A DNA stretch of 37,154 nt from a virus. The stretch lies in IMG/VR virus record IMGVR_UViG_3300030098_001818, positions 1-37,154 of that record. One strand, written 5' to 3'. Positions 1 through 37,154 of this stretch are shown in pieces. The notes under the pieces were generated by a model. That model did no database searches. It was not told the origin of the DNA and saw only the letters and a list, made by a program, of their open reading frames with translations. The position numbers were made by a program, and so were the translations under genes. Within the stretch, counting starts at the first letter, position 1. Each line of letters begins with the position of its first letter.

Positions 1-87
1 CAAAAAGAACTAGATGAAATACTAGAAGATCTTGATAACAACTGGCATGAATTTAACAACAATGAAAAAGGAGGAAGTGATGAGTAA
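1..87 (+). CDS. 3' end of small early protein (allele A), truncated by window start
   Basis: The frame is open from base 1 and gives 28 codons plus TAA. The first 56 bases are identical to 35,658-35,713, which lie in the same codon phase inside the complete gene at 35,436-35,723. This is therefore the tail of a second version of that gene. After the identical block the two differ: this copy ends with extra residues (NNNEKGGSDE) where the other ends after two Asn codons. Function is unknown. The tail is acidic and probably helical. Confidence 0.75.
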   Translation, partial: QKELDEILEDLDNNWHEFNNNEKGGSDE

Positions 88-277
88 TTTTGCTCTTGAC
101 TTGATAAACGATCAGATAATGGAGATGGACAAAGCTATGCTACTTGATGAGTTATCATCAGGCTTCATCTCCAGGATCAAGCTAATGTTCCTAAGTACAT
201 ATCAACTTAGAGTTCTCATGCGAGAACAACTTTTACAAAACGATTACTACGATGAGGAGGTTAACGATGAATCTTAG
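80..277 (+). CDS. small hypothetical protein, present only in allele A
   Basis: The gene encodes 65 residues. The start at 80 is chosen because GGAGG stands 5 nt before the ATG, and the ATG overlaps the stop of the preceding gene (ATGAGTAA). The protein is helical and Leu/Met-rich, with an acidic C-terminus (YYDEEVNDES). I do not recognise the family. The corresponding place in the second copy of this segment (about 35,713-35,741) has no such gene, so it is an insertion or deletion difference between the two versions. It overlaps the next gene by 11 nt. Confidence 0.65.
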   Translation: MSNFALDLINDQIMEMDKAMLLDELSSGFISRIKLMFLSTYQLRVLMREQLLQNDYYDEEVNDES

Positions 278-719
278 TAAAGAACAAATTGATGTTAAAG
301 CAATTAGATACAATGAGTTGCTACACATCATAAAAGAATCAACTGAAGAGAAAGCAAGATTAGAACTTGAACTCAAAGATGAGTTTAAGGCTAGGTCTGA
401 AGAGGAATGGGCTAGTAGGCTAGTAGGGAACGAGATGGAAATAAAGAGGGGAAAGATAAATAAAACTGCAAGTGCGGATGATCTTCGGGCTGCGGTAGGG
501 GAGTTGGTAGATGAGAAAACACTTAACTCAATCATCAAACAAAAAGTTGTTGAGATAAAAGAAGTTCCTAATGAGAGGGAGATCAACAAACTTTTAACTG
601 AAGGTGGTGAGGTGGAAAAATCACGGCATCAAGGAGGGAGCTATGATAGGAAGACACATACTATTCCCAGAGGAATTATGGGAGAAATTATTGGCTTTAG
701 AAAAACTAACAGGCAATAA
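267..719 (+). CDS. coiled-coil early protein, Gp157-like in outline (allele A)
   Basis: The gene encodes 150 residues. The start at 267 has GGAGGTTAA immediately upstream. The N-terminal half is a charged predicted coiled coil. A conserved core follows (EEEWAS-LVGN, then DDLRAAVGE) and is shared with the protein at 36,164's upstream neighbour (35,742-36,167). The outline resembles siphovirus Gp157-type proteins encoded beside recombination genes, but that assignment is weak. Oddity: this copy has lost the stop used by its counterpart and reads 77 nt into the next gene, so its last 26 or so residues are translated from an alternative frame of that gene and have no equivalent in the other version. 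Confidence 0.7.
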   Translation: MNLSKEQIDVKAIRYNELLHIIKESTEEKARLELELKDEFKARSEEEWASRLVGNEMEIKRGKINKTASADDLRAAVGELVDEKTLNSIIKQKVVEIKEVPNEREINKLLTEGGEVEKSRHQGGSYDRKTHTIPRGIMGEIIGFRKTNRQ

Positions 720-795
720 ACCATCACAATTAGTCAGGCAATTCGTAATTGCTGGAGTAAAAGATAAGCTATCGGAGGTAAACAATGGCAAGTAA
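643..795 (+). CDS. ribbon-helix-helix (Arc/CopG-like) small protein (allele A)
   Basis: The gene encodes 50 residues. The start at 643 follows AGGAGGGAG at good spacing, and the same start is conserved in the second version at 36,164. A short N-terminal strand (RHILFPEE) is followed by two helices joined at TGNKPSQLVRQF. That is the pattern of RHH DNA-binding domains, which dimerise and place the strand in the major groove. It overlaps the following annealing-protein gene by 11 nt and is probably translationally coupled to it. It could regulate the recombination or replication genes, or be a structural DNA-binding partner. Target is unknown. Confidence 0.6.
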   Translation: MIGRHILFPEELWEKLLALEKLTGNKPSQLVRQFVIAGVKDKLSEVNNGK

Positions 796-1537
796 AGATA
801 TACATCCAGAAGATTTAGGAGAATTTATAGTTGAAACTAAATTGAAAAGATCCATGAAAGTAAAAGAAACTATGGTCGAGGACATAAAAGGTGGAGATTA
901 TGGACAAATTAAGGGAGTTACAGGAACTTTCCTGCTTATAAGTGGTGCAGCAAAACTTGCAGATGACTTTGGATACTATGCGGTATTAAAAGAACTTAAA
1001 GAAGAAGCACTTGGGGAAGGTAACCTAAAGATAACTACAACTCTTGATATCATGGATGTAGATGGGAAGCAGATTGGATCAGGTGTTGGAACTTGGGATA
1101 CAACTGAACGAGGGCTACCTGATCGTCAAAGAGGAATGGCCATCAGTTATAAAAGGGCTTTCGTGCTTGGAATTAGATACGCTTGTAATGCTTTTGGTTT
1201 GTTTTCTCAAGACGAGGACATTGTTAAAAGAAGTGCGGCGGGAGAAGTTGCTGGTGTATTCCAAAATACTCAAGGCTCAGCTTACCAACGAAACGATTCA
1301 CAAGATCAAGGTAAAGACCAATCATATAGCACTTTAAAACCTTGCAAAGAGGATGAAAATGGAGTTTGGATAGTTACTATGAACATGGGTTCAGGAGCTT
1401 GGCAAACCTACAAGGGTAAAGAGTTAATTGATGTTGTAAAAAATGATACTGCTTGGGCAAACTGGTGTTTAGAGAAATCTAACTTAGATCCAGATTGTAA
1501 AAAAGCTATTGTTGCTGCGGCAGAGGGTAAACTCTAA
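785..1537 (+). CDS. putative single-strand annealing / ssDNA-binding protein with ExoX-like C-terminal motif (allele A)
   Basis: The gene encodes 250 residues. The N-terminal two thirds have the pattern of phage single-strand annealing proteins of the Rad52/ERF-like type. There is a helix (ISGAAKLADDFG), strands (KITTTLDI-DGK-IGSGVGTWD) and a basic helix (RGMAISYKRAFVLGIRYAC) ending in FSQDEDI. After a Gln/Ser-rich linker (about 155-185) comes a 60-residue module with the pattern YKGKELIDVVKND-WANW-LE---LD, which resembles the C-terminal domain of exodeoxyribonuclease X-like proteins. It probably anneals or protects single-stranded DNA in phage recombination and replication. It overlaps the initiator gene by one base (TAATG). 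A diverged second version lies at 36,318-37,052. Confidence 0.65.
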   Translation: MASKDIHPEDLGEFIVETKLKRSMKVKETMVEDIKGGDYGQIKGVTGTFLLISGAAKLADDFGYYAVLKELKEEALGEGNLKITTTLDIMDVDGKQIGSGVGTWDTTERGLPDRQRGMAISYKRAFVLGIRYACNAFGLFSQDEDIVKRSAAGEVAGVFQNTQGSAYQRNDSQDQGKDQSYSTLKPCKEDENGVWIVTMNMGSGAWQTYKGKELIDVVKNDTAWANWCLEKSNLDPDCKKAIVAAAEGKL

Positions 1538-2295
1538 TGTCGTTTGCTCATCATGGATGGGCATTTAGATTAGACGGATTAAAGTCAGGGCAAAGACTCC
1601 TGTTGTTAGTGTTACTTGATTACGCTAGGGATGGTTGTCTTTGTGCTTGGCCCAGTCAGAAGATTCTAAGTCAGAAGACAGGGCTTGTTGAAAGACAGAT
1701 ACGAAGGTTGCTGCTACAACTCCAGGATCTGAAACTGATACAAATATCTAAGGCTCAAACAAAAGGTAAATATGTTGGTAATGTCTATCGGATAATTACT
1801 GGTGATAACTCAAGAGAACACGATGAAAATTGCATACAATTCGTAGGACATTTTTCTGATGACTCTAACCTAAACCATAGGACATCGGTGTCCGATGGAC
1901 ATGACAACGATAAAAACCAGAGGACATCTATGTCCGATGGATCAAGAAAAGAAAAAAGTAATACAAAAAAGAAAAGAATAATAAATCTTAATAAAAAGAA
2001 AGAAAGTATAAAGAAAGAAAAAGATTGGGTTCTGACACTAGAGAAAGTACCTGGACTAAATATTTCTGAAGATTGGATCGATATGCAGGAAAAAAGATTT
2101 TCTGATAACATTCTCCATAATTCAGCTTTGGCTTTTTTTACAGCAGTCGAGATTGAAAAGAAATACAAATACAAACAACCATTAACTGCATTTATAAATT
2201 GGTGCAAAAAGGAGGAACAACGAAATGGAAAAACTAAACTTCGATCACTTGAAGCGGGAAAGCCCACAGGGGAAGACATATTCGACAAGCTATGA
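1537..2295 (+). CDS. winged-helix replication initiator-like protein (lambda O-like role)
   Basis: The gene encodes 252 residues. The N-terminal about 90 residues form a winged helix-turn-helix (LVLLDYARDG-AWPSQKILSQKTGLVERQIRRLLLQLQDLKLI) of the type found in phage replication proteins. A Lys-rich linker (about 130-165) leads to a C-terminal region with an aromatic helix (AFINWCKKEEQ) like those of DnaD/DnaT-type proteins. The gene directly precedes a DnaC-like helicase loader, as lambda O precedes P. Its coding sequence contains iteron-like repeats at 1,879-1,941, a typical place for a phage origin. The start ATG overlaps the previous stop. The first 103 nt recur almost unchanged at 37,052-37,154. 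Confidence 0.7.
   Translation: MSFAHHGWAFRLDGLKSGQRLLLLVLLDYARDGCLCAWPSQKILSQKTGLVERQIRRLLLQLQDLKLIQISKAQTKGKYVGNVYRIITGDNSREHDENCIQFVGHFSDDSNLNHRTSVSDGHDNDKNQRTSMSDGSRKEKSNTKKKRIINLNKKKESIKKEKDWVLTLEKVPGLNISEDWIDMQEKRFSDNILHNSALAFFTAVEIEKKYKYKQPLTAFINWCKKEEQRNGKTKLRSLEAGKPTGEDIFDKL
1844..2030. other. candidate replication origin: iterons plus A-rich tract inside the initiator gene
   Basis: Two 21-bp repeats, AGGACATCggtGTCCGATGGA (1,879-1,899) and AGGACATCtatGTCCGATGGA (1,921-1,941), differ at two bases and start exactly 42 bp apart, four helical turns. Each contains an inverted pair GGACA/TGTCC. A partial site TAGGACAT lies at 1,844-1,851. A strongly A-rich stretch (about 1,942-2,030) follows at once. 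This mirrors the lambda origin, where iterons and an AT-rich tract lie inside gene O. Function is inferred from position and layout. Confidence 0.55.
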
Positions 2296-3028
2296 TCGTA
2301 CACAACTGATCTCATGCAGAACTTGTGACGATATGAAGTGGCTTAGGCCAAGAGAAGTAGAAAAACAGAATGTGAAATACATTCCATGTCCTGATTGCAA
2401 AGAAGAAAAACCACAGGATTTAGCAAAGATAAAGTATGACCTTGCTGGTTTTGAGGGTCTAAACAGGGCTTTATACACGTTTTCAGACTACAACCCTGAT
2501 AAACAGACATCTGTTGAAGCCAGGACACAATGTAGGAACGCAAAGAACATTGTTGGTAGATGGATTCAGAAGAAGACTCCATACCTAATTATGCTTACAG
2601 GACCAACAGGAACAGGTAAAACTCACTTGTGCGAATCGGCAGCCAACGAACTTATCAATGCGGGTATGGATGTTTGGTATGTGACTGGCACAATCTTTGG
2701 TCACAGGATGAGAGATATGGACAATGTTCACAAATTCAAAGATGCTTTGCTAACCAAAGAAATGTTAATCCTTGATGAAATGTATGTTTCTTGGGATAAT
2801 AACGATTACCTTAGAACAACTCTTCAAGAGGTCATAGTACACCGATCAGACAGATTCATGCCAACACTCGTAGCAGGAAACATCAAAGATAACCAAGCAA
2901 AGAACCCAGAAGCCGCACTATCAAACATAGTAGGGCAAAGGGTAATGAGTAGAGTATTGTCTAAACAAGGAGAGAAAGCAGAAGGTAAACTGGTATCAAT
3001 GTGGAAGGCTTATGATGTTAGGAGATAA
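2225..3028 (+). CDS. DnaC/IstB-like AAA+ ATPase, putative helicase loader
   Basis: The gene encodes 267 residues. The start at 2,225 follows GGAGG by 9 nt and lies 71 nt inside the end of the initiator gene. An N-terminal zinc-ribbon-like segment has C31-x2-C34 and C55-x2-C58. The ATPase domain has Walker A GPTGTGKTH at 126-134, Walker B MLILDE at 180-185, a sensor-like segment LVAGNI at 215-220, and a late basic region (RVMSRVL). This order is typical of DnaC and phage loaders that place the host replicative helicase on origin DNA. With the preceding winged-helix gene it forms an O/P-like replication pair. No phage helicase or polymerase is seen, so host enzymes are presumably recruited. Confidence 0.85.
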   Translation: MEKLNFDHLKRESPQGKTYSTSYDRTQLISCRTCDDMKWLRPREVEKQNVKYIPCPDCKEEKPQDLAKIKYDLAGFEGLNRALYTFSDYNPDKQTSVEARTQCRNAKNIVGRWIQKKTPYLIMLTGPTGTGKTHLCESAANELINAGMDVWYVTGTIFGHRMRDMDNVHKFKDALLTKEMLILDEMYVSWDNNDYLRTTLQEVIVHRSDRFMPTLVAGNIKDNQAKNPEAALSNIVGQRVMSRVLSKQGEKAEGKLVSMWKAYDVRR

Positions 3029-3644
3029 ATTTAGCATTATAAATGACGATTGCATGAACATACTACCCAAGTACGAAGATAATTACTTTGACTTGGCTAT
3101 TGTAGACCCTCCTTATGGATTAGGAGATAAATTAAAACAAGGTGGCAATACTGGTGTTGTAACTTTTAAAGATTTATACAATGGATTTGATGAAGCTATA
3201 CCTGATAAAAAATATTTTGATGAACTTTTTAGGGTAAGTAAAAATCAAATAATATGGGGTGCTAATTATTTTTTAGATTATTTAGGTAACACAAGGGGTA
3301 TTATTTGTTGGGATAAAAATTTAGGACACCCAAGAAATTTTAGCCATTTTGAATTTGCTTGGACATCGTTTGATTGTATTGCTAGAAAAATATCATATAG
3401 TTCTAATAGTGGCGACAGAATACACCCTACACAAAAACCTATTAAGTTATACAGATGGCTACTAGAAACCTACGCAGAACCAACAGATAAAATATTAGAT
3501 ACCCATTTAGGGTCAGGTTCAATAGCCATAGCCTGTCATTATTTTGACACGGAAGAATTTGTCGGTATTGAGATTCATAAAGAATATTACGATATGGCTA
3601 ATAAAAGAATACAAGAAGAAACTAAACAAATTAAATTATTATGA
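3012..3644 (+). CDS. DNA N6-adenine/N4-cytosine methyltransferase
   Basis: The gene encodes 210 residues (209 if the second of two adjacent ATGs is used). The catalytic motif DPPY is at 32-35, HPTQKP at 138-143, and the S-adenosylmethionine-binding motif appears as DTHLGSGS at 163-170, where F-x-G-S-G is usual. Catalytic motif first and SAM motif last is the beta arrangement of amino-methyltransferases. It likely methylates phage DNA, for protection from host restriction or for marking DNA. It overlaps the loader gene by 17 nt and the next small gene by ATGA. The gene is visibly more AT-rich than its neighbours, which may point to separate acquisition. No partner endonuclease is present. Confidence 0.88.
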   Translation: MMLGDKFSIINDDCMNILPKYEDNYFDLAIVDPPYGLGDKLKQGGNTGVVTFKDLYNGFDEAIPDKKYFDELFRVSKNQIIWGANYFLDYLGNTRGIICWDKNLGHPRNFSHFEFAWTSFDCIARKISYSSNSGDRIHPTQKPIKLYRWLLETYAEPTDKILDTHLGSGSIAIACHYFDTEEFVGIEIHKEYYDMANKRIQEETKQIKLL

Positions 3645-3799
3645 AAGTAGAAGATAAAAACAAACACATACATAAATTTATATTTCCAGCACCGAATGGC
3701 CCTGTGTCTATTGGCAAGTGTAAGTGCGGTGAGAAGAAAGAGGGATTCAATAGCATGGATGGTAGGTTCGGTAGTGTATGGAGAAAAAAGAATGGATAG
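3641..3799 (+). CDS. small protein with a single CxC pair
   Basis: The gene encodes 52 residues, and its ATG overlaps the methylase stop (ATGA). The sequence has an N-terminal His/Lys segment, the stretch FPAPNGPVSIGKCKCGEKKEG, split here as FPAPNGP then VSIGKCKCG, and a basic C-terminus. The CKCG pair suggests half of a zinc-binding site, perhaps completed by the N-terminal histidines or by dimerisation. Short proteins of this pattern occur in many phage early operons, with no known function. It overlaps the next gene's ATG (ATGGATAG). Confidence 0.6.
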   Translation: MKVEDKNKHIHKFIFPAPNGPVSIGKCKCGEKKEGFNSMDGRFGSVWRKKNG

Positions 3800-4202
3800 A
3801 AAAAAATTAACACAAAAAATTAACCCAATATTAAAAAAGTTTGGCGTTAAATTATACATTCATCATAAACCAAAAAAACAAAAGAAAAGAGTTGACAGAA
3901 ATACAACACCAATACAGAGAGAAAATTTTGAAGAAAAAAAAATTCGTGTAAGTTTTACAGAAAGAGCAGCCAAGTTAAGAACTGTTTCCAAAGTATCCAC
4001 AAAAACTGAACCACTTGTAAAAGATGGAGTTGTTATGAGAAGACCAGAAGATGACATAGAAATTGCAGTTAAAGACAATGGTTTTCTACCAATTAAATAT
4101 TCTTCTACAACACCTTCTAAAACAGTAGAAGATTTAAAAAAAATAATTGCAAAAAATCAAAGAGAGCTTTCAAAAAAACTAAAAGAGGAAAGTCATGGAT
4201 AG
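3792..4202 (+). CDS. basic hypothetical early protein
   Basis: The gene encodes 136 residues with the start at 3,792, which overlaps the previous stop by 8 nt. An in-frame upstream ATG at 3,696 is possible but would overlap the previous gene heavily. The protein is Lys-rich, with a basic N-terminal part (KKPKKQKKR at about 26-34), a middle section with RAAKLRTVSK, and a C-terminal helix (VEDLKKIIAKNQRELSKKLKEE). It probably binds nucleic acid, judging only from charge. I do not recognise the family. It overlaps the resolvase-like gene by 8 nt. Confidence 0.55.
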   Translation: MDRKKLTQKINPILKKFGVKLYIHHKPKKQKKRVDRNTTPIQRENFEEKKIRVSFTERAAKLRTVSKVSTKTEPLVKDGVVMRRPEDDIEIAVKDNGFLPIKYSSTTPSKTVEDLKKIIAKNQRELSKKLKEESHG

Positions 4203-4578
4203 ATCAACATGGAAAAACTGGGAGAGATGGTGGAGAGAAAAGCTGGGTGGAGATAAGGTGAACGCAAAACGAATACCAGTAACTGGCAGACATTCAGGAG
4301 ATGTGCCTGATATAGAAACAATCAAGTTTGCTGGTGAAGTAAAAGCTGGTAGCGTTGTTAGTTCTAGGACATTAAAAGCCGTAGATCAAGCCAGGAAGGC
4401 TGCTAATGCTACGGGCAAAATACCAATAGTATGTCAGACTCATAAGGTAAACAAAAATAAAGCAGTTCATTTAGTAACTATGGAAGCTGATATATTTTTA
4501 GATATTACAAAACACATTAGAAAAGAAGAGATGAGAATCAAGAGAAGTCTTGACTCAAGTAAAGATTTAGGAATATGA
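4195..4578 (+). CDS. PD-(D/E)xK nuclease, Holliday-junction-resolvase-like
   Basis: The gene encodes 127 residues. The N-terminal helix (WKNWERWWREKLGG) is followed by the strand RIPVTGRHSGDVPDIE and then FAGEVKAG. The residues D36/D39, E48 and K50 match the PD-(D/E)xK catalytic pattern of archaeal Hjc-like and phage resolvase-like nucleases. A following helix (AVDQARKAANATGKIP) and strand complete the small fold. The likely role is resolving branched DNA before packaging, or processing recombination intermediates. This fits the neighbouring annealing protein. It is coupled to the next gene by ATGA. Confidence 0.7.
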   Translation: MDRSTWKNWERWWREKLGGDKVNAKRIPVTGRHSGDVPDIETIKFAGEVKAGSVVSSRTLKAVDQARKAANATGKIPIVCQTHKVNKNKAVHLVTMEADIFLDITKHIRKEEMRIKRSLDSSKDLGI

Positions 4579-4853
4579 AAGACGAAGAAAAATATGAATT
4601 AGGGCCATGCCCATTTTGTGGAGGAGATACTCTTGAGTTTACAAGGCCAGTTGCTGCTTATGACAATTCTCGTACTTCACAAGAAAAGGGAGTTGAATTG
4701 ATTGCTCGTGATACTCACAAAATCAGTAGTCAACTTAGATTTTTAGGAACTGCCTGCACAGCAGATGATTGTGGAATAGGAATGATTACAGGAAGAGGGC
4801 AGTTTGAGCCAAGACATCCAGACAACATTAGGTACCCAGCAAATGAAAATTGA
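4575..4853 (+). CDS. Lar-like restriction-alleviation zinc-ribbon protein
   Basis: The gene encodes 92 residues. It begins with the CPFCGG knuckle (C12, C15) typical of Lar-type proteins. The second pair is C61 and C66 (ACTADDCGIGM), with a somewhat longer central insert than usual. Known Lar proteins relieve host type I restriction by modulating host methylation. Many phage proteins carry this knuckle without proof of that role. The neighbouring methyltransferase makes an anti-restriction cluster plausible. It overlaps the next gene by 11 nt. Confidence 0.6.
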   Translation: MKDEEKYELGPCPFCGGDTLEFTRPVAAYDNSRTSQEKGVELIARDTHKISSQLRFLGTACTADDCGIGMITGRGQFEPRHPDNIRYPANEN

Positions 4854-5100
4854 AGAGAAGAAAGAATTTATTAGTCAACACAACCCTGAAGCGTTACTTG
4901 CTGATGGCTTTGAAGATGCTTTGATTGGTGTAGGGCAGCAGTTTAATAAAACTCTGGCAGTCTATGATAGGCAGAAATGTATAGAGATACTCATGGAAAG
5001 AGATGGGATGTCTGACGAAGAAGCAGTAGAGTATTTTGAATACAATGTAACTGGGGCTTGGGTTGGTGAATATACACCGATATTTTTGGAGACATTCTAA
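4843..5100 (+). CDS. conserved phage protein of unknown function
   Basis: The gene encodes 85 residues with the ATG at 4,843. A TTG 13 codons upstream is also in frame. The pattern DGFEDALIGVGQQFNK, then YDRQKCIEILM, then EEAVEYFEYNVTGAWVGE-TPIF is that of a small, very widespread phage protein family with no assigned function that I know. It is the last gene of this rightward operon. A terminator follows about 190 nt downstream, after a short promoter-bearing intergenic region. Confidence 0.75.
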   Translation: MKIEEKKEFISQHNPEALLADGFEDALIGVGQQFNKTLAVYDRQKCIEILMERDGMSDEEAVEYFEYNVTGAWVGEYTPIFLETF

Positions 5101-5160
5101 AATGACATTCTATTTTGGGAAATTTTGGGAAACTCTCCATTCTCGGTATGGACAACTTTA

Positions 5161-5189
5161 TTTACATGAATTACATTCTAGTATAAAAT
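5161..5189 (+). promoter_or_regulatory. sigma70-like promoter for the 5.2-kb small RNA
   Basis: TTTACA (5,161-5,166), a 17-bp spacer and TAAAAT (5,184-5,189). A 7-bp inverted pair, TGGACAA at 5,149-5,155 and TTGTCCA at 5,193-5,199, brackets the promoter and could be an operator. Predicted transcription starts near 5,196. Confidence 0.45.
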
Positions 5190-5195
5190 TATTTG

Positions 5196-5299
5196 TCCAC
5201 ACTACTTGAATTAACCTCCAAGTTAGTGGATTGTTTGTGAAGACTCCTGGCTTCCTTTGTTAACCTCCAAGTTAATTACTGGTCGGGAGTCTTTTTTTA
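5196..5299 (+). ncRNA. candidate phage small RNA, antisense to early-gene leaders
   Basis: The region between gene ends holds no ORF but has a promoter (5,161-5,189) and an intrinsic terminator (5,241-5,298), predicting an RNA of about 100 nt. It carries TTAACCTCCAAGTTA twice (5,211-5,225 and 5,260-5,274). Each copy can form a hairpin TTAAC/GTTA(A) with CTCCAA in the loop. TTAACCTCCA is the exact complement of the TGGAGGTTAA Shine-Dalgarno leaders at 33,157, 33,286 and 33,980. Bases 5,230-5,239 (ATTGTTTGTG) complement the leader motif CACAAACAAT. Bases 5,230-5,247 complement 34,361-34,379 with one bulged base, spanning the cleavage site of the third hammerhead. A minus-strand leader with no gene after it is the alternative. 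Confidence 0.5.
5241..5298 (+). terminator. intrinsic terminator with a long loop
   Basis: AGACTCC (5,241-5,247) pairs with GGAGTCT (5,286-5,292), extended by A5240-T5293, and is followed by a T run ending at 5,298. The 38-nt loop contains a second small hairpin, TTAAC-CTCCAA-GTTAA (5,260-5,275). It ends the rightward operon and the candidate small RNA. Confidence 0.75.
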
Positions 5300-5420
5300 C
5301 GATTGTTTTTTTACTTGTACAAAAATTGCTCAAACCTAAAACACCCCTGACCTGTGAAAAAAAGAACAGGTAAACCCCAAATAGTCCATGTTTTTACCCT
5401 TTATTTTCGGCTGTTATGGA

Positions 5421-5448
5421 TTGACAATGGACTGCATTAGTATATAAT
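5421..5448 (+). promoter_or_regulatory. consensus sigma70 promoter upstream of the 5,510 gene
   Basis: Both hexamers are perfect: TTGACA (5,421-5,426), a 16-bp spacer and TATAAT (5,443-5,448). It would be read by unmodified host RNA polymerase immediately after infection. It lies downstream of the 5.3-kb terminator, so the 5,510 gene is a separate transcription unit. Confidence 0.8.
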
Positions 5449-5449
5449 C

Positions 5450-5499
5450 GATTGTAGAGATTTTAATTTTTTAATCTCAAAACAAACAATCTACGGAGG
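5450..5499 (+). promoter_or_regulatory. structured 5' leader of the 5,510 gene
   Basis: The leader begins near the predicted start site. GATTGT (5,450-5,455) can pair with ACAATC (5,486-5,491), and inside it GAGATT (5,457-5,462) pairs with AATCTC (5,473-5,478). The 3' arm overlaps the recurring leader motif ACAAACAAT (5,482-5,490), which is followed by GGAGG (5,495-5,499). It is the only copy of this leader outside the 32-35 kb early region. It has no hammerhead core. Confidence 0.45.
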
Positions 5500-5509
5500 T
5501 AGAAATAAA

Positions 5510-6022
5510 ATGAGTTTAGAAATAATAGAAAAAAAGAATTATACCGAAGTGTGGATGTGGAGGAGTACATTCAAAACAATGTATAAAGCTAAAGATTCAA
5601 TATGGCTAGATAAAGGAGACAGGATTCACATTCCAACAGGCAGTTTTAGATACAAAAAATATATTGCTTACAATGAGGAACAATTAATTAGAAAATCAAG
5701 TATCAAAACAATTTATGGATCTAATAAACCAATAAATGGATTATTGTCAGAAATGGATAACCAAAAAGAATACTATGCTTTAGATACATTGTTTGATATG
5801 GAGCATGAACTTGGATTATATCCTTGTAATGCTAGTGATTACGAATGGGGTAGAGATAAATGTTATGGGTTAAGATTTAGCGTTAAAAATTTAATTGGTT
5901 TTACAGAAATATCAGATGGAAGTATTTGTCCGATATGTGATGAACGATATATTTGGGGTCATGGAGATTTTTTTCCTGATAAAGAATATTTAGAAGAAAG
6001 AATGGTTGATAAGAATTTGTAG
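5510..6022 (+). CDS. hypothetical early protein with CPIC motif
   Basis: The gene encodes 170 residues. The ATG follows GGAGG by 10 nt and a perfect-consensus promoter. The sequence is rich in Tyr, Trp and charged residues: an N-terminal strand-rich part (YTEVWMWRSTFKTMYKAKDS), a middle helical segment, and a C-terminal C-P-I-C pair in SICPICDERYIWGHGD, possibly half of a metal site with nearby Cys/His. I recognise no family. Its isolated position, own strong promoter and early-type leader suggest an immediate-early host-interaction gene. It converges on the late operon, with only 7 nt between stop codons. Confidence 0.7.
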   Translation: MSLEIIEKKNYTEVWMWRSTFKTMYKAKDSIWLDKGDRIHIPTGSFRYKKYIAYNEEQLIRKSSIKTIYGSNKPINGLLSEMDNQKEYYALDTLFDMEHELGLYPCNASDYEWGRDKCYGLRFSVKNLIGFTEISDGSICPICDERYIWGHGDFFPDKEYLEERMVDKNL

Positions 6023-6040
6023 TTAGGCCCTACATCCTAA
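6018..6040. terminator. weak bidirectional hairpin between convergent genes
   Basis: TTAGG (6,023-6,027) and CCTAA (6,036-6,040) form an inverted pair, and TGTAG/CTACA near 6,018-6,034 offers an alternative pairing. They lie exactly between two convergent stop codons. Stems are short and there is no clear T run, so termination here is only suggested. Confidence 0.25.
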
Positions 6041-6185
6041 AATCAAATTGATAAAACTTCTTTCGTTCTATTGTCTTCTCTTTGCATACTGGACACCTTT
6101 GGATTCTTTCTTCATAGTTAGTGATAACCTCAAAGGTATCTTGGCTGCACTTATCATTTTTACAGATGTAGTCGTAGAGTGGCAT
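6030..6185 (-). CDS. FmdB-like zinc-ribbon protein
   Basis: The gene encodes 51 residues starting MPLYDYIC. The start at 6,185 overlaps the previous stop by one base (TAATG). Cysteines at 8, 13, 31 and 34 (the last two in CPVC) form a four-Cys ribbon. The MPLYDY-C opening is characteristic of the FmdB/putative regulatory zinc-ribbon family found in bacteria and phages. Function is not established. This is the last gene of the leftward late operon. Confidence 0.65.
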   Translation of the reverse strand: MPLYDYICKNDKCSQDTFEVITNYEERIQRCPVCKEKTIERKKFYQFDFRM

Positions 6186-7255
6186 TACTGAGTTGCAGGT
6201 TCGGTTAATAAGACTTCGATGTTGTCTGACACTTCCCAAAGAGTTGCGTTTGTTGTTGTAGCAACTACAAATTCTTTAGTGGCAAAGTTTTGATCATGAC
6301 CAAAAGTTCCGTACTGAATAGTAAGTAAGCCTAAATTTAGATTCTTAAGATCGCAAGTTCCACTTTTCGTAACAATGTTAGAAAGAATTAGTTTGTTTAC
6401 TTTAGGTGTTGTTGTTGCAGTATCAGTATCAAGCCACAGTCGGTCAAATCTAGATCCAGTCGTAATTAATTCTTTAGCCATATCGTAACCACCTGATATT
6501 CTCAAATCACGCTGAGTACCTGCTGTTTGAGCAATAGACTGACCATCACTTATATTGTCCTTGATCACTATCTTGTGTGCCTTGACATTGGATACATTTA
6601 AAGATTTGCAAGTTACTCTATCAAACATGAGTTCTCCTATATCAATTCCGACTGTCTTGCCGTCAATCAATAAAGCTTCTGTCTTGCCACTAGGTAGTGT
6701 TGAATTAGTGTAGTTATTGATAGACACATCTGTTATGGAGATTGTCTCAACTGCTGTTTTACCTACAACAATTCTTAATGTGTTGTCTGAGGGATTGTCT
6801 TTCCTCCATGCCATTCTTTTCTCAAGTTCTTCATCAGGAAACTCTGATGGAGCTGAATAAACTCCTGCATCACCATTTGCAAAACTTCTTTCTTGTATAA
6901 TCTCATTTGCTACCACTCCAGTTGTAACAGTACCACCAGCGATAAGAAGGCCTGAAGCCATAGCTGGATTGAAACCCAGCTTTAAAAGAATATTATATGG
7001 ACTTGCAACAACTTGAAAAAACCTGTGCCACTTCTTACTTTCAGCATCAAGATAATCTACCTTAGCCATCACATAGTCTCTAATGATCAGACCTTTCTTG
7101 TAGGCTTGTATTGAAAGTAAAACTGGAAAATATAGGATAGAAAATATCATCCTTTTAAATGCTTTTGCAATCTCAAAGAAGAATCTTCCGAAACCTTTTA
7201 CAACTTTTACAGGTATTCCTGCTATGGTCTTGATTGTTTTTATTATCTTTTTCAT
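6185..7255 (-). CDS. membrane-anchored protein with beta-rich C-terminal domain
   Basis: The gene encodes 356 residues. The start at 7,255 is preferred to a longer reading because its ATG overlaps the stop of the small upstream gene (ATGA). The N-terminus is basic and amphipathic (MKKIIKTIKTIAG, KAFKRMIFSILYF). Hydrophobic segments lie around 35-55 and 95-115 (ASGLLIAGGTVTTGVVA). From about 140 onward the sequence is strand-rich with repeated Asn/Val/Thr patterns (LNVSNVKAHKIVI, NKLILSNIV, CDLKNLNLGLLTI), suggesting a solenoid. It could be a virion protein that inserts into membrane, or part of the lysis or superinfection machinery. I recognise no family. Confidence 0.65.
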   Translation of the reverse strand: MKKIIKTIKTIAGIPVKVVKGFGRFFFEIAKAFKRMIFSILYFPVLLSIQAYKKGLIIRDYVMAKVDYLDAESKKWHRFFQVVASPYNILLKLGFNPAMASGLLIAGGTVTTGVVANEIIQERSFANGDAGVYSAPSEFPDEELEKRMAWRKDNPSDNTLRIVVGKTAVETISITDVSINNYTNSTLPSGKTEALLIDGKTVGIDIGELMFDRVTCKSLNVSNVKAHKIVIKDNISDGQSIAQTAGTQRDLRISGGYDMAKELITTGSRFDRLWLDTDTATTTPKVNKLILSNIVTKSGTCDLKNLNLGLLTIQYGTFGHDQNFATKEFVVATTTNATLWEVSDNIEVLLTEPATQ

Positions 7256-7353
7256 CTTGAATATATTTCTCCAATCACAATTATTGCTGCAAGGCATACA
7301 CCTAGACCAACAACTGTGGCTGCTATTTCTTTTTTTACTTTCTTCCTACTCAC
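7252..7353 (-). CDS. 33-residue single-span membrane protein (GTG start)
   Basis: A GTG start overlaps the upstream stop (GTGA), and the stop overlaps the next start (ATGA), so it sits in a three-gene translationally coupled chain. A basic N-terminus (SRKKVKKE) is followed by one 18-residue hydrophobic helix (AATVVGLGVCLAAIIVIG) and a short tail. Size and topology fit a holin-like or other small membrane protein. The exact coupling on both sides is the main evidence that it is real. Confidence 0.55.
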   Translation of the reverse strand: MSRKKVKKEIAATVVGLGVCLAAIIVIGEIYSR

Positions 7354-7505
7354 TCTTCTGATTCTAACACTTTAAATCCCAATCCTATAATTCCGCCTAC
7401 ACATCCTGTAGCAATTTCGTTGTACTCATAAACTATACCTAGGCATGACAATATACCTAGAACAATGATTGCTAGAAAAATCTGTGGTCTTAGTTTACCC
7501 ATCAT
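7350..7505 (-). CDS. small membrane protein, holin candidate
   Basis: The gene encodes 51 residues from 7,505, or 50 from the next codon, which is also ATG. GGAGG stands 6-7 nt before. Two hydrophobic stretches (IFLAIIVLGILSCLGIVY and ATGCVGGIIGLGF) are separated by a short polar turn, and the tail is acidic (LESEE). Two close membrane segments with a charged tail fit a class II holin-like protein. No endolysin is identified nearby, so the lysis role is tentative. It overlaps the Dam-type gene upstream and the 33-residue gene downstream. Confidence 0.55.
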   Translation of the reverse strand: MMGKLRPQIFLAIIVLGILSCLGIVYEYNEIATGCVGGIIGLGFKVLESEE

Positions 7506-8010
7506 TTGTTTCCTCCATTTTGTATATGTACCCATATTTGCTAAATACTTTCTTAAATTTATTTAAATTGTTTCCTAAATACACAATAGCAGATTGAAAT
7601 GGTGCAGCACCCTTTTGATTGCCAAACTTCATTCTTTTGTTTATTGCTACCCAAGGATATTTTGCTACGGATTTCCACCATTTTGTTGAAACATCTAATT
7701 TTATTAACATAACTATTTCATCTGCATTTCCATTTTCATACTGACGAACAGCATAATCTATCCACAGTTTACTTTGACTATAAGGGTGATTCATGAAAAC
7801 CTTTCCGTGCCAATCATAAGATAAACCATTTAGTTCTTCTGTAAGATGATTTAATGCTGGTATGTTAGGATTGTTAATATCGTTAGAACAAGGGTCAAGA
7901 TCTATAATGTCAAAAAACTTTACAAGATCATCTACAAACTCTTTAGGAGTATTCCATGTATCTTTACGATTCCCTGTTGTTGCAGTTAAAACTTGCAAAG
8001 ATGTTGTCAT
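7495..8010 (-). CDS. phage Dam-type DNA N6-adenine methyltransferase
   Basis: The gene encodes 171 residues, the usual size for the phage DNA_N-6-adenine-methyltransferase family. Seen motifs are DTWNTPKEFVDDL (18-30), LDPCSN (38-43), and the segment RMKFGNQKGAAPFQSAIVYLG near the C-terminus, whose APF-SAIVY pattern is family-typical. The catalytic tetrapeptide is NHPY (74-77) where NPPY or DPPY is usual. Whether His is tolerated there is unknown to me. This is a second methylase, of a different type from the one at 3,012. It lies among late genes and overlaps its upstream neighbour (TCATT, i.e. ATGA). Confidence 0.8.
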   Translation of the reverse strand: MTTSLQVLTATTGNRKDTWNTPKEFVDDLVKFFDIIDLDPCSNDINNPNIPALNHLTEELNGLSYDWHGKVFMNHPYSQSKLWIDYAVRQYENGNADEIVMLIKLDVSTKWWKSVAKYPWVAINKRMKFGNQKGAAPFQSAIVYLGNNLNKFKKVFSKYGYIYKMEETNDG

Positions 8011-8132
8011 TTCTTTTTCTTCCTTCTAAGTTTCTTGAAGTCTGCACCTGTAATCTTGTTTCTTGGAGGTGCAACTCTAGCTATCTTCATCTGTGCTTTA
8101 CTATATTTCTTTTTACCTTTTGGTTTTGGCAT
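8007..8132 (-). CDS. 41-residue lysine/arginine-rich protein
   Basis: The ATG at 8,132 has AGGA upstream, and the stop overlaps the methylase start (ATGA). It begins MPKPKGKKKYSK and ends KKLRRKKKK. About 40% of residues are Lys or Arg. It belongs to a run of five small basic proteins (8,007-9,282), so a role in binding packaged DNA or in the virion is plausible. No family is recognised. Confidence 0.6.
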   Translation of the reverse strand: MPKPKGKKKYSKAQMKIARVAPPRNKITGADFKKLRRKKKK

Positions 8133-8138
8133 AATTCC

Positions 8139-8414
8139 TCACTTTTTCTTTTTATGTCTTTTTGCAAAGTTTCTAGCAGATTCCTTACTTCCGAATCCCC
8201 ATGCTTTAAGAGCAAGAGCTAACCTGGTAGGTCTACCTTTCTTGTCTTTCATAGGCCCTGCCATACCACCAAATCGTGCAGCAAAACTAACTCTCCTTGG
8301 TGATGTACCTTTCTTTAGTGGTCTCTTGAGGTTTGATCCCTCAGTCCTTTTAAAAAAGGCACGACCTGCTGCATTAAGACCACCTTTAGGATTTTGAAAC
8401 TTTTTTCTTGGCAT
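8139..8414 (-). CDS. small basic DUF6321-like phage protein
   Basis: The gene encodes 91 residues. The pattern KGGLNAAGRAFFKRTEGSNLKRP, broken here as KGGLNAAGRAFFKR then TEGSNLKRP, followed by RRVSFAARFGGM-GPM and KGRPTRLALALKAWGF, matches the DUF6321 type of phage proteins. These have no known function and are common in aquatic phages. It ends in HKKKK. It overlaps the preceding gene by one base (TAATG). Confidence 0.7.
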   Translation of the reverse strand: MPRKKFQNPKGGLNAAGRAFFKRTEGSNLKRPLKKGTSPRRVSFAARFGGMAGPMKDKKGRPTRLALALKAWGFGSKESARNFAKRHKKKK

Positions 8415-8665
8415 TATTTCTTCTTCCTCTTGGTAGTAGTTTTTTTCTTTTTACCACCTCTAAGAAGATCTGAATCAGCTTTTCTTGCACCACCTTTACC
8501 GCTTACGAAAGACTTTACTCTTCCCATAGCCCACTGGTGAGCTGAAACCTTTGGTCTACTACCAGATGAATAGTATGCACCAAGTCCTCTTTTATATACT
8601 TTATCAAGAGTAGACTTAGAGTATCTACTTGCACCTGATATGCTTTTATATCTTCCTGATGCCAT
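8414..8665 (-). CDS. small basic DUF5824-like phage protein
   Basis: The gene encodes 83 residues. The signature YKRGLGAYYSSGSRP then SAHQWAMGRVKSFVSGKGGARKADSDL is characteristic of DUF5824-type proteins, which recur in marine phages and are probably virion-associated. The tail is Lys/Arg/Thr-rich (GGKKKKTTTKRKKK). It is coupled on both sides by TAATG overlaps. Confidence 0.75.
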   Translation of the reverse strand: MASGRYKSISGASRYSKSTLDKVYKRGLGAYYSSGSRPKVSAHQWAMGRVKSFVSGKGGARKADSDLLRGGKKKKTTTKRKKK

Positions 8666-8871
8666 TATCCTCTACTCCTTTGTTTACTTATTTTGTCCAT
8701 CATGGCCTTAGTAAGTTTGCCTTGTCGGTAGAGTCTTGCAGTTCTTTTGATCTCCGCTTCTCTAGCCTTAGGGTTCTTTGCACCCCTAACATACTTCTTT
8801 GGCACACCTCCCTTAGTCTTGGGAACTGATGCGAACTTTCGTTTTTTCTTTTTTTTAGTTTTACTTGCCAT
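8665..8871 (-). CDS. small lysine-rich phage protein (VPKKYVRGAKNP type)
   Basis: The gene encodes 68 residues. The N-terminus is MASKTKKKKKRKFASVPK. The core GGVPKKYVRGAKNPKAREAEIKRTA then LYRQGKLTKAMMDKISKQRS recurs in aquatic phages without an assigned function. It is probably helical and nucleic-acid binding from its charge. It overlaps the upstream gene by 11 nt. Confidence 0.65.
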   Translation of the reverse strand: MASKTKKKKKRKFASVPKTKGGVPKKYVRGAKNPKAREAEIKRTARLYRQGKLTKAMMDKISKQRSRG

Positions 8872-9085
8872 TACCTTTAAGTATACCTAATCCATTTTTA
8901 CCTGCTAATGTAAGCCACTCTTGAGGAGTAACTTTTCCATCTTCCAGGATATCTGCGAATAGGTTTCCTATTCTTACAAGCTCTTCTTTCTCATCTACAT
9001 TTTTAAGTGTAGCCAAGAAGAACTTAACGATATTCTTGTATGGTTGTGGCATCAAAGGTAGCAAGGATGTAAATAGTTTCATCAT
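8861..9085 (-). CDS. small helical hypothetical protein
   Basis: The gene encodes 74 residues, with its ATG in an ATGA overlap with the gene at 9,082-9,282. A hydrophobic N-terminus (MMKLFTSLLPLMPQPYKNIVKFFL) is followed by an acidic helix and VTPQEWLTLAGKNG. It is not basic, unlike its neighbours. The first 25 residues could be a membrane-associating helix. Function unknown. Confidence 0.6.
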   Translation of the reverse strand: MMKLFTSLLPLMPQPYKNIVKFFLATLKNVDEKEELVRIGNLFADILEDGKVTPQEWLTLAGKNGLGILKGNGK

Positions 9086-9282
9086 CTGCCTACTGCTTTC
9101 TGCGTTTGTTTATGGGCTGCTGTAAATGAAGTACCTTTAGCCATACGTCTTTTCATATCTCTAAGATGCTTCGCTGTGTGGTGTTTGCTATGCTTTTTCA
9201 TAGTCTGTTGCTGTCTTGGTGTAAGACCTGCCATACTAACACCCTTCACAGTAATATTCTTTGTTTTCTTTTTAGTAGCCAT
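9082..9282 (-). CDS. small basic His/Lys-rich phage protein
   Basis: The gene encodes 66 residues. The motif GLTPRQQQTMKKHSKHHTAKHL then MKRRMAKGTSFTAAHKQTQK is a recurring aquatic-phage protein pattern of unknown function. High His/Lys/Arg content suggests nucleic-acid or virion association. It is the most upstream of the clustered basic proteins in the late transcript. Confidence 0.65.
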   Translation of the reverse strand: MATKKKTKNITVKGVSMAGLTPRQQQTMKKHSKHHTAKHLRDMKRRMAKGTSFTAAHKQTQKAVGR

Positions 9283-9293
9283 AAGATGTTCTC

Positions 9294-9485
9294 TTAGCTG
9301 GCTTTTTCATCTTTCTTTTCTTGCCCATTGGTTTTTTCTTTTTTTTCTTCATTGTTCCTGGCATTTTTTAGTTCCTCAACTTGTCTGTTTAAGTCTAGAA
9401 CAAGTAGTTCTAGCTCTGCTATTCTTTGATTCCGACCTTGTATCAAAGTAAGTAAATCTGCTTTTGTTTGTTCTTCTGATGTCAT
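9294..9485 (-). CDS. short coiled-coil protein
   Basis: The gene encodes 63 residues. One heptad-type helix (LIQGRNQRIAELELLVLDLNR then QVEELKNARNNEEKK) is followed by a charged Lys/Glu tail. It is probably an oligomerising structural or chaperone protein, possibly for the adjacent fibres. It is coupled by TAATG to the gene at 9,485-9,856. Confidence 0.6.
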   Translation of the reverse strand: MTSEEQTKADLLTLIQGRNQRIAELELLVLDLNRQVEELKNARNNEEKKEKTNGQEKKDEKAS

Positions 9486-9856
9486 TATTCCTCCTGATCT
9501 GCATCATAATCTGCTTGCGTTAAGTATACTTTAAGGTCTGCTGGTTCGTCACTTCCACTATGATTTCTCATTCTAGCACGCATGTCATTTGTCATAGTTA
9601 ACCATGCAGAATTTATTGCCCATCCATCAGTATCATCATAACTAAATACATTTCCCCACCATGTATGAACTTCGGGAACATCATTTATTACTTCATGTGT
9701 AGTTGTGTTTATATCACCTACAGTAAGAGGTTTAGCACCACTATTTAAACTGATTGTTGCATGTGTACTTGTAAGATTTATATTGTTTATATCAACTAAA
9801 TTAGTAAAGTAATAAACTACTTTGTTGTCACTTTTTTTTCTTATAATACTTGCCAT
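9485..9856 (-). CDS. hypothetical tail-module protein
   Basis: The gene encodes 123 residues. The N-terminal half is strand-rich (KVVYYFTNLVDINNINLTS, ATISLNSGAKPLTVGD). The C-terminal half is mixed, with the Trp-rich segment HTWWGNVFSYDDTDGW. It lies directly behind the putative fibre genes in the late transcript, so it may be a fibre accessory or chaperone. No family recognised. Confidence 0.6.
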   Translation of the reverse strand: MASIIRKKSDNKVVYYFTNLVDINNINLTSTHATISLNSGAKPLTVGDINTTTHEVINDVPEVHTWWGNVFSYDDTDGWAINSAWLTMTNDMRARMRNHSGSDEPADLKVYLTQADYDADQEE

Positions 9857-9858
9857 CT

Positions 9859-11238
9859 TTATATAGTTGCTGTTGTTCCGTTATCTCCAACTTCAAGTGC
9901 TTTTATCATGTCTCCAGAAGATATACTTCCATAACCCAAAACTGCACCAAATAATGCTTGACCTCTTTGATTAAGTTCTGTTTCACCAAAACATCCATAC
10001 ATTCTGTATTGTGAATCTTGTCTATGAGTTAAAGTAAAAGTACCACCACCTACTGAACCTGTGTATCCATGTATAACATCTTCTGCATTTCTGTTGTTTG
10101 TATCTCCATCCCACTCTATTATGCAACCTTTAACATCATCAGTATCAACCCAAGTATATGCTACACGACCTCTACCTTTAACATAATGCAGACTATGATA
10201 GTCATGAGCTCCCATATTCATATAGTAAGCAAAGTTACCAAAGTCATTATGATAGTCAAGCGAATATCCAGAACCATCATTTCCTGTAAATCTTGCAATA
10301 TAAATGTTACCATCTGCTGCCATATAAAGAGTTGCATTACCTTCAGGATAGTAACACATCTTTCTACCACCATAACTAGGAGTATTATCTGTGTGAGCAG
10401 CAGAAATTTCTCCAGCAAGAGTAATTGTTCTGTTGCCAGTGCCTGATTGTTTTACAACATTAAACTTAGTTGATGAATGACCTGAACCTTTACCATAAAG
10501 CATCACAGTTCTATCAATAGTGTCGTCATAAACTGCACTAAATATATCATTTGTACTGTTTTCAAACTGTACACGAGTTCCTACAGTCCATGTTCCGTCA
10601 CTTGCTTGTGTACAAGCAGCAATAAAGTTATAACCACTTGTTTGATTATCTTCATACATCAACATATATGTATCGTAGTTTGGGTTATAATCAAAAAAGT
10701 TTTGACCACATTGTTGTACGTAAGCACTATTATTTCCTGTAGCATTTGTTGCTGTATCAAAATCGCTTGCACTAAAATCATAAGGATTAGTAGAACTTTG
10801 TTTAGCTCCAACATCAAAAGAACGCAAATAAATATTATTATAATCATCAGTATTTACTGAAGCCATTGCAACTTTATCTCTACTATCATCATAAAAAGCT
10901 ATACATAAATAGTTTGTGCCACTTTGATAAACATATTCATCACCGAAAACAAACGCATTGCCATTACGAATTACTGTTCTTACTGTTCCGTAATCTGAAT
11001 TACCATCATCTCCATATACAAGTATGTGTTGGTCTGTATTAGGGTCGTATGTAATCCAAGGACTCCAAACTCTACCAGCATCTGGCAAATCATAGTTAGT
11101 CATTGTAGTTAAACTAGCATCTGTAGAACCAGTAAACTCTTGTCCATTTATCTTAGCTAAGTTTGCATCAGTAATACCATTTAAATCAGTGATGCTTGCG
11201 ATTGCTATTCCATTTAATTTTGTTACTTCGTTAGCCAT
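9859..11238 (-). CDS. putative tail fibre / receptor-binding protein with propeller-like repeats
   Basis: The gene encodes 459 residues. A short N-terminal segment (LNGIAIASITDLNGITDANL then AKINGQEF) is a recurrent opening of virion fibre proteins in aquatic phages. The rest has at least four related units with the pattern (Y/F)(Y/N)(D/P)---D---(M/L)xY (FYDDSRDKVAMA, YNPNYDTYMLMYED, YDDTIDRTVMLYG, YYPEGNATLYMA). This suggests a beta-propeller. It shares its single-base TAATG overlap with the larger fibre gene upstream. The likely role is host recognition. Confidence 0.65.
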   Translation of the reverse strand: MANEVTKLNGIAIASITDLNGITDANLAKINGQEFTGSTDASLTTMTNYDLPDAGRVWSPWITYDPNTDQHILVYGDDGNSDYGTVRTVIRNGNAFVFGDEYVYQSGTNYLCIAFYDDSRDKVAMASVNTDDYNNIYLRSFDVGAKQSSTNPYDFSASDFDTATNATGNNSAYVQQCGQNFFDYNPNYDTYMLMYEDNQTSGYNFIAACTQASDGTWTVGTRVQFENSTNDIFSAVYDDTIDRTVMLYGKGSGHSSTKFNVVKQSGTGNRTITLAGEISAAHTDNTPSYGGRKMCYYPEGNATLYMAADGNIYIARFTGNDGSGYSLDYHNDFGNFAYYMNMGAHDYHSLHYVKGRGRVAYTWVDTDDVKGCIIEWDGDTNNRNAEDVIHGYTGSVGGGTFTLTHRQDSQYRMYGCFGETELNQRGQALFGAVLGYGSISSGDMIKALEVGDNGTTATI

Positions 11239-13412
11239 TATGCGTGTTCTATAACATCAAGGCTTGGTGCAAATAACACAGTATTGCTATCTAACGCTAC
11301 ACCTACTCGTTGTAAAAAATGCCCTGAACCAGGAACTGTATGAGTTACAGCTCCGTCATCACTTACATATAATTCTTCGCCTTGTGTTAGGCTTAGTGCT
11401 GTGTCATTGTATATACCATATATTAATATTTTTTTATTACTACCTGCATCTTCAAGAGCCACACCTACTGCTGGCATTGTACCTTCTGCATCATTATCTG
11501 CGTGTTCATATTCTCCATCTGAATGTAAATAAACAACCATTCCTGCTGTTACACCACTCTTTAATGTGCCTTTTATAACTAAACCTGTACCTTTACCATT
11601 AGCTGGTGTGTTATCACCTAATACAATCTGACCTTCATTACCAAGTGTTACTGTTTTATCATCACTAAGTGTTAAATCACCTGCAAGAGTTAAAGAGCCA
11701 TCTGCTAATGTAAGTAGGTCTGTATCGTCAGTATGACCAATAGTTGTTCCATTCGTAATTACATTATCTACTGTAAGAGTAGTAAGTGTTCCAAGTGAAG
11801 TAATGTTGCTTTGGGCTGCTCCAGTTACTGTAGCTGCTGTACCACTTACATTACCAGTTACGTTACCAGTTAATGTTCCTACGAAACCTGTAGCAGTTAC
11901 CTTACCCGTACTTGGGTTGTATGTTAAAGTGCCATCTGATTCTAAGCCTATGTTACCACCATCAACATCACCGCCTGCTGTAAATATAATTGCATTATCT
12001 TCATCTGTAGATTCGTTATCTGTAATTGTAACTGTAGTTGCTACTGCTGCTGTTCCAGAATACCCAGATGATGTAATTGTACCCAGTGATGCACTCGCAT
12101 CTTTAAATGTAATTGTTCCACCATCTGCGTTTAGTTCTATATTTGCTTCAGCATCAAGAACAATGTTGCCTGAACTAAGTGAATCAATCTCTGCTATCTT
12201 AGGTGTAGTTAATGTCTTGTTAGTCAAAGTATCTGTTGATACTAACGATACTAAAGTTGAATCAGCACCTGCTGGTAGTGTAAGAGTGTTTGTTACACCT
12301 TCGCTATGAGCTTGTGCTTTAATAGTTTGTCCATGTGAGTTACTTTCACAATTTAATATAATACTTCCAGGATTAGTGTTACCTCTTACTTCAACTAAAC
12401 CTGTACCATGTGCTGCTAATTTTATATTTCTGTTGCTTGTATCAGTAATAATTGAGTTTGTTTGCACATCTAAATCACCACCAAGTTGAGGTGTAGAATC
12501 ATTTGCAACGCTAGCTATACCACTTGATGTAGCAAGACCAGATACAACTTGTGACCTAGCAACTTTTTTAAGACCACCACCTGATGTGTCTACTGCTAAA
12601 AATACATCATCATCTGCTATAGATGATATTTCTGATAAATCTCCAACTGCTGTTGATGCAAATGAACTTCCATTGGCAACCAATAAGTTACCAGAAGTGT
12701 TTGTTCCCATAGCCAAAGCATCTGTATTAACTGTGCCATCAAAATAAGCATCTTTAAATTCAAGTGAGTTTGTACCTAAGTCAACATCATTGTCTGTAAC
12801 TGGTGCTAAAGCTCCGTCTATTAACTTAATTTGATCATCCGCACCTGCTCTAAAAATAATATTGTTATCTGTACCAAAATCTATATCGTTGTCAGCATCC
12901 CTACCTATAACAAGACTGTTATGTGTTATAGCTGTTATAGCTGTTATAGCACCACCAGTTAATACTGCTGTACCACCAACTGTAATTGCATCAGCTTCTA
13001 GTGTTCCATCAAAGAAACCATCTTTAAATTGTAAAGAAGATGATCCGAGGTCAACATCATCATCTGTTACAGGTAATAATGCACCATCAGTAAGTTTTAT
13101 TTGACCAGCATTATCAATTTTAAAAATAATATTATTATCAGTAGCAAAGTTAATCGTGGCATCAGATGCACCATAACCTAAAATTAATCCAGTATTATAA
13201 ATAGTATTTGTCCATGCTGGTTTACCACTACTTACTTCTAACACTTGCCCTGTGCTACCTATACCAAGTCTTTTTAAAACTGTAGAAGAATCAGCATAAG
13301 GTATATCTCCTGTAGCTTGACTATCAAATATATGTCCTGTTCCGTCAGTATGCTCGTACTCGGTCTGAGTCATCTGACTTCCTACCGATTTATGTTGAAA
13401 CTCATTACTCAT
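11238..13412 (-). CDS. long repetitive tail fibre protein
   Basis: The gene encodes 724 residues, low in Cys and rich in Thr/Gly/Asp/Ala. Residues about 79-168 and 169-258 are a tandem repeat of exactly 90 residues (TDNNIIF at 91 and 181, DGALxPVTDxDVDLG at 109 and 199). The middle holds alternating strand patterns (SGNIVLDAEANIELNADGG) and GTLTGNVTGNVSGTAATVTG. These are typical of trimeric fibre shafts. The C-terminal 120 residues (KSGVTAGMVVYLHSDGEYEH, GEELYVSDDGAVTHTVPGSG) look like a globular tip. It overlaps the next-upstream gene by 4 nt. Confidence 0.75.
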   Translation of the reverse strand: MSNEFQHKSVGSQMTQTEYEHTDGTGHIFDSQATGDIPYADSSTVLKRLGIGSTGQVLEVSSGKPAWTNTIYNTGLILGYGASDATINFATDNNIIFKIDNAGQIKLTDGALLPVTDDDVDLGSSSLQFKDGFFDGTLEADAITVGGTAVLTGGAITAITAITHNSLVIGRDADNDIDFGTDNNIIFRAGADDQIKLIDGALAPVTDNDVDLGTNSLEFKDAYFDGTVNTDALAMGTNTSGNLLVANGSSFASTAVGDLSEISSIADDDVFLAVDTSGGGLKKVARSQVVSGLATSSGIASVANDSTPQLGGDLDVQTNSIITDTSNRNIKLAAHGTGLVEVRGNTNPGSIILNCESNSHGQTIKAQAHSEGVTNTLTLPAGADSTLVSLVSTDTLTNKTLTTPKIAEIDSLSSGNIVLDAEANIELNADGGTITFKDASASLGTITSSGYSGTAAVATTVTITDNESTDEDNAIIFTAGGDVDGGNIGLESDGTLTYNPSTGKVTATGFVGTLTGNVTGNVSGTAATVTGAAQSNITSLGTLTTLTVDNVITNGTTIGHTDDTDLLTLADGSLTLAGDLTLSDDKTVTLGNEGQIVLGDNTPANGKGTGLVIKGTLKSGVTAGMVVYLHSDGEYEHADNDAEGTMPAVGVALEDAGSNKKILIYGIYNDTALSLTQGEELYVSDDGAVTHTVPGSGHFLQRVGVALDSNTVLFAPSLDVIEHA
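12693..13178 (-). repeat. 90-residue tandem repeat within the fibre gene
   Basis: This DNA encodes residues about 79-240 of the fibre protein. Two units are in exact 270-nt register and share NNIIF, QIKL-DGAL-PVTD-DVDLG and a (Q/E)FKD--FDGT segment. The units are clearly diverged, so this is an old duplication. Confidence 0.7.
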
Positions 13413-15904
13413 GTTGTTTTGACCTCCGTCATTTCTAATGTTATCAATCTTGTCTGATCTGGTGCAACCCCTCTTGTTGCATACACCCTGGAGGATGTCA
13501 TAGCATCCTGATACTTAAGATTTACAAAATGTGATGATCCGTCTGGATCTTGTAGTTTTATAAAAGGCTCTTTTCTTAGTGTCTCTAAGGTAGAAACATC
13601 TGTAGATAGTACAGTGCTTGTCCTTACTCTTCTTAGTTGCATTGACCTTTTATCTGATAATTTAATAACTGCTGTCCATCTTCTGTAATCGATTGGATTC
13701 CATGCAGCGTGAAATACAAGTGAGTTTATTCTTGGTGATACAGCAATATCATCTGTTGTAAATACAAGCTTAAATCTAATTCTGTCAAAGTTAATCAATG
13801 CAGATGCAAAGTCACCTACAAGAGTTTGGCCTGTAGATGTAACTGTTCCGTCTCCAAATGTATTCCAACCTATATTGTCATTGTCGGTGTCATCGTCTAC
13901 TTTATAAAATACTTGTACATTTTTACTTGAGGACAAGTTTGAACCTGTAAGAGTTAATTTAATTGCAGACTTGTTGATGTCTGGATAGTTAAAGTTAACA
14001 TAAGGTGTATAAAACTCCCCAGTAAGTCTGTGTTCAATAACAGAGTTTAGTGCAGGATTTTCGTTTCTTATTGGCATCCTAATTCTAAAAGCTCTAGGCT
14101 CTCTATTGTTATTGCTATCAGATGAGTCATCGTTAATAAGATTACCAAGCACAAATAGGCTTGTTCTTTCCGATCCTTTGAATTTACCCATAGCGTTTAT
14201 ATCTGATACATCAAAACTTGCAATAGTATGAGGTACATCTTCTGAACGACTACCAGGCTCTTCTTGTTGTGTTCTTACAGAAAGAAGTTTTACTGTTCTT
14301 GATAAGTTGGCCCCTGAGAAAGAATAAGGGAAAGTGTACGGGAAACCTGAACTCTCAGATGCTAAATCATCTGCTAGTGCGACAAAGAGGTTATTTCTAT
14401 CTTGCGTTAGAGCTGTTACTCTTCCACCGAATCCTCTGAACGCAGGGGCCTTAAAAATATATGACAGGTCTGTAAAAACATAAGATCCGTCAAAGTTTCC
14501 AACATCAATTCTAAAAAATGCTTGGTCACCACCACCTGCAAATATTGCACCTGATCTACCTTGTGCTGATTTAAAGTTTGAATCGTCTGGAAAAAGATTG
14601 GCTTCTGGTTGTAAATCAAGAAACTTGTTTGCACTTCTTGAGTATTGAAAGAGACCATCTTCTCTTCCTACATACAACCTATCGTTAGCTGAAAATAAAT
14701 TAGTTATGTCTCTATCTGAGTCACCACATTTGATTTCACTACCAAAATTAGCAGTGTCTGATGGATCTGTTGATACGGATATTTGGTTTGCTCTACTCTT
14801 AAATAAAGCTAAATCACCACTAGCATTACGAGCTCTTGCAAAAAACTCAGCAAGTCTTCCGTTCCCACTGTTTGTAGAGGGATTTGCCCATGTAGTTCCG
14901 TTAGTGCTTCTTAAATAGTTTGCATTTGTACCTCTACCTGCATATAAGGCACCATCAAAACTTATTAAGTCTGTGATTGCGAAAGATCCGTCTACATATA
15001 CTGCGTTCCATATTTCGTTACTATCATCCCATTTATAGATTGCTCTACCACAAGCTGCGTAAATATTACTGCTAAACTCTTGTGGTTCTGTCCATGTTGT
15101 GCCACCTTCTGGGAAAAATGCTAAATCATCAATCGCAAAAACATCACCACTTGTAGACAAGGTTATTCTTACCTTTAGGCTTGATGCACTTCCGTCAACA
15201 GTTATGTTGGTTTGAGATGCAGCAAAAGCTGATGTGCTTGTAACTTCATCACCTGATGCAGTGGCAGCAGAGTCTACAATCTGTATCTTTGCATTACCAG
15301 AACCAGATATCCTCTTTAAATATACATGAGCAAATACTTTTTTACTTTGAAATAAAGTTGGACTGTTTATAGTTTGCTCTATGTATCCACCATTTGCAGT
15401 CGCTGTTATCTGCCCACCTCTATTACCATTTTTGACATGTGTAGTTTGTGAAGTCAGTGTAGCATTGTTAGTTGTATAATCTGTTAAGTCAAAAGAACTA
15501 TCACTTGCAACCTGTTCAAATCTTCCGTTTCTTATCAATATGTCAGTTTCATCTTGAAGATATCCAAGTACAAGTTCTCCTCTAAACATACCCAGCACAC
15601 CATTTGAGTATCCGTATCTTGCTCTTGCTCTATTAGCTTCTGTAGCAGTGCCGAACCTAGATATAGTTGATGCACCAAATCCACGATGCCAAGAGTCTTG
15701 ATCAAGAACCAATCCTATGTCAGGAGATTGTTGCTGGTAGTTTGCCGAATCACTAACTTGTCTAGGAGGAGCTGGTGACACATGATCTATTCTCCACCCT
15801 CCAGGCACATTCGGTGCATCTCGATATAGTTTAAGACCTACTTTATTAGTAGATCCATCTGTTTTACTTAATACAATATCTGAACTATACGGAGCTGTTG
15901 ACAT
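13409..15904 (-). CDS. large tail protein with propeller-like centre
   Basis: The gene encodes 831 residues. The N-terminal region contains GGWRIDHVSPAPPRQVSDSA, written here to 20 residues, then QDSWHRGFG, a pattern I associate with tail proteins of aquatic phages. A lectin-like stretch (TNNATLTSQTTHVKNGNRGG onward, about 140-265) resembles carbohydrate-binding beta sandwiches. Residues about 275-530 have propeller-type blades (IYACGRAIYKWDDS, FDGALYAGRG, RLYVGREDGLFQYS, NNLFVALADD). The C-terminal 100 residues (RRWTAVIKLSDKRSMQLRRV, FIKLQDPDGSSHFVNLKYQD) may dock it to the tail. It may be a tail hub or nozzle-like protein. Confidence 0.6.
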   Translation of the reverse strand: MSTAPYSSDIVLSKTDGSTNKVGLKLYRDAPNVPGGWRIDHVSPAPPRQVSDSANYQQQSPDIGLVLDQDSWHRGFGASTISRFGTATEANRARARYGYSNGVLGMFRGELVLGYLQDETDILIRNGRFEQVASDSSFDLTDYTTNNATLTSQTTHVKNGNRGGQITATANGGYIEQTINSPTLFQSKKVFAHVYLKRISGSGNAKIQIVDSAATASGDEVTSTSAFAASQTNITVDGSASSLKVRITLSTSGDVFAIDDLAFFPEGGTTWTEPQEFSSNIYAACGRAIYKWDDSNEIWNAVYVDGSFAITDLISFDGALYAGRGTNANYLRSTNGTTWANPSTNSGNGRLAEFFARARNASGDLALFKSRANQISVSTDPSDTANFGSEIKCGDSDRDITNLFSANDRLYVGREDGLFQYSRSANKFLDLQPEANLFPDDSNFKSAQGRSGAIFAGGGDQAFFRIDVGNFDGSYVFTDLSYIFKAPAFRGFGGRVTALTQDRNNLFVALADDLASESSGFPYTFPYSFSGANLSRTVKLLSVRTQQEEPGSRSEDVPHTIASFDVSDINAMGKFKGSERTSLFVLGNLINDDSSDSNNNREPRAFRIRMPIRNENPALNSVIEHRLTGEFYTPYVNFNYPDINKSAIKLTLTGSNLSSSKNVQVFYKVDDDTDNDNIGWNTFGDGTVTSTGQTLVGDFASALINFDRIRFKLVFTTDDIAVSPRINSLVFHAAWNPIDYRRWTAVIKLSDKRSMQLRRVRTSTVLSTDVSTLETLRKEPFIKLQDPDGSSHFVNLKYQDAMTSSRVYATRGVAPDQTRLITLEMTEVKTT

Positions 15905-17241
15905 TAATATCCTCCGTTAAGACTACTTACAACACCTTTCATAAGAGCTAGAGGGGCCATACCACCATGTCCTTGGTTTACAAGGTTTTGGAAGTGTGTC
16001 TGTCTTCTCTGTGCTGCATTTAAGTCTGCTATGTCTAGTTGATCTATATCTTGCTGAAACCATAGTGCTGCTGCTTGATTAATTAACAATCTTGCTTGTT
16101 GTTGGTCTATTTCCATTGTGTCTGAGCCAGAGGACACGGAAGAAAGCAAACCCATTCCTCTGACGTGCAGACTTCTATCACTATTAGAGATAGAACTTTT
16201 TATAACTATCGTGTCGCCTTCTTCTCTCCAGTTTAGCAAAGGAGCTCCAAGTAGACTTGGTACTTCACTTTGTCCTGCTGTTGCCACCATTTCGTCTGCA
16301 TAAAAAACGAAAGCATCAGAGTCACTTGTTACATGAAGGCCAACTTTTATACTTGTGTCTAAGTCTTTTGCATCTAGTGTGTGGGTAAGTCTCTCCCAAC
16401 CACCTCCTGAGTGGGTAGTTCCTGTTGATATGGAATCTGAATCAATCTGTATTGCAGCAGATACTCTGCTTGCAGTTTTAGAATATACCCATATACCTAC
16501 ATTTATTTCTTCACCTTTATAGTTAGTTCCACTTGGAACTGTAAGTAAAGCTGTGTTAACAGAACTTGCTGCAACTTGAAACTGTGCTGAGTTAGATCCT
16601 GAAAACACCATGTAGTTATCTGGTGATGTAGTTTCTGCTTCTTGAGTAATACTTGTAAAGTTTGAGTTTACCCAGTCAGCAGGTGTAGTTGAGTCTGTCC
16701 ATGTTTCAAAGTCACAGTTTAATGTGTTTACAATATTGTTTCCGTAGCTTTGAGCATCTATTCTTGACTCTTCATATATCTGTCTTACATACCCTGGTGC
16801 AACAGACGAAGGCCTTGCATACTTATTCTGTGTGTCTGCTAGGCATAAAGTTCTGTCGTTTACTTCTTTATATAACCTTGGAAATACGTTAAACCTTGCA
16901 TCATTAAGAGAATCTCTTAGTTGGTTAGGATCATACCTGTAAATTTCAAAAGTAGCTTGTGTGCTGCTATCCGAAGTCAAAGAAGTACCTGATACAGTAA
17001 TTGTTCCAGAACTCGCTGTATAGTCCGTTACACGCCTTACAGTGTCATCATTGTTTGCACTTGTAATTTTAATAAAGGTGTCATTTAGTGCATCGTCATT
17101 AGTAAATCCAGAGTCTGTAAGCTCTGTAGAAACTACAGATGTGTTTGCTGCAATAGCAGTTGTTGTTGTAAATGAACCTATAAAAGCACCTATAGCTCTT
17201 CCAAACTGAGGTAATAGATTGTTAAGTGTTGTTGTTGCCAC
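15904..17241 (-). CDS. putative neck/tail adaptor with carbohydrate-binding-like insert
   Basis: The gene encodes 445 residues. Residues 1-110 are strand-rich (SVVSTELTDSGFTNDDALND then TFIKITSANNDDTVRRVTDY). A helical segment, LRDSLNDARFNVFPRLYKEV, resembles the core of head-tail adaptor proteins. A beta-sandwich-like region with CDFETWTDSTTPADWVNSNF and later VGIWVYSKTASRVSAAIQID resembles carbohydrate-binding modules. A C-terminal helical region (INQAAALWFQQDIDQLDIAD) follows. It lies between capsid and tail genes, consistent with a neck or tail-completion role. Confidence 0.5.
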   Translation of the reverse strand: MATTTLNNLLPQFGRAIGAFIGSFTTTTAIAANTSVVSTELTDSGFTNDDALNDTFIKITSANNDDTVRRVTDYTASSGTITVSGTSLTSDSSTQATFEIYRYDPNQLRDSLNDARFNVFPRLYKEVNDRTLCLADTQNKYARPSSVAPGYVRQIYEESRIDAQSYGNNIVNTLNCDFETWTDSTTPADWVNSNFTSITQEAETTSPDNYMVFSGSNSAQFQVAASSVNTALLTVPSGTNYKGEEINVGIWVYSKTASRVSAAIQIDSDSISTGTTHSGGGWERLTHTLDAKDLDTSIKVGLHVTSDSDAFVFYADEMVATAGQSEVPSLLGAPLLNWREEGDTIVIKSSISNSDRSLHVRGMGLLSSVSSGSDTMEIDQQQARLLINQAAALWFQQDIDQLDIADLNAAQRRQTHFQNLVNQGHGGMAPLALMKGVVSSLNGGY

Positions 17242-17699
17242 TATACAGGTATCTCCGATGTGCGACCATCACGATCTACTCTTATCTTAAGAGGTCTTGT
17301 GAGTCCACTTTGTTCTGTTTTCATAAAAAGATAGTCAGTTGCAATGTGTTGTCCTGTGTTGTCTACAATTTTAAATTGCTGCATTACAGGCATCCTTGTT
17401 GCCATTTTGTTTACTGCCATCTTAAGTTTGTGTTCTTCAACAGACATTCCATTGTCTTCTTCTCTCTGTTTCCGAACTTCTTCGTAAACCCTTTGTCCTG
17501 CTTTAGTATCTCCAGAATGTTTATTTGCTAAATCACCTGCAATCTGTGCGTGTGATTCAACATCACCATATCCAATCTTACCTTCAGGAATTACCATCTT
17601 CATTTTCTTACCATTCTTTTCAACAGTATGTTCTGAGACGGCAATCTCAGGTTTATCTCTAAAAATATTATTCTTGTTAGACTTAGTATATTTACCCAT
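17241..17699 (-). CDS. hypothetical virion-module protein
   Basis: The gene encodes 152 residues. A basic N-terminus (MGKYTKSNKNNIFRDKPE) is followed by a charged helical middle (VYEEVRKQREEDNGMSVEEH) and a strand-rich C-terminus (MQQFKIVDNTGQHIATDYLF). It is coupled by TAATG to the 445-residue gene. It is not recognised. Position suggests head completion or virion assembly. Confidence 0.6.
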   Translation of the reverse strand: MGKYTKSNKNNIFRDKPEIAVSEHTVEKNGKKMKMVIPEGKIGYGDVESHAQIAGDLANKHSGDTKAGQRVYEEVRKQREEDNGMSVEEHKLKMAVNKMATRMPVMQQFKIVDNTGQHIATDYLFMKTEQSGLTRPLKIRVDRDGRTSEIPV

Positions 17700-17700
17700 A

Positions 17701-18006
17701 CTAAGCAGCCGTATTAATTATTACGCCGTGAATACCATTGTTAGCTACGCCGTAAGATACATTGATTACTGCATCAGTGCTTGTAGCTTCAACCATTTTT
17801 ATAGTAGACAATGTGTCTTCTCCGTAAACAGTAAAGGCATCACCTGCACTTACTAGCACACCCACAGCAGTTGCTGGATCTGTGCCGTCTATTCTGTATC
17901 TTATAGCTGCTGTTTCAACTTTAATTTGTGCAAAGTTTACTCCGTCAGGTACTGTCAATGCTCTAACTGTTGCATCAACTGTTAATTTTTGATGTCCAAA
18001 TGGCAT
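17701..18006 (-). CDS. small beta-rich head or decoration protein
   Basis: The gene encodes 101 residues. The start is preceded by GGAGG. Nearly the whole protein is alternating strands (KLTVDATVRALTVPDGVNFA, AAIRYRIDGTDP, GDAFTVYGEDT, INVSYGVANNG), of the kind seen in small decoration or fibre-base proteins. A structured intergenic segment lies just 5'. Function is inferred only from position and fold pattern. Confidence 0.55.
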   Translation of the reverse strand: MPFGHQKLTVDATVRALTVPDGVNFAQIKVETAAIRYRIDGTDPATAVGVLVSAGDAFTVYGEDTLSTIKMVEATSTDAVINVSYGVANNGIHGVIINTAA

Positions 18007-18024
18007 CTTACCTCCTAATGTAGC

Positions 18025-18068
18025 GAGGGCTAAAGGAATTAAATTCCGTAACTTTAACTCAAGCCCTC
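18025..18068 (-). promoter_or_regulatory. nested hairpin in the late-operon intergenic gap
   Basis: GAGGGCT (18,025-18,031) pairs with AGCCCTC (18,062-18,068), enclosing GGAAT/ATTCC (18,035-18,047). It lies in the 80-nt gap between the 18,087 and 17,701 genes on the late transcript, without a T run on that strand. It may be an mRNA processing or stabilising element, separating strongly expressed capsid genes from those that follow. Confidence 0.5.
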
Positions 18069-18086
18069 ACCACAACTATTCATTTA

Positions 18087-18476
18087 TTATGCATCAGATC
18101 CAGCTATGCCAATCCATCCAGAAGTTGCACCAGTCCAGTAGCAGACTGCTGTTTCATTTTGGGTTGGAGTCATAATTGTACCTGTAGTAGATGAACCATT
18201 CCATCCTCTTACAGTGATTACTTCGCTTCCATCAGCAGTGTTGCTGATCACAAAGAATCCACCTTGAGTGTCTGCGTATCTTGTAGTTCCTGCTGTTCCA
18301 GTTCCTTCAGAGTTAATATCTGTAGTTGCTGTTCTTAAATCAGGAAGATCACAGTTTCTTGCAGAACCTCCTGGATCTAAGAATTGATACTTAGCATCTG
18401 TAACGGCTAAGCTCTTAGCTCCAGATAGAGTCTCTGCATTGGATGAATCGTATTTATTACCCATAGTGTTACTCAT
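18087..18476 (-). CDS. capsid decoration/head-fibre-like protein
   Basis: The gene encodes 129 residues rich in Thr, Gly, Ser and Asp, with strand patterns. ARNCDLPDLRTATTDINSEG is followed by GGFFVISNTADGSEVITVRG and then ETAVCYWTGATSGWIGIAGS. This resembles small surface or decoration domains in phage heads. It sits two genes downstream of the capsid gene. It overlaps the next gene by 8 nt. An intergenic hairpin follows its stop. Confidence 0.5.
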   Translation of the reverse strand: MSNTMGNKYDSSNAETLSGAKSLAVTDAKYQFLDPGGSARNCDLPDLRTATTDINSEGTGTAGTTRYADTQGGFFVISNTADGSEVITVRGWNGSSTTGTIMTPTQNETAVCYWTGATSGWIGIAGSDA

Positions 18477-18867
18477 CTTTTAGGTCTCCTATTTTATTTT
18501 CAAGTTTTTTATCAAGTCTTGGTTTCTCCGTTTCCATCTTGGGGAGCTGCTCTTTCTTTTGCGATCTCTGAGGTGCTTCAACCTTTACAGGGAGCTCCAT
18601 CAGTCCGCCTTTCTCAAGATACCCAACGATGCTCTCTGGAAACATCCTGACTTTGGTTTTGTCCATCCTAACAAGATTACCTTTAAGGTCTCTTGTAGGC
18701 AGGTATATGTAAGCCATGGTGGGATCGTTCTCTGTCCACTCAGGGGTTGGCAACTTGTCTAAATTCTGCTCTTTCAGATAATTCTTCAGAGTTTCATTCC
18801 ACTTGTTGTCAAATTTGATTTCTTTCAAAATCGTATTCCATCTGTCTAATTGAACTGTAGTAGTCAT
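18469..18867 (-). CDS. hypothetical head-module protein
   Basis: The gene encodes 132 residues. The N-terminal helical part (QLDRWNTILKEIKFDNKWNE then TLKNYLKEQNLDKLPTPEW) leads to YIYLPTRDLKGNLVRMDKTK. The C-terminal third is charged and probably disordered (QRSQKKEQLPKMETEKPRLD). It is coupled to the upstream gene by ATGA. It could be a head-completion or minor capsid protein. No family recognised. Confidence 0.55.
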   Translation of the reverse strand: MTTTVQLDRWNTILKEIKFDNKWNETLKNYLKEQNLDKLPTPEWTENDPTMAYIYLPTRDLKGNLVRMDKTKVRMFPESIVGYLEKGGLMELPVKVEAPQRSQKKEQLPKMETEKPRLDKKLENKIGDLKDE

Positions 18868-19184
18868 TTCTTTCTACCTCTCCTACCTCTTCTGCGTTTC
18901 CCAGCTTTAACTTGACTTTGAGGAGCAACCCTCTCGGTCAAACTGGAAGACGGAGAACCAATAATTTCTTTTTGTGTTTTGACAAATGCTGGTATCCATT
19001 TGCCTGCGAAAACTAAATTTTCACCACTGAGCCTAGATTGTCTTTTCATCTTAGATAAGTAGTGACCAACCCTGTCGGTTTTAACCTTAAAGGGATCTCC
19101 ACTCATAGAATCATAGATAGTTGTGTATAGATGATCGTCATTATTTTCAATCTTCTTTACATAATAATCTTGCTCAGTAGTCAT
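18864..19184 (-). CDS. small head-module protein with arginine-rich tail
   Basis: The gene encodes 106 residues, starting 9 nt after the capsid gene stop. An acidic/aromatic start (TTEQDYYVKKIENNDDHLYT) is followed by a globular part and a tail ending GKRRRGRRGRKK. The Arg-rich tail suggests contact with packaged DNA or RNA. Its place immediately after the capsid gene fits a minor capsid or inner-surface protein. Confidence 0.55.
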   Translation of the reverse strand: MTTEQDYYVKKIENNDDHLYTTIYDSMSGDPFKVKTDRVGHYLSKMKRQSRLSGENLVFAGKWIPAFVKTQKEIIGSPSSSLTERVAPQSQVKAGKRRRGRRGRKK

Positions 19185-19193
19185 TCAGTCTCC

Positions 19194-20090
19194 TTATAGT
19201 GCGTCTGCCGCACCTAGCATTTCAACACCCCAAGGATCAGCTACTTCAGCTTCTCCCCATTCACCAACCATTACCATTTCTGTACCTCTTAATGAAGCAT
19301 CTCTTTCTTCTTCTGCTTCCATTTCGTGAGCCATAGCCAAAGCCAAAGCCTGTGGAACGAAGATAGCACCCTTAGCATCTCCAGAGCCGTCTCTACCAAT
19401 TACTCCTGATTGGAATACTGGTACACCAAAAGCTCTTTCGTTACCTCGGAAGTAGTTCTGAATAACTTCTGCTGTAATTCCTTCTGGAATTGGTTGAGCA
19501 GCCATACCTGAACCACCTGCCTGTATAGATGATACTTCTTGTACAAACCTTCTGATGTGTTCTGGATGCATTACTGCATTTGGTGTTCCAGGGGCCATAC
19601 CAAAAGATGAGTTGTTGTCAGTTTTTAAGAAAGATACTGCACCTGCAATATCTCTGTAAGTTAAGTTACTTCCTGCACTTCCGATAGAGTTTGAAAAACC
19701 ATCGAATAGAGTGATTAGGTCGTCTTCAAGTAATCTACCTAAAGCTCCACCTTGAACATCTCCAACGTGAGAAAGTATGTCTTCGTTATTTTGTCTAGTT
19801 AGTCTGTCAGATACAAATGTAAGTATTCCGTGTTCTGAAGAAGTTATGCTAGTTACTGTTACAGATAATTGTTGAGGAGTTGTAATATCCACACCTTCTG
19901 ATAAAGCAGCCGCATCGTTTCTACCCCAAATAGGGATATTAACTTGTTTAGAACCTTGAGGAATATCATACCTAGATACCAACTGGTTTGTAGGACCAGC
20001 AGGCTCAACGTTAGCAATCGCTGCTGCGATTACAATGCTAGATTGATCCGATAGACTAGAACTTGACGATAAAGTCAATCCTGTTGCCAT
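19194..20090 (-). CDS. major capsid protein
   Basis: The gene encodes 298 residues, near the short end of HK97-fold capsid proteins. It lies directly after a scaffold-like gene. Supporting segments are VNIPIWGRNDAAALSEGVDI, TSITSSEHGILTFVSDRLTR, LLEDDLITLFDGFSNSIGSA, the loop VMHPEHIRRFVQEVS, FGVPVFQSG and the C-terminal AEVADPWGVEMLGAADA. The alternation of a long N-terminal arm, a helical spine and a strand-rich P-domain fits this fold. The call rests on pattern and synteny together, since I cannot run a fold search. Confidence 0.8.
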   Translation of the reverse strand: MATGLTLSSSSSLSDQSSIVIAAAIANVEPAGPTNQLVSRYDIPQGSKQVNIPIWGRNDAAALSEGVDITTPQQLSVTVTSITSSEHGILTFVSDRLTRQNNEDILSHVGDVQGGALGRLLEDDLITLFDGFSNSIGSAGSNLTYRDIAGAVSFLKTDNNSSFGMAPGTPNAVMHPEHIRRFVQEVSSIQAGGSGMAAQPIPEGITAEVIQNYFRGNERAFGVPVFQSGVIGRDGSGDAKGAIFVPQALALAMAHEMEAEEERDASLRGTEMVMVGEWGEAEVADPWGVEMLGAADAL

Positions 20091-20103
20091 TATTTATCCT
20101 TTT

Positions 20104-20910
20104 TTATAGGTTTGCGTAACCTTTATTTTTTATTTCACTTTTCGCTGCACGATACTGTGTAGCATCAATTTGGCCTGAAGCCATCATTTGAGATAAATCG
20201 GATAAAGTTGAAACTCTGTTACTTCCAGCTTTCGGAGCTGCACTCGTACTCGGTGGTGGCTGAGTCTGAGGAGTAGGCTCTTGTTGTGTTGCTTGATTAG
20301 CAGGTTGTTGTGGTTTCGCCATTTCGTCTATATTTTTTTGAGCAAGTCTTATCAACTGTGCCGTAGACATATTTTGATTCCACCCTTTCCAAACCTTTTC
20401 ATCAGTCTCTGCTACATTTAAACCAGAGTCCTGAATCATCTGTCTGGTTGTTTCTGCAAGAACTTCTTGTTGTGGAGACATCTTAGCTTCTTGCACTTGT
20501 GGTGCAGGTTCTACCTGTTTCTCTTCTAACTTAGCCTTGTAGTATTCAACCTGTTGTTCTGGATCAAGCTGTTCAACCTGAGCTTTCTCAACATTCTCAG
20601 TAAATTTAATAACAGGCTCCAATCTTTTATCGATCATCTCCTGTATCTCTTTCTGTTGACCTGCCGTGTAATTTGCAAATCTACCTTGAAAAGAATTTAG
20701 TGCTTCTTTACTGGCTTCGGCTGCTGCCTTTGCTGTCATTTCCGCTATCTTATCAGGTGTAAGAGATTCTTCTGCTTTGACTTCCTGTTCTTGCCCTTGA
20801 GCTTCTACTGGTGTCGTTGCAGCATTATTTACTTGTTCAGCTATCTGCTGTTCTTCTGCCGTAACAGTTTCTTCTTGTTCTGAAGCCGTAACTTCTTTTT
20901 CGTCTGCCAT
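20104..20910 (-). CDS. scaffolding protein
   Basis: The gene encodes 268 residues, highly acidic and Gln/Glu/Ala-rich, with low complexity and long predicted helices. Examples are EVTASEQEETVTAEEQQIAE, EMTAKAAAEASKEALNSFQG and KAQVEQLDPEQQVEYYKAKL. A Pro/Gln linker (about 205-230) leads to a short C-terminal helical domain (VSTLSDLSQMMASGQIDATQ) of the kind scaffolds use to bind the capsid protein. Position immediately upstream of the capsid gene on the late transcript is canonical. Confidence 0.8.
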   Translation of the reverse strand: MADEKEVTASEQEETVTAEEQQIAEQVNNAATTPVEAQGQEQEVKAEESLTPDKIAEMTAKAAAEASKEALNSFQGRFANYTAGQQKEIQEMIDKRLEPVIKFTENVEKAQVEQLDPEQQVEYYKAKLEEKQVEPAPQVQEAKMSPQQEVLAETTRQMIQDSGLNVAETDEKVWKGWNQNMSTAQLIRLAQKNIDEMAKPQQPANQATQQEPTPQTQPPPSTSAAPKAGSNRVSTLSDLSQMMASGQIDATQYRAAKSEIKNKGYANL

Positions 20911-20932
20911 GAGCCGTAACTCCTTCTACTAT

Positions 20933-20954
20933 CGGACTTTTTGTCCGTAGGACA
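20933..20954. promoter_or_regulatory. hairpin and GGACA/TGTCC palindrome upstream of the scaffold gene
   Basis: CGGAC (20,933-20,937), TTTTT and GTCCG (20,943-20,947) form a hairpin. Overlapping it is TGTCC-gta-GGACA (20,942-20,954), the same half-sites as in the candidate origin. The 12-mer GTAGGACATTTT at 20,947-20,958 also occurs at 1,843. It lies in the 75-nt gap between the 1,396-residue protein gene and the scaffold gene. Confidence 0.4.
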
Positions 20955-20985
20955 TTTTATATAAAAATAACATTAATAAATAAAG

Positions 20986-23900
20986 TTAGTCAAGGAAATT
21001 AAATTTTCTAAGACCATTTTGATAAACCTCTGGGCTGATGTGGTCTACTGTTGACCAAGTATCTTCTTTTCCTAAGTTGTCAGGATGTTTTAATTTTCCA
21101 GGATAACCCCATCTGTATAAAAAGCCGTCAAGTCCAGGATTCTGTATTCTTAACTGTTCTTTTACATTACTTATTTTCTTTTGCAACCTTGCAATATATG
21201 ATGCTTCATCAGGGTTAAGTCTATTGAAATCATCTCTTTGACCTTGTGTAAGTTGTTGATACCCAGACAACAAGGCTTCAGCAGTTTCAGGATCAGCTTC
21301 TGCTTCAATCACAGCTTTCTCACTTGCTTCCCAATAAAACTCAAATTGTTTCCTAGCGTTAAGATACTCTGCTTCGTAAGGTAATACATTTTTTCCTGAA
21401 GCTAAATATTGTTGTGCGTACTCGTACATTTCTGTTCCGTATTTATTTATAAACTCTGCTTCAGCTACTTCTTTTGCTCTGTAATCAAAACCAATAGGTG
21501 TGTCAAACAGTTCATTGTTTAAAACAGTTTCAATGTATATTTCTGCTATTTGATCTTCAACCTGTTCATCGTCACTGTATTTTCTGCCTAAACTTTCAAA
21601 GTATTCTTCTACTAAAGCCAAATCACCACCAGGTTCTAGCCTTGAATAAAAGTCCTTATACCTTGTTCTTCTTTCTGCTTTTATCTTTTTCCATCTGTCA
21701 CTAGAGTTAAGATCCTGTATTTTAATTAAACCATTCTTTACAGCACTTGATAGTTGTGCAAATTCGGCTTCGTAAGTTTGTTTGATTTTATCTTTTTCGT
21801 CATAGTATATTTCTTGTTGAGCATAAAGATCATCATTATTTTTATCTGATATTTGTCTTGCTAGTTTTGTGTATTCAACAATATCTTCATCTTTGTTAAT
21901 TTGATCTTTTTCCACTTTGTTAAGTTGTTGATACAGTCTTCCGTACTTGTCATAAGATAGTGTGTCTCTTCTGTTCTTTCTTCTATCCCATACACTTTGA
22001 GGTCTTGCATTTAGTCCAGAAAACTCACCAAGAGTTCCTGCAATACCATTTCTGTACGGATCACCAATCATAAGATTTTCTAACCAAAAAGGTGAAAATT
22101 GTTTACCAATGTGTTTTAAATAATCACCTTTGTCTTCAAATTCTTGACCAAGAAAGTTTGTGCCTGTCCACATATCTCTGATAAGACCTGTAACTGGTGA
22201 ACCTCTGCCAGCAAAATAATTATAGAATTGTCTAAACACACCATCTTCCATAAGGTCTTCTTCTGTCAAAGCACTATCACCAATTTTTACAGCAGCTTTT
22301 GTAAAACTTCTCCAAAAAGATCCAATACCAACACGATCATTACCAATTTTTACTTGTAAAAAACTACCGCTTCTTGGGTCAAGATCGGGTTCTTGTCCTA
22401 ATGCTTCAGACATCGCAATATATGTTCCAAGACCAAAAGCAGCCGTACCTATTAACGCTTGTCTTGCTTCATTCATTCTAAGGCCACCTGTAAATACATC
22501 TCCTAATAATGAAAAACTTGCCCTTGTATATCTTGGAGAGAAAAACAAAAAAGCTCTTTCAATTTGTTGTTGACTTGGTGATATGCCCGCTTCAAGTGGA
22601 TTTAACGCACCCGTTGCTTTATTCAAAAAATTTGTAAGACCTCTTAGACCATCTTCTGTTTTGCTTGCAGTAGCATACATAGCTTCAAAACCTTTAAGTC
22701 TTAAAACATCTGATGCGTGTGTATATGAGTCTTCAAACCTTCTTAATGTTTGATCAGTAAGTTGTTTTTTACCTTTTTCAAATGTTTCACCAACTGATTT
22801 TGAAAAAATAGAATTATCTAATCCAGCATAAATATCGGTTGCTTTTCTACCTAATGCACCACCATTGTCTACAAAGGCTTGGAGCAAACTTTTTGTAACT
22901 GGAACACCATCTTCAATAATTGTTATTTGTCTTTGGGATGCTTCTGCCATAAAAGTTTCCATAGATTCTTTTTGAAATAAAACTTTAAAACCTTGCTTAG
23001 TTGATGTTCCCCATGCCTTGTATAGATTACCAGCTTCTTTTACTCCACCAGTAAGTAATTTTGTTGTAGCAAGTCCTAGTATTGGTAAACCTTGCAGTAA
23101 AGAAAAACCAAAGTCAAAACCAGTTCTTCCAACTCTCATAGCATCTCCAATTTTGGCAGCAGTTCCTAATGCTGTAAAATCTTGTGCAGGTTTAGTTTTT
23201 TCCAAAGCTGCTATTTTATCTAAAAACTTTCTATCTGCACCACTAAAAAAATAATTTCTACCAAAAGATAATTTTTCTACATTATTTAGTTGGCTTATAA
23301 TATTTTTAATTCCAACATCATCAAGTTCATCTGCAAGTCTTGTTTGACCTGCAAGTCTTAAAATTTCTTTTGCTTTGGTTGGTGTAATATCTTTTGCTCT
23401 AAGACCTCTTAGTATTCTTGCGTGTTCATCTGCTTTTATAGAAAATAACTTTGCACCTTTTTTTGCTGCTTCTGTTACGATTTCTTTCTCTATGGATGCT
23501 TCGTCAATAATTTTAAGAGCTCCTCTTGTATATGCTTCAAGAACACCATCTATGCTATTACCAACTTTAATTTTGCCAGAATCAACAAGGTCTTGAATTT
23601 GTGTGTCAAACTCAGAGTCGTCAAATATAGACCTAGATTTTTTAATGTTTGATGAATCTGCATTTTTAATTACAGCTTTCTTTTGTGCTTCGCCCATACC
23701 TTGAAAAACCAGTTGTCTTGGAAAATATGCTCTCTTTGTAATCCTGCCATCACCAAAAAACTTTTGTGACAACCTACCAAACTCAACACCAGCTTTATCC
23801 ATTTCATTAGCAACTTCGTCAAGGTGTTTGTAAACATTTCGTATGTAGAGTAATTGATTGTCTGATAACTCAAATGCACTTAGTTTTCTAAGATCACTAG

Positions 23901-25176
23901 CTTCAAGATCTAACCAACCTTTGTTATTGTCTTTTAAAAATCTACCTGCAAATTCATCTAAACTTTCTTTTTCTTTTATCATAGGAAATGCTCTTTCAAA
24001 CAAGTTTCCAACAGCAGTTTTGTCGCCAATATCTTGATATGGTTTTTGTATCGTACTTCCACTTACTGTAAAAGTTTTTGCTTTTTTACCAGAACCAACA
24101 GTAAATTTTGAACCAACATCATCAATACTAATTCTTTCTGATATGCCTTCAATGTTGACTCTTTTGCCATCACCATCTAATACAAATTTCTTAGCTTGAA
24201 CAGCAACTTGACCAGCTTCATCAACATCAAACAAAAGTTCTCCAGCAGTTTTTCTTGATGCTAATCCTCTTGATAATGATAATTTTGCTGAAGAAGGTAA
24301 TATACCTGCCATCGCACCAGCAATCCTGTTTTCTCTAATACCTGCCAAAATATTAAGTTTACCAACTGCTTTCTGAACACTGTCAGTTGTATCTATTGTG
24401 TAGTTTTGTCCTCTAACAACTTTTGTAAATTTCATAGCCATTGGGCCAAGAAAAGGAACAGTCTTAAGTCTTTCTGTTAATTTATTAAGACCTTGTTTAT
24501 TTATTGTTTTTTCAGCAATTCTGTCTGCTACTTTTTGCTCAGACAAAATTCTTTTAAATGATTTAGTGCCTGCCACTGCTTTTGCACCAGCTTGTCCAGC
24601 CTTAAATACTTTACTTACAGTACCCACGCCAAGATAAGTAAGAGGATCAAACAAAAGTTCTGTTGTAAATGCAGCACCTCTTCTAAACTCTTTGTTATCT
24701 TTTGCTTCTAGGTAGGCCTGTCTATTTGCTTGTAAAAAACTTTTTCCTTCTTTTTGAAGCTCTCTTCTTCTGTTACCAATTAATTTATAAGTTGGTGTGT
24801 CTGTACCTACTCCACCTTTTTCTTTTTGTATTTCAGGACTTGATTCAACAATTCTTCTTAACAATTCATTTCTTGTAATAGTCTGAAATGCAAGCGAAGC
24901 AGCCGTATCAGCAGTAAATCCTATTGCCGATCCAATCCTTGATAAAGTTGTCTTAGGTTGCTGTGGTCTCTCTACTCTACCTAAAACAGTCGGTGATGTT
25001 CTGTCTGTTTTTCTTTGCAAACTTTGTTCACCTTGTTGACCAAGTGGTGTTGTAGGTTGTTGAACCAAAGGTGTTGTTCCAGCAAGTCTTGCTTGTTCTG
25101 CAAGTCTTCTTGCTTCTCTTTCTCTTCTTCTTCGATCCCTTCTATTTGGATCACCTATACTTAAAGGACTAACCAT
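20986..25176 (-). CDS. giant virion protein (1,396 residues), internal/ejection protein candidate
   Basis: This is the largest gene, mostly helical. Residues 1-100 are disordered, with a strongly basic Arg/Glu patch (RRDRRRREREARRLAEQARL) and Gln/Pro repeats. Later parts include a hydrophobic segment near ALIGTAAFGLGTYIAMSEAL and a FFSPRYTRASFSLLGDVF patch. The C-terminal 400 residues are charged helices rich in Tyr/Glu/Lys (EEYFESLGRKYSDDEQVEDQ). I recognise no catalytic motif. Length, order between portal and scaffold genes, and composition fit internal virion proteins ejected with DNA by short-tailed phages. It overlaps its upstream gene by one base. Confidence 0.6.
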   Translation of the reverse strand: MVSPLSIGDPNRRDRRRREREARRLAEQARLAGTTPLVQQPTTPLGQQGEQSLQRKTDRTSPTVLGRVERPQQPKTTLSRIGSAIGFTADTAASLAFQTITRNELLRRIVESSPEIQKEKGGVGTDTPTYKLIGNRRRELQKEGKSFLQANRQAYLEAKDNKEFRRGAAFTTELLFDPLTYLGVGTVSKVFKAGQAGAKAVAGTKSFKRILSEQKVADRIAEKTINKQGLNKLTERLKTVPFLGPMAMKFTKVVRGQNYTIDTTDSVQKAVGKLNILAGIRENRIAGAMAGILPSSAKLSLSRGLASRKTAGELLFDVDEAGQVAVQAKKFVLDGDGKRVNIEGISERISIDDVGSKFTVGSGKKAKTFTVSGSTIQKPYQDIGDKTAVGNLFERAFPMIKEKESLDEFAGRFLKDNNKGWLDLEASDLRKLSAFELSDNQLLYIRNVYKHLDEVANEMDKAGVEFGRLSQKFFGDGRITKRAYFPRQLVFQGMGEAQKKAVIKNADSSNIKKSRSIFDDSEFDTQIQDLVDSGKIKVGNSIDGVLEAYTRGALKIIDEASIEKEIVTEAAKKGAKLFSIKADEHARILRGLRAKDITPTKAKEILRLAGQTRLADELDDVGIKNIISQLNNVEKLSFGRNYFFSGADRKFLDKIAALEKTKPAQDFTALGTAAKIGDAMRVGRTGFDFGFSLLQGLPILGLATTKLLTGGVKEAGNLYKAWGTSTKQGFKVLFQKESMETFMAEASQRQITIIEDGVPVTKSLLQAFVDNGGALGRKATDIYAGLDNSIFSKSVGETFEKGKKQLTDQTLRRFEDSYTHASDVLRLKGFEAMYATASKTEDGLRGLTNFLNKATGALNPLEAGISPSQQQIERAFLFFSPRYTRASFSLLGDVFTGGLRMNEARQALIGTAAFGLGTYIAMSEALGQEPDLDPRSGSFLQVKIGNDRVGIGSFWRSFTKAAVKIGDSALTEEDLMEDGVFRQFYNYFAGRGSPVTGLIRDMWTGTNFLGQEFEDKGDYLKHIGKQFSPFWLENLMIGDPYRNGIAGTLGEFSGLNARPQSVWDRRKNRRDTLSYDKYGRLYQQLNKVEKDQINKDEDIVEYTKLARQISDKNNDDLYAQQEIYYDEKDKIKQTYEAEFAQLSSAVKNGLIKIQDLNSSDRWKKIKAERRTRYKDFYSRLEPGGDLALVEEYFESLGRKYSDDEQVEDQIAEIYIETVLNNELFDTPIGFDYRAKEVAEAEFINKYGTEMYEYAQQYLASGKNVLPYEAEYLNARKQFEFYWEASEKAVIEAEADPETAEALLSGYQQLTQGQRDDFNRLNPDEASYIARLQKKISNVKEQLRIQNPGLDGFLYRWGYPGKLKHPDNLGKEDTWSTVDHISPEVYQNGLRKFNFLD

Positions 25177-27386
25177 TAGTACCTCAATGTTCTTGGTGTG
25201 AATACTCCAAAATTATCAGGAAGTTGATCTCCAGGTGTATTACCTGCTGCAATATCCTCTAAATCACTTGGTGATGTTCCACCTGCTGCTGCTGCACCTT
25301 GTAGTGTTGCTAATCCTAACGGATTAAGATTACTAAGTTGCTGTTCGTTTAAAGCACTTACATCTATGTTTATTGGACTAGAGGGTAGCATATTTTGATT
25401 TATTTGAGTTTGATTTGTTGTAGATGGTGTAACAGGTGTAGTTCCTGGTCTAAATATTGGTTGTCCGTCTGCGTAACCAATTATGTTGCTAGGATCAAGT
25501 TGCACATTATTTTGAGGTGCAAAAGGACTTGTTGGTATTTGCCCTCTTAGAAGAGGAGATCCACCTGAAGCCACTATTGCTGCCAACTGTGCAGGGTTTG
25601 AATATATATCTGCAATATTTCTAAATGTTTGAGGTGCTTGTTGAGCTCTTACAAGTTCAAGTTCTGCCTGTCTTTGTCTTTGAGCTTCTTGTTCCTGTCT
25701 TTGCAGTAATTGTTGTGGTGTAAATCCTTGTACAAATCTTTGTTGACCTGCTTCAAGTGGTTGACCACTTTCATCTAATGGTGAGAAAAAACCACCCAAT
25801 AATCCACCAGATTGTCTAAGAGCTTCTTCTTGCAACCTTTGTTGTCTAGCAGCAACTTCTTCTGTGCCAAGCGGTGTAAGTCTTTCTCTAAACTGACCTG
25901 TCCTATTTCCTTGTTCATCAAGCACAGCTTCTTGAACTAATCTTCCACCAGATGCTTGGATAGATCTTGTTGATCTTTCTAAATCTTCAAGTTGATTTAT
26001 ATCTAAAGTACCTGCTGGGCCACCAACAAGACCTCCTGATGCACTTACTTGAGCTTGTAAAATATCATCTGCTGAACCCTGCAAATCAGTTATTGCTTGA
26101 ATTTGTTGTGCATACTGTGCCAAAAGTAATTCAACCGCAGGGTTTGGTACTGTTCTTGTTACAGTTGTAGTTTCATAAGGATTTGTTACTGCGTTAAATG
26201 GTTTTGTTGGATCAGCTAATACTCTCTCTTGATCTGTTACTCTTACAAATAAATTGTTTGGATCAAGTATTTCAGGTGGGAATCCAGGAAAATCTTGAGG
26301 TGTAATATTTCTTGGGTTACCTTCTTGGTCTAATGGTAGACTTAAACCTAAAGTTGGTGAAGAAGCTAAGAAATTAGTAAGAGCTTCAGTAGGCTCAAAA
26401 TCAAGAAAACTTGAATCAAGATCTTCAACAACAACATTATTGGTCGGTAATCCTGGTGTAAAATCACCCTGTGGTATTTGACCTTCTATGTTTTCAACTT
26501 GTGTATCAAGTGGAGTATCAGTAGGTTCACCAAAATCAAATTCTAAGTTTTCATTAAATACTTCTCTACCTGTAAAGAAATTCAAGGGCATTGACCCATC
26601 TGTCTTACCAGTCTGTTCAAAGTCTCTGCCAACTGATTCAAATATTTCTGGCATTGGCCCTCTTGATTTTTGAATAAGATTTCTAAACATAACTTCATTT
26701 AAAGTTCCTGCTTGTTCACTTGTAAATTCAAGATCTGTAGGCTCTAAGGTATTCCAGTTTTTATTATTATTAAACGCTTCGTCTGTAACATGATATTCAA
26801 CAGAAAAAGGATTTGAGTAAACATTATCTTGACCAGGTGCAACTAATACATAACCATCAAAAACAACATCCCCTCTGTCACCAACTTCGTTATATTCGTA
26901 AAATCTATATACCGCACCATTTCTATTCTCTTCCCTTACAAGTCTTCTTTCAAAAAACCTACCAAATTGTTGATAATTACTTGGATCATAAAATGTTTGT
27001 TCTATACTTGGTGCATTAGCAAAACTAAAAAATCCTCCCATACCAGGAACTTGTGCACCTGTAAGTACATCTTCGTTTCCTGTAGTTGGTGGTGGATCTG
27101 GTGTTGGATCTGGTGGTTCTATGATATTTGTAATACTTGTAGACCCTCCCATAGGAACAGATGTTCCACTAGGGATTGGTGTACTAAAGAAAGCTGCATT
27201 ACCTCCTCCAGCACTATCTGGCAATCTTGTTGTTATTGGAGTATTAGATCCTTTTTCGGTTACATTTAAAATTGTGCTACCCGACTCTTGTGCATCAGCG
27301 TTTGCTAATTGTGCAGCGAAAGCCGCTGTAGGTGCTTCAATATCGTATGATAGACCATTTTGTAAATTTACTGTAAATATTGCCAT
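25176..27386 (-). CDS. large low-complexity virion protein
   Basis: The gene encodes 736 residues rich in Pro, Gln, Asn, Thr and Gly. A short folded start (AIFTVNLQNGLSYDIEAPTA) is followed by Pro/Thr linkers (EPPDPTPDPPPTTGNED). A middle domain has FFERRLVREENRNGAVYRFY and VFDGYVLVAPGQDN. A long Gln-rich helical part (PQQLLQRQEQEAQRQRQAEL) and a disordered C-terminus complete it. Such proteins in the portal-to-scaffold interval are often internal virion or portal-plug components. I recognise no family. Confidence 0.6.
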   Translation of the reverse strand: MAIFTVNLQNGLSYDIEAPTAAFAAQLANADAQESGSTILNVTEKGSNTPITTRLPDSAGGGNAAFFSTPIPSGTSVPMGGSTSITNIIEPPDPTPDPPPTTGNEDVLTGAQVPGMGGFFSFANAPSIEQTFYDPSNYQQFGRFFERRLVREENRNGAVYRFYEYNEVGDRGDVVFDGYVLVAPGQDNVYSNPFSVEYHVTDEAFNNNKNWNTLEPTDLEFTSEQAGTLNEVMFRNLIQKSRGPMPEIFESVGRDFEQTGKTDGSMPLNFFTGREVFNENLEFDFGEPTDTPLDTQVENIEGQIPQGDFTPGLPTNNVVVEDLDSSFLDFEPTEALTNFLASSPTLGLSLPLDQEGNPRNITPQDFPGFPPEILDPNNLFVRVTDQERVLADPTKPFNAVTNPYETTTVTRTVPNPAVELLLAQYAQQIQAITDLQGSADDILQAQVSASGGLVGGPAGTLDINQLEDLERSTRSIQASGGRLVQEAVLDEQGNRTGQFRERLTPLGTEEVAARQQRLQEEALRQSGGLLGGFFSPLDESGQPLEAGQQRFVQGFTPQQLLQRQEQEAQRQRQAELELVRAQQAPQTFRNIADIYSNPAQLAAIVASGGSPLLRGQIPTSPFAPQNNVQLDPSNIIGYADGQPIFRPGTTPVTPSTTNQTQINQNMLPSSPINIDVSALNEQQLSNLNPLGLATLQGAAAAGGTSPSDLEDIAAGNTPGDQLPDNFGVFTPRTLRY

Positions 27387-27388
27387 GT

Positions 27389-27571
27389 TTATATCCTAAA
27401 TGGGTTGTTGTTCATATTCAAGGGGTTTTGTTTTCTTTTTGGTTTTTCTTTTGGCATCTCAGGTTTAACAACATCCTTAAAAGATATGTCAGCTTGTTCC
27501 AAGAATTTGCCAACCATTGTGTCAAACTCCCCGAAAGCTATATCTATTGATGTGTTTTTCTTCTTTGCCAT
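27389..27571 (-). CDS. small protein between portal and virion protein genes
   Basis: The gene encodes 60 residues. A helical N-terminal half (IAFGEFDTMVGKFLEQADIS) is followed by a Lys/Pro-rich tail (EMPKEKPKRKQNPLNMNNNP). Its ATG overlaps the portal stop (TAATG). Function unknown; position suggests a head-assembly cofactor. Confidence 0.6.
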   Translation of the reverse strand: MAKKKNTSIDIAFGEFDTMVGKFLEQADISFKDVVKPEMPKEKPKRKQNPLNMNNNPFRI

Positions 27572-29499
27572 TATACTCCTAGTCCTGGTGGTAGATCTCT
27601 TCCTTGCACTCTTCTGTTTCCAGTACGAGGTGAAGCTATCTGTCTACCGACTAATTCTTGTTCTCTTAAACTCCCAGGAACAACAGGTCTTGTATTTGTC
27701 TCTACTCTTGCCCTTTCTGTCGCAGGAGATCTTTGAGGTTGGTTAGTTGTACTAAAATTACCAGCATTAGGTAATTGTGTTTGTCCTTGAGTGTTAAGTA
27801 TATTCTGTGCTATCTGTTCAGCTTCTTGTCCGCTTGCTGCACCACTTGCTTCAACTAACTGTTGGAGTATTGGCACTCTTCTAGCAGCTTCACCTTGCAA
27901 TACTTGTTGTACTTGCTCACTCTTTAGGAATCCTTCTGCAAGTAATTTAGATCTTACTTCAAGTGCATTTGACACACCTGCTTTTCTAAGTGCAGTATCT
28001 TGATCAATGAATCCTGTTCTCCAAAGACTATTGTAAAGATTTAGTTTTCTTTCCTGTTCTTCTGGAGATGTAGGAGTAAGTTGTACCATGTTTACATAGT
28101 GACCTCTAATATCGTTTGGTCTTATGATTGCATCCATAGGCCCTGTTTCTGTTTTACCAAATACAGTTACCTTGTCTTGAATTACATTCTCGATAATGTG
28201 CAAGATAATAGAGTTTCTATCTTGTAATCCTCTCTGGGCTGCTTCTACATACGCACCAAAGTTAAGTGCAGCTATACCTGCTAATACAGCCGTATGATAA
28301 CCACTTGCAGCACCAGTTGGTCTTTGACCTCTTGATACGGCAGGTGCAGTGTTATCCTCAATAGCTTGTTGCATCATCTGCTGTGCAACCACAATAGAAC
28401 TCGGTGGATCTGGTGTGATTGCTCTTTCTATGTTTACGTTTTGAGGTAAGAAGTTCTTAGCACCAGGTGTCTCTTCGTACTGTTCCATAACCTGTTCTGT
28501 AATACCAGGAGGACCTCTAAAGTCTCTAGTAGGCCAAGCACTGTTACCAACAATATCTAGGTACTGAGATGCAAGTCTTGATTCTGCTCTAAGCATATCA
28601 AAGTTACCATGCAGTATTCCTCTGTAGAGTTTTTCGGGATCATACCCGTCACTCATTAGACCTGTGTGGGGCCAGTACATTGTAAAAGGCAAAGTCTTGT
28701 AGCCGTGTCGCTTCGGCTCTAATGCGAATTTGCCCTCAGCCATGTAACATACTTGACTGTGAGTCCAGGTTTCCACAAATTCCACTGTTCCTTCTACAGG
28801 TCCATCCCATGACGGAAAGTGAGCTTTTACCCATGATGCATCAATTTCGTAAAAGTGCATCACCCATCGTGGGTTCTGTATATTGTTGATATCCCAAACC
28901 ATCATCTTGGGATTTACGCAAGTTGAGGTTATAGGCCAGTTTATATTTCTTCTGTTAAGTACATCTTGTAGTTGCTCTTGATAATTACCAATGTCACCAT
29001 CTTCTGGTGGCTCAGGAAACTCTTCCCATCTGTTGGCTGCAAATTCAGTCTTTTCAAAGGCAACTCCATAAAGTGCCATGTGTTTTGCTGTTTCTCTTCT
29101 TGTTGGTGAGAACTGCTCAAGCATATGATTCGCACCCCTGAGAAACTTCTCAAGCAGTTCTGCTCTTGCACTTCCTTTAGGGCCTGGTGGTGGTACTGAT
29201 ATATCTAAAAATTGTGGTGTGACGTGAGCAACAAGTGTGTTGATTGTTGAACTTGCAGTTCCAAGTCTTATCTGTGAACCTGTCTCTGGAACTGAAAAAT
29301 CAAAGTTTGATAAATAAAAATCTTCGGCTTCTTCGCAGTTGTCGTAGAATGTGTCAAATTTTCTTCTTCCGCTTTCAAGAGTATTCTCTACCCACTCAAT
29401 AGTAAGTAAAGGCTCTTCTAACGGATTAGCACCCTCTCGTGCTATCTCTTCTTCAGGGTTGACACTGCTGCCAGAACCTGAACCATAACTCATTGTCAT
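27571..29499 (-). CDS. portal protein
   Basis: The gene encodes 642 residues, in the size range of large podovirus-type portals. It directly follows the large terminase gene with an ATGA overlap. Visible segments include RKFDTFYDNCEEAEDFYLSN, STINTLVAHVTPQFLDISVP, KHMALYGVAFEKTEF, DINNIQNPRWVMHFYEIDAS and LYRGILHGNFDMLRAESRLA, followed by a helical C-terminus with a Gln/Ala-rich region. The assignment rests on length, the wing/stem-like middle and the terminase-portal order. It forms the dodecameric DNA entry ring. Confidence 0.8.
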   Translation of the reverse strand: MTMSYGSGSGSSVNPEEEIAREGANPLEEPLLTIEWVENTLESGRRKFDTFYDNCEEAEDFYLSNFDFSVPETGSQIRLGTASSTINTLVAHVTPQFLDISVPPPGPKGSARAELLEKFLRGANHMLEQFSPTRRETAKHMALYGVAFEKTEFAANRWEEFPEPPEDGDIGNYQEQLQDVLNRRNINWPITSTCVNPKMMVWDINNIQNPRWVMHFYEIDASWVKAHFPSWDGPVEGTVEFVETWTHSQVCYMAEGKFALEPKRHGYKTLPFTMYWPHTGLMSDGYDPEKLYRGILHGNFDMLRAESRLASQYLDIVGNSAWPTRDFRGPPGITEQVMEQYEETPGAKNFLPQNVNIERAITPDPPSSIVVAQQMMQQAIEDNTAPAVSRGQRPTGAASGYHTAVLAGIAALNFGAYVEAAQRGLQDRNSIILHIIENVIQDKVTVFGKTETGPMDAIIRPNDIRGHYVNMVQLTPTSPEEQERKLNLYNSLWRTGFIDQDTALRKAGVSNALEVRSKLLAEGFLKSEQVQQVLQGEAARRVPILQQLVEASGAASGQEAEQIAQNILNTQGQTQLPNAGNFSTTNQPQRSPATERARVETNTRPVVPGSLREQELVGRQIASPRTGNRRVQGRDLPPGLGV

Positions 29500-31010
29500 A
29501 AGGCTTTAGTTCCTTCTTCTTCCATGGCAAGGAGTTTTCTCTCTTCTCTCCACCTCAAGATCCTCGATCCCTTGCTTCTGTAGTTGCTATTTAGAGGTTT
29601 AATACCTCGTTTTGATCTAGGAGCTGTAAGTAGTTCCATGACTTCTTGTGCAGGATCGCAAGCCATTAAAGCTAAACATTCTGCATCAACCCAGTCATCC
29701 CTACCTCCAGACACCGAATAGAACTGGTGACCTCGATTTGCCGTTTCCCTATGAGCAATATCTTCTAACTGACTTATTAGTTTACCCCAACTCTGTGGAA
29801 ATGCAACAGTCTCTTTTTCAAGTGACAATGCATAATCTAAGAACAACTGATACTTTTTACTTGGTGTAAAGTTGTATCCTATTACAGGAATAGAATGTTC
29901 TAGTAATTCACGATACAGCACATCTTCTCCCAGTTTACCACCCAGTCCTGTTGAGTCCATGTAGACCTCTTCTATGTTCCATCTAATAGCTTCATTCTTG
30001 ATTGTTTCTACCTGAAGTGACCAATCAGTCTTTGTAAGTTCTACAGCAAATACGGATGTTCTTGTCATTCTATCTTTGATTACCATGACTGTTGGATCAT
30101 TGGCTCTACCTAAGTCAAGACCTGCAACATAACTTGCTTCTTCAAGTGGCTGCATAAGTTCGTAGGCATCTTTGGTGTATGCCTTTGTTATATTTCTAAA
30201 AAAGTTACCTGCTCCCTCTGGTTGTTTTGCCATGTAGAATCTCTCCCATATACCCTCAGTAAGAGATCCTTTCTCTTCTTCAATCTCAAGTCTGTCATCT
30301 TCTGTAAGGTAGGGGTTGTCAAAGGTGGATGCGTGAAAAGCCTGTCTTCTTGTAGAAGGGGTTTCCTTTGCAATCTTAAAGTTCCTTGCAAACCAATGCT
30401 GAGAACTCTCTGGAGGAACACCCTCAACAATGGCCCTACCCAATCTTCCAGGAGAGTTAAGTGTAGGTCTGACCTTGTTCCACGCAGCTTCTTTGATGTC
30501 TTGGGATTCTGCCATGTGTAGAAAATCAAGACCTACAGTCTGTAATCCTTCAGGGTTGTCAGCAGACTTAAGTTCCCAAAATACAGATTGTCTCCATCTG
30601 TTGGGTAACCAGTTGCCTTTCTCATCTTTTAAATCTAACCATACATGTAAGTCATCTTGTTTAAATCCACCACCTCTACCACCAGCTTGTGCTTTGGTTC
30701 TCGTTTTACGAACTATGTGTTTTGGAATAAAGGCCTGCATCTCATTCCATACCTGCATCATCTGAGCTCTTGTAGGTGCAACAGTCCAAATATGAATAGG
30801 AGGTACAAGTCCTGCTTGTTCTGCGGTTAACTTTTCTTTCTTACCTGGAAACTGTACAGGGTTTATTGATGCTTCTCTGATTTGTCGTAATGCTTCCTGT
30901 AGAGCAGATCTAGTTTTACCTGCTCGTCTTCCAGCCTGTACAAATTTAATTTTAGCTTTTGACTCGTGCATTTCTTTTTGCCAAGGATACGCTTCATATA
31001 GGTTAGCCAT
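29496..31010 (-). CDS. terL: large terminase subunit (packaging ATPase and nuclease)
   Basis: The gene encodes 504 residues. Walker A is AGRRAGKTR at 26-34. A Walker B-like strand GLDFLHMAE is at 160-168. The RNase H-like nuclease domain has AGLDLGRANDPTVMV (acid D299), VYMDSTGLGG (D352) and GGRDDWVDAECLALM (D438/D439/D442). This order of ATPase then nuclease is the complete large-terminase architecture. It pumps DNA through the portal and cuts concatemers. It lies 18 nt downstream of the putative small-subunit gene and overlaps the portal gene by 4 nt. Confidence 0.93.
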   Translation of the reverse strand: MANLYEAYPWQKEMHESKAKIKFVQAGRRAGKTRSALQEALRQIREASINPVQFPGKKEKLTAEQAGLVPPIHIWTVAPTRAQMMQVWNEMQAFIPKHIVRKTRTKAQAGGRGGGFKQDDLHVWLDLKDEKGNWLPNRWRQSVFWELKSADNPEGLQTVGLDFLHMAESQDIKEAAWNKVRPTLNSPGRLGRAIVEGVPPESSQHWFARNFKIAKETPSTRRQAFHASTFDNPYLTEDDRLEIEEEKGSLTEGIWERFYMAKQPEGAGNFFRNITKAYTKDAYELMQPLEEASYVAGLDLGRANDPTVMVIKDRMTRTSVFAVELTKTDWSLQVETIKNEAIRWNIEEVYMDSTGLGGKLGEDVLYRELLEHSIPVIGYNFTPSKKYQLFLDYALSLEKETVAFPQSWGKLISQLEDIAHRETANRGHQFYSVSGGRDDWVDAECLALMACDPAQEVMELLTAPRSKRGIKPLNSNYRSKGSRILRWREERKLLAMEEEGTKAL

Positions 31011-31028
31011 TTATTTCTCCTATCCATA

Positions 31029-31595
31029 TCATAATTCAGGAAGCCCATCTCCTGAGTAATCAACTTCTGGTACATGACCATTGTCTTGCACTATGCCAGG
31101 TTGTCTTTCGTCTTCCAAAAAGTATTTTATCTCTGGCCTTGAAGAGACAGGCTCCATGTGTTCTAAATATCCGTTAGCCATCATCTTAAGTGCAAAGTTA
31201 ACACCAGCACTTCCTTGAGCCTTTGCTCTCTCTAAATGCATAAAACTAAGAACAGCTGATTCGTGAGCATACACAGTATCTAGATGTGACTTCTTAATAT
31301 ATGTTTTCTTAGATCCAGGAAAGATAGGGTAGGAGTCCGTATCTCTGTATTGAGCAAGTTTTAATCTAAATGTCTGATCGTCTTCTATCTTGTCTAATAG
31401 TTTCTTTTTATTCCAACCAAACTCATCACACATCTCTTCTATACCTTGGTCACTAGATCCAAAGACGGGGAGTAGTACATAGACTTGTTTAAGCTGCCTA
31501 GTCCATTTCTTCCATTCAGGTATAGCCTTCAATACTCGTCTCTCTATTTCAGAGACTCCTGAACTACTTTTTGCAAGCATATTTTGTATAGCCAT
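31029..31595 (-). CDS. putative small terminase subunit
   Basis: The gene encodes 188 residues and is the first gene of the leftward operon, just before the large terminase. The N-terminal part has a helix-turn-helix-like segment (SSDQGIEEMCDEFGWNKKKL). The middle is helical (AHESAVLSFMHLERAKAQGS) and the C-terminus is acidic and flexible. The small terminase recognises the packaging site and is usually encoded here. The assignment is by position and by the HTH-like region, not by a family signature. Confidence 0.6.
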   Translation of the reverse strand: MAIQNMLAKSSSGVSEIERRVLKAIPEWKKWTRQLKQVYVLLPVFGSSDQGIEEMCDEFGWNKKKLLDKIEDDQTFRLKLAQYRDTDSYPIFPGSKKTYIKKSHLDTVYAHESAVLSFMHLERAKAQGSAGVNFALKMMANGYLEHMEPVSSRPEIKYFLEDERQPGIVQDNGHVPEVDYSGDGLPEL

Positions 31596-31673
31596 ATATC
31601 CTCCATAGGGCTAAAACATAATGGCCCACTTGACCATTTATTTATCATCAGTATACTATTTTTTACATCTAAT

Positions 31674-31769
31674 GTAACCGCACAGTAACGGAGTAGGTGA
31701 ACCAGGTCACCCAAAAAAGACCAAGACCTACATGGTTACTTTCACTGGTGGGGATAGCTCCGCTGCCAG
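31674..31769. other. structured block upstream of the terminase genes (packaging-site or leader candidate)
   Basis: GTAACC (31,674-31,679) pairs with GGTTAC (31,734-31,739). Inside, GTAGGT (31,693-31,698) pairs with ACCTAC (31,726-31,731). A separate 25-nt hairpin spans 31,745-31,769: seven pairs (two of them G-T), one bulged base, three more pairs and the loop TAGC. The block is more GC-rich than its surroundings and lies 80-170 bp before the small terminase gene, where pac or cos sites are commonly found. On the minus strand it would also be the 5' leader of the late mRNA. Confidence 0.45.
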
Positions 31770-31941
31770 GATTATGCAAGGGGTATAGGGACGGGAATAC
31801 CAATGCTTGTATTAATCAGAAAAGTTAGCGATTTTAGGTATATATATAAGGGGTGGCCTATATCTAAAAATAGTATTTCAACACTCTGACTACCTCATAT
31901 ACATACTATATATGTCAGTCGGTCTATCGGCGGCAGTTTGC

Positions 31942-32332
31942 AACCTAAGCAAAGCAGCATAAATATATATAATTTAAGTATAAATAATATGCATAACTTA
32001 GGTTTAAACAATCTTAAACCTACAATAAACAACAACACTGTAGTAACTAGATCACATATATAATTTCCCCTTAATTTTCCCTCTTCTCATAGAGTAGCCT
32101 TCTAAGGGTTGGAGATGGTAACAAGAAAATATCAAAAAAAATAAAAAAATCCTTCTTTATAAATAGCAGCAGGGGAGAGCTTTAAAAGTAATCCCCTATC
32201 AATCCCCTACTAATAAATTAAAAGCCCGTTCTATGCTCAAAAAATAGCCAATAAATAGTTAATAATTTTTACCATGTAAAGAAATAGTTAGCAGCCAAAA
32301 TATTAATAACTCCCCTACTCTTCTAAACCTAA
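31942..32332. repeat. AACCTA/TAGGTT half-sites with a perfect palindrome
   Basis: TAGGTTTAA (31,999-32,007) and TTAAACCTA (32,014-32,022) are a perfect 9-bp inverted repeat around ACAATC. The longer half-site CTTAGGTT recurs inverted as AACCTAAG at 31,942-31,949, and AACCTAA appears again at 32,326-32,332 just before the early promoter. The set looks like operator sites for a phage DNA-binding protein, for example the RHH protein. Confidence 0.45.
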
Positions 32333-32355
32333 AAATATAATTTTAAAAAATAAAT

Positions 32356-32385
32356 TTGACTTTTAATATTTCTATCAATTAATAT
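32356..32385 (+). promoter_or_regulatory. early promoter
   Basis: TTGACT (32,356-32,361), an 18-bp spacer and TAATAT (32,380-32,385). It lies about 47 nt before the first early gene. The -10 runs into TGGATT, part of the ATGGATT sequence also seen at the other early promoters. The region is AT-rich, so the -10 is less certain than the -35. Confidence 0.5.
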
Positions 32386-32431
32386 GGATTCTAAGAACAC
32401 ATAAACAAGCCATTAAAAAGAAGGTTAAAAA

Positions 32432-32662
32432 ATGAAAAAAGTTAAAATAAATAAATCTGATATCACTTACAAGAATTTAAAGAAGCGTTTCAATGCAGCT
32501 TCTCAAGATGAATTACTAATTAATCTGTGGGAACAGTTCAGAAGATTGCAAGCAATTACAGAAACTTGCGGCTTCTGTACAGACAATATTATTTATACTA
32601 AAAATATCGCATATGAAGATATTAAGAATGTATGTGAAAACAACAATTTTAATAATTCATAA
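32432..32662 (+). CDS. first early protein, unknown function
   Basis: The gene encodes 76 residues. The ATG follows AAGAAGGTTAAAAA, a weaker form of the leader used by the genes after it. The protein is charged, with a helix around NLWEQFRRLQAITETCGF and two cysteines five residues apart (CGFCTD), then a third further on (VCENN). First place behind the early promoter suggests a host-takeover factor. No family recognised. A type III hammerhead begins 9 nt after its stop. Confidence 0.65.
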   Translation: MKKVKINKSDITYKNLKKRFNAASQDELLINLWEQFRRLQAITETCGFCTDNIIYTKNIAYEDIKNVCENNNFNNS

Positions 32663-32670
32663 AATGGAGG

Positions 32671-32726
32671 TGCTAGGTTGGATAATGTGTATTATCCCTG
32701 ATGATTCGGAAACGATGAAACCAGCA
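32671..32726 (+). ncRNA. hammerhead ribozyme 1 (type III)
   Basis: Stem III is TGCT(A)GG (32,671-32,677) with CCAGCA (32,721-32,726), one bulged A, closed by U32678-A32720. The cleavage triplet GUU ends at 32,679, so cleavage falls between 32,679 and 32,680. Stem I is GGATAAT/ATTATCC (32,680-32,697) with loop GTGT. The core CTGATGA is 32,698-32,704. Stem II is three pairs capped by a GAAA tetraloop (32,705-32,716) with a U-U mismatch at the 10.1/11.1 position. The core GAAA is 32,717-32,720. All invariant core bases are present. Cleavage would leave nearly the whole ribozyme on the downstream mRNA's 5' end. Confidence 0.82.
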
Positions 32727-32757
32727 GCAAACAAACAATTTCATGGAGGTAAAAAAC

Positions 32758-33081
32758 ATGGAAAACAATAAAAAAGAAAACAACATTTTGCTTGATAGCA
32801 GCGGGGATTTATTCGGTTTAAAACCTGATGATGTTTTTAATGCTCATTCTGAAAACTTAAATGTAATGAGGTTTAGAATTGACAACCCAAGAAGAGTAGA
32901 ATTATCACAAGCAAGATATCATACAGATTTTGAAGTATTCATTTCTGATGACACTGAGCAACTAGAAAAACTTATTAAGTGGGCTCAGACTTTGCAAAAA
33001 GGGGCTAAGAAACACCTTAAGAAATTAAATAAAAAACTTGAGCAGCAAAAAAAACTTGAAGAGTTTGAAGCAAAATTATAG
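32758..33081 (+). CDS. early protein with C-terminal coiled coil, unknown function
   Basis: The gene encodes 107 residues. The start at 32,758 follows TGGAGGTAAAAAAC. An in-frame ATG at 32,743 lies in the Shine-Dalgarno itself and is unlikely. The N-terminal half contains LLDSSGDLFGLKPDDVFNAH, and a strand region follows (MRFRIDNPRRVELSQARYHT). The C-terminus is a basic-acidic coiled coil (LKKLNKKLEQQKKLEEFEAK). It is not recognised. It sits between ribozymes 1 and 2, whose second stem I begins at the last base of its stop codon. Confidence 0.65.
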   Translation: MENNKKENNILLDSSGDLFGLKPDDVFNAHSENLNVMRFRIDNPRRVELSQARYHTDFEVFISDDTEQLEKLIKWAQTLQKGAKKHLKKLNKKLEQQKKLEEFEAKL

Positions 33082-33139
33082 TGTTTCTGATGAGGTTTTA
33101 ATAACTGAAATAGCCCGATTTTTTCGGGCTATAAAACAC
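33081..33139 (+). ncRNA. hammerhead ribozyme 2 (type I)
   Basis: Stem I is GTGTTT (33,081-33,086) with AAACAC (33,134-33,139), six perfect pairs. The core CTGATGA is 33,087-33,093. Stem II is GGTT/AACT (33,094-33,106), closed by a G-U pair. The core GAAA is 33,107-33,110. Stem III is TAGCCCGA/TCGGGCTA (33,111-33,118 and 33,124-33,131) with a T loop, closed by A33110-U33132. The cleavage triplet is AUA, so cleavage falls between 33,133 and 33,134. It starts on the last base of the upstream stop codon. Cleavage would place ACAAACAATTT at the new 5' end of the next mRNA. Confidence 0.85.
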
Positions 33140-33170
33140 AAACAATTTATAAAAAATGGAGGTTAAAAAA

Positions 33171-33245
33171 ATGGATAATGAAATAATAAAAATCATTACT
33201 AGCCCGACTGAATCGGACTTAATTAACGAAATACTTTACAAATAA
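33171..33245 (+). CDS. 24-residue early microprotein
   Basis: ATG follows GGAGGTTAAAAAA, the strong leader, and opens MDNEIIKIITSPTESDLINE ending ILYK. It has a good ribosome-binding site and lies between ribozyme 2 and a promoter. Its last codons overlap the -35 box of the next promoter. It may be a true microprotein or a leader peptide. Nothing matches it that I know. Confidence 0.45.
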   Translation: MDNEIIKIITSPTESDLINEILYK

Positions 33246-33268
33246 TTAAATGGATTGGTATAATCCAT
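33235..33268 (+). promoter_or_regulatory. early promoter with palindromic -10
   Basis: TTTACA (33,235-33,240), an 18-bp spacer and TATAAT (33,259-33,264). The -10 lies inside the perfect palindrome ATGGATT-ggtat-AATCCAT (33,250-33,268), an obvious operator position. The leader motif follows directly. Confidence 0.5.
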
Positions 33269-33300
33269 AAATGCAAACAATTTCATGGAGGTTAAAAATC

Positions 33301-33975
33301 ATGAACACACAAGAAAAAATATACGAAATGCTTACAGAGTCAACAGGAACCCACTTTTTAGATAGTGGCGGCTCAAATAATAGACACTGGCAGCAAAACC
33401 AAAAAAAGACACTTGAAGATTTTCAAAATGAAAAACATTTTCAAGTTGAAAAAAACGAATACGGCGACAATCAAGTTGAATGGTTATTAAATATTTCGTT
33501 GTTTCATCATCTAAGCGATTCCCTAACTTATGATGAACAAGAAACCCACAATTTAAATAGTTTCTTAGAATCTGAAGGGCTTGCTAGTGATATGGCTGGA
33601 ATTGATGAATATGTTGCATCTGGATATTGTTCAGGCGGTCAAGAATTAAAAACGATCAATTCATACAATGAAGAGTGCGATTTATCGCAAACTATTCAAT
33701 TTCATTATGTAGGCGATATTTACGAATCGGACACAATATATCTACAAATTCACGGCGGTGCGGATGTACGGGGCGGTTACACGGATATCGTAGCGTTTAA
33801 AGTTGATTGGGATTCGCTGCTAAATTGGTACTATTCAGAAGAGGATATTTTGGAGTTTTTCGTACCATGTTTAATATGCAACGATGAGAATTGTATAGAC
33901 AAGAACGGCACACACATAACAAACAACATGGTTACGGGCTTCGGATTACCAAATTTACAAACAATTAAAAACTAA
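33301..33975 (+). CDS. conserved early phage protein of unknown function
   Basis: The gene encodes 224 residues from the ATG at 33,301, which follows TGGAGGTTAAAAATC. A longer in-frame start at 33,271 lies in the leader and is rejected. The N-terminal pattern ESTGTHFLDSGGSNNRHWQQ and the later LQIHGGADVRGGYTDIVAFK are hallmarks of a phage protein family seen in many early regions, with no known function. A CLICNDENC segment near the C-terminus is a possible metal site. It is the largest protein of this early block. Its last codons overlap the next gene's leader motif. Confidence 0.75.
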   Translation: MNTQEKIYEMLTESTGTHFLDSGGSNNRHWQQNQKKTLEDFQNEKHFQVEKNEYGDNQVEWLLNISLFHHLSDSLTYDEQETHNLNSFLESEGLASDMAGIDEYVASGYCSGGQELKTINSYNEECDLSQTIQFHYVGDIYESDTIYLQIHGGADVRGGYTDIVAFKVDWDSLLNWYYSEEDILEFFVPCLICNDENCIDKNGTHITNNMVTGFGLPNLQTIKN

Positions 33976-33993
33976 TTCATGGAGGTTAAAAAC

Positions 33994-34287
33994 ATGAAAG
34001 TAATAATTAAAAATCCAACAGGTGAAAAAATAAAAAAACTTGTTGATGACGGAGTCCAAGTACATTGGGCAAATGAGAGATACATAGTAAAAAAAGACAC
34101 AATAGGCAACTACAATGTAATTGATGAATATAATCATAATTGTATTGGCTTGACAGATAAGACAGGGAATTTATTAAATACCAATCAAAATTATTTTTAT
34201 AGTGTTTATGACTATTTAATTACAAGTCATGAAAATAAAATGATGAAAAAATACGGATGTAATTTAAATTCCATAACATCTAAATAA
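33994..34287 (+). CDS. small early protein, unknown function
   Basis: The gene encodes 97 residues from 33,994 after TGGAGGTTAAAAAC. The first 15 nt of the longer reading belong to the leader. The sequence alternates strands and turns (MKVIIKNPTGEKIKKLVDDG, VHWANERYIVKKDTIGNYNV) with an aromatic helix near the end (YFYSVYDYLITSHENKMMKK). No family recognised. Ribozyme 3 lies 28 nt downstream. Confidence 0.65.
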   Translation: MKVIIKNPTGEKIKKLVDDGVQVHWANERYIVKKDTIGNYNVIDEYNHNCIGLTDKTGNLLNTNQNYFYSVYDYLITSHENKMMKKYGCNLNSITSK

Positions 34288-34315
34288 ATGCAGCTTAAAT
34301 GTAACGGGCTTTATA

Positions 34316-34372
34316 GTGTAACTGATGAAGGCTAATGCTAGAAACTCCCTGATATTTCAGGGAGTCTTACAC
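34316..34372 (+). ncRNA. hammerhead ribozyme 3 (type I)
   Basis: Stem I is GTGTAA (34,316-34,321) with TTACAC (34,367-34,372), six perfect pairs. The core CTGATGA is 34,322-34,328. Stem II is weak: GGC/GCT with one G-U pair and an A-A mismatch at 10.1/11.1 (34,329-34,340). The core GAAA is 34,341-34,344. Stem III is CTCCCTGA/TCAGGGAG (34,345-34,364), eight pairs around TATT, closed by A34344-U34365. The cleavage triplet is the classical GUC, so cleavage falls between 34,366 and 34,367. Stems I and III differ in sequence from ribozyme 2 but keep pairing. The preceding TTATAGTGT is shared with ribozyme 2. Confidence 0.83.
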
Positions 34373-34392
34373 AAACAATAAATGGAGGTCTT

Positions 34393-34608
34393 ATGACTAA
34401 AAAAAGTCAAATAACAATACCTGATTTAATTGCTCTTACTTGCGATATATCAGATGAGATTCTGAGGTTATCTTTTAAGGGTGATATAGATGAGGAACAT
34501 GAAAACGGCAGCGTATCTTACACAGATGCGGCTCAAGATGTTTTCAATCAAATAAATGATCGCATAGAGGGAGTTATTCTTACTTATATGCAAAAATTGG
34601 AGGATTAA
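34393..34608 (+). CDS. small acidic early protein
   Basis: The gene encodes 71 residues. The ATG follows TGGAGGTCTT just behind ribozyme 3. The protein is acidic and helical (ITIPDLIALTCDISDEILRL, AAQDVFNQINDRIEGVILTY). Possibly a small inhibitor or adaptor; no family recognised. The following gene starts 3 nt after its stop, with GGAGG inside its last codons. Confidence 0.65.
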   Translation: MTKKSQITIPDLIALTCDISDEILRLSFKGDIDEEHENGSVSYTDAAQDVFNQINDRIEGVILTYMQKLED

Positions 34609-34610
34609 AA

Positions 34611-34778
34611 ATGACTAAAAAGATAAAAGATTGGAATGTAAGTTTTAAAATTACATTTGAAGATGAAACTAAATATACATTTGATGAGATTGATATTTCA
34701 TTAGATGATGAACCAAAATTATTAAAAATAATTGAAAACTATGTTGGTGATTTTGGGCTAACAAAGGAGCAAGAATAA
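34611..34778 (+). CDS. small acidic early protein, 55 residues
   Basis: The ATG follows GGAGGATTAAAA, embedded in the end of the previous gene. A strand-rich start (DWNVSFKITFEDETKYTFDE) is followed by a helix (EPKLLKIIENYVGDF). The pattern of two beta strands plus an acidic helix is common among small phage inhibitors, but this is only a shape. It ends 2 nt before the -35 of the next promoter. Confidence 0.6.
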   Translation: MTKKIKDWNVSFKITFEDETKYTFDEIDISLDDEPKLLKIIENYVGDFGLTKEQE

Positions 34779-34780
34779 TA

Positions 34781-34816
34781 TTGACACAATCCATAACATG
34801 GGTGTAGAATACCCAT
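34781..34816 (+). promoter_or_regulatory. early promoter with palindromic -10
   Basis: TTGACA (34,781-34,786), an 18-bp spacer and TAGAAT (34,805-34,810). The -10 is inside the palindrome ATGGGT-gtagaat-ACCCAT (34,798-34,816). A leader-like ACAAGCAATTT and GGAGG (34,836-34,840) follow, then a three-codon ORF, before the real gene starts at 34,897. Confidence 0.55.
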
Positions 34817-34896
34817 TACAAGCAATTTTGAACTAGGAGGTAATGGACCACTAACACAAGTAAATACAATCAATCAACTAACAAAAAAGGTTAACA

Positions 34897-35217
34897 ATGA
34901 AAAACATTATAGCAAACTTAGAACCATATACAGATGAAATTGAATACGATGATTTTCAATCTGATATTACGGATGAGTTTACAAAACACAAATTCAAAAA
35001 AGTTTATGTTGAGGGCAAAGACTTAACATGGAGAAACTTAACTGGTACTCAAAAATTTATTCTTGATGAACCAATGGACATCGTTTGGAAATTAGTACCA
35101 ACAAATGCAGACTTTACATACAGAATAGAAAAAATTACAAACAATCACTACAAAGTTGAATCATCTAATCACGATGGTAAAGAATACTTTGAAATAAAAA
35201 TAAGAAAGGTTAGTTAA
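34897..35217 (+). CDS. small early protein, unknown function
   Basis: The gene encodes 106 residues. The start is preceded by AAAAGGTTAAC. The unusually long 5' leader from the promoter at 34,781 contains a second, apparently unused GGAGG. The protein is charged and beta-rich (KFKKVYVEGKDLTWRNLTG, FTYRIEKITNNHYKVESSN). No family recognised. It abuts the next gene (TAA then ATG, adjacent). Confidence 0.6.
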   Translation: MKNIIANLEPYTDEIEYDDFQSDITDEFTKHKFKKVYVEGKDLTWRNLTGTQKFILDEPMDIVWKLVPTNADFTYRIEKITNNHYKVESSNHDGKEYFEIKIRKVS

Positions 35218-35436
35218 ATGCAAACATTGACACCAAAACAATACATACTGAATGTCTTGAATCAGGCTATGGAAAAGATTCAAGATTCATCAGCAAATGA
35301 CATCATGATTCCTCAACTCTTACAAGCTGTAAGATTCCTAGAAGAATGTGATCTCAAGTTAAGAATACCAGAGAAACCTGATACTCCTGACATAGATAGC
35401 ATACAAGAACGAAACTACGAGAACAGGAGGACATAA
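35218..35436 (+). CDS. small helical early protein
   Basis: The gene encodes 72 residues, starting directly after the previous stop. A helical N-terminal half (TPKQYILNVLNQAMEKIQDS, MIPQLLQAVRFLEECDLKLR) is followed by a Pro/Asp/Arg tail. Its stop shares one base with the next start (TAATG), so translation is coupled. Function unknown. Confidence 0.65.
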   Translation: MQTLTPKQYILNVLNQAMEKIQDSSANDIMIPQLLQAVRFLEECDLKLRIPEKPDTPDIDSIQERNYENRRT

Positions 35437-35723
35437 TGACAAAACAAGAATTAATAACATACTTTGGGGAAAGAATTGGCAAAGATGTTAAAAGTAAAAA
35501 CATTATAAAAAAAGGTAATTGGATATTTTATCAAGATCCCTCATGGATACATGACTTTCCTAATGATGTTGAGGTATACAATTTTCCTTGTGGTAGCGTT
35601 GCTGAATGTTTCACAGAAATAAAAAAAGATAAATCGCCATTTAATAAGAACTTGGATCAAAAAGAACTAGATGAAATACTAGAAGATCTTGATAACAACT
35701 GGCATGAATTTAAAAACAATTAA
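35436..35723 (+). CDS. small early protein (complete version; its tail recurs at the window start)
   Basis: The gene encodes 95 residues. The N-terminal helix (KQELITYFGERIGKDVK) is followed by strands (KGNWIFYQDPSWIHDFPNDV) and an acidic C-terminal helix (LDQKELDEILEDLDNNWHEF). Bases 35,658-35,713 are identical to 1-56. No family recognised. This gene marks where the two versions of the early segment begin to be shared. Confidence 0.65.
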   Translation: MTKQELITYFGERIGKDVKSKNIIKKGNWIFYQDPSWIHDFPNDVEVYNFPCGSVAECFTEIKKDKSPFNKNLDQKELDEILEDLDNNWHEFKNN

Positions 35724-35741
35724 AAAGAAAGAGGTTAAATA

Positions 35742-36167
35742 ATGAGTCTAAGTAGACAAGAAATAGATACTCTTGCTAACAGGTTGGAGACAATCAATAG
35801 CATGATGAAATCAATGAAAGAAGATAAAGCAAAAATAGAAAGAGAGATTGAGATTGAGTTTGAGGAACGATCTGAGAACACTTGGGCCAGTGAGTTAGTA
35901 GGTAACAACATGATTCTAAAAAGAGGATCAACTAAAGTTATTAAACCTGATGACTTACGAGCAGCAATAGGGGAGTGGGTAGAACCTGAAGAACTAGACA
36001 GATGTATTGTTCCTGAACATACAGAAATAAAAACTATACCTGAAAAGGTAAGTGTAGCTGAAGTTAATAAAATTCATAAACAAGGCGGGGAGTTGGCAAA
36101 TCAAATAGATAAAGCAACTAAAAAAATTACATCATCAATAAAAGTTTCAAAGAAGGAGGAACTATGA
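35742..36167 (+). CDS. coiled-coil early protein, Gp157-like in outline (allele B)
   Basis: The gene encodes 141 residues. An N-terminal coiled coil (NRLETINSMMKSMKEDKAKI) precedes the conserved core NTWASELVGNNMILKRG and DDLRAAIGEWVEPEEL. Unlike the version at 267-719, it ends cleanly with an ATGA overlap onto the RHH gene after a Lys/Thr-rich tail. It is the more regular of the two versions. Resemblance to Gp157-type proteins is suggestive only. Confidence 0.7.
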   Translation: MSLSRQEIDTLANRLETINSMMKSMKEDKAKIEREIEIEFEERSENTWASELVGNNMILKRGSTKVIKPDDLRAAIGEWVEPEELDRCIVPEHTEIKTIPEKVSVAEVNKIHKQGGELANQIDKATKKITSSIKVSKKEEL

Positions 36168-36328
36168 TAGGAAGACACATACTATTCCCAGAAGAAATAT
36201 GGGAAGATTTAAAAGCAATAGCCAAGCTAACAGGTAATTCACCATCAGCTTTAGTAAGACAATTCGTTGTTGATGGGGTTACACGAACACTACACCATGC
36301 AAATAAGGAGGTAAAGAATGGCAAGTAA
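36164..36328 (+). CDS. ribbon-helix-helix small protein (allele B)
   Basis: The gene encodes 54 residues. GGAGGAACT precedes the ATG, which overlaps the previous stop. The strand RHILFPEE and the turn TGNSPSALVRQFV match the RHH pattern of the version at 643-795. The first 31 bases of the two genes are identical and they then diverge. It overlaps the annealing-protein gene by 11 nt exactly as in the other version. Confidence 0.6.
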   Translation: MIGRHILFPEEIWEDLKAIAKLTGNSPSALVRQFVVDGVTRTLHHANKEVKNGK

Positions 36329-37052
36329 AGATATACATCCAGAAGATTTAGGAGAATTTATAGTTGAAAGTAAATTACAACGATCTAACAAGCTAAAAAA
36401 CTCAATGAAAGAAGGAGTTGACTTTGGCAAGATTGAGGGCAAAACATCAGATTTCCTTTGGGTAGGTGGTGCAGCAAAGTTAGCAGAAGAGTTTGGGCTT
36501 AACGCAACACTAAAAGAAATCAACGAAGAGCCGTTTGGTGAAGGTTGCAAGATTACAATTATATTGGACATCGTTGAGTCTGATGGAAAGGTTGTAGGTA
36601 CGGGAGTTGGTACTTGGGATAATGGAGAGATACTTGGCAACATGAAAGGTGCTAGGCAAAGAGGATTGGCTATGGCATACAAGAGGGCTTATGTCTTGGG
36701 TATTAGGTATGCAAGCAATAGCTTTGGTATCTTTAGTCAGGATGATGATGTTGTAAGGTATGCAGACGAACCACAACAACAATCTGAATGGAAACCAAAT
36801 CAGATTCAAGAACAACCAAAAAGACAATACGATCCTGATGCACCATTTACACCATGTAAAGAGGATGAAAATGGAGTTTGGAAAGTTGTAATTGGTGGTA
36901 AAGAGGGAACACCCTGGTCTGAATACAAAGGTAAAGAACTTATAGATGTTGTTAAGAATGATGTTGGTTGGGCAAATTGGGTATTGGCTAGACCAAACTT
37001 AGATTCATCTTGTAGAGAAGCCATTGAAAATGCAGCCACAGGTAAGCTCTAA
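36318..37052 (+). CDS. putative single-strand annealing / ssDNA-binding protein (allele B)
   Basis: The gene encodes 244 residues. It has the same architecture as the protein at 785-1,537: a helix (VGGAAKLAEEFG), strands (CKITIILDI-DGK-VGTGVGTWD), a basic helix (RGLAMAYKRAYVLGIRYASN), FSQDDDV, a Gln-rich linker and the C-terminal ExoX-like module (YKGKELIDVVKND-GWANW). Identity to the first version is high in the first 17 residues and in the C-terminal module, and lower between. The linker is unrelated. The last base overlaps the initiator start (TAATG). Confidence 0.65.
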   Translation: MASKDIHPEDLGEFIVESKLQRSNKLKNSMKEGVDFGKIEGKTSDFLWVGGAAKLAEEFGLNATLKEINEEPFGEGCKITIILDIVESDGKVVGTGVGTWDNGEILGNMKGARQRGLAMAYKRAYVLGIRYASNSFGIFSQDDDVVRYADEPQQQSEWKPNQIQEQPKRQYDPDAPFTPCKEDENGVWKVVIGGKEGTPWSEYKGKELIDVVKNDVGWANWVLARPNLDSSCREAIENAATGKL

Positions 37053-37154
37053 TGTCGTTTGCTCATCATGGATGGGCATTTAGATTAGACGGATTAAAGT
37101 CAGGACAAAGGCTTCTGTTGTTAGTGTTACTTGATTACGCTAGGGATGGTTGTC
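37052..37154 (+). CDS. start of replication initiator, truncated by window end
   Basis: There are 34 complete codons, identical in protein sequence to the first 34 residues of the gene at 1,537 apart from silent DNA changes. The last 40 bases are identical between the two. This is where the window closes on itself, and the remainder of the gene is that at 1,640-2,295 if the molecule is circular. Confidence 0.8.
   Translation, partial: MSFAHHGWAFRLDGLKSGQRLLLLVLLDYARDGC

Follow-up and report, generated by a model that had tools for sequence, protein, structure and literature searches.

Anti-Shine-Dalgarno RNAs and phage early-gene control

Small RNAs that pair with Shine-Dalgarno sequences have an established effect, a block of translation, and a group of Staphylococcus aureus sRNAs carries C-rich anti-Shine-Dalgarno loops. 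Most of what is known of early-gene shut-off in phages concerns proteins, e.g., T4 RegA and RegB. In the Alphaproteobacteria, the CCUCCUCCC anti-Shine-Dalgarno sRNAs (‘cuckoo RNAs’) include SmelA075/SmelA099 and RSs0680a (PMC3927594). S. aureus RNAIII pairs with two distant regions of the coa mRNA and arrests its translation (PMC2837412).

A predicted small-RNA locus beyond the replication operon

The window, i.e., the whole stretch of DNA analysed here (W), is the IMG/VR phage record IMGVR_UViG_3300030098_001818 (37,154 nt). The + strand carries replication genes (replication initiator, DnaC-like loader, methyltransferase, resolvase-like) between the left end and 5100 and small early genes that begin at ~32,400; late genes, including the terminase at 29496-31010, are on the - strand. 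The same genes stand at both ends of the window (1-1640 and 35658-37154) in diverged copies of 79-94% identity, as if the record had gone once round a ~35.66 kb circle and finished in a second strain; the record of relative G2 likewise closes with another phage type.

The next + strand gene after the replication operon is at 5510, and the intergenic locus that separates the two has the following parts:

5130-5159 (no strand assigned): imperfect dyad AAACTCTCC-N11-GGACAACTTT, 5' of the sRNA promoter; candidate operator/activator site
5161-5189 (+): sRNA promoter TTTACA-17-TAAAAT, sigma70-like, 10/12 consensus; kept in relatives G1, G2 and G3
5196-5299 (+): small RNA of ~104 nt, predicted fold -34.1 kcal/mol (z = -5.05; 0/200 shuffles equally stable); homologues in G1, G2 and G3
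5196-5230 (+): hairpin 1 by predicted fold, loop TTAACCTCCA at 5211-5220; G3 has a different stem, with compensatory changes, around the same loop
5228-5239 (+): single-stranded antisense segment GGATTGTTTGTG, complementary to leader element CACAAACAATCC; kept in 4/4 type A RNAs (see below)
5239-5299 (+): terminator hairpin (about 5239-5294) and T run; its loop holds a second hairpin, GTTAAC-CTCCAA-GTTAAT, at 5259-5276

The original prediction of a promoter-like pair and a strong terminator enclosing about 100 nt is borne out by the promoter at 5161-5189 and the RNA at 5196-5299 with its terminator, and there is no ORF within 5161-5299, as is typical of a trans-encoded sRNA that has a promoter and an intrinsic terminator of its own. 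The fold also reproduces the predicted display of CTCCAA in two loops, one in hairpin 1 and one within the terminator hairpin, where a second TTAACCTCCA copy lies at 5260-5269. The loops of the RNA read UUAACCUCCA and CUCCAA and the single-stranded segment reads AUUGUUUGUG, so that each loop holds an anti-Shine-Dalgarno motif as in the cuckoo RNAs; the perfect CCUCCUCCC loop is absent from the small RNA sequence. Rfam gave no family above gathering score anywhere in the window and no match to 5161-5299 even at E <= 10.

Complementarity to the phage's own early leaders

With gene starts taken from a simple home-made caller, and with part of the RNA-leader match being the generic Shine-Dalgarno core, a fresh count found 8 of the window's own early leaders complementary to the small RNA by at least 9 nt, several of them in two parts (duplex energies in kcal/mol):

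256-265 (+): leader of gene 267-719 (GGAGGTTAAC); 10-nt complement to 5259-5268
5482-5500 (+): leader ACAAACAATCTACGGAGGT of gene 5510-6022; 10-nt complement to 5229-5238; duplex -26.0
32731-32750 (+): leader of gene 32758-33081; ACAAACAAT plus TGGAGGT; duplex -20.9
33137-33166 (+): hammerhead-linked leader of the 24-codon ORF at 33173; two ordered 10-nt exact complements; duplex about -28 to -30
33273-33295 (+): leader of gene 33301-33975; 10-nt complement plus CAAACAAT; duplex about -23
33957-33989 (+): leader of gene 33994-34287; 10 + 9 nt complements; duplex about -28 to -30
34370-34389 (+): hammerhead-linked leader of gene 34393-34608; CACAAACAAT exact; duplex about -20
34888-34897 (+): AGGTTAACAA 5' of gene 34897-35217; 10-nt complement to 5257-5266

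The complements to three early leaders, to the leader of the gene at 267 and to a shared leader motif had been noted from the window alone, and all were recovered: the TTAACCTCCA copies (5211-5220, 5260-5269) pair exactly with 33157-33166, 33286-33295 and 33980-33989, GTTAACCTCC (5259-5268) pairs with 256-265, and ATTGTTTGTG (5230-5239) pairs with 33137-33146 and 34370-34379. The order of the two antisense parts, described earlier as right for pairing with one leader at once, was confirmed; computed duplexes reach -28 to -30 kcal/mol at the 33137 and 33957 leaders. Beyond these, the leader motif recurs before the 5510 gene, and the genes at 32758, 34393 and 34897 are preceded by additional matches. 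All eight leaders are complementary at translation initiation regions and most lie ~28 kb away on the record, the arrangement of a trans-encoded sRNA; a cis-antisense phage RNA of the OOP/sar type was rejected because the locus is intergenic and its targets are elsewhere. Ranking targets by whole-RNA duplex energies that ignore self-structure was dropped, the values being too noisy.

The leader ACAAACAATCTACGGAGGT follows a perfect TTGACA-16-TATAAT promoter (5421-5509 together) and precedes quite different genes in different phages (170 aa in W, 106 in G1, 533 in G2, 400 in G7), like an accessory-gene cassette site with a fixed leader.

Two of the target leaders are preceded by ribozyme-like elements:

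33081-33139 (+): type I hammerhead-like ribozyme, CTGATGA/GAAA core, stem I GTGTTT/AAACAC; 3' product starts AAACACAAACAAT
34316-34372 (+): type I hammerhead-like ribozyme, stem I GTGTAA/TTACAC, compensatory to the first copy; 3' product starts TTACACAAACAAT

Five aligned copies preceding early leaders in W, G2, G3 and G7 have an invariant core and vary in stem I (TTT/AAA vs TAA/TTA); the CUGAUGA/GAAA core and three stems are present, with stems II and III read by eye. Rfam hammerhead models scored below gathering (Hammerhead_3, 22.9 vs 48.5 bits; RAGATH-1-hammerhead, 29.7 vs 56.3). Type I hammerheads in phage early leaders, here at 33081-33139 and 34316-34372 and in G2, G3 and G7, are unlisted and fall below Rfam thresholds. 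A cleaved mRNA would begin AAACACAAACAAU or UUACACAAACAAU, and thus the partner of the RNA's second segment would sit at the mRNA 5' end. Because RNA and leaders also match in other lineages, where no hammerheads were detected, the RNA-leader system does not depend on the ribozymes. The original prediction of an RNA aimed at the phage's own ribozyme-linked early leaders is supported by the co-variation of loops and leaders (below); its link to hammerheads is genuine and limited to the clade of the window (W, G2, G3 and G7).

Homologous and unrelated RNAs in related phages

Exact pattern and protein searches recovered G1, G2 and G3, whose RNAs are homologous to that of the window (type A) and conserve the promoter, the loop TTAACCTCCA and the segment GGATTGTTTGT. 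Hairpin 1 of G3 has an altered stem that remains paired, and its loop is unchanged. The second loop appears dispensable, since G2 and G3 have a shorter terminator hairpin and a single loop. Leaders of the ACAAACAAT-SD kind occur in W, G1, G2, G3 and G7 (the G7 contig begins just past the terminator) and in 0 of 27 other phages related by a late gene. A search with the neighbouring 170-aa protein found no relatives, and pattern hits L101-L104 were discarded as chance matches within an unrelated coding gene. Isolated phages yielded no close homologue: where their DNA matched the RNA it did so by chance, the early region had no match, and terminase hits were distant only.

For more distant phages, we defined the locus by its neighbourhood (3' of the resolvase-like and 98-aa genes, 5' of the convergent late genes), took genome pieces of the relatives and compared every RNA with the early leaders of the same phage. 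Other promoter-hairpin-terminator units occupy this position, often with an upstream AAACTGTCC element: type B (G4, G24, G32), C (G34, G35), D (G26), E (G33, G17, G21, G37), E' (G36), F (G10), G (G12) and H (G19, G22), with G25 a further variant. G18 has a small ORF at the locus (an RNA-like stretch in G18 was rejected, as it falls within a late coding region), and G5/G6 have no RNA there. The dyad of the window is perfect in relatives (G3: AAACTGTCC..GGACAGTTT) and is kept at the locus in types A and B and partly in E and H. The element AAACTGTCC..ACATTCT 5' of the RNA's -10 (5130-5189 in the window) is kept in types B, E and H and also in G5/G6; it persists where the RNA differs or is missing and is a candidate activator or operator site.

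Several of these RNAs, unrelated in sequence, expose stretches that match their own leaders: CUCAACUCUC with GAGAGUUGAG, UUCCUUUCGCUAA with UUAGCGAAAGGAA, GUUCUCCUUUC with GAAAGGAGAAC, and AUGAUUCUCCUUU with AAAGGAGAAUCAU, the last predicted ahead of reading its leaders. Type C repeats CCTTTCGCTAA twice, with the second copy in the terminator loop, which is the window's design in another sequence. Matches in G26, G10 and G12 are bulged or involve too few leaders for significance alone, and leader numbers in G35 and G1 are likewise too small. An RNA-like hairpin/terminator also occupies the locus in G19, G22 and G25, but it does not match their own leaders, though a match was expected. The terminator loop of G19 and G22 (L172, L173) holds UUUUUC-CUCCAA-GAAAAA, with the CUCCAA loop of the window's second hairpin, their own leaders being unmatched. 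In type B, GAGAGAGAG runs lie within or beside early-gene promoters (L118 of G004, 4240-4400, 4690-4740 and 8520-8550), a possible binding site.

Statistical support for RNA-leader matching

At a threshold of at least 10 nt of perfect complement, the type A RNA matches 17/115 early leaders of its own clade, 0/51 of type B, 0/39 of type C, 4/184 of other phages and 1/146 of its own late leaders; 2000 dinucleotide shuffles gave a mean of 0.83 and none reached 17. The type B RNA matches 8/51 own early leaders (A, 0/115; C, 1/39; own late, 3/70), with shuffles never as high. The type C RNA matches 3/39 (A, 0/115; B, 0/51), a level reached by 79/2000 shuffles and only suggestive alone. Types E and B partially match one another's leaders. 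When eight RNA types were set against eight leader sets, the true pairing was equalled or beaten by 4/40,320 permutations at a threshold of at least 10 nt, 13/40,320 at 9 nt or more and 42/40,320 at 11 nt or more; leaders within a clade are related, so that counts inside a clade are non-independent.

An unbiased scan scored each 100-nt segment, on both strands and with the leader antisense strand omitted, by the number of own early leaders complemented over at least 9 nt. The RNA locus came first or joint first in most phages of the matching lineages. It beat all other places in G2, G24, G33 and G21, and scored 7/21 leaders in G17 and 7/25 in G37 (next best, 3 in both). In W its sole equal was the strand antisense to an uncalled leader at 33135; in G34 it tied with a few - strand places, in G4 with 1 other segment of 6666, and in G10 it led by a narrow margin (4 leaders). 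It was within the top 0.2% in G36 (5 leaders), and in G3 9/2846 segments, mostly - strand beside leaders, equalled or exceeded it. The locus does not stand out in G1, G35, G26, G12, G19, G22 or G25.

The RNA of G36 (GATTCTCCTTT) reads ATGATTCTCCTTTGAATA where its sisters read AGTTCTCCTTTCTT, and from this RNA alone we predicted leaders with GGAGAATC in place of GGAGAAC. A pattern search of G36 confirmed this, with 3 AAGGAGAAT sites and 0 AAGGAGAAC sites; the sisters G37, G17, G21 and G33 show the opposite (2, 3, 2 and 6 AAGGAGAAC sites, respectively, and no AAGGAGAAT). The G36 genome also has two exact 13-nt RNA-leader matches (AAAGGAGAATCAT) and a 12-nt match at the first large early gene (TATTCAAAGGAG), and at 11 nt or more the two RNA kinds never match each other's leaders. 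Independent drift of loops and leaders among relatives, named beforehand as the contrary outcome, was thus not what we found: the two co-vary, as expected of a trans-encoded sRNA, in four to five separate RNA/leader types and most testable lineages, with G19, G22 and G25 as exceptions.

Proposed function and alternative explanations

The RNA and its landing sites change together in several relatives, which strongly suggests a dedicated early-gene off-switch, and the best reading, a probable one, is that the locus encodes an antisense RNA that acts in trans to stop the phage's early genes from being translated. Masking of Shine-Dalgarno sites in its own early leaders is the best-supported reading of how the RNA would act. 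On the phage's early mRNAs, the Shine-Dalgarno region and the ACAAACAAT element 5' of it would be bound by loop 1, the adjoining single-stranded segment and the terminator-hairpin loop, which would block 30S binding and turn early-gene translation off once the RNA is made; a translational block would be the natural outcome, since the pairing covers the Shine-Dalgarno sequence, and pairing would probably hasten mRNA decay. Because the locus ends the replication operon and has its own regulated-looking promoter and a conserved upstream dyad, the RNA is probably made after the early genes and would aid the early-to-late switch. The promoter and terminator sequences, the fold, the complementarity and the co-change of RNA and leaders across lineages are observed; transcription, repression, this timing and the use of a host chaperone are what we infer.

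Most RNA types hold CCUCC or CUCCUUUC, the anti-Shine-Dalgarno core, and type E and B RNAs partly match each other's leaders, as would be expected if the RNA mimicked the 3' tail of 16S rRNA and titrated or blocked Shine-Dalgarno sites generally, in host and phage. We consider this unlikely, as the matches exceed the core in a lineage-specific manner (UUAACCUCCA, CUCAACUCUC, UUCGCUAA, GUUCUCC versus GAUUCUCC), own late leaders are avoided (1/146, type A), and type A has an additional non-Shine-Dalgarno element. Antisense pairing is symmetrical, and early mRNAs could instead sponge the RNA until they decay, the real targets being host mRNAs; that the RNA pairs across the ribosome-binding sites of many genes and co-varies with them is not what a host target would predict, which makes this version very unlikely.

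The locus might also be a mere terminator ending the early operon, with loops left over from an inverted leader copy and without regulatory role. A terminator is needed at this place, and the reverse complement of hairpin 1 resembles a leader (CACAAACAATCC..TTGGAGGTTAA), yet the RNA has its own conserved promoter, the loop is retained while the stem is rebuilt, and unrelated RNAs elsewhere match the leaders of their own lineages; we regard this account as highly improbable. Least credible is a chief role in controlling hammerhead self-cleavage by competition for stem I: AUUGUUUGUG does overlap 3 bases of the stem I 3' strand (AAACAC/UUACAC) at 33137 and 34370, but most target leaders have no hammerhead, and neither do the matched leaders of other lineages as far as detected.

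If the off-switch reading is true, one RNA shuts off a set of early genes, the co-change of RNA and target stands on the evolutionary record in several lineages, and it becomes clear why so many small early genes of these phages, though unrelated, use one leader. The natural RNA/leader pairs are material for studying how sRNA specificity evolves, and the finding would give a rule for annotating regulatory RNAs of uncultured viruses. More tentatively, the whole phage group may use a rapidly diversifying, lineage-private lock-and-key, in which early mRNAs bear their own leader tag and a matching antisense RNA is encoded at one fixed locus. Such a system would give self-specific early shut-off, and insulation from, or interference with, co-infecting relatives.

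Comparison with known systems

No phage RNA of this design appears in a review of the field (PMC12197685) or in the literature that we searched, the coverage of which is incomplete. OOP of lambda, sar of P22 and aQ are also phage RNAs that pair with phage mRNA, but each is antisense to one gene, whereas the window RNA is remote from its targets and multi-target (PMC12197685). VpdS (VP882) and PreS (lambda) are, like it, stand-alone phage-coded trans-acting sRNAs; they are Hfq-dependent with host or mixed host/phage targets, and no co-varying anti-leader design is reported for them there (PMC12197685). RNAIII differs in being a bacterial virulence regulator with host-gene targets. The cuckoo RNAs share short length, 2-4 hairpins, anti-Shine-Dalgarno loop motifs, variable stems and suggested ribosome-binding-site targets on several mRNAs; they are chromosomal and stress-related, with the loop fixed as CCUCCUCCC, whereas the phage loop is lineage-specific and matches its own leaders (PMC3927594). 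T4 RegA/RegB are likewise encoded by a phage and silence many early mRNAs at their Shine-Dalgarno regions, but they are proteins, RegA an RNA-binding repressor and RegB an endoribonuclease cutting GGAG/U (PMC3014915); in the window an RNA would do this by base pairing. The closest architectural parallel is with the CCUCCUCCC multi-hairpin sRNAs, and the functional parallel is with T4 RegA/RegB.

Follow-up and report, generated by a model that had tools for sequence, protein, structure and literature searches.

The window is the whole stretch of DNA analysed here: 37,154 bases of an uncultivated phage, recorded in IMG/VR. A terminase is encoded on its minus strand; the plus strand carries small genes together with those for a replication initiator, a DnaC-like loader and a DNA methyltransferase. 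The plus-strand block described below begins with ORF A (32432–32662, 76 aa) and ORF B (32758–33081, 107 aa), both without a PHROG match. These are followed by ORF C (33171–33245, 24 aa), which is conserved in the viral contigs L038, L057, L067 and L125, ORF D (33301–33975), which matches phrog_11344 of unknown function, ORF E (33994–34287) and ORF F (34393–34608). Three hammerhead-like elements, HH1, HH2 and HH3, are found within 1.7 kb on the same strand, between co-directional genes: HH1 between ORFs A and B, HH2 between ORFs B and C, and HH3 between ORFs E and F. They would be carried by one transcript, as in a clustered array, with a predicted promoter between HH2 and HH3.

Megablast searches of phage records gave no match for 29–37 kb of the window, and tblastn gave none for its 642-aa protein. 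Two window proteins (36318–37052 and 785–1537) both match phrog_10048. In contig L087, the region matching phrog_10048 spans from one window end into the other; therefore, the record is probably circularly permuted or terminally joined.

Hammerhead ribozymes in the early gene block

We searched both strands of the window with a descriptor requiring the core CTGANGA...GAAA, U16.1, H17 and paired stems. It matched exactly three times, at 32676–32722, 33081–33139 and 34316–34372. Shuffled windows gave 0.25 matches each, and none of 60 had a match as good as HH2 or HH3. We also used two covariance models, R1 (38 type I sequences) and R2 (35 type III sequences), built from phages unrelated to that of the window; their E-values are rough owing to a short calibration. 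R1 found HH3 (E=1.4e-9) and HH2 (E=4.2e-8) with no other match up to E=10, and R2 found HH1 (E=5.9e-15), its next-best match being at E=0.11. The three elements and cut points proposed in a sequence-only reading of this DNA were thus recovered, together with their cleavage triplets GUU, AUA and GUC, and covariance-model matches were obtained for all three (E from 6e-15 to 4e-8).

HH1 (32672–32725, plus strand) has type III topology with an open stem III, and its predicted cut is at 32679/32680, after a GUU triplet with U17. Its CUGAUGA lies at 32698–32704 and its GAAA at 32717–32720. Stem I is GGAUAAU-GUGU-AUUAUCC, and stem II has a U-U mismatch at 10.1/11.1 followed by UCG-GAAA-CGA. Stem III (GCU-[A]-GGU/ACC-AGC) bulges A32675, so the earlier description of stems I and III as fully paired does not extend to stem III of HH1. 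HH2 (33081–33139, plus strand) has type I topology, and an ortholog of it is present in L057. Its predicted cut is at 33133/33134 (AUA triplet); stem I is GUGUUU/AAACAC, stem III has about 8–9 bp, and stem II is GGUU-UUAAU-AACU with a G-U wobble at 10.1. HH3 (34316–34372, plus strand), also of type I topology, has orthologs in L038, L067 and L125. It is predicted to be cut at 34366/34367 (GUC triplet), with GUGUAA/UUACAC as stem I, CUCCCUGA/UCAGGGAG as stem III, and a stem II in which an A-A mismatch at 10.1/11.1 precedes GGC-UAAU-GCU. The first base of HH2 is the last base of the ORF B TAG stop, and HH1 and HH3 begin 9 and 28 nt after the upstream stop, respectively.

All three elements have the hammerhead core (CUGANGA...GAAA, the A15.1-U16.1 pair and H17 at the cut) surrounded by three stems with covarying pairing. 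That the stems differ in sequence and still pair, as the sequence-only reading had proposed, was observed both between copies (stem I of HH2 versus HH3) and between relatives; the covariation count on our alignment A1 is partly circular because its rows had been selected by pairing. The Watson-Crick pair usually present at 10.1-11.1, most often G-C, is replaced by U-U in HH1, by A-A in HH3 and by the G-U wobble in HH2. Such a pair is usual in hammerheads and not strictly defining: hammerheads with U-U at this position were described in 2011 and are known to work (PMC3088659). For A-A, we found no report of activity in the openly searchable literature.

Rfam detected no hammerhead in the window, whether at the gathering score or with E-values allowed up to 10. 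This search had been proposed by the sequence-only reading as a check, and taken alone it would be a false negative. Canonical hammerheads of contig L012 also fall under the Rfam cut-offs (27.4 versus 34 bits and 30 versus 48.5 bits), so the threshold is not diagnostic for HH1–HH3. By sequence and predicted structure, HH1–HH3 are confirmed as genuine hammerhead ribozymes.

A leader shared with predicted promoters

Each hammerhead is followed by a leader of the form AAACAAT...TGGAGG. The leader after HH1 (32730–32757, AAACAAACAATTTCATGGAGG...) ends at the ORF B ATG at 32758, that after HH2 (33140–33170, AAACAATTTATAAAAAATGGAGG...) at the ORF C ATG at 33171, and that after HH3 (34373–34392, AAACAATAAATGGAGGTCTT) at the ORF F ATG at 34393, all on the plus strand. 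The common leader had been noticed in the sequence-only reading and is present at all three sites; it is not specific to ribozymes, since in the window and its relatives it also precedes hammerhead-free genes. In the window these are ORF D (leader at 33275–33300) and ORF E (33959–33993), both also on the plus strand. Translation from the AAACAAT leader therefore needs no ribozyme.

Predicted cuts of type I fall 6 nt before AAACAAT, and the leaders expected after cutting would be 37 nt for HH2 and 26 nt for HH3. The predicted cut in HH1 would leave a 78-nt leader retaining most of the ribozyme. The earlier idea that each gene receives its own short leader thus fits HH2 and HH3 and fails for HH1.

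The promoters of the window are predictions from consensus matches. One of them (33235–33264, plus strand, TTTACA-18-(TG)TATAAT) has 11 of 12 consensus bases, and recurs with the same or nearly the same sequence in L038, L057, L067 and L125. Its expected start, at ~33271, lies a few nt 5' of the AAACAAT of ORF D, at a hammerhead-free junction. Sigma-70-like sites of this quality occur twice in 2.6 kb, against 0.13 expected. The predicted first promoter of the block (32356–32385, plus strand, TTGACT-18-TAATAT) has 9 of 12 consensus bases and is not significant alone; the position reads TTGACA in the relatives L057 and L087. It is followed by AACACATAAACAA, with the leader AACACATAAACAAGCC before ORF A. 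As the same leader follows both ribozymes and predicted promoters, we read the ribozymes as giving internal genes a promoter-type leader; they probably recreate such a 5' leader on these genes.

The motif ATGGATT/AATCCAT is present at each of the three predicted early promoters (32384, 33250–33268 and 34788), and is a possible operator. The copy at 33250–33268 is a full inverted repeat, altered on both sides in L067. In L087, a non-hammerhead hairpin (1968–2000, GGGGAGTACCTGCAAACAACTCCCC) occupies the corresponding place before the leader.

Hammerheads in relatives of the window phage

Contigs L038, L057, L067, L087 and L125 have genes and hammerheads in common with the window. HH1 and HH3 are 87–98% identical next to different genes. 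The gene after HH1 is ORF B in the window and L057 and a different gene in L038; HH3 is followed by three different genes, namely ORF F (window), ORF G (L038) and a gene encoding MKRIDIAL... (L067 and L125). Thus, ribozyme-leader units persist while their neighbours change. ORF C is preceded by HH2 in the window and in L057; in L038 a plain leader stands there, and L067 and L125 show neither. ORF C therefore does not require the ribozyme.

The HH1 ortholog of L038 and L057 carries the triplet GUC, and its stem II (GUUC-AAAA-GAAC) pairs perfectly, which is good evidence, at the level of sequence, that it has been retained as a ribozyme. The HH3 orthologs of L038, L067 and L125 have C-A at 10.1/11.1.

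Hammerheads in other phage contigs

We performed two pattern scans of IMG/VR viral contigs, neither of which included the leader, and applied the descriptor to the matches. The first yielded at least 186 strong hammerheads in 990 kb and the second at least 201 in 1.03 Mb, which amounts to at least 387 in ~2 Mb, at least 308 of them distinct. The mirrored sequence of both scans contained no strong hammerhead by the descriptor. The scan patterns prescribed some of the stem sequence and, in the case of type III, also that of the loops; the loci are fragments, near-duplicates remain, and gene calls are simple. An earlier viral scan with the leader in its pattern gave mostly chance matches, biased toward the leader, and was excluded from the statistics. 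Five matches in genome contigs, considered as host-side hammerheads, were rejected by the descriptor or the model.

Among the matches listed, two or more hammerheads occurred at 46 of 100 hammerhead-bearing loci in scan 1 and 48 of 112 in scan 2, with a maximum of seven (L133), and no locus had hammerheads on both strands. A start codon lies within 40 nt downstream of ~92% of the 308 distinct hammerheads, among the matches listed, compared with ~30% of random positions. For the main type of each scan, the proportions among the matches listed were 92.5% and 93.1%, and the median distances from ribozyme to start were 19 nt for type I and 22 nt for type III. L012 has five hammerheads in 1.9 kb (5849–7748), all below the Rfam gathering scores; a leader of the GGAGAAAA type comes shortly after each one.

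Features outside the core are also conserved. In type I, among the matches listed, an A precedes the 6-bp stem I in 91% and AA follows it in 87% and 78%, and a UNNNU-like loop II is conserved. HH2 and HH3 share these flanks of a 6-bp stem I as well as the UNNNU-like loop II. The listed type III matches have a conserved GUGU loop I with an AAAA or GAAA loop II, a combination favoured by the scan pattern. The conserved loops of type III, and the flanks and loop II of type I, would suit a peripheral contact of loop II with loop I or stem I.

The pairs at 10.1/11.1 among the listed matches were, for type I in scan 1, 148 G-C and 13 others, with no A-U, U-A or C-G, and for type III in scan 2, 66 G-C, 56 U-U, five A-A, two G-U and one C-U. 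U-U thus accounts for 56 of the 130 distinct type III matches listed (43%). In the loci L126–L357, the position holds G-C or a non-Watson-Crick combination (U-U, A-A, C-A), and never another Watson-Crick pair. We rejected the mismatched position as the mark of a new class, U-U having been published in 2011 (PMC3088659); its frequency is what is added. In Bcep176, for which a variant has been listed (PMC3088659), neither the descriptor nor the model gave a match, so core variants escape such searches.

Comparison with known hammerhead arrays

The sequence-only reading had taken the serial layout to be undescribed. This is contradicted by Perreault et al. 2011 (PMC3088659), who reported clustered prophage hammerheads in Clostridium scindens, Azorhizobium caulinodans and Agrobacterium tumefaciens and proposed that they process long phage RNAs. 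Three of the arrays cleave in vitro, and one does so in E. coli (PMC3088659). In both those arrays and the window, several hammerheads flank single genes or short gene blocks. Unlike the prophages, the window phage is uncultivated and has one leader common to ribozyme, promoter and plain junctions, and the present analysis has placement statistics on a large scale. In halovirus HF2, a mapped transcript 5' end lies within 3 nt of the hammerhead cut, and the hammerhead is 13 nt before a start codon (PMC3088659). The HHphage element of haloviruses HF1 and HF2 resembles those of the window in lying shortly upstream of an early-gene start (13 nt), and differs in being a single element of variant structure in an archaeal virus. 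A 2023 paper noted that ribozymes cluster near one another and near Mu-like phage genes for an unknown reason, and still described what hammerheads do in bacteria and phages as unknown (PMC10085705).

A search of named phages for hammerhead arrays found them only in Bruynoghevirus, namely in the Pseudomonas phages PaP3 (our L365; 45416–45468 and 44033–44113, both minus strand) and DL54 (L363; 44919–44971 and 43544–43624, both minus strand). As in the window, these phages have a type III hammerhead with U-U at 10.1/11.1 and a UGUG loop I, and a second site, of type I, in the early genes; both sites lie just before genes. The second site was found here by R1. The difference is that their type III ribozyme leaves almost no separate leader, touching the start codon in PaP3 and overlapping it in DL54. 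The stem II/loop II sequence of this type III ribozyme (AAAGGA/AAAAGGA) could act as a Shine-Dalgarno sequence once the RNA is cut.

Type III topology and a UGUG-like loop I are also found in the sTRSV hammerhead. The insulator RiboJ, an engineered hammerhead, sits between promoter and leader and gives a constant 5' end. RiboJ follows a promoter, whereas the ribozymes of the window are natural and follow an upstream gene.

The serial layout in phages is already known from 2011; the search covered openly searchable papers, and later work may have been missed. The present analysis appears to add three things: how tightly, and on what scale, the hammerheads are placed; a leader that ribozyme junctions have in common with those of presumed promoters; and the presence of two sites in each of PaP3 and DL54.

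Discussion

From sequence, structure, conservation and placement we infer, with a probability of about 0.78, that HH1–HH3 are active in this phage and would cut the early polycistronic RNA at gene boundaries, standing in for promoters. Self-cutting of the early RNA at these boundaries, as the sequence-only reading had it, is the best reading of the locus. Several observations support cutting: models from unrelated phages strongly match only HH1–HH3 in the window, the ribozymes are retained in relatives while neighbours change, and HH2 and HH3 have the conserved type I features outside the core. In the survey, the spacing to start codons is tight, a single strand is used at each locus and multiple sites are frequent. 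Cleavage of the prophage arrays in vitro and in E. coli and the HF2 transcript end (PMC3088659) are consistent with it. The stand-in role is supported by the shared AAACAAT leader and by the 11/12 promoter, whose start would lie near the same point of that leader. The case for activity is weakened by the short, bulged stem III and GUU site of HH1 and by the A-A mismatch of HH3.

The cuts would be made during synthesis. At HH2 and HH3, cutting would leave stem III, a stable hairpin, at the 3' end of the upstream message, which would carry a 2',3'-cyclic phosphate. The downstream message would start with a 5'-OH, and its short leader (NNACAC-AAACAAT...TGGAGG) would be unstructured and similar to that started by the predicted promoters on genes A and D. 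Each ribozyme would thus replace a promoter, after transcription, in setting where the message of an internal gene begins. HH1 would do the same job, its downstream message retaining stem I as a 5' hairpin. Both new RNA ends would resist end-dependent RNases, and we infer that 5'-OH and terminal hairpins may protect the mRNA here. The likely benefit is that exchangeable small genes would be translated from one leader regardless of the upstream sequence, as with RiboJ.

An explanation that we consider rather unlikely is that cutting mainly controls expression, with cleavage competing against the terminating ribosome so that neighbouring genes are coupled or uncoupled by translation. A ribosome terminating at such sites would cover stem I and the core and could hinder folding. 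HH2 starts inside the ORF B stop codon. Among the matches listed (loci L126–L357), 141 distinct type I sites have a detectable upstream ORF, whose stop codon ends most often on the opening nucleotide of the hammerhead, within stem I (as UAA) or within CUGAUGA, with peaks at 0/+1, +6 and +10. However, the +6 peak is biased, as the stem I UAA belonged to the scan pattern, CUGAUGA itself always supplies UGA stops, and HH1 and HH3, lying 9 and 28 nt past the upstream stop, argue against coupling to the ribosome.

Less probable still is that the hammerhead-leader units are for the most part modules that move or recombine at the edges of cassettes, and that their cutting matters little to physiology. 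This would suit the HH1 and HH3 units, 87–98% identical beside different genes, and at least 211 near-identical hammerhead pairs (85% or more) on different contigs; both neighbours are non-homologous in 82 of these pairs, and a single neighbour is homologous in 55. Mobility alone, though, does not account for why the distance to the start codon is fixed, why one strand is used, why the stems covary and why bases in the loops and flanks are conserved. Moreover, among the homologous gene pairs listed, with crude gene calls, the upstream neighbour is non-homologous in 32% when both have a hammerhead, 76% when one has and 60% when none has. Hammerheads as preferred recombination breakpoints are likewise unsupported, since hammerhead junctions were not consistently more broken. 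That HH1–HH3 are chance look-alikes (terminators, attenuators, operators or other hairpins) is very improbable; the stems III are strong hairpins and Rfam is silent, but every core base is present and the models match strongly. A terminator reading was rejected because no U run follows the hairpins and a terminator scan did not include HH1–HH3.

Extending the cutting of RNA at gene boundaries to phages in general is tentative, and we put it at somewhat below even odds: hammerheads would set mRNA 5' ends between the stop codon and a ~20-nt leader, recreate the promoter leader, and be gated by the ribosome that ends the upstream gene. The tight placement of hundreds of distinct phage hammerheads at gene borders makes this a sharp and testable hypothesis on their role, and the cultured phages PaP3 and DL54, with two sites each, allow it to be tested in a laboratory system. 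Annotation at Rfam thresholds misses these hammerheads, and phage transcript maps may therefore take ribozyme cuts for transcription starts. If the hypothesis is true, hammerheads would be natural insulators, and phages could exchange genes without retuning translation.

Follow-up and report, generated by a model that had tools for sequence, protein, structure and literature searches.

The element at positions 32671–32726 (+ strand) of an uncultivated tailed phage is, by its predicted structure, confirmed as a genuine type III hammerhead ribozyme. This ribozyme, hereafter ribozyme 1, lies in an array of small genes together with two type I hammerheads. We propose that it processes the array RNA into units with defined ends, and we give this explanation as a whole a probability of about 0.7.

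Setting and structure of ribozyme 1

The window analysed here is the whole IMG/VR virus record IMGVR_UViG_3300030098_001818, 37,154 bases in length. The terminase large subunit (TerL) gene on the minus strand (29496–31010; PHROG 2, E 1.5e-28) identifies the source as a tailed phage, and the left end of the record carries genes for replication initiation and a DnaC-like loader. Neither megablast nor blastn found a DNA-level relative of the record in the phage record collection, and TerL has only distant counterparts among cultured phages (20 records, all below 60% identity). Both ends of the record contain diverged copies (631–1639 and 36153–37154; 1–78 and 35658–35735; 68% and 93.6% identity, respectively), and two PHROG 10048 genes are included in them. 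These end copies reflect either a duplication that has since diverged or a circular map whose ends carry strain variants.

The small-gene array runs rightward from about 32,430, and most of its genes have no family. A sigma-70-like promoter match (32356–32385, + strand; 9/12, a consensus match only) precedes the first gene, and no terminator-like site on the + strand lies within the array before 37060. Ribozyme 1 is located between two of these genes. The upstream gene (32432–32662, + strand) encodes 76 residues with no family match, and 17 nt separate the end of its stop codon from the predicted cut. The downstream gene (32758–33081, + strand) encodes a 107-aa protein with no confident family match and a single relative, which lies on the same contig as the locus L010. 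Its Shine-Dalgarno sequence, about 65 nt past the cut, is part of the leader (32727–32757, + strand) that separates it from ribozyme 1. Ribozyme 2 (33081–33139, + strand; type I, predicted cut 33133/33134) follows directly, its first base being overlapped by the stop codon of the 107-aa gene. Next comes a 24-codon gene (33172–33245, + strand), which is kept in relatives with differing neighbour genes. Ribozyme 3 (34316–34372, + strand; also type I, predicted cut 34366/34367) has an A-A mispair at 10.1/11.1. The three ribozymes are labelled W1, W2, and W3 in comparisons, and the relatives' loci bear L-numbers.

Ribozyme 1 folds around its core in the three-stem type III layout, with stem III open and stems I and II closed. 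Stem III (32671–32678 with 32720–32726) is formed by the 5′ strand TGCT(A)GGT at 32671–32678, in which A32675 is bulged, and the 3′ strand CCAGCA at 32721–32726. Stem I (32680–32697) is a 7-bp hairpin, in which GGATAAT (32680–32686) pairs with ATTATCC (32691–32697) across a GTGT loop. The core consists of CTGATGA (32698–32704) and GAAA (32717–32720), which we take to correspond to the hammerhead positions C3 U4 G5 A6 N7 G8 A9 and G12 A13 A14, with the A15.1–U16.1 pair, and it is complete for type III. The residue H17 is U32679, and the cleavage triplet GUU (32677–32679) satisfies NUH; the relatives have GUC or AUC. Stem II (32705–32716; TTCG-GAAA-CGAT) lacks the consensus G10.1–C11.1 pair, which is not strictly required, and has only three Watson-Crick pairs, because U10.1 and U11.1 are unpaired. 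The initial annotation had described a type III ribozyme with a perfect closed 7-bp stem I and an open stem III with one bulged A, a predicted cut at 32679/32680, and a downstream start at 32758. Direct reading of the sequence confirms all of these features.

A strict descriptor comprising the core, the GAAA, the three stems, and NUH, for types I and III, matched both strands of the record exactly three times (type III at 32679; type I at 33087 and 34322). The same descriptor gave on average 0.0033 type III and 0.0033 type I matches per window in 300 dinucleotide shuffles, and a chance origin is rejected. A looser descriptor returned the same three matches in the record, together with 11 type III and 4 type I matches in 200 shuffles. 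The energy of the 60-nt fold only modestly beats that of shuffles (z −1.98), 8 of 200 of which did as well.

At the gathering level, the Rfam scan recognised none of the ribozymes of the record. When 81 nt containing ribozyme 1 were scanned, RF00008 (Hammerhead_3) ranked first, with a full-length alignment (1–54 of 54), an E value of 0.003, and a score of 22.9 bits. This falls short of the 48.5 bits needed for gathering, a limit set for detection and not a biological feature. Ribozyme 1 departs from this family in that its stem-loop II is shorter and its stem III has a bulge. The missed score says little, because no hammerhead passes gathering in the loci of 11 relatives, including the full-core, long-stem examples of L147 and L064. 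Therefore, threshold-based counts would be far too low for such phages. Matches to other Rfam RNAs (sR55, rhtB, snoR43, and Ysr209) were all far below gathering and were rejected.

Relatives, covariation, and the strength of this copy

Type III hammerheads were also found in other loci, and CTGANGA and GAAA recur in the six further type III loci compared. L009 and L010 belong to the same phage group and were reached through a type I pattern; L164, of the same group, was reached through its terminase-side protein, which is 78% identical. The 56-nt ribozyme is identical in L122 and L181, two separate contigs, while L147 is from a GC-rich phage and L180 from a Legionellales genome. The loop I sequence U-GUGU recurs in three families (W1/L009/L010, L164, and L122), and this loop was not part of the query. 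One search for relatives returned at least 120 stretches and another returned 19, among which the hammerheads are those of L009, L010, and L147; the exact pattern of the record's own stem II had no match in viral_contigs. The terminase-side protein (31029–31595) links 26 loci, several of which do not span the whole array; eight have a convincing hammerhead and three have a type III, with the weak type II match in L177 left out. The hammerhead is dispensable, since most of these 26 loci have no detectable one. Two matches were dropped as chance-like, namely that of L177 and a type III descriptor match in L068 with long coding-like loops.

The stems of the type III ribozymes are kept by compensatory change in the five sequences compared, a small set. 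Between W1 and L164, both sides have changed in six of the seven stem I pairs and two of the seven stem III pairs; for W1 and L147, the corresponding numbers are five and two. Nearly all pairs are standard in W1, L010, L009, L164, and L147 despite the letter changes, and the sole non-standard pair is the W1 U10.1/U11.1, where the other four have G-C. In the type I set of nine sequences, 95.0% of the cells are paired, and double changes occur in 9 of 18 pairs. The type I covariation is 0.463, as compared to 0.193 (sd 0.030) in shuffles, none of which (0/500) reached it, while slid controls gave at most 0.125. Moreover, L011 and L135 share the same two flanking genes, and the stem I arms of the ribozyme between them differ on both sides and are still paired. 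An outer extension of stem I through the AAACA leader, noticed by eye in W2 and W3, was dropped, as it is not kept in L010 or L009.

How well does the record's own copy work? W1 and L010 differ in 7 of the 12 stem-loop II bases, with three pairs kept, and in only 1 of the 44 bases elsewhere. This single difference is at position 17, which is U in W1 and C in the relatives. Stem II forms with a probability of only about 0.2 in W1, the weakest of the five, as compared to 0.94–1.0 in L009, L010, L164, and L147, because the core CUGA pairs with UCGG. The competing fold has the minimum free energy, −14.4 kcal/mol, versus −12.1 kcal/mol for the hammerhead fold, in an energy model that does not include tertiary contacts. 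The initial annotation had taken the GAAA-capped stem II as a good sign of stability, and the prediction indicates the opposite. Its remark that the U-U at 10.1/11.1 is not ideal holds, yet according to the text of PMC3088659, hammerheads with U10.1–U11.1 exist in nature, and this is the most active and best tolerated mispair.

These weaknesses raise the possibility that W1 is in decay and has nearly lost its activity, and that it is carried along in a family with otherwise active members. The poorest stem II, a competing helix on the core, U17 in place of C17, and the U-U mispair would all fit such decay. However, the core is complete to the letter, stems I and III are undamaged, the differences from L010 are limited to stem-loop II and position 17 with the three pairs retained, and the mispair is a naturally tolerated one. 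We consider decay doubtful, though worth keeping in view. The sequence suggests instead that ribozyme 1 is likely active: we rather expect it to be slow but working, and the folding model indicates that it is probably slower than the relatives' copies. In the text of PMC3088659, tandem prophage hammerheads are reported to cleave in vitro, and those of A. tumefaciens also in E. coli.

Topology, leaders, and the proposed processing

The two topologies differ in where they cut and in what follows. A type III ribozyme is cut upstream of its body, so the downstream mRNA would retain the body of ribozyme 1; the bodies of the type I ribozymes 2 and 3 would stay on the upstream RNA. These assignments agree with the initial annotation. 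In the six type III loci measured, the cut is 13–64 nt past the upstream stop codon, and in five of them the Shine-Dalgarno sequence is 57–71 nt and the start 68–81 nt past the cut; the L147 locus gave no match to the Shine-Dalgarno pattern. In all nine type I loci measured, by comparison, the Shine-Dalgarno sequence is 8–24 nt and the start 19–37 nt past the cut, and seven of the nine have a stop codon that overlaps with stem I or the core, W3 and L010 being the exceptions. Thus, the difference in leaders that had been suspected from this one array is systematic. Mixed topologies do not make the array special, since mixed clusters also occur in L147 (types III and II) and in L009, L010, and L180 (types III and I), among matches with at least 14 pairs. 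The 5′ ends may fare differently under the two topologies. A connection of topology with leader length did not appear in the text of the freely accessible papers searched.

The predicted cleaved type III product begins with a blunt 5′-terminal 7-bp hairpin. A 5′-OH and a terminal hairpin would be expected to slow 5′-end-dependent decay. The predicted openness of the Shine-Dalgarno sequence is 0.71 before and 0.70 after cleavage; this near-identity favours end processing over a switch of the ribosome-binding site.

We propose the following sequence of events. Transcribed within the polycistronic RNA, ribozyme 1 would cut 17 nt beyond the first gene's stop codon and separate this gene from the remaining array. 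Its body, with stem I as a blunt 5′-OH hairpin, would stay at the front of the mRNA of the 107-aa gene. Ribozyme 2 would then cut behind this gene, with its body remaining on the 3′ end. Because ribozymes 1 and 2 would both cut, a 454-nt unit (32680–33133) would be freed with ribozyme folds at both ends. These folds would probably slow both 5′-end-dependent and 3′ decay, and the ends would be fixed whatever lies upstream. The analysis establishes the structure, the cut geometry, the compensatory conservation, and the portability between differing gene neighbourhoods; the cleavage itself, its effects on stability, and the benefit to the phage are inferred.

A bolder version of the proposal is that the hammerhead topology is picked gene by gene as a code for mRNA ends, with the 107-aa mRNA folded at both ends as a natural RiboJ-like insulator, part of which may circularise. 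Partial circularisation of this unit is conceivable because 5′-OH and 2′,3′-cyclic-phosphate ends are joined by RtcB-type ligases. We regard this version as speculative and rather unlikely. A single gene bracketed by a type III and a type I hammerhead was not found in the text of PMC3088659. The placement in the present array illustrates how the message that retains a protective fold could be set by the orientation of the ribozyme, if it is active. Both topologies occur in one small array, and natural variants of each exist in close relatives, so the two can be compared cleanly. Should mRNA lifetime or protein level depend on topology, this would go some way to explaining the retention of all three hammerhead types by phages and would supply natural insulator parts.

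Competing explanations and known systems

In sequence comparisons, the ribozyme and its leader are kept although the genes around them change. A 64-nt match to L009 (32676–32739) stands alone, with dissimilar genes on either side, and the gene that follows ribozyme 3 is not the same in the record, L009, and L011. Leaders resembling that of ribozyme 1 come after ribozymes 2 and 3 and also occur at ribozyme-free gene junctions. Furthermore, similar ACAAACAATT...GGAGGT leaders follow the promoter-like sites at 33235–33264 and 34781–34810 (11/12 each), while promoter-like sites overall are fewer than in shuffles (12 vs 24.2). These observations would fit a view in which an accessory gene receives its defined 5′ end from either a promoter or a ribozyme. 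The two sites are strong sigma-70-like matches with their −10 regions in small hairpins, and they are kept in relatives. A hidden ribozyme at 33246–33300 or 34780–34860 was considered and rejected, as the hairpins there resemble those of promoter-type sites.

Could the element matter as DNA rather than as RNA? The ribozyme and leader might form a shared block for the exchange of accessory genes by homologous recombination, with RNA cleavage secondary, and both the swapped genes around the conserved block and the ribozyme-free leaders recurring at gene junctions are what such exchange would leave. However, a linker requires identical sequence and not compensatory change, whereas the stems of both types covary, and L011 and L135 carry different, still paired stem I arms between the same two genes. 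This makes a pure DNA role improbable. The stop codon positions, 13–64 nt before the type III cuts and over stem I or the core in type I loci other than W3 and L010, would also suit a conditional switch, in which ribosomes finishing the upstream gene block stem formation and cleavage reports upstream translation. The same positions are just as much to be expected if the ribozyme merely has to spare both genes, and we consider such a switch unlikely. That the region is a small protein gene and not an RNA is scarcely credible. A frame reading ...MCIIPDD... is open in the record, L009, and L010, but all six codons that differ between the record and L010 are non-synonymous and the corresponding stretch of L164 has no such peptide, and on these grounds the coding reading was rejected. 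Processing of the array RNA into end-defined units remains our preferred explanation.

How does the array compare with known systems? Clusters of hammerheads of several types flank genes in prophages (Perreault et al. 2011, PMC3088659), and the text of that paper proposes that they cut long phage RNAs into gene-length mRNAs. As in those clusters, several hammerheads here lie near one another in phage DNA and flank individual small genes; all three types occur there, and a weak stem II and U10.1–U11.1 are seen there as here. Unlike them, the present phage group is absent from the phage record collection at the DNA level. Parts of two further papers describe hammerheads that cluster around small non-conserved ORFs, the phage role being called an open question (PMC6155905, presumably De la Pena et al. 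2017), and bacterial self-cleaving ribozymes that show enrichment close to one another and to Mu-like phage genes (PMC10085705). The hammerheads of the array thus belong to an already known kind, since clustered hammerheads among small phage genes have been published before.

The nearest engineered counterpart is RiboJ, described in the text of PMC6206723 as a synthetic 5′ insulator based on the sTRSV hammerhead with a separate 23-nt hairpin. In both cases, the ribozyme lies between the upstream sequence and the Shine-Dalgarno sequence, and cleavage removes, or here would remove, the upstream RNA while the hairpin-bearing body is kept. The likeness is one of geometry. The upstream neighbour of the array ribozyme is a gene and not a promoter. 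In E. coli, RiboJ increased transcript levels about twofold and protein levels two- to tenfold, an effect its authors tentatively credit to a terminal hairpin (PMC6206723).

Other arrangements were observed among the relatives' loci. In L147, a type II hammerhead with stem II open (7776–7828, minus strand) lies about 1.3 kb from the type III in the same array. In the Legionellales locus L180 (5676–6545), metabolic genes surround a type I and a type III hammerhead that are separated by about 0.8 kb. Finally, L064, a GC-rich phage unrelated to the present one, carries five type I hammerheads in about 2 kb (6029–8036), each of which precedes an ATG gene with TGCAATGGAG ahead, forming a dense ribozyme-per-gene array.

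Follow-up and report, generated by a model that had tools for sequence, protein, structure and literature searches.

A conserved stretch behind the early operon of a phage (positions 5196–5299, + strand) looks like a small RNA gene, and its RNA, carrying sequences complementary to a shared early leader motif and to the Shine-Dalgarno (SD) sequence, would act in trans to repress early genes in bulk, a reading to which we give a probability of just under 0.6. At the sequence level, we find the locus conserved, complementary to the leaders of several early genes with a preference for early over late genes, and accompanied by three hammerhead ribozyme folds (ribozymes 1, 2 and 3) upstream of such leaders. 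Expression of the small RNA, ribozyme cleavage, repression and its timing are what we infer from these features.

The analysed DNA (the window) comprises the 37,154 bases of IMG/VR record IMGVR_UViG_3300030098_001818 and has a GC content of 0.37; the source of the ribozymes and the candidate small RNA is a marine phage. The + strand genes occupy 252–6022 and the stretch between 32432 and the right end, with a replication initiator, a DnaC-like loader, a DNA methylase and a resolvase-like protein among their products, and the − strand genes (31595–6185) include the terminase. On this gene content, the + strand set would be early and the − strand set late. Many relatives of the phage are present in IMG/VR. 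INPHARED yielded no near relative with the small RNA, the early region or a large structural gene as probes, and only distant matches to the terminase (<60% identity); probing with the gene 5510 protein recovered no relatives. Positions 35658–37154 are a diverged repeat of 1–1639 (68% over ~1 kb, 94% over the first 78 bases), relatives have a single copy at the place of this end repeat, and the contig probably goes round a circular map, joining two strains.

A candidate small RNA and its predicted targets

The elements of the small RNA locus are as follows:

5116–5132, + strand: repeat TGGGAAATTTTGGGAAA, preceding the small RNA and shared by the relatives G002, G041 and G032; a possible operator
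5161–5189, + strand: promoter-like TTTACA-17-TAAAAT of the small RNA, with similar hexamers in G002 and G036
5196–5299, + strand: proposed small RNA of ~100 nt after the early operon, proposed from the promoter-like site, the terminator and conservation
5211–5238, + strand: 28-nt block of anti-SD UUAACCUCC, 10-nt linker and anti-leader AUUGUUUGU, invariant in three phages
5240–5299, + strand: intrinsic terminator AAGACUCC...GGGAGUCUUUUUUU, with a second C[CUCCAA]G hairpin around 5262–5274

By sequence, the locus has its own promoter and an intrinsic terminator, and the promoter-like hexamers, the terminator and the block are kept on the + strand in G002 (L268) and G036 (L266); it is because of these two signals and the 28-nt block invariant in three phages that the locus looks like a small RNA gene. 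In G002, ~100 nt are near-identical to the window RNA, and G036 retains the block (UUAACCUCCAAGUUAGUGGAUUGUUUGU), lacks the second CCUCC copy and carries a rebuilt terminator whose stem survives (AGGCUCCUG/CAGGAGUCU). The window terminator is omitted by the built-in terminator scan owing to its long loop, and Rfam returned nothing for the small RNA. The predicted fold consists of a hairpin, a free AUUGUUUGUG and the terminator, with the anti-SD UUAACCUCC partly within a hairpin loop and the anti-leader single-stranded. We also considered the minus strand of 5196–5299 as a leader and rejected it: the motif and an SD are present, but there is no conserved ORF, and a T-run follows the hairpin on the + strand only. 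Distant relatives carry other units with anti-SD sequences at the same locus (G041/G032, G017/G028, and G020 with L250 and L251), and the C[CUCCAA]G hairpin recurs on an unrelated stem in G020, L250 and L251, as the terminator loop.

The order of the recognition elements in the small RNA (anti-SD, linker, anti-leader) is the antiparallel counterpart of a leader, ACAAACAAU-spacer-GGAGGUUAA, that precedes several early genes. The leaders without a ribozyme entry below and the motif behind ribozyme 3 are located as follows:

5482–5500, + strand: leader of gene 5510–6022, a strong predicted target, with a perfect sigma-70-type promoter at 5421–5448
33273–33290, + strand: leader of gene 33301–33975 (GCAAACAAT...GGAGG), adjoined by a promoter-like site at 33235–33264; no ribozyme
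33957–33985, + strand: leader of gene 33994–34287, among the two strongest predicted targets
34371–34379, + strand: copy of the shared early leader motif ACAAACAAU, shortly before the SD GGAGG of the next gene
34393–34608, + strand: putative early gene of 71 aa behind ribozyme 3, with no PHROG match

When pairing of the small RNA was predicted for 46 start regions of the window, the best 12 all belonged to + strand early genes, with top energies such as −29.3 kcal/mol (z −7.2) and −28.6 kcal/mol (z −8.0, gene 33994–34287), where the shuffles behind the z-scores preserved base composition only. Early genes paired better than late ones in the window (Mann-Whitney, p = 2e-4), in both close relatives with modest p-values (0.027 in G002, 0.047 in G036), and in the distant relatives G041 (p = 0.012) and G017 (p = 0.006); for the G020 small RNA, early and late genes did not differ significantly (p = 0.66). 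When 1500 random 29-mers of the window genome were paired with the early start regions, none equalled the small RNA (−18.55 against a mean of −10.35). The recognition bases are accessible in the predicted fold, conserved, and complementary to several targets beyond chance.

The small-RNA-like units of the distant relatives have anti-SD sequences that match their own leaders, as in G017, where the anti-SD UUCUCCUUUCUU fits the leader AAGAAAGGAGAA. In a cross table, partly driven by base composition and the general form of the SD, the RNAs of the window, G036, G002, G041 and G017 favoured leaders from their own clade or one similar to it, and that of G020 did not. The leader motif and the anti-leader are missing together in the distant relatives examined; within the close clade, the anti-leader half shows no covariation because both sides are invariant. 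In a sister clade (G001, G003, G005 and G035; L269–L278, L305–L306), a GC-rich hairpin, (AT)CGTTTTAGTAATAA and an SD stand before 7–9 genes per genome, and no exact complement to the CGTTTTAGT leaders of these four genomes was found.

Hammerhead-type ribozymes upstream of some early genes

Three hammerheads lie in the early region:

32672–32725, + strand: ribozyme 1, type III, GUU cleavage site, U·U at 10.1/11.1, then the leader motif at 32731–32739
33081–33139, + strand: ribozyme 2, type I, AUA cleavage site, then the leader motif at 33138–33146
34316–34372, + strand: ribozyme 3, type I hammerhead-like, GUC cleavage site, identified from core bases, scan, homologs and covariation

In an architecture scan, a score of at least 17 was reached in none of 200 dinucleotide-shuffled windows, and the real window has three such hits, ribozymes 1, 2 and 3. 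In ribozyme 3, stem I pairs 34316–34321 with 34367–34372 (GUGUAA/UUACAC, 6 bp), the core is formed by CUGAUGA (34322–34328) and GAA (34341–34343), and stem III (34344–34365) has 9 bp including A15.1-U16.1 (34344/34365). C17 is 34366, and the predicted cut falls between 34366 and 34367. Every hammerhead core base of the type I test is present (C3 U4 G5 A6 N7 G8 A9, G12 A13 A14, A15.1-U16.1 and H17). Stem II (34329–34340) has A·A at 10.1/11.1, followed by G·U, G-C and C-G and a UAAU loop. The first-pass annotation had read a hammerhead with a GUC site here and called its stem II weak, with three pairs and an A·A mismatch, and both statements agree with the letters, the core and the paired stems I and III. 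At the base of stem II, the N10.1-N11.1 pair is absent (A·A in ribozyme 3, C·A in relatives and in other phages), and ribozyme 3 does not reach the Rfam RF00163 gathering score; we describe it as a variant in stem II expected to function like a hammerhead and not as a member of the consensus.

In the ribozyme 3 homologs of L014, L022 and L079/L266, C·A replaces A·A at 10.1/11.1. A search pattern specifying no more than the core and this stem II, with stems I and III left free, CUGAUGA[A/C]GGC-N3-6-GCUAGAAA, found 18 viral loci, most of which are complete type I hammerheads upstream of genes, the downstream genes differing between phages; two further loci lie behind tRNA-Gln. In GTDB genomes, examined as a source of C·A or A·A stem II, the single match did not resemble a ribozyme. 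In the phage elements, both stems I and III covary. Of the aligned cells, 91% are paired as against 30–36% when slid by one column, and by helix the figures are 95% for helix I and 100% for helix III; the percentages paired are biased upwards by an alignment with loops cut out and rows limited to those accepted by the pairing scan. The stronger point is the two-sided changes in the alignment of ten sequences, which number 40 cells as against 12.7 in shuffles and occur at six of six helix I pairs and four of five helix III pairs. Since the mismatched stem II recurs as C·A in other phages with covarying stems I and III, the weak stem II of ribozyme 3 looks like a natural variant and not decay, and a further reading, doubtful though possible, would make the recurrent C10.1·A11.1 stem II a distinct natural subclass of phage hammerheads.

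That ribozyme 3 is instead a decayed, inactive hammerhead of which only the hairpin is used, for example as 3'-end protection for the upstream mRNA, is unlikely. Such decay would fit its A·A mismatch, at a position where the consulted parts of a published survey state that mispairs were normally rejected (PMC3088659), as well as the missing Rfam match; it is at odds with a C·A stem II that persists across several phage lineages in which stems I and III covary. A mismatch at 10.1/11.1 is, moreover, common in phage hammerheads in the form of U·U, which is natural and reported active in the same parts of the survey (PMC3088659), with 77 of 83 pattern matches lying in full hammerheads, 63 of them type III; those parts hold no description of C·A or A·A. 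As for Rfam, it gave no match for any of the phage hammerheads tested, and because even those with a regular stem II fail, the Rfam hammerhead model is insensitive to phage hammerheads.

Around the other two ribozymes, the relatives of ribozyme 1 in L014 and L020 have a GUC site and a regular stem II (GUUC/GAAC, with G-C at 10.1/11.1), a full compensatory change, and the predicted cut of ribozyme 2 lies between 33133 and 33134. Behind ribozyme 2 is a 24-codon ORF (33171–33245), missing from the ORF list owing to its size, whose start region is kept in L014 and L020. Elsewhere, unrelated phages (L144, L185, L199 and pattern-found loci) carry several type I/III hammerheads, each just upstream of a start codon, and similar short leaders repeat within one phage. 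In another phage group (L013, L040, L050, L061, L063, L083 and L090), a type I hammerhead stands before a conserved gene starting ATGTTTACACG/AAG. A hammerhead-like element with a very short stem III lies directly behind tRNA-Gln in L311 (3755, − strand) and L322 (6549, − strand), where it might form the tRNA 3' end; the tRNA arrays of both also contain tmRNA.

Proposed mechanism and rival readings

The + strand of 5196–5299 would give rise to a small RNA displaying the anti-SD UUAACCUCC and the anti-leader AUUGUUUGUG, and pairing with 5'-ACAAACAAU...GGAGGUUAA of early mRNAs would block ribosome binding on many early genes. Because the locus closes the early operon and its RNA prefers early genes, this bulk shut-off would probably occur when early expression should end. 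The 5' ends of the leaders may arise in two ways, by a transcription start close to the motif (the promoters at 33235–33264 and 5421–5448, with a hairpin between the latter and the motif) or by hammerhead self-cleavage; in the ribozyme leaders and at the 33235 promoter, the mRNA would begin a few bases before the motif. Cleavage of ribozyme 3 would leave 5'-OH-UUACACAAACAAU... before gene 34393 and release the motif's CAC from stem I. It is a tentative extension, doubtful though possible, that the two parts make up one early switch in which self-cleavage produces uniform short leaders and a single small RNA reads leader and SD and shuts the set off; as this CAC is held in stem I until the cut, cleavage would then gate the access of the small RNA to its target. 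With its anti-SD loops, the small RNA could also regulate host mRNAs.

The first-pass annotation had assigned the RNA of 5196–5299 a narrower role, as an antisense regulator that blocks self-cleavage of ribozyme 3 by pairing across the stem III arm, the cut site and the stem I arm, and we consider this very improbable. The complementarity on which it was built is real: 34361–34379 and 5230–5247 form 18 pairs with one bulge, the best match in the whole genome, and 300 shuffled genomes gave at most 16 pairs. Ten of these pairs, however, are the complement of the leader motif repeated before several early genes, and the other eight (GGAGUCUU/AAGACUCC) also serve as the 5' arm of the terminator stem. 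In cofolding, the terminator stem retains AAGACUCC and the 9-bp stem III retains GGAGUCUU, and only the leader pairing forms, with a gain of −11.0 kcal/mol for ribozyme 3 as against −19.7 for the cleaved ribozyme 2 leader; full-length duplex energies (−36, −42) were set aside because they mostly swap the terminator and stem III arms. Three of the six base pairs of stem I fall within the leader pairing, and cofolding with uncut ribozyme 3 RNA perturbs this stem; a weak effect on the uncut molecule is therefore possible. In G036, the one relative examined with both partners, the match falls to 10 pairs, the leader motif alone, and the pairing with the stem III arm, the cut site and the stem I arm is not conserved there; G002 has a near-identical small RNA and no ribozyme 3 detectable at relaxed settings. 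Other early leaders are predicted to pair better than that of the ribozyme 3 gene, which ranks 11 of 46, and cleavage in cis during transcription should normally precede an encounter in trans. Ribozyme 3 would then be one of several suppliers of the target leader and not the target, its eight-base extra match reflecting the terminator stem. A further suggestion of the same annotation, that an antisense RNA could cover the downstream leader, fits a plausible RNA at 5196–5299 complementary to the leader motif.

It is improbable that 5196–5299 is nothing more than the early operon's 3' end with its terminator and that the complementarity reflects an antisense copy of a DNA motif, ACAAACAAT, of a phage DNA-binding regulator. 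The location directly after the last early gene, the repeat element upstream of the locus and the motif just downstream of the promoter-like sites at 33235 and 5421 would all suit a DNA motif, but before genes the motif is in sense orientation and precedes the SD, whereas here anti-SD and anti-motif stand in co-linear antisense order; the leaders of ribozymes 2 and 3 have no adjacent promoter-like site, and the 28-nt block is invariant in three phages. Quite improbable as a full account is that ACAAACAAU serves as an RNA-protein or ribosome (S1-like) contact aiding translation of short unstructured leaders, with the 5230 match as a by-product. A-rich leaders do follow hammerheads in unrelated phages, e.g. 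AAAACAAACAAAAC in L314 and L321, but a contact of this kind leaves a conserved antisense block with promoter-like and terminator sequences unexplained, as well as the early bias of the pairing, and it is compatible with the small RNA.

Comparison with known systems

The purpose of phage hammerheads has been open since their discovery there. If the cleaved leaders are common targets of a small RNA, the ribozymes would gain a concrete, testable role, standardising mRNA 5' ends so that one RNA controls many genes; the stem II variants also suggest that phages have a class of hammerheads, mismatched in stem II, which escapes the Rfam models.

Trans-encoded base-pairing small RNAs with C-rich anti-SD loops are known from Staphylococcus aureus. 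Like the window RNA, they have CUCC in a hairpin loop facing the Shine-Dalgarno sequence and an intrinsic terminator; the window RNA differs in being phage-encoded and in bearing an additional element that would recognise a phage-wide leader motif. On the ribozyme side, the core bases, the GUC site, the three stems and the type I/III topology are common to the window and to Rfam Hammerhead_1 (RF00163) and Hammerhead_3 (RF00008), models that match neither the window ribozymes nor other phage hammerheads. In the consulted parts of the survey of Perreault et al. 2011 (PMC3088659), several prophage hammerheads likewise lie upstream of or flank single phage genes, HHphage being 13 nt upstream of a start codon, and processing of long phage transcripts is proposed; unlike here, those parts describe neither a cognate antisense RNA nor a leader motif shared downstream of the cut. 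Our literature search, with most subscription journals outside it, found no coupling of phage hammerheads with phage small RNAs, which is no proof of novelty. The antisense RNAs c4 of P1/P7 and sas of P22 likewise act on genes of their own phage (PMC12197685); c4 and sas act on one operon or gene, whereas the window RNA would act on many early leaders.
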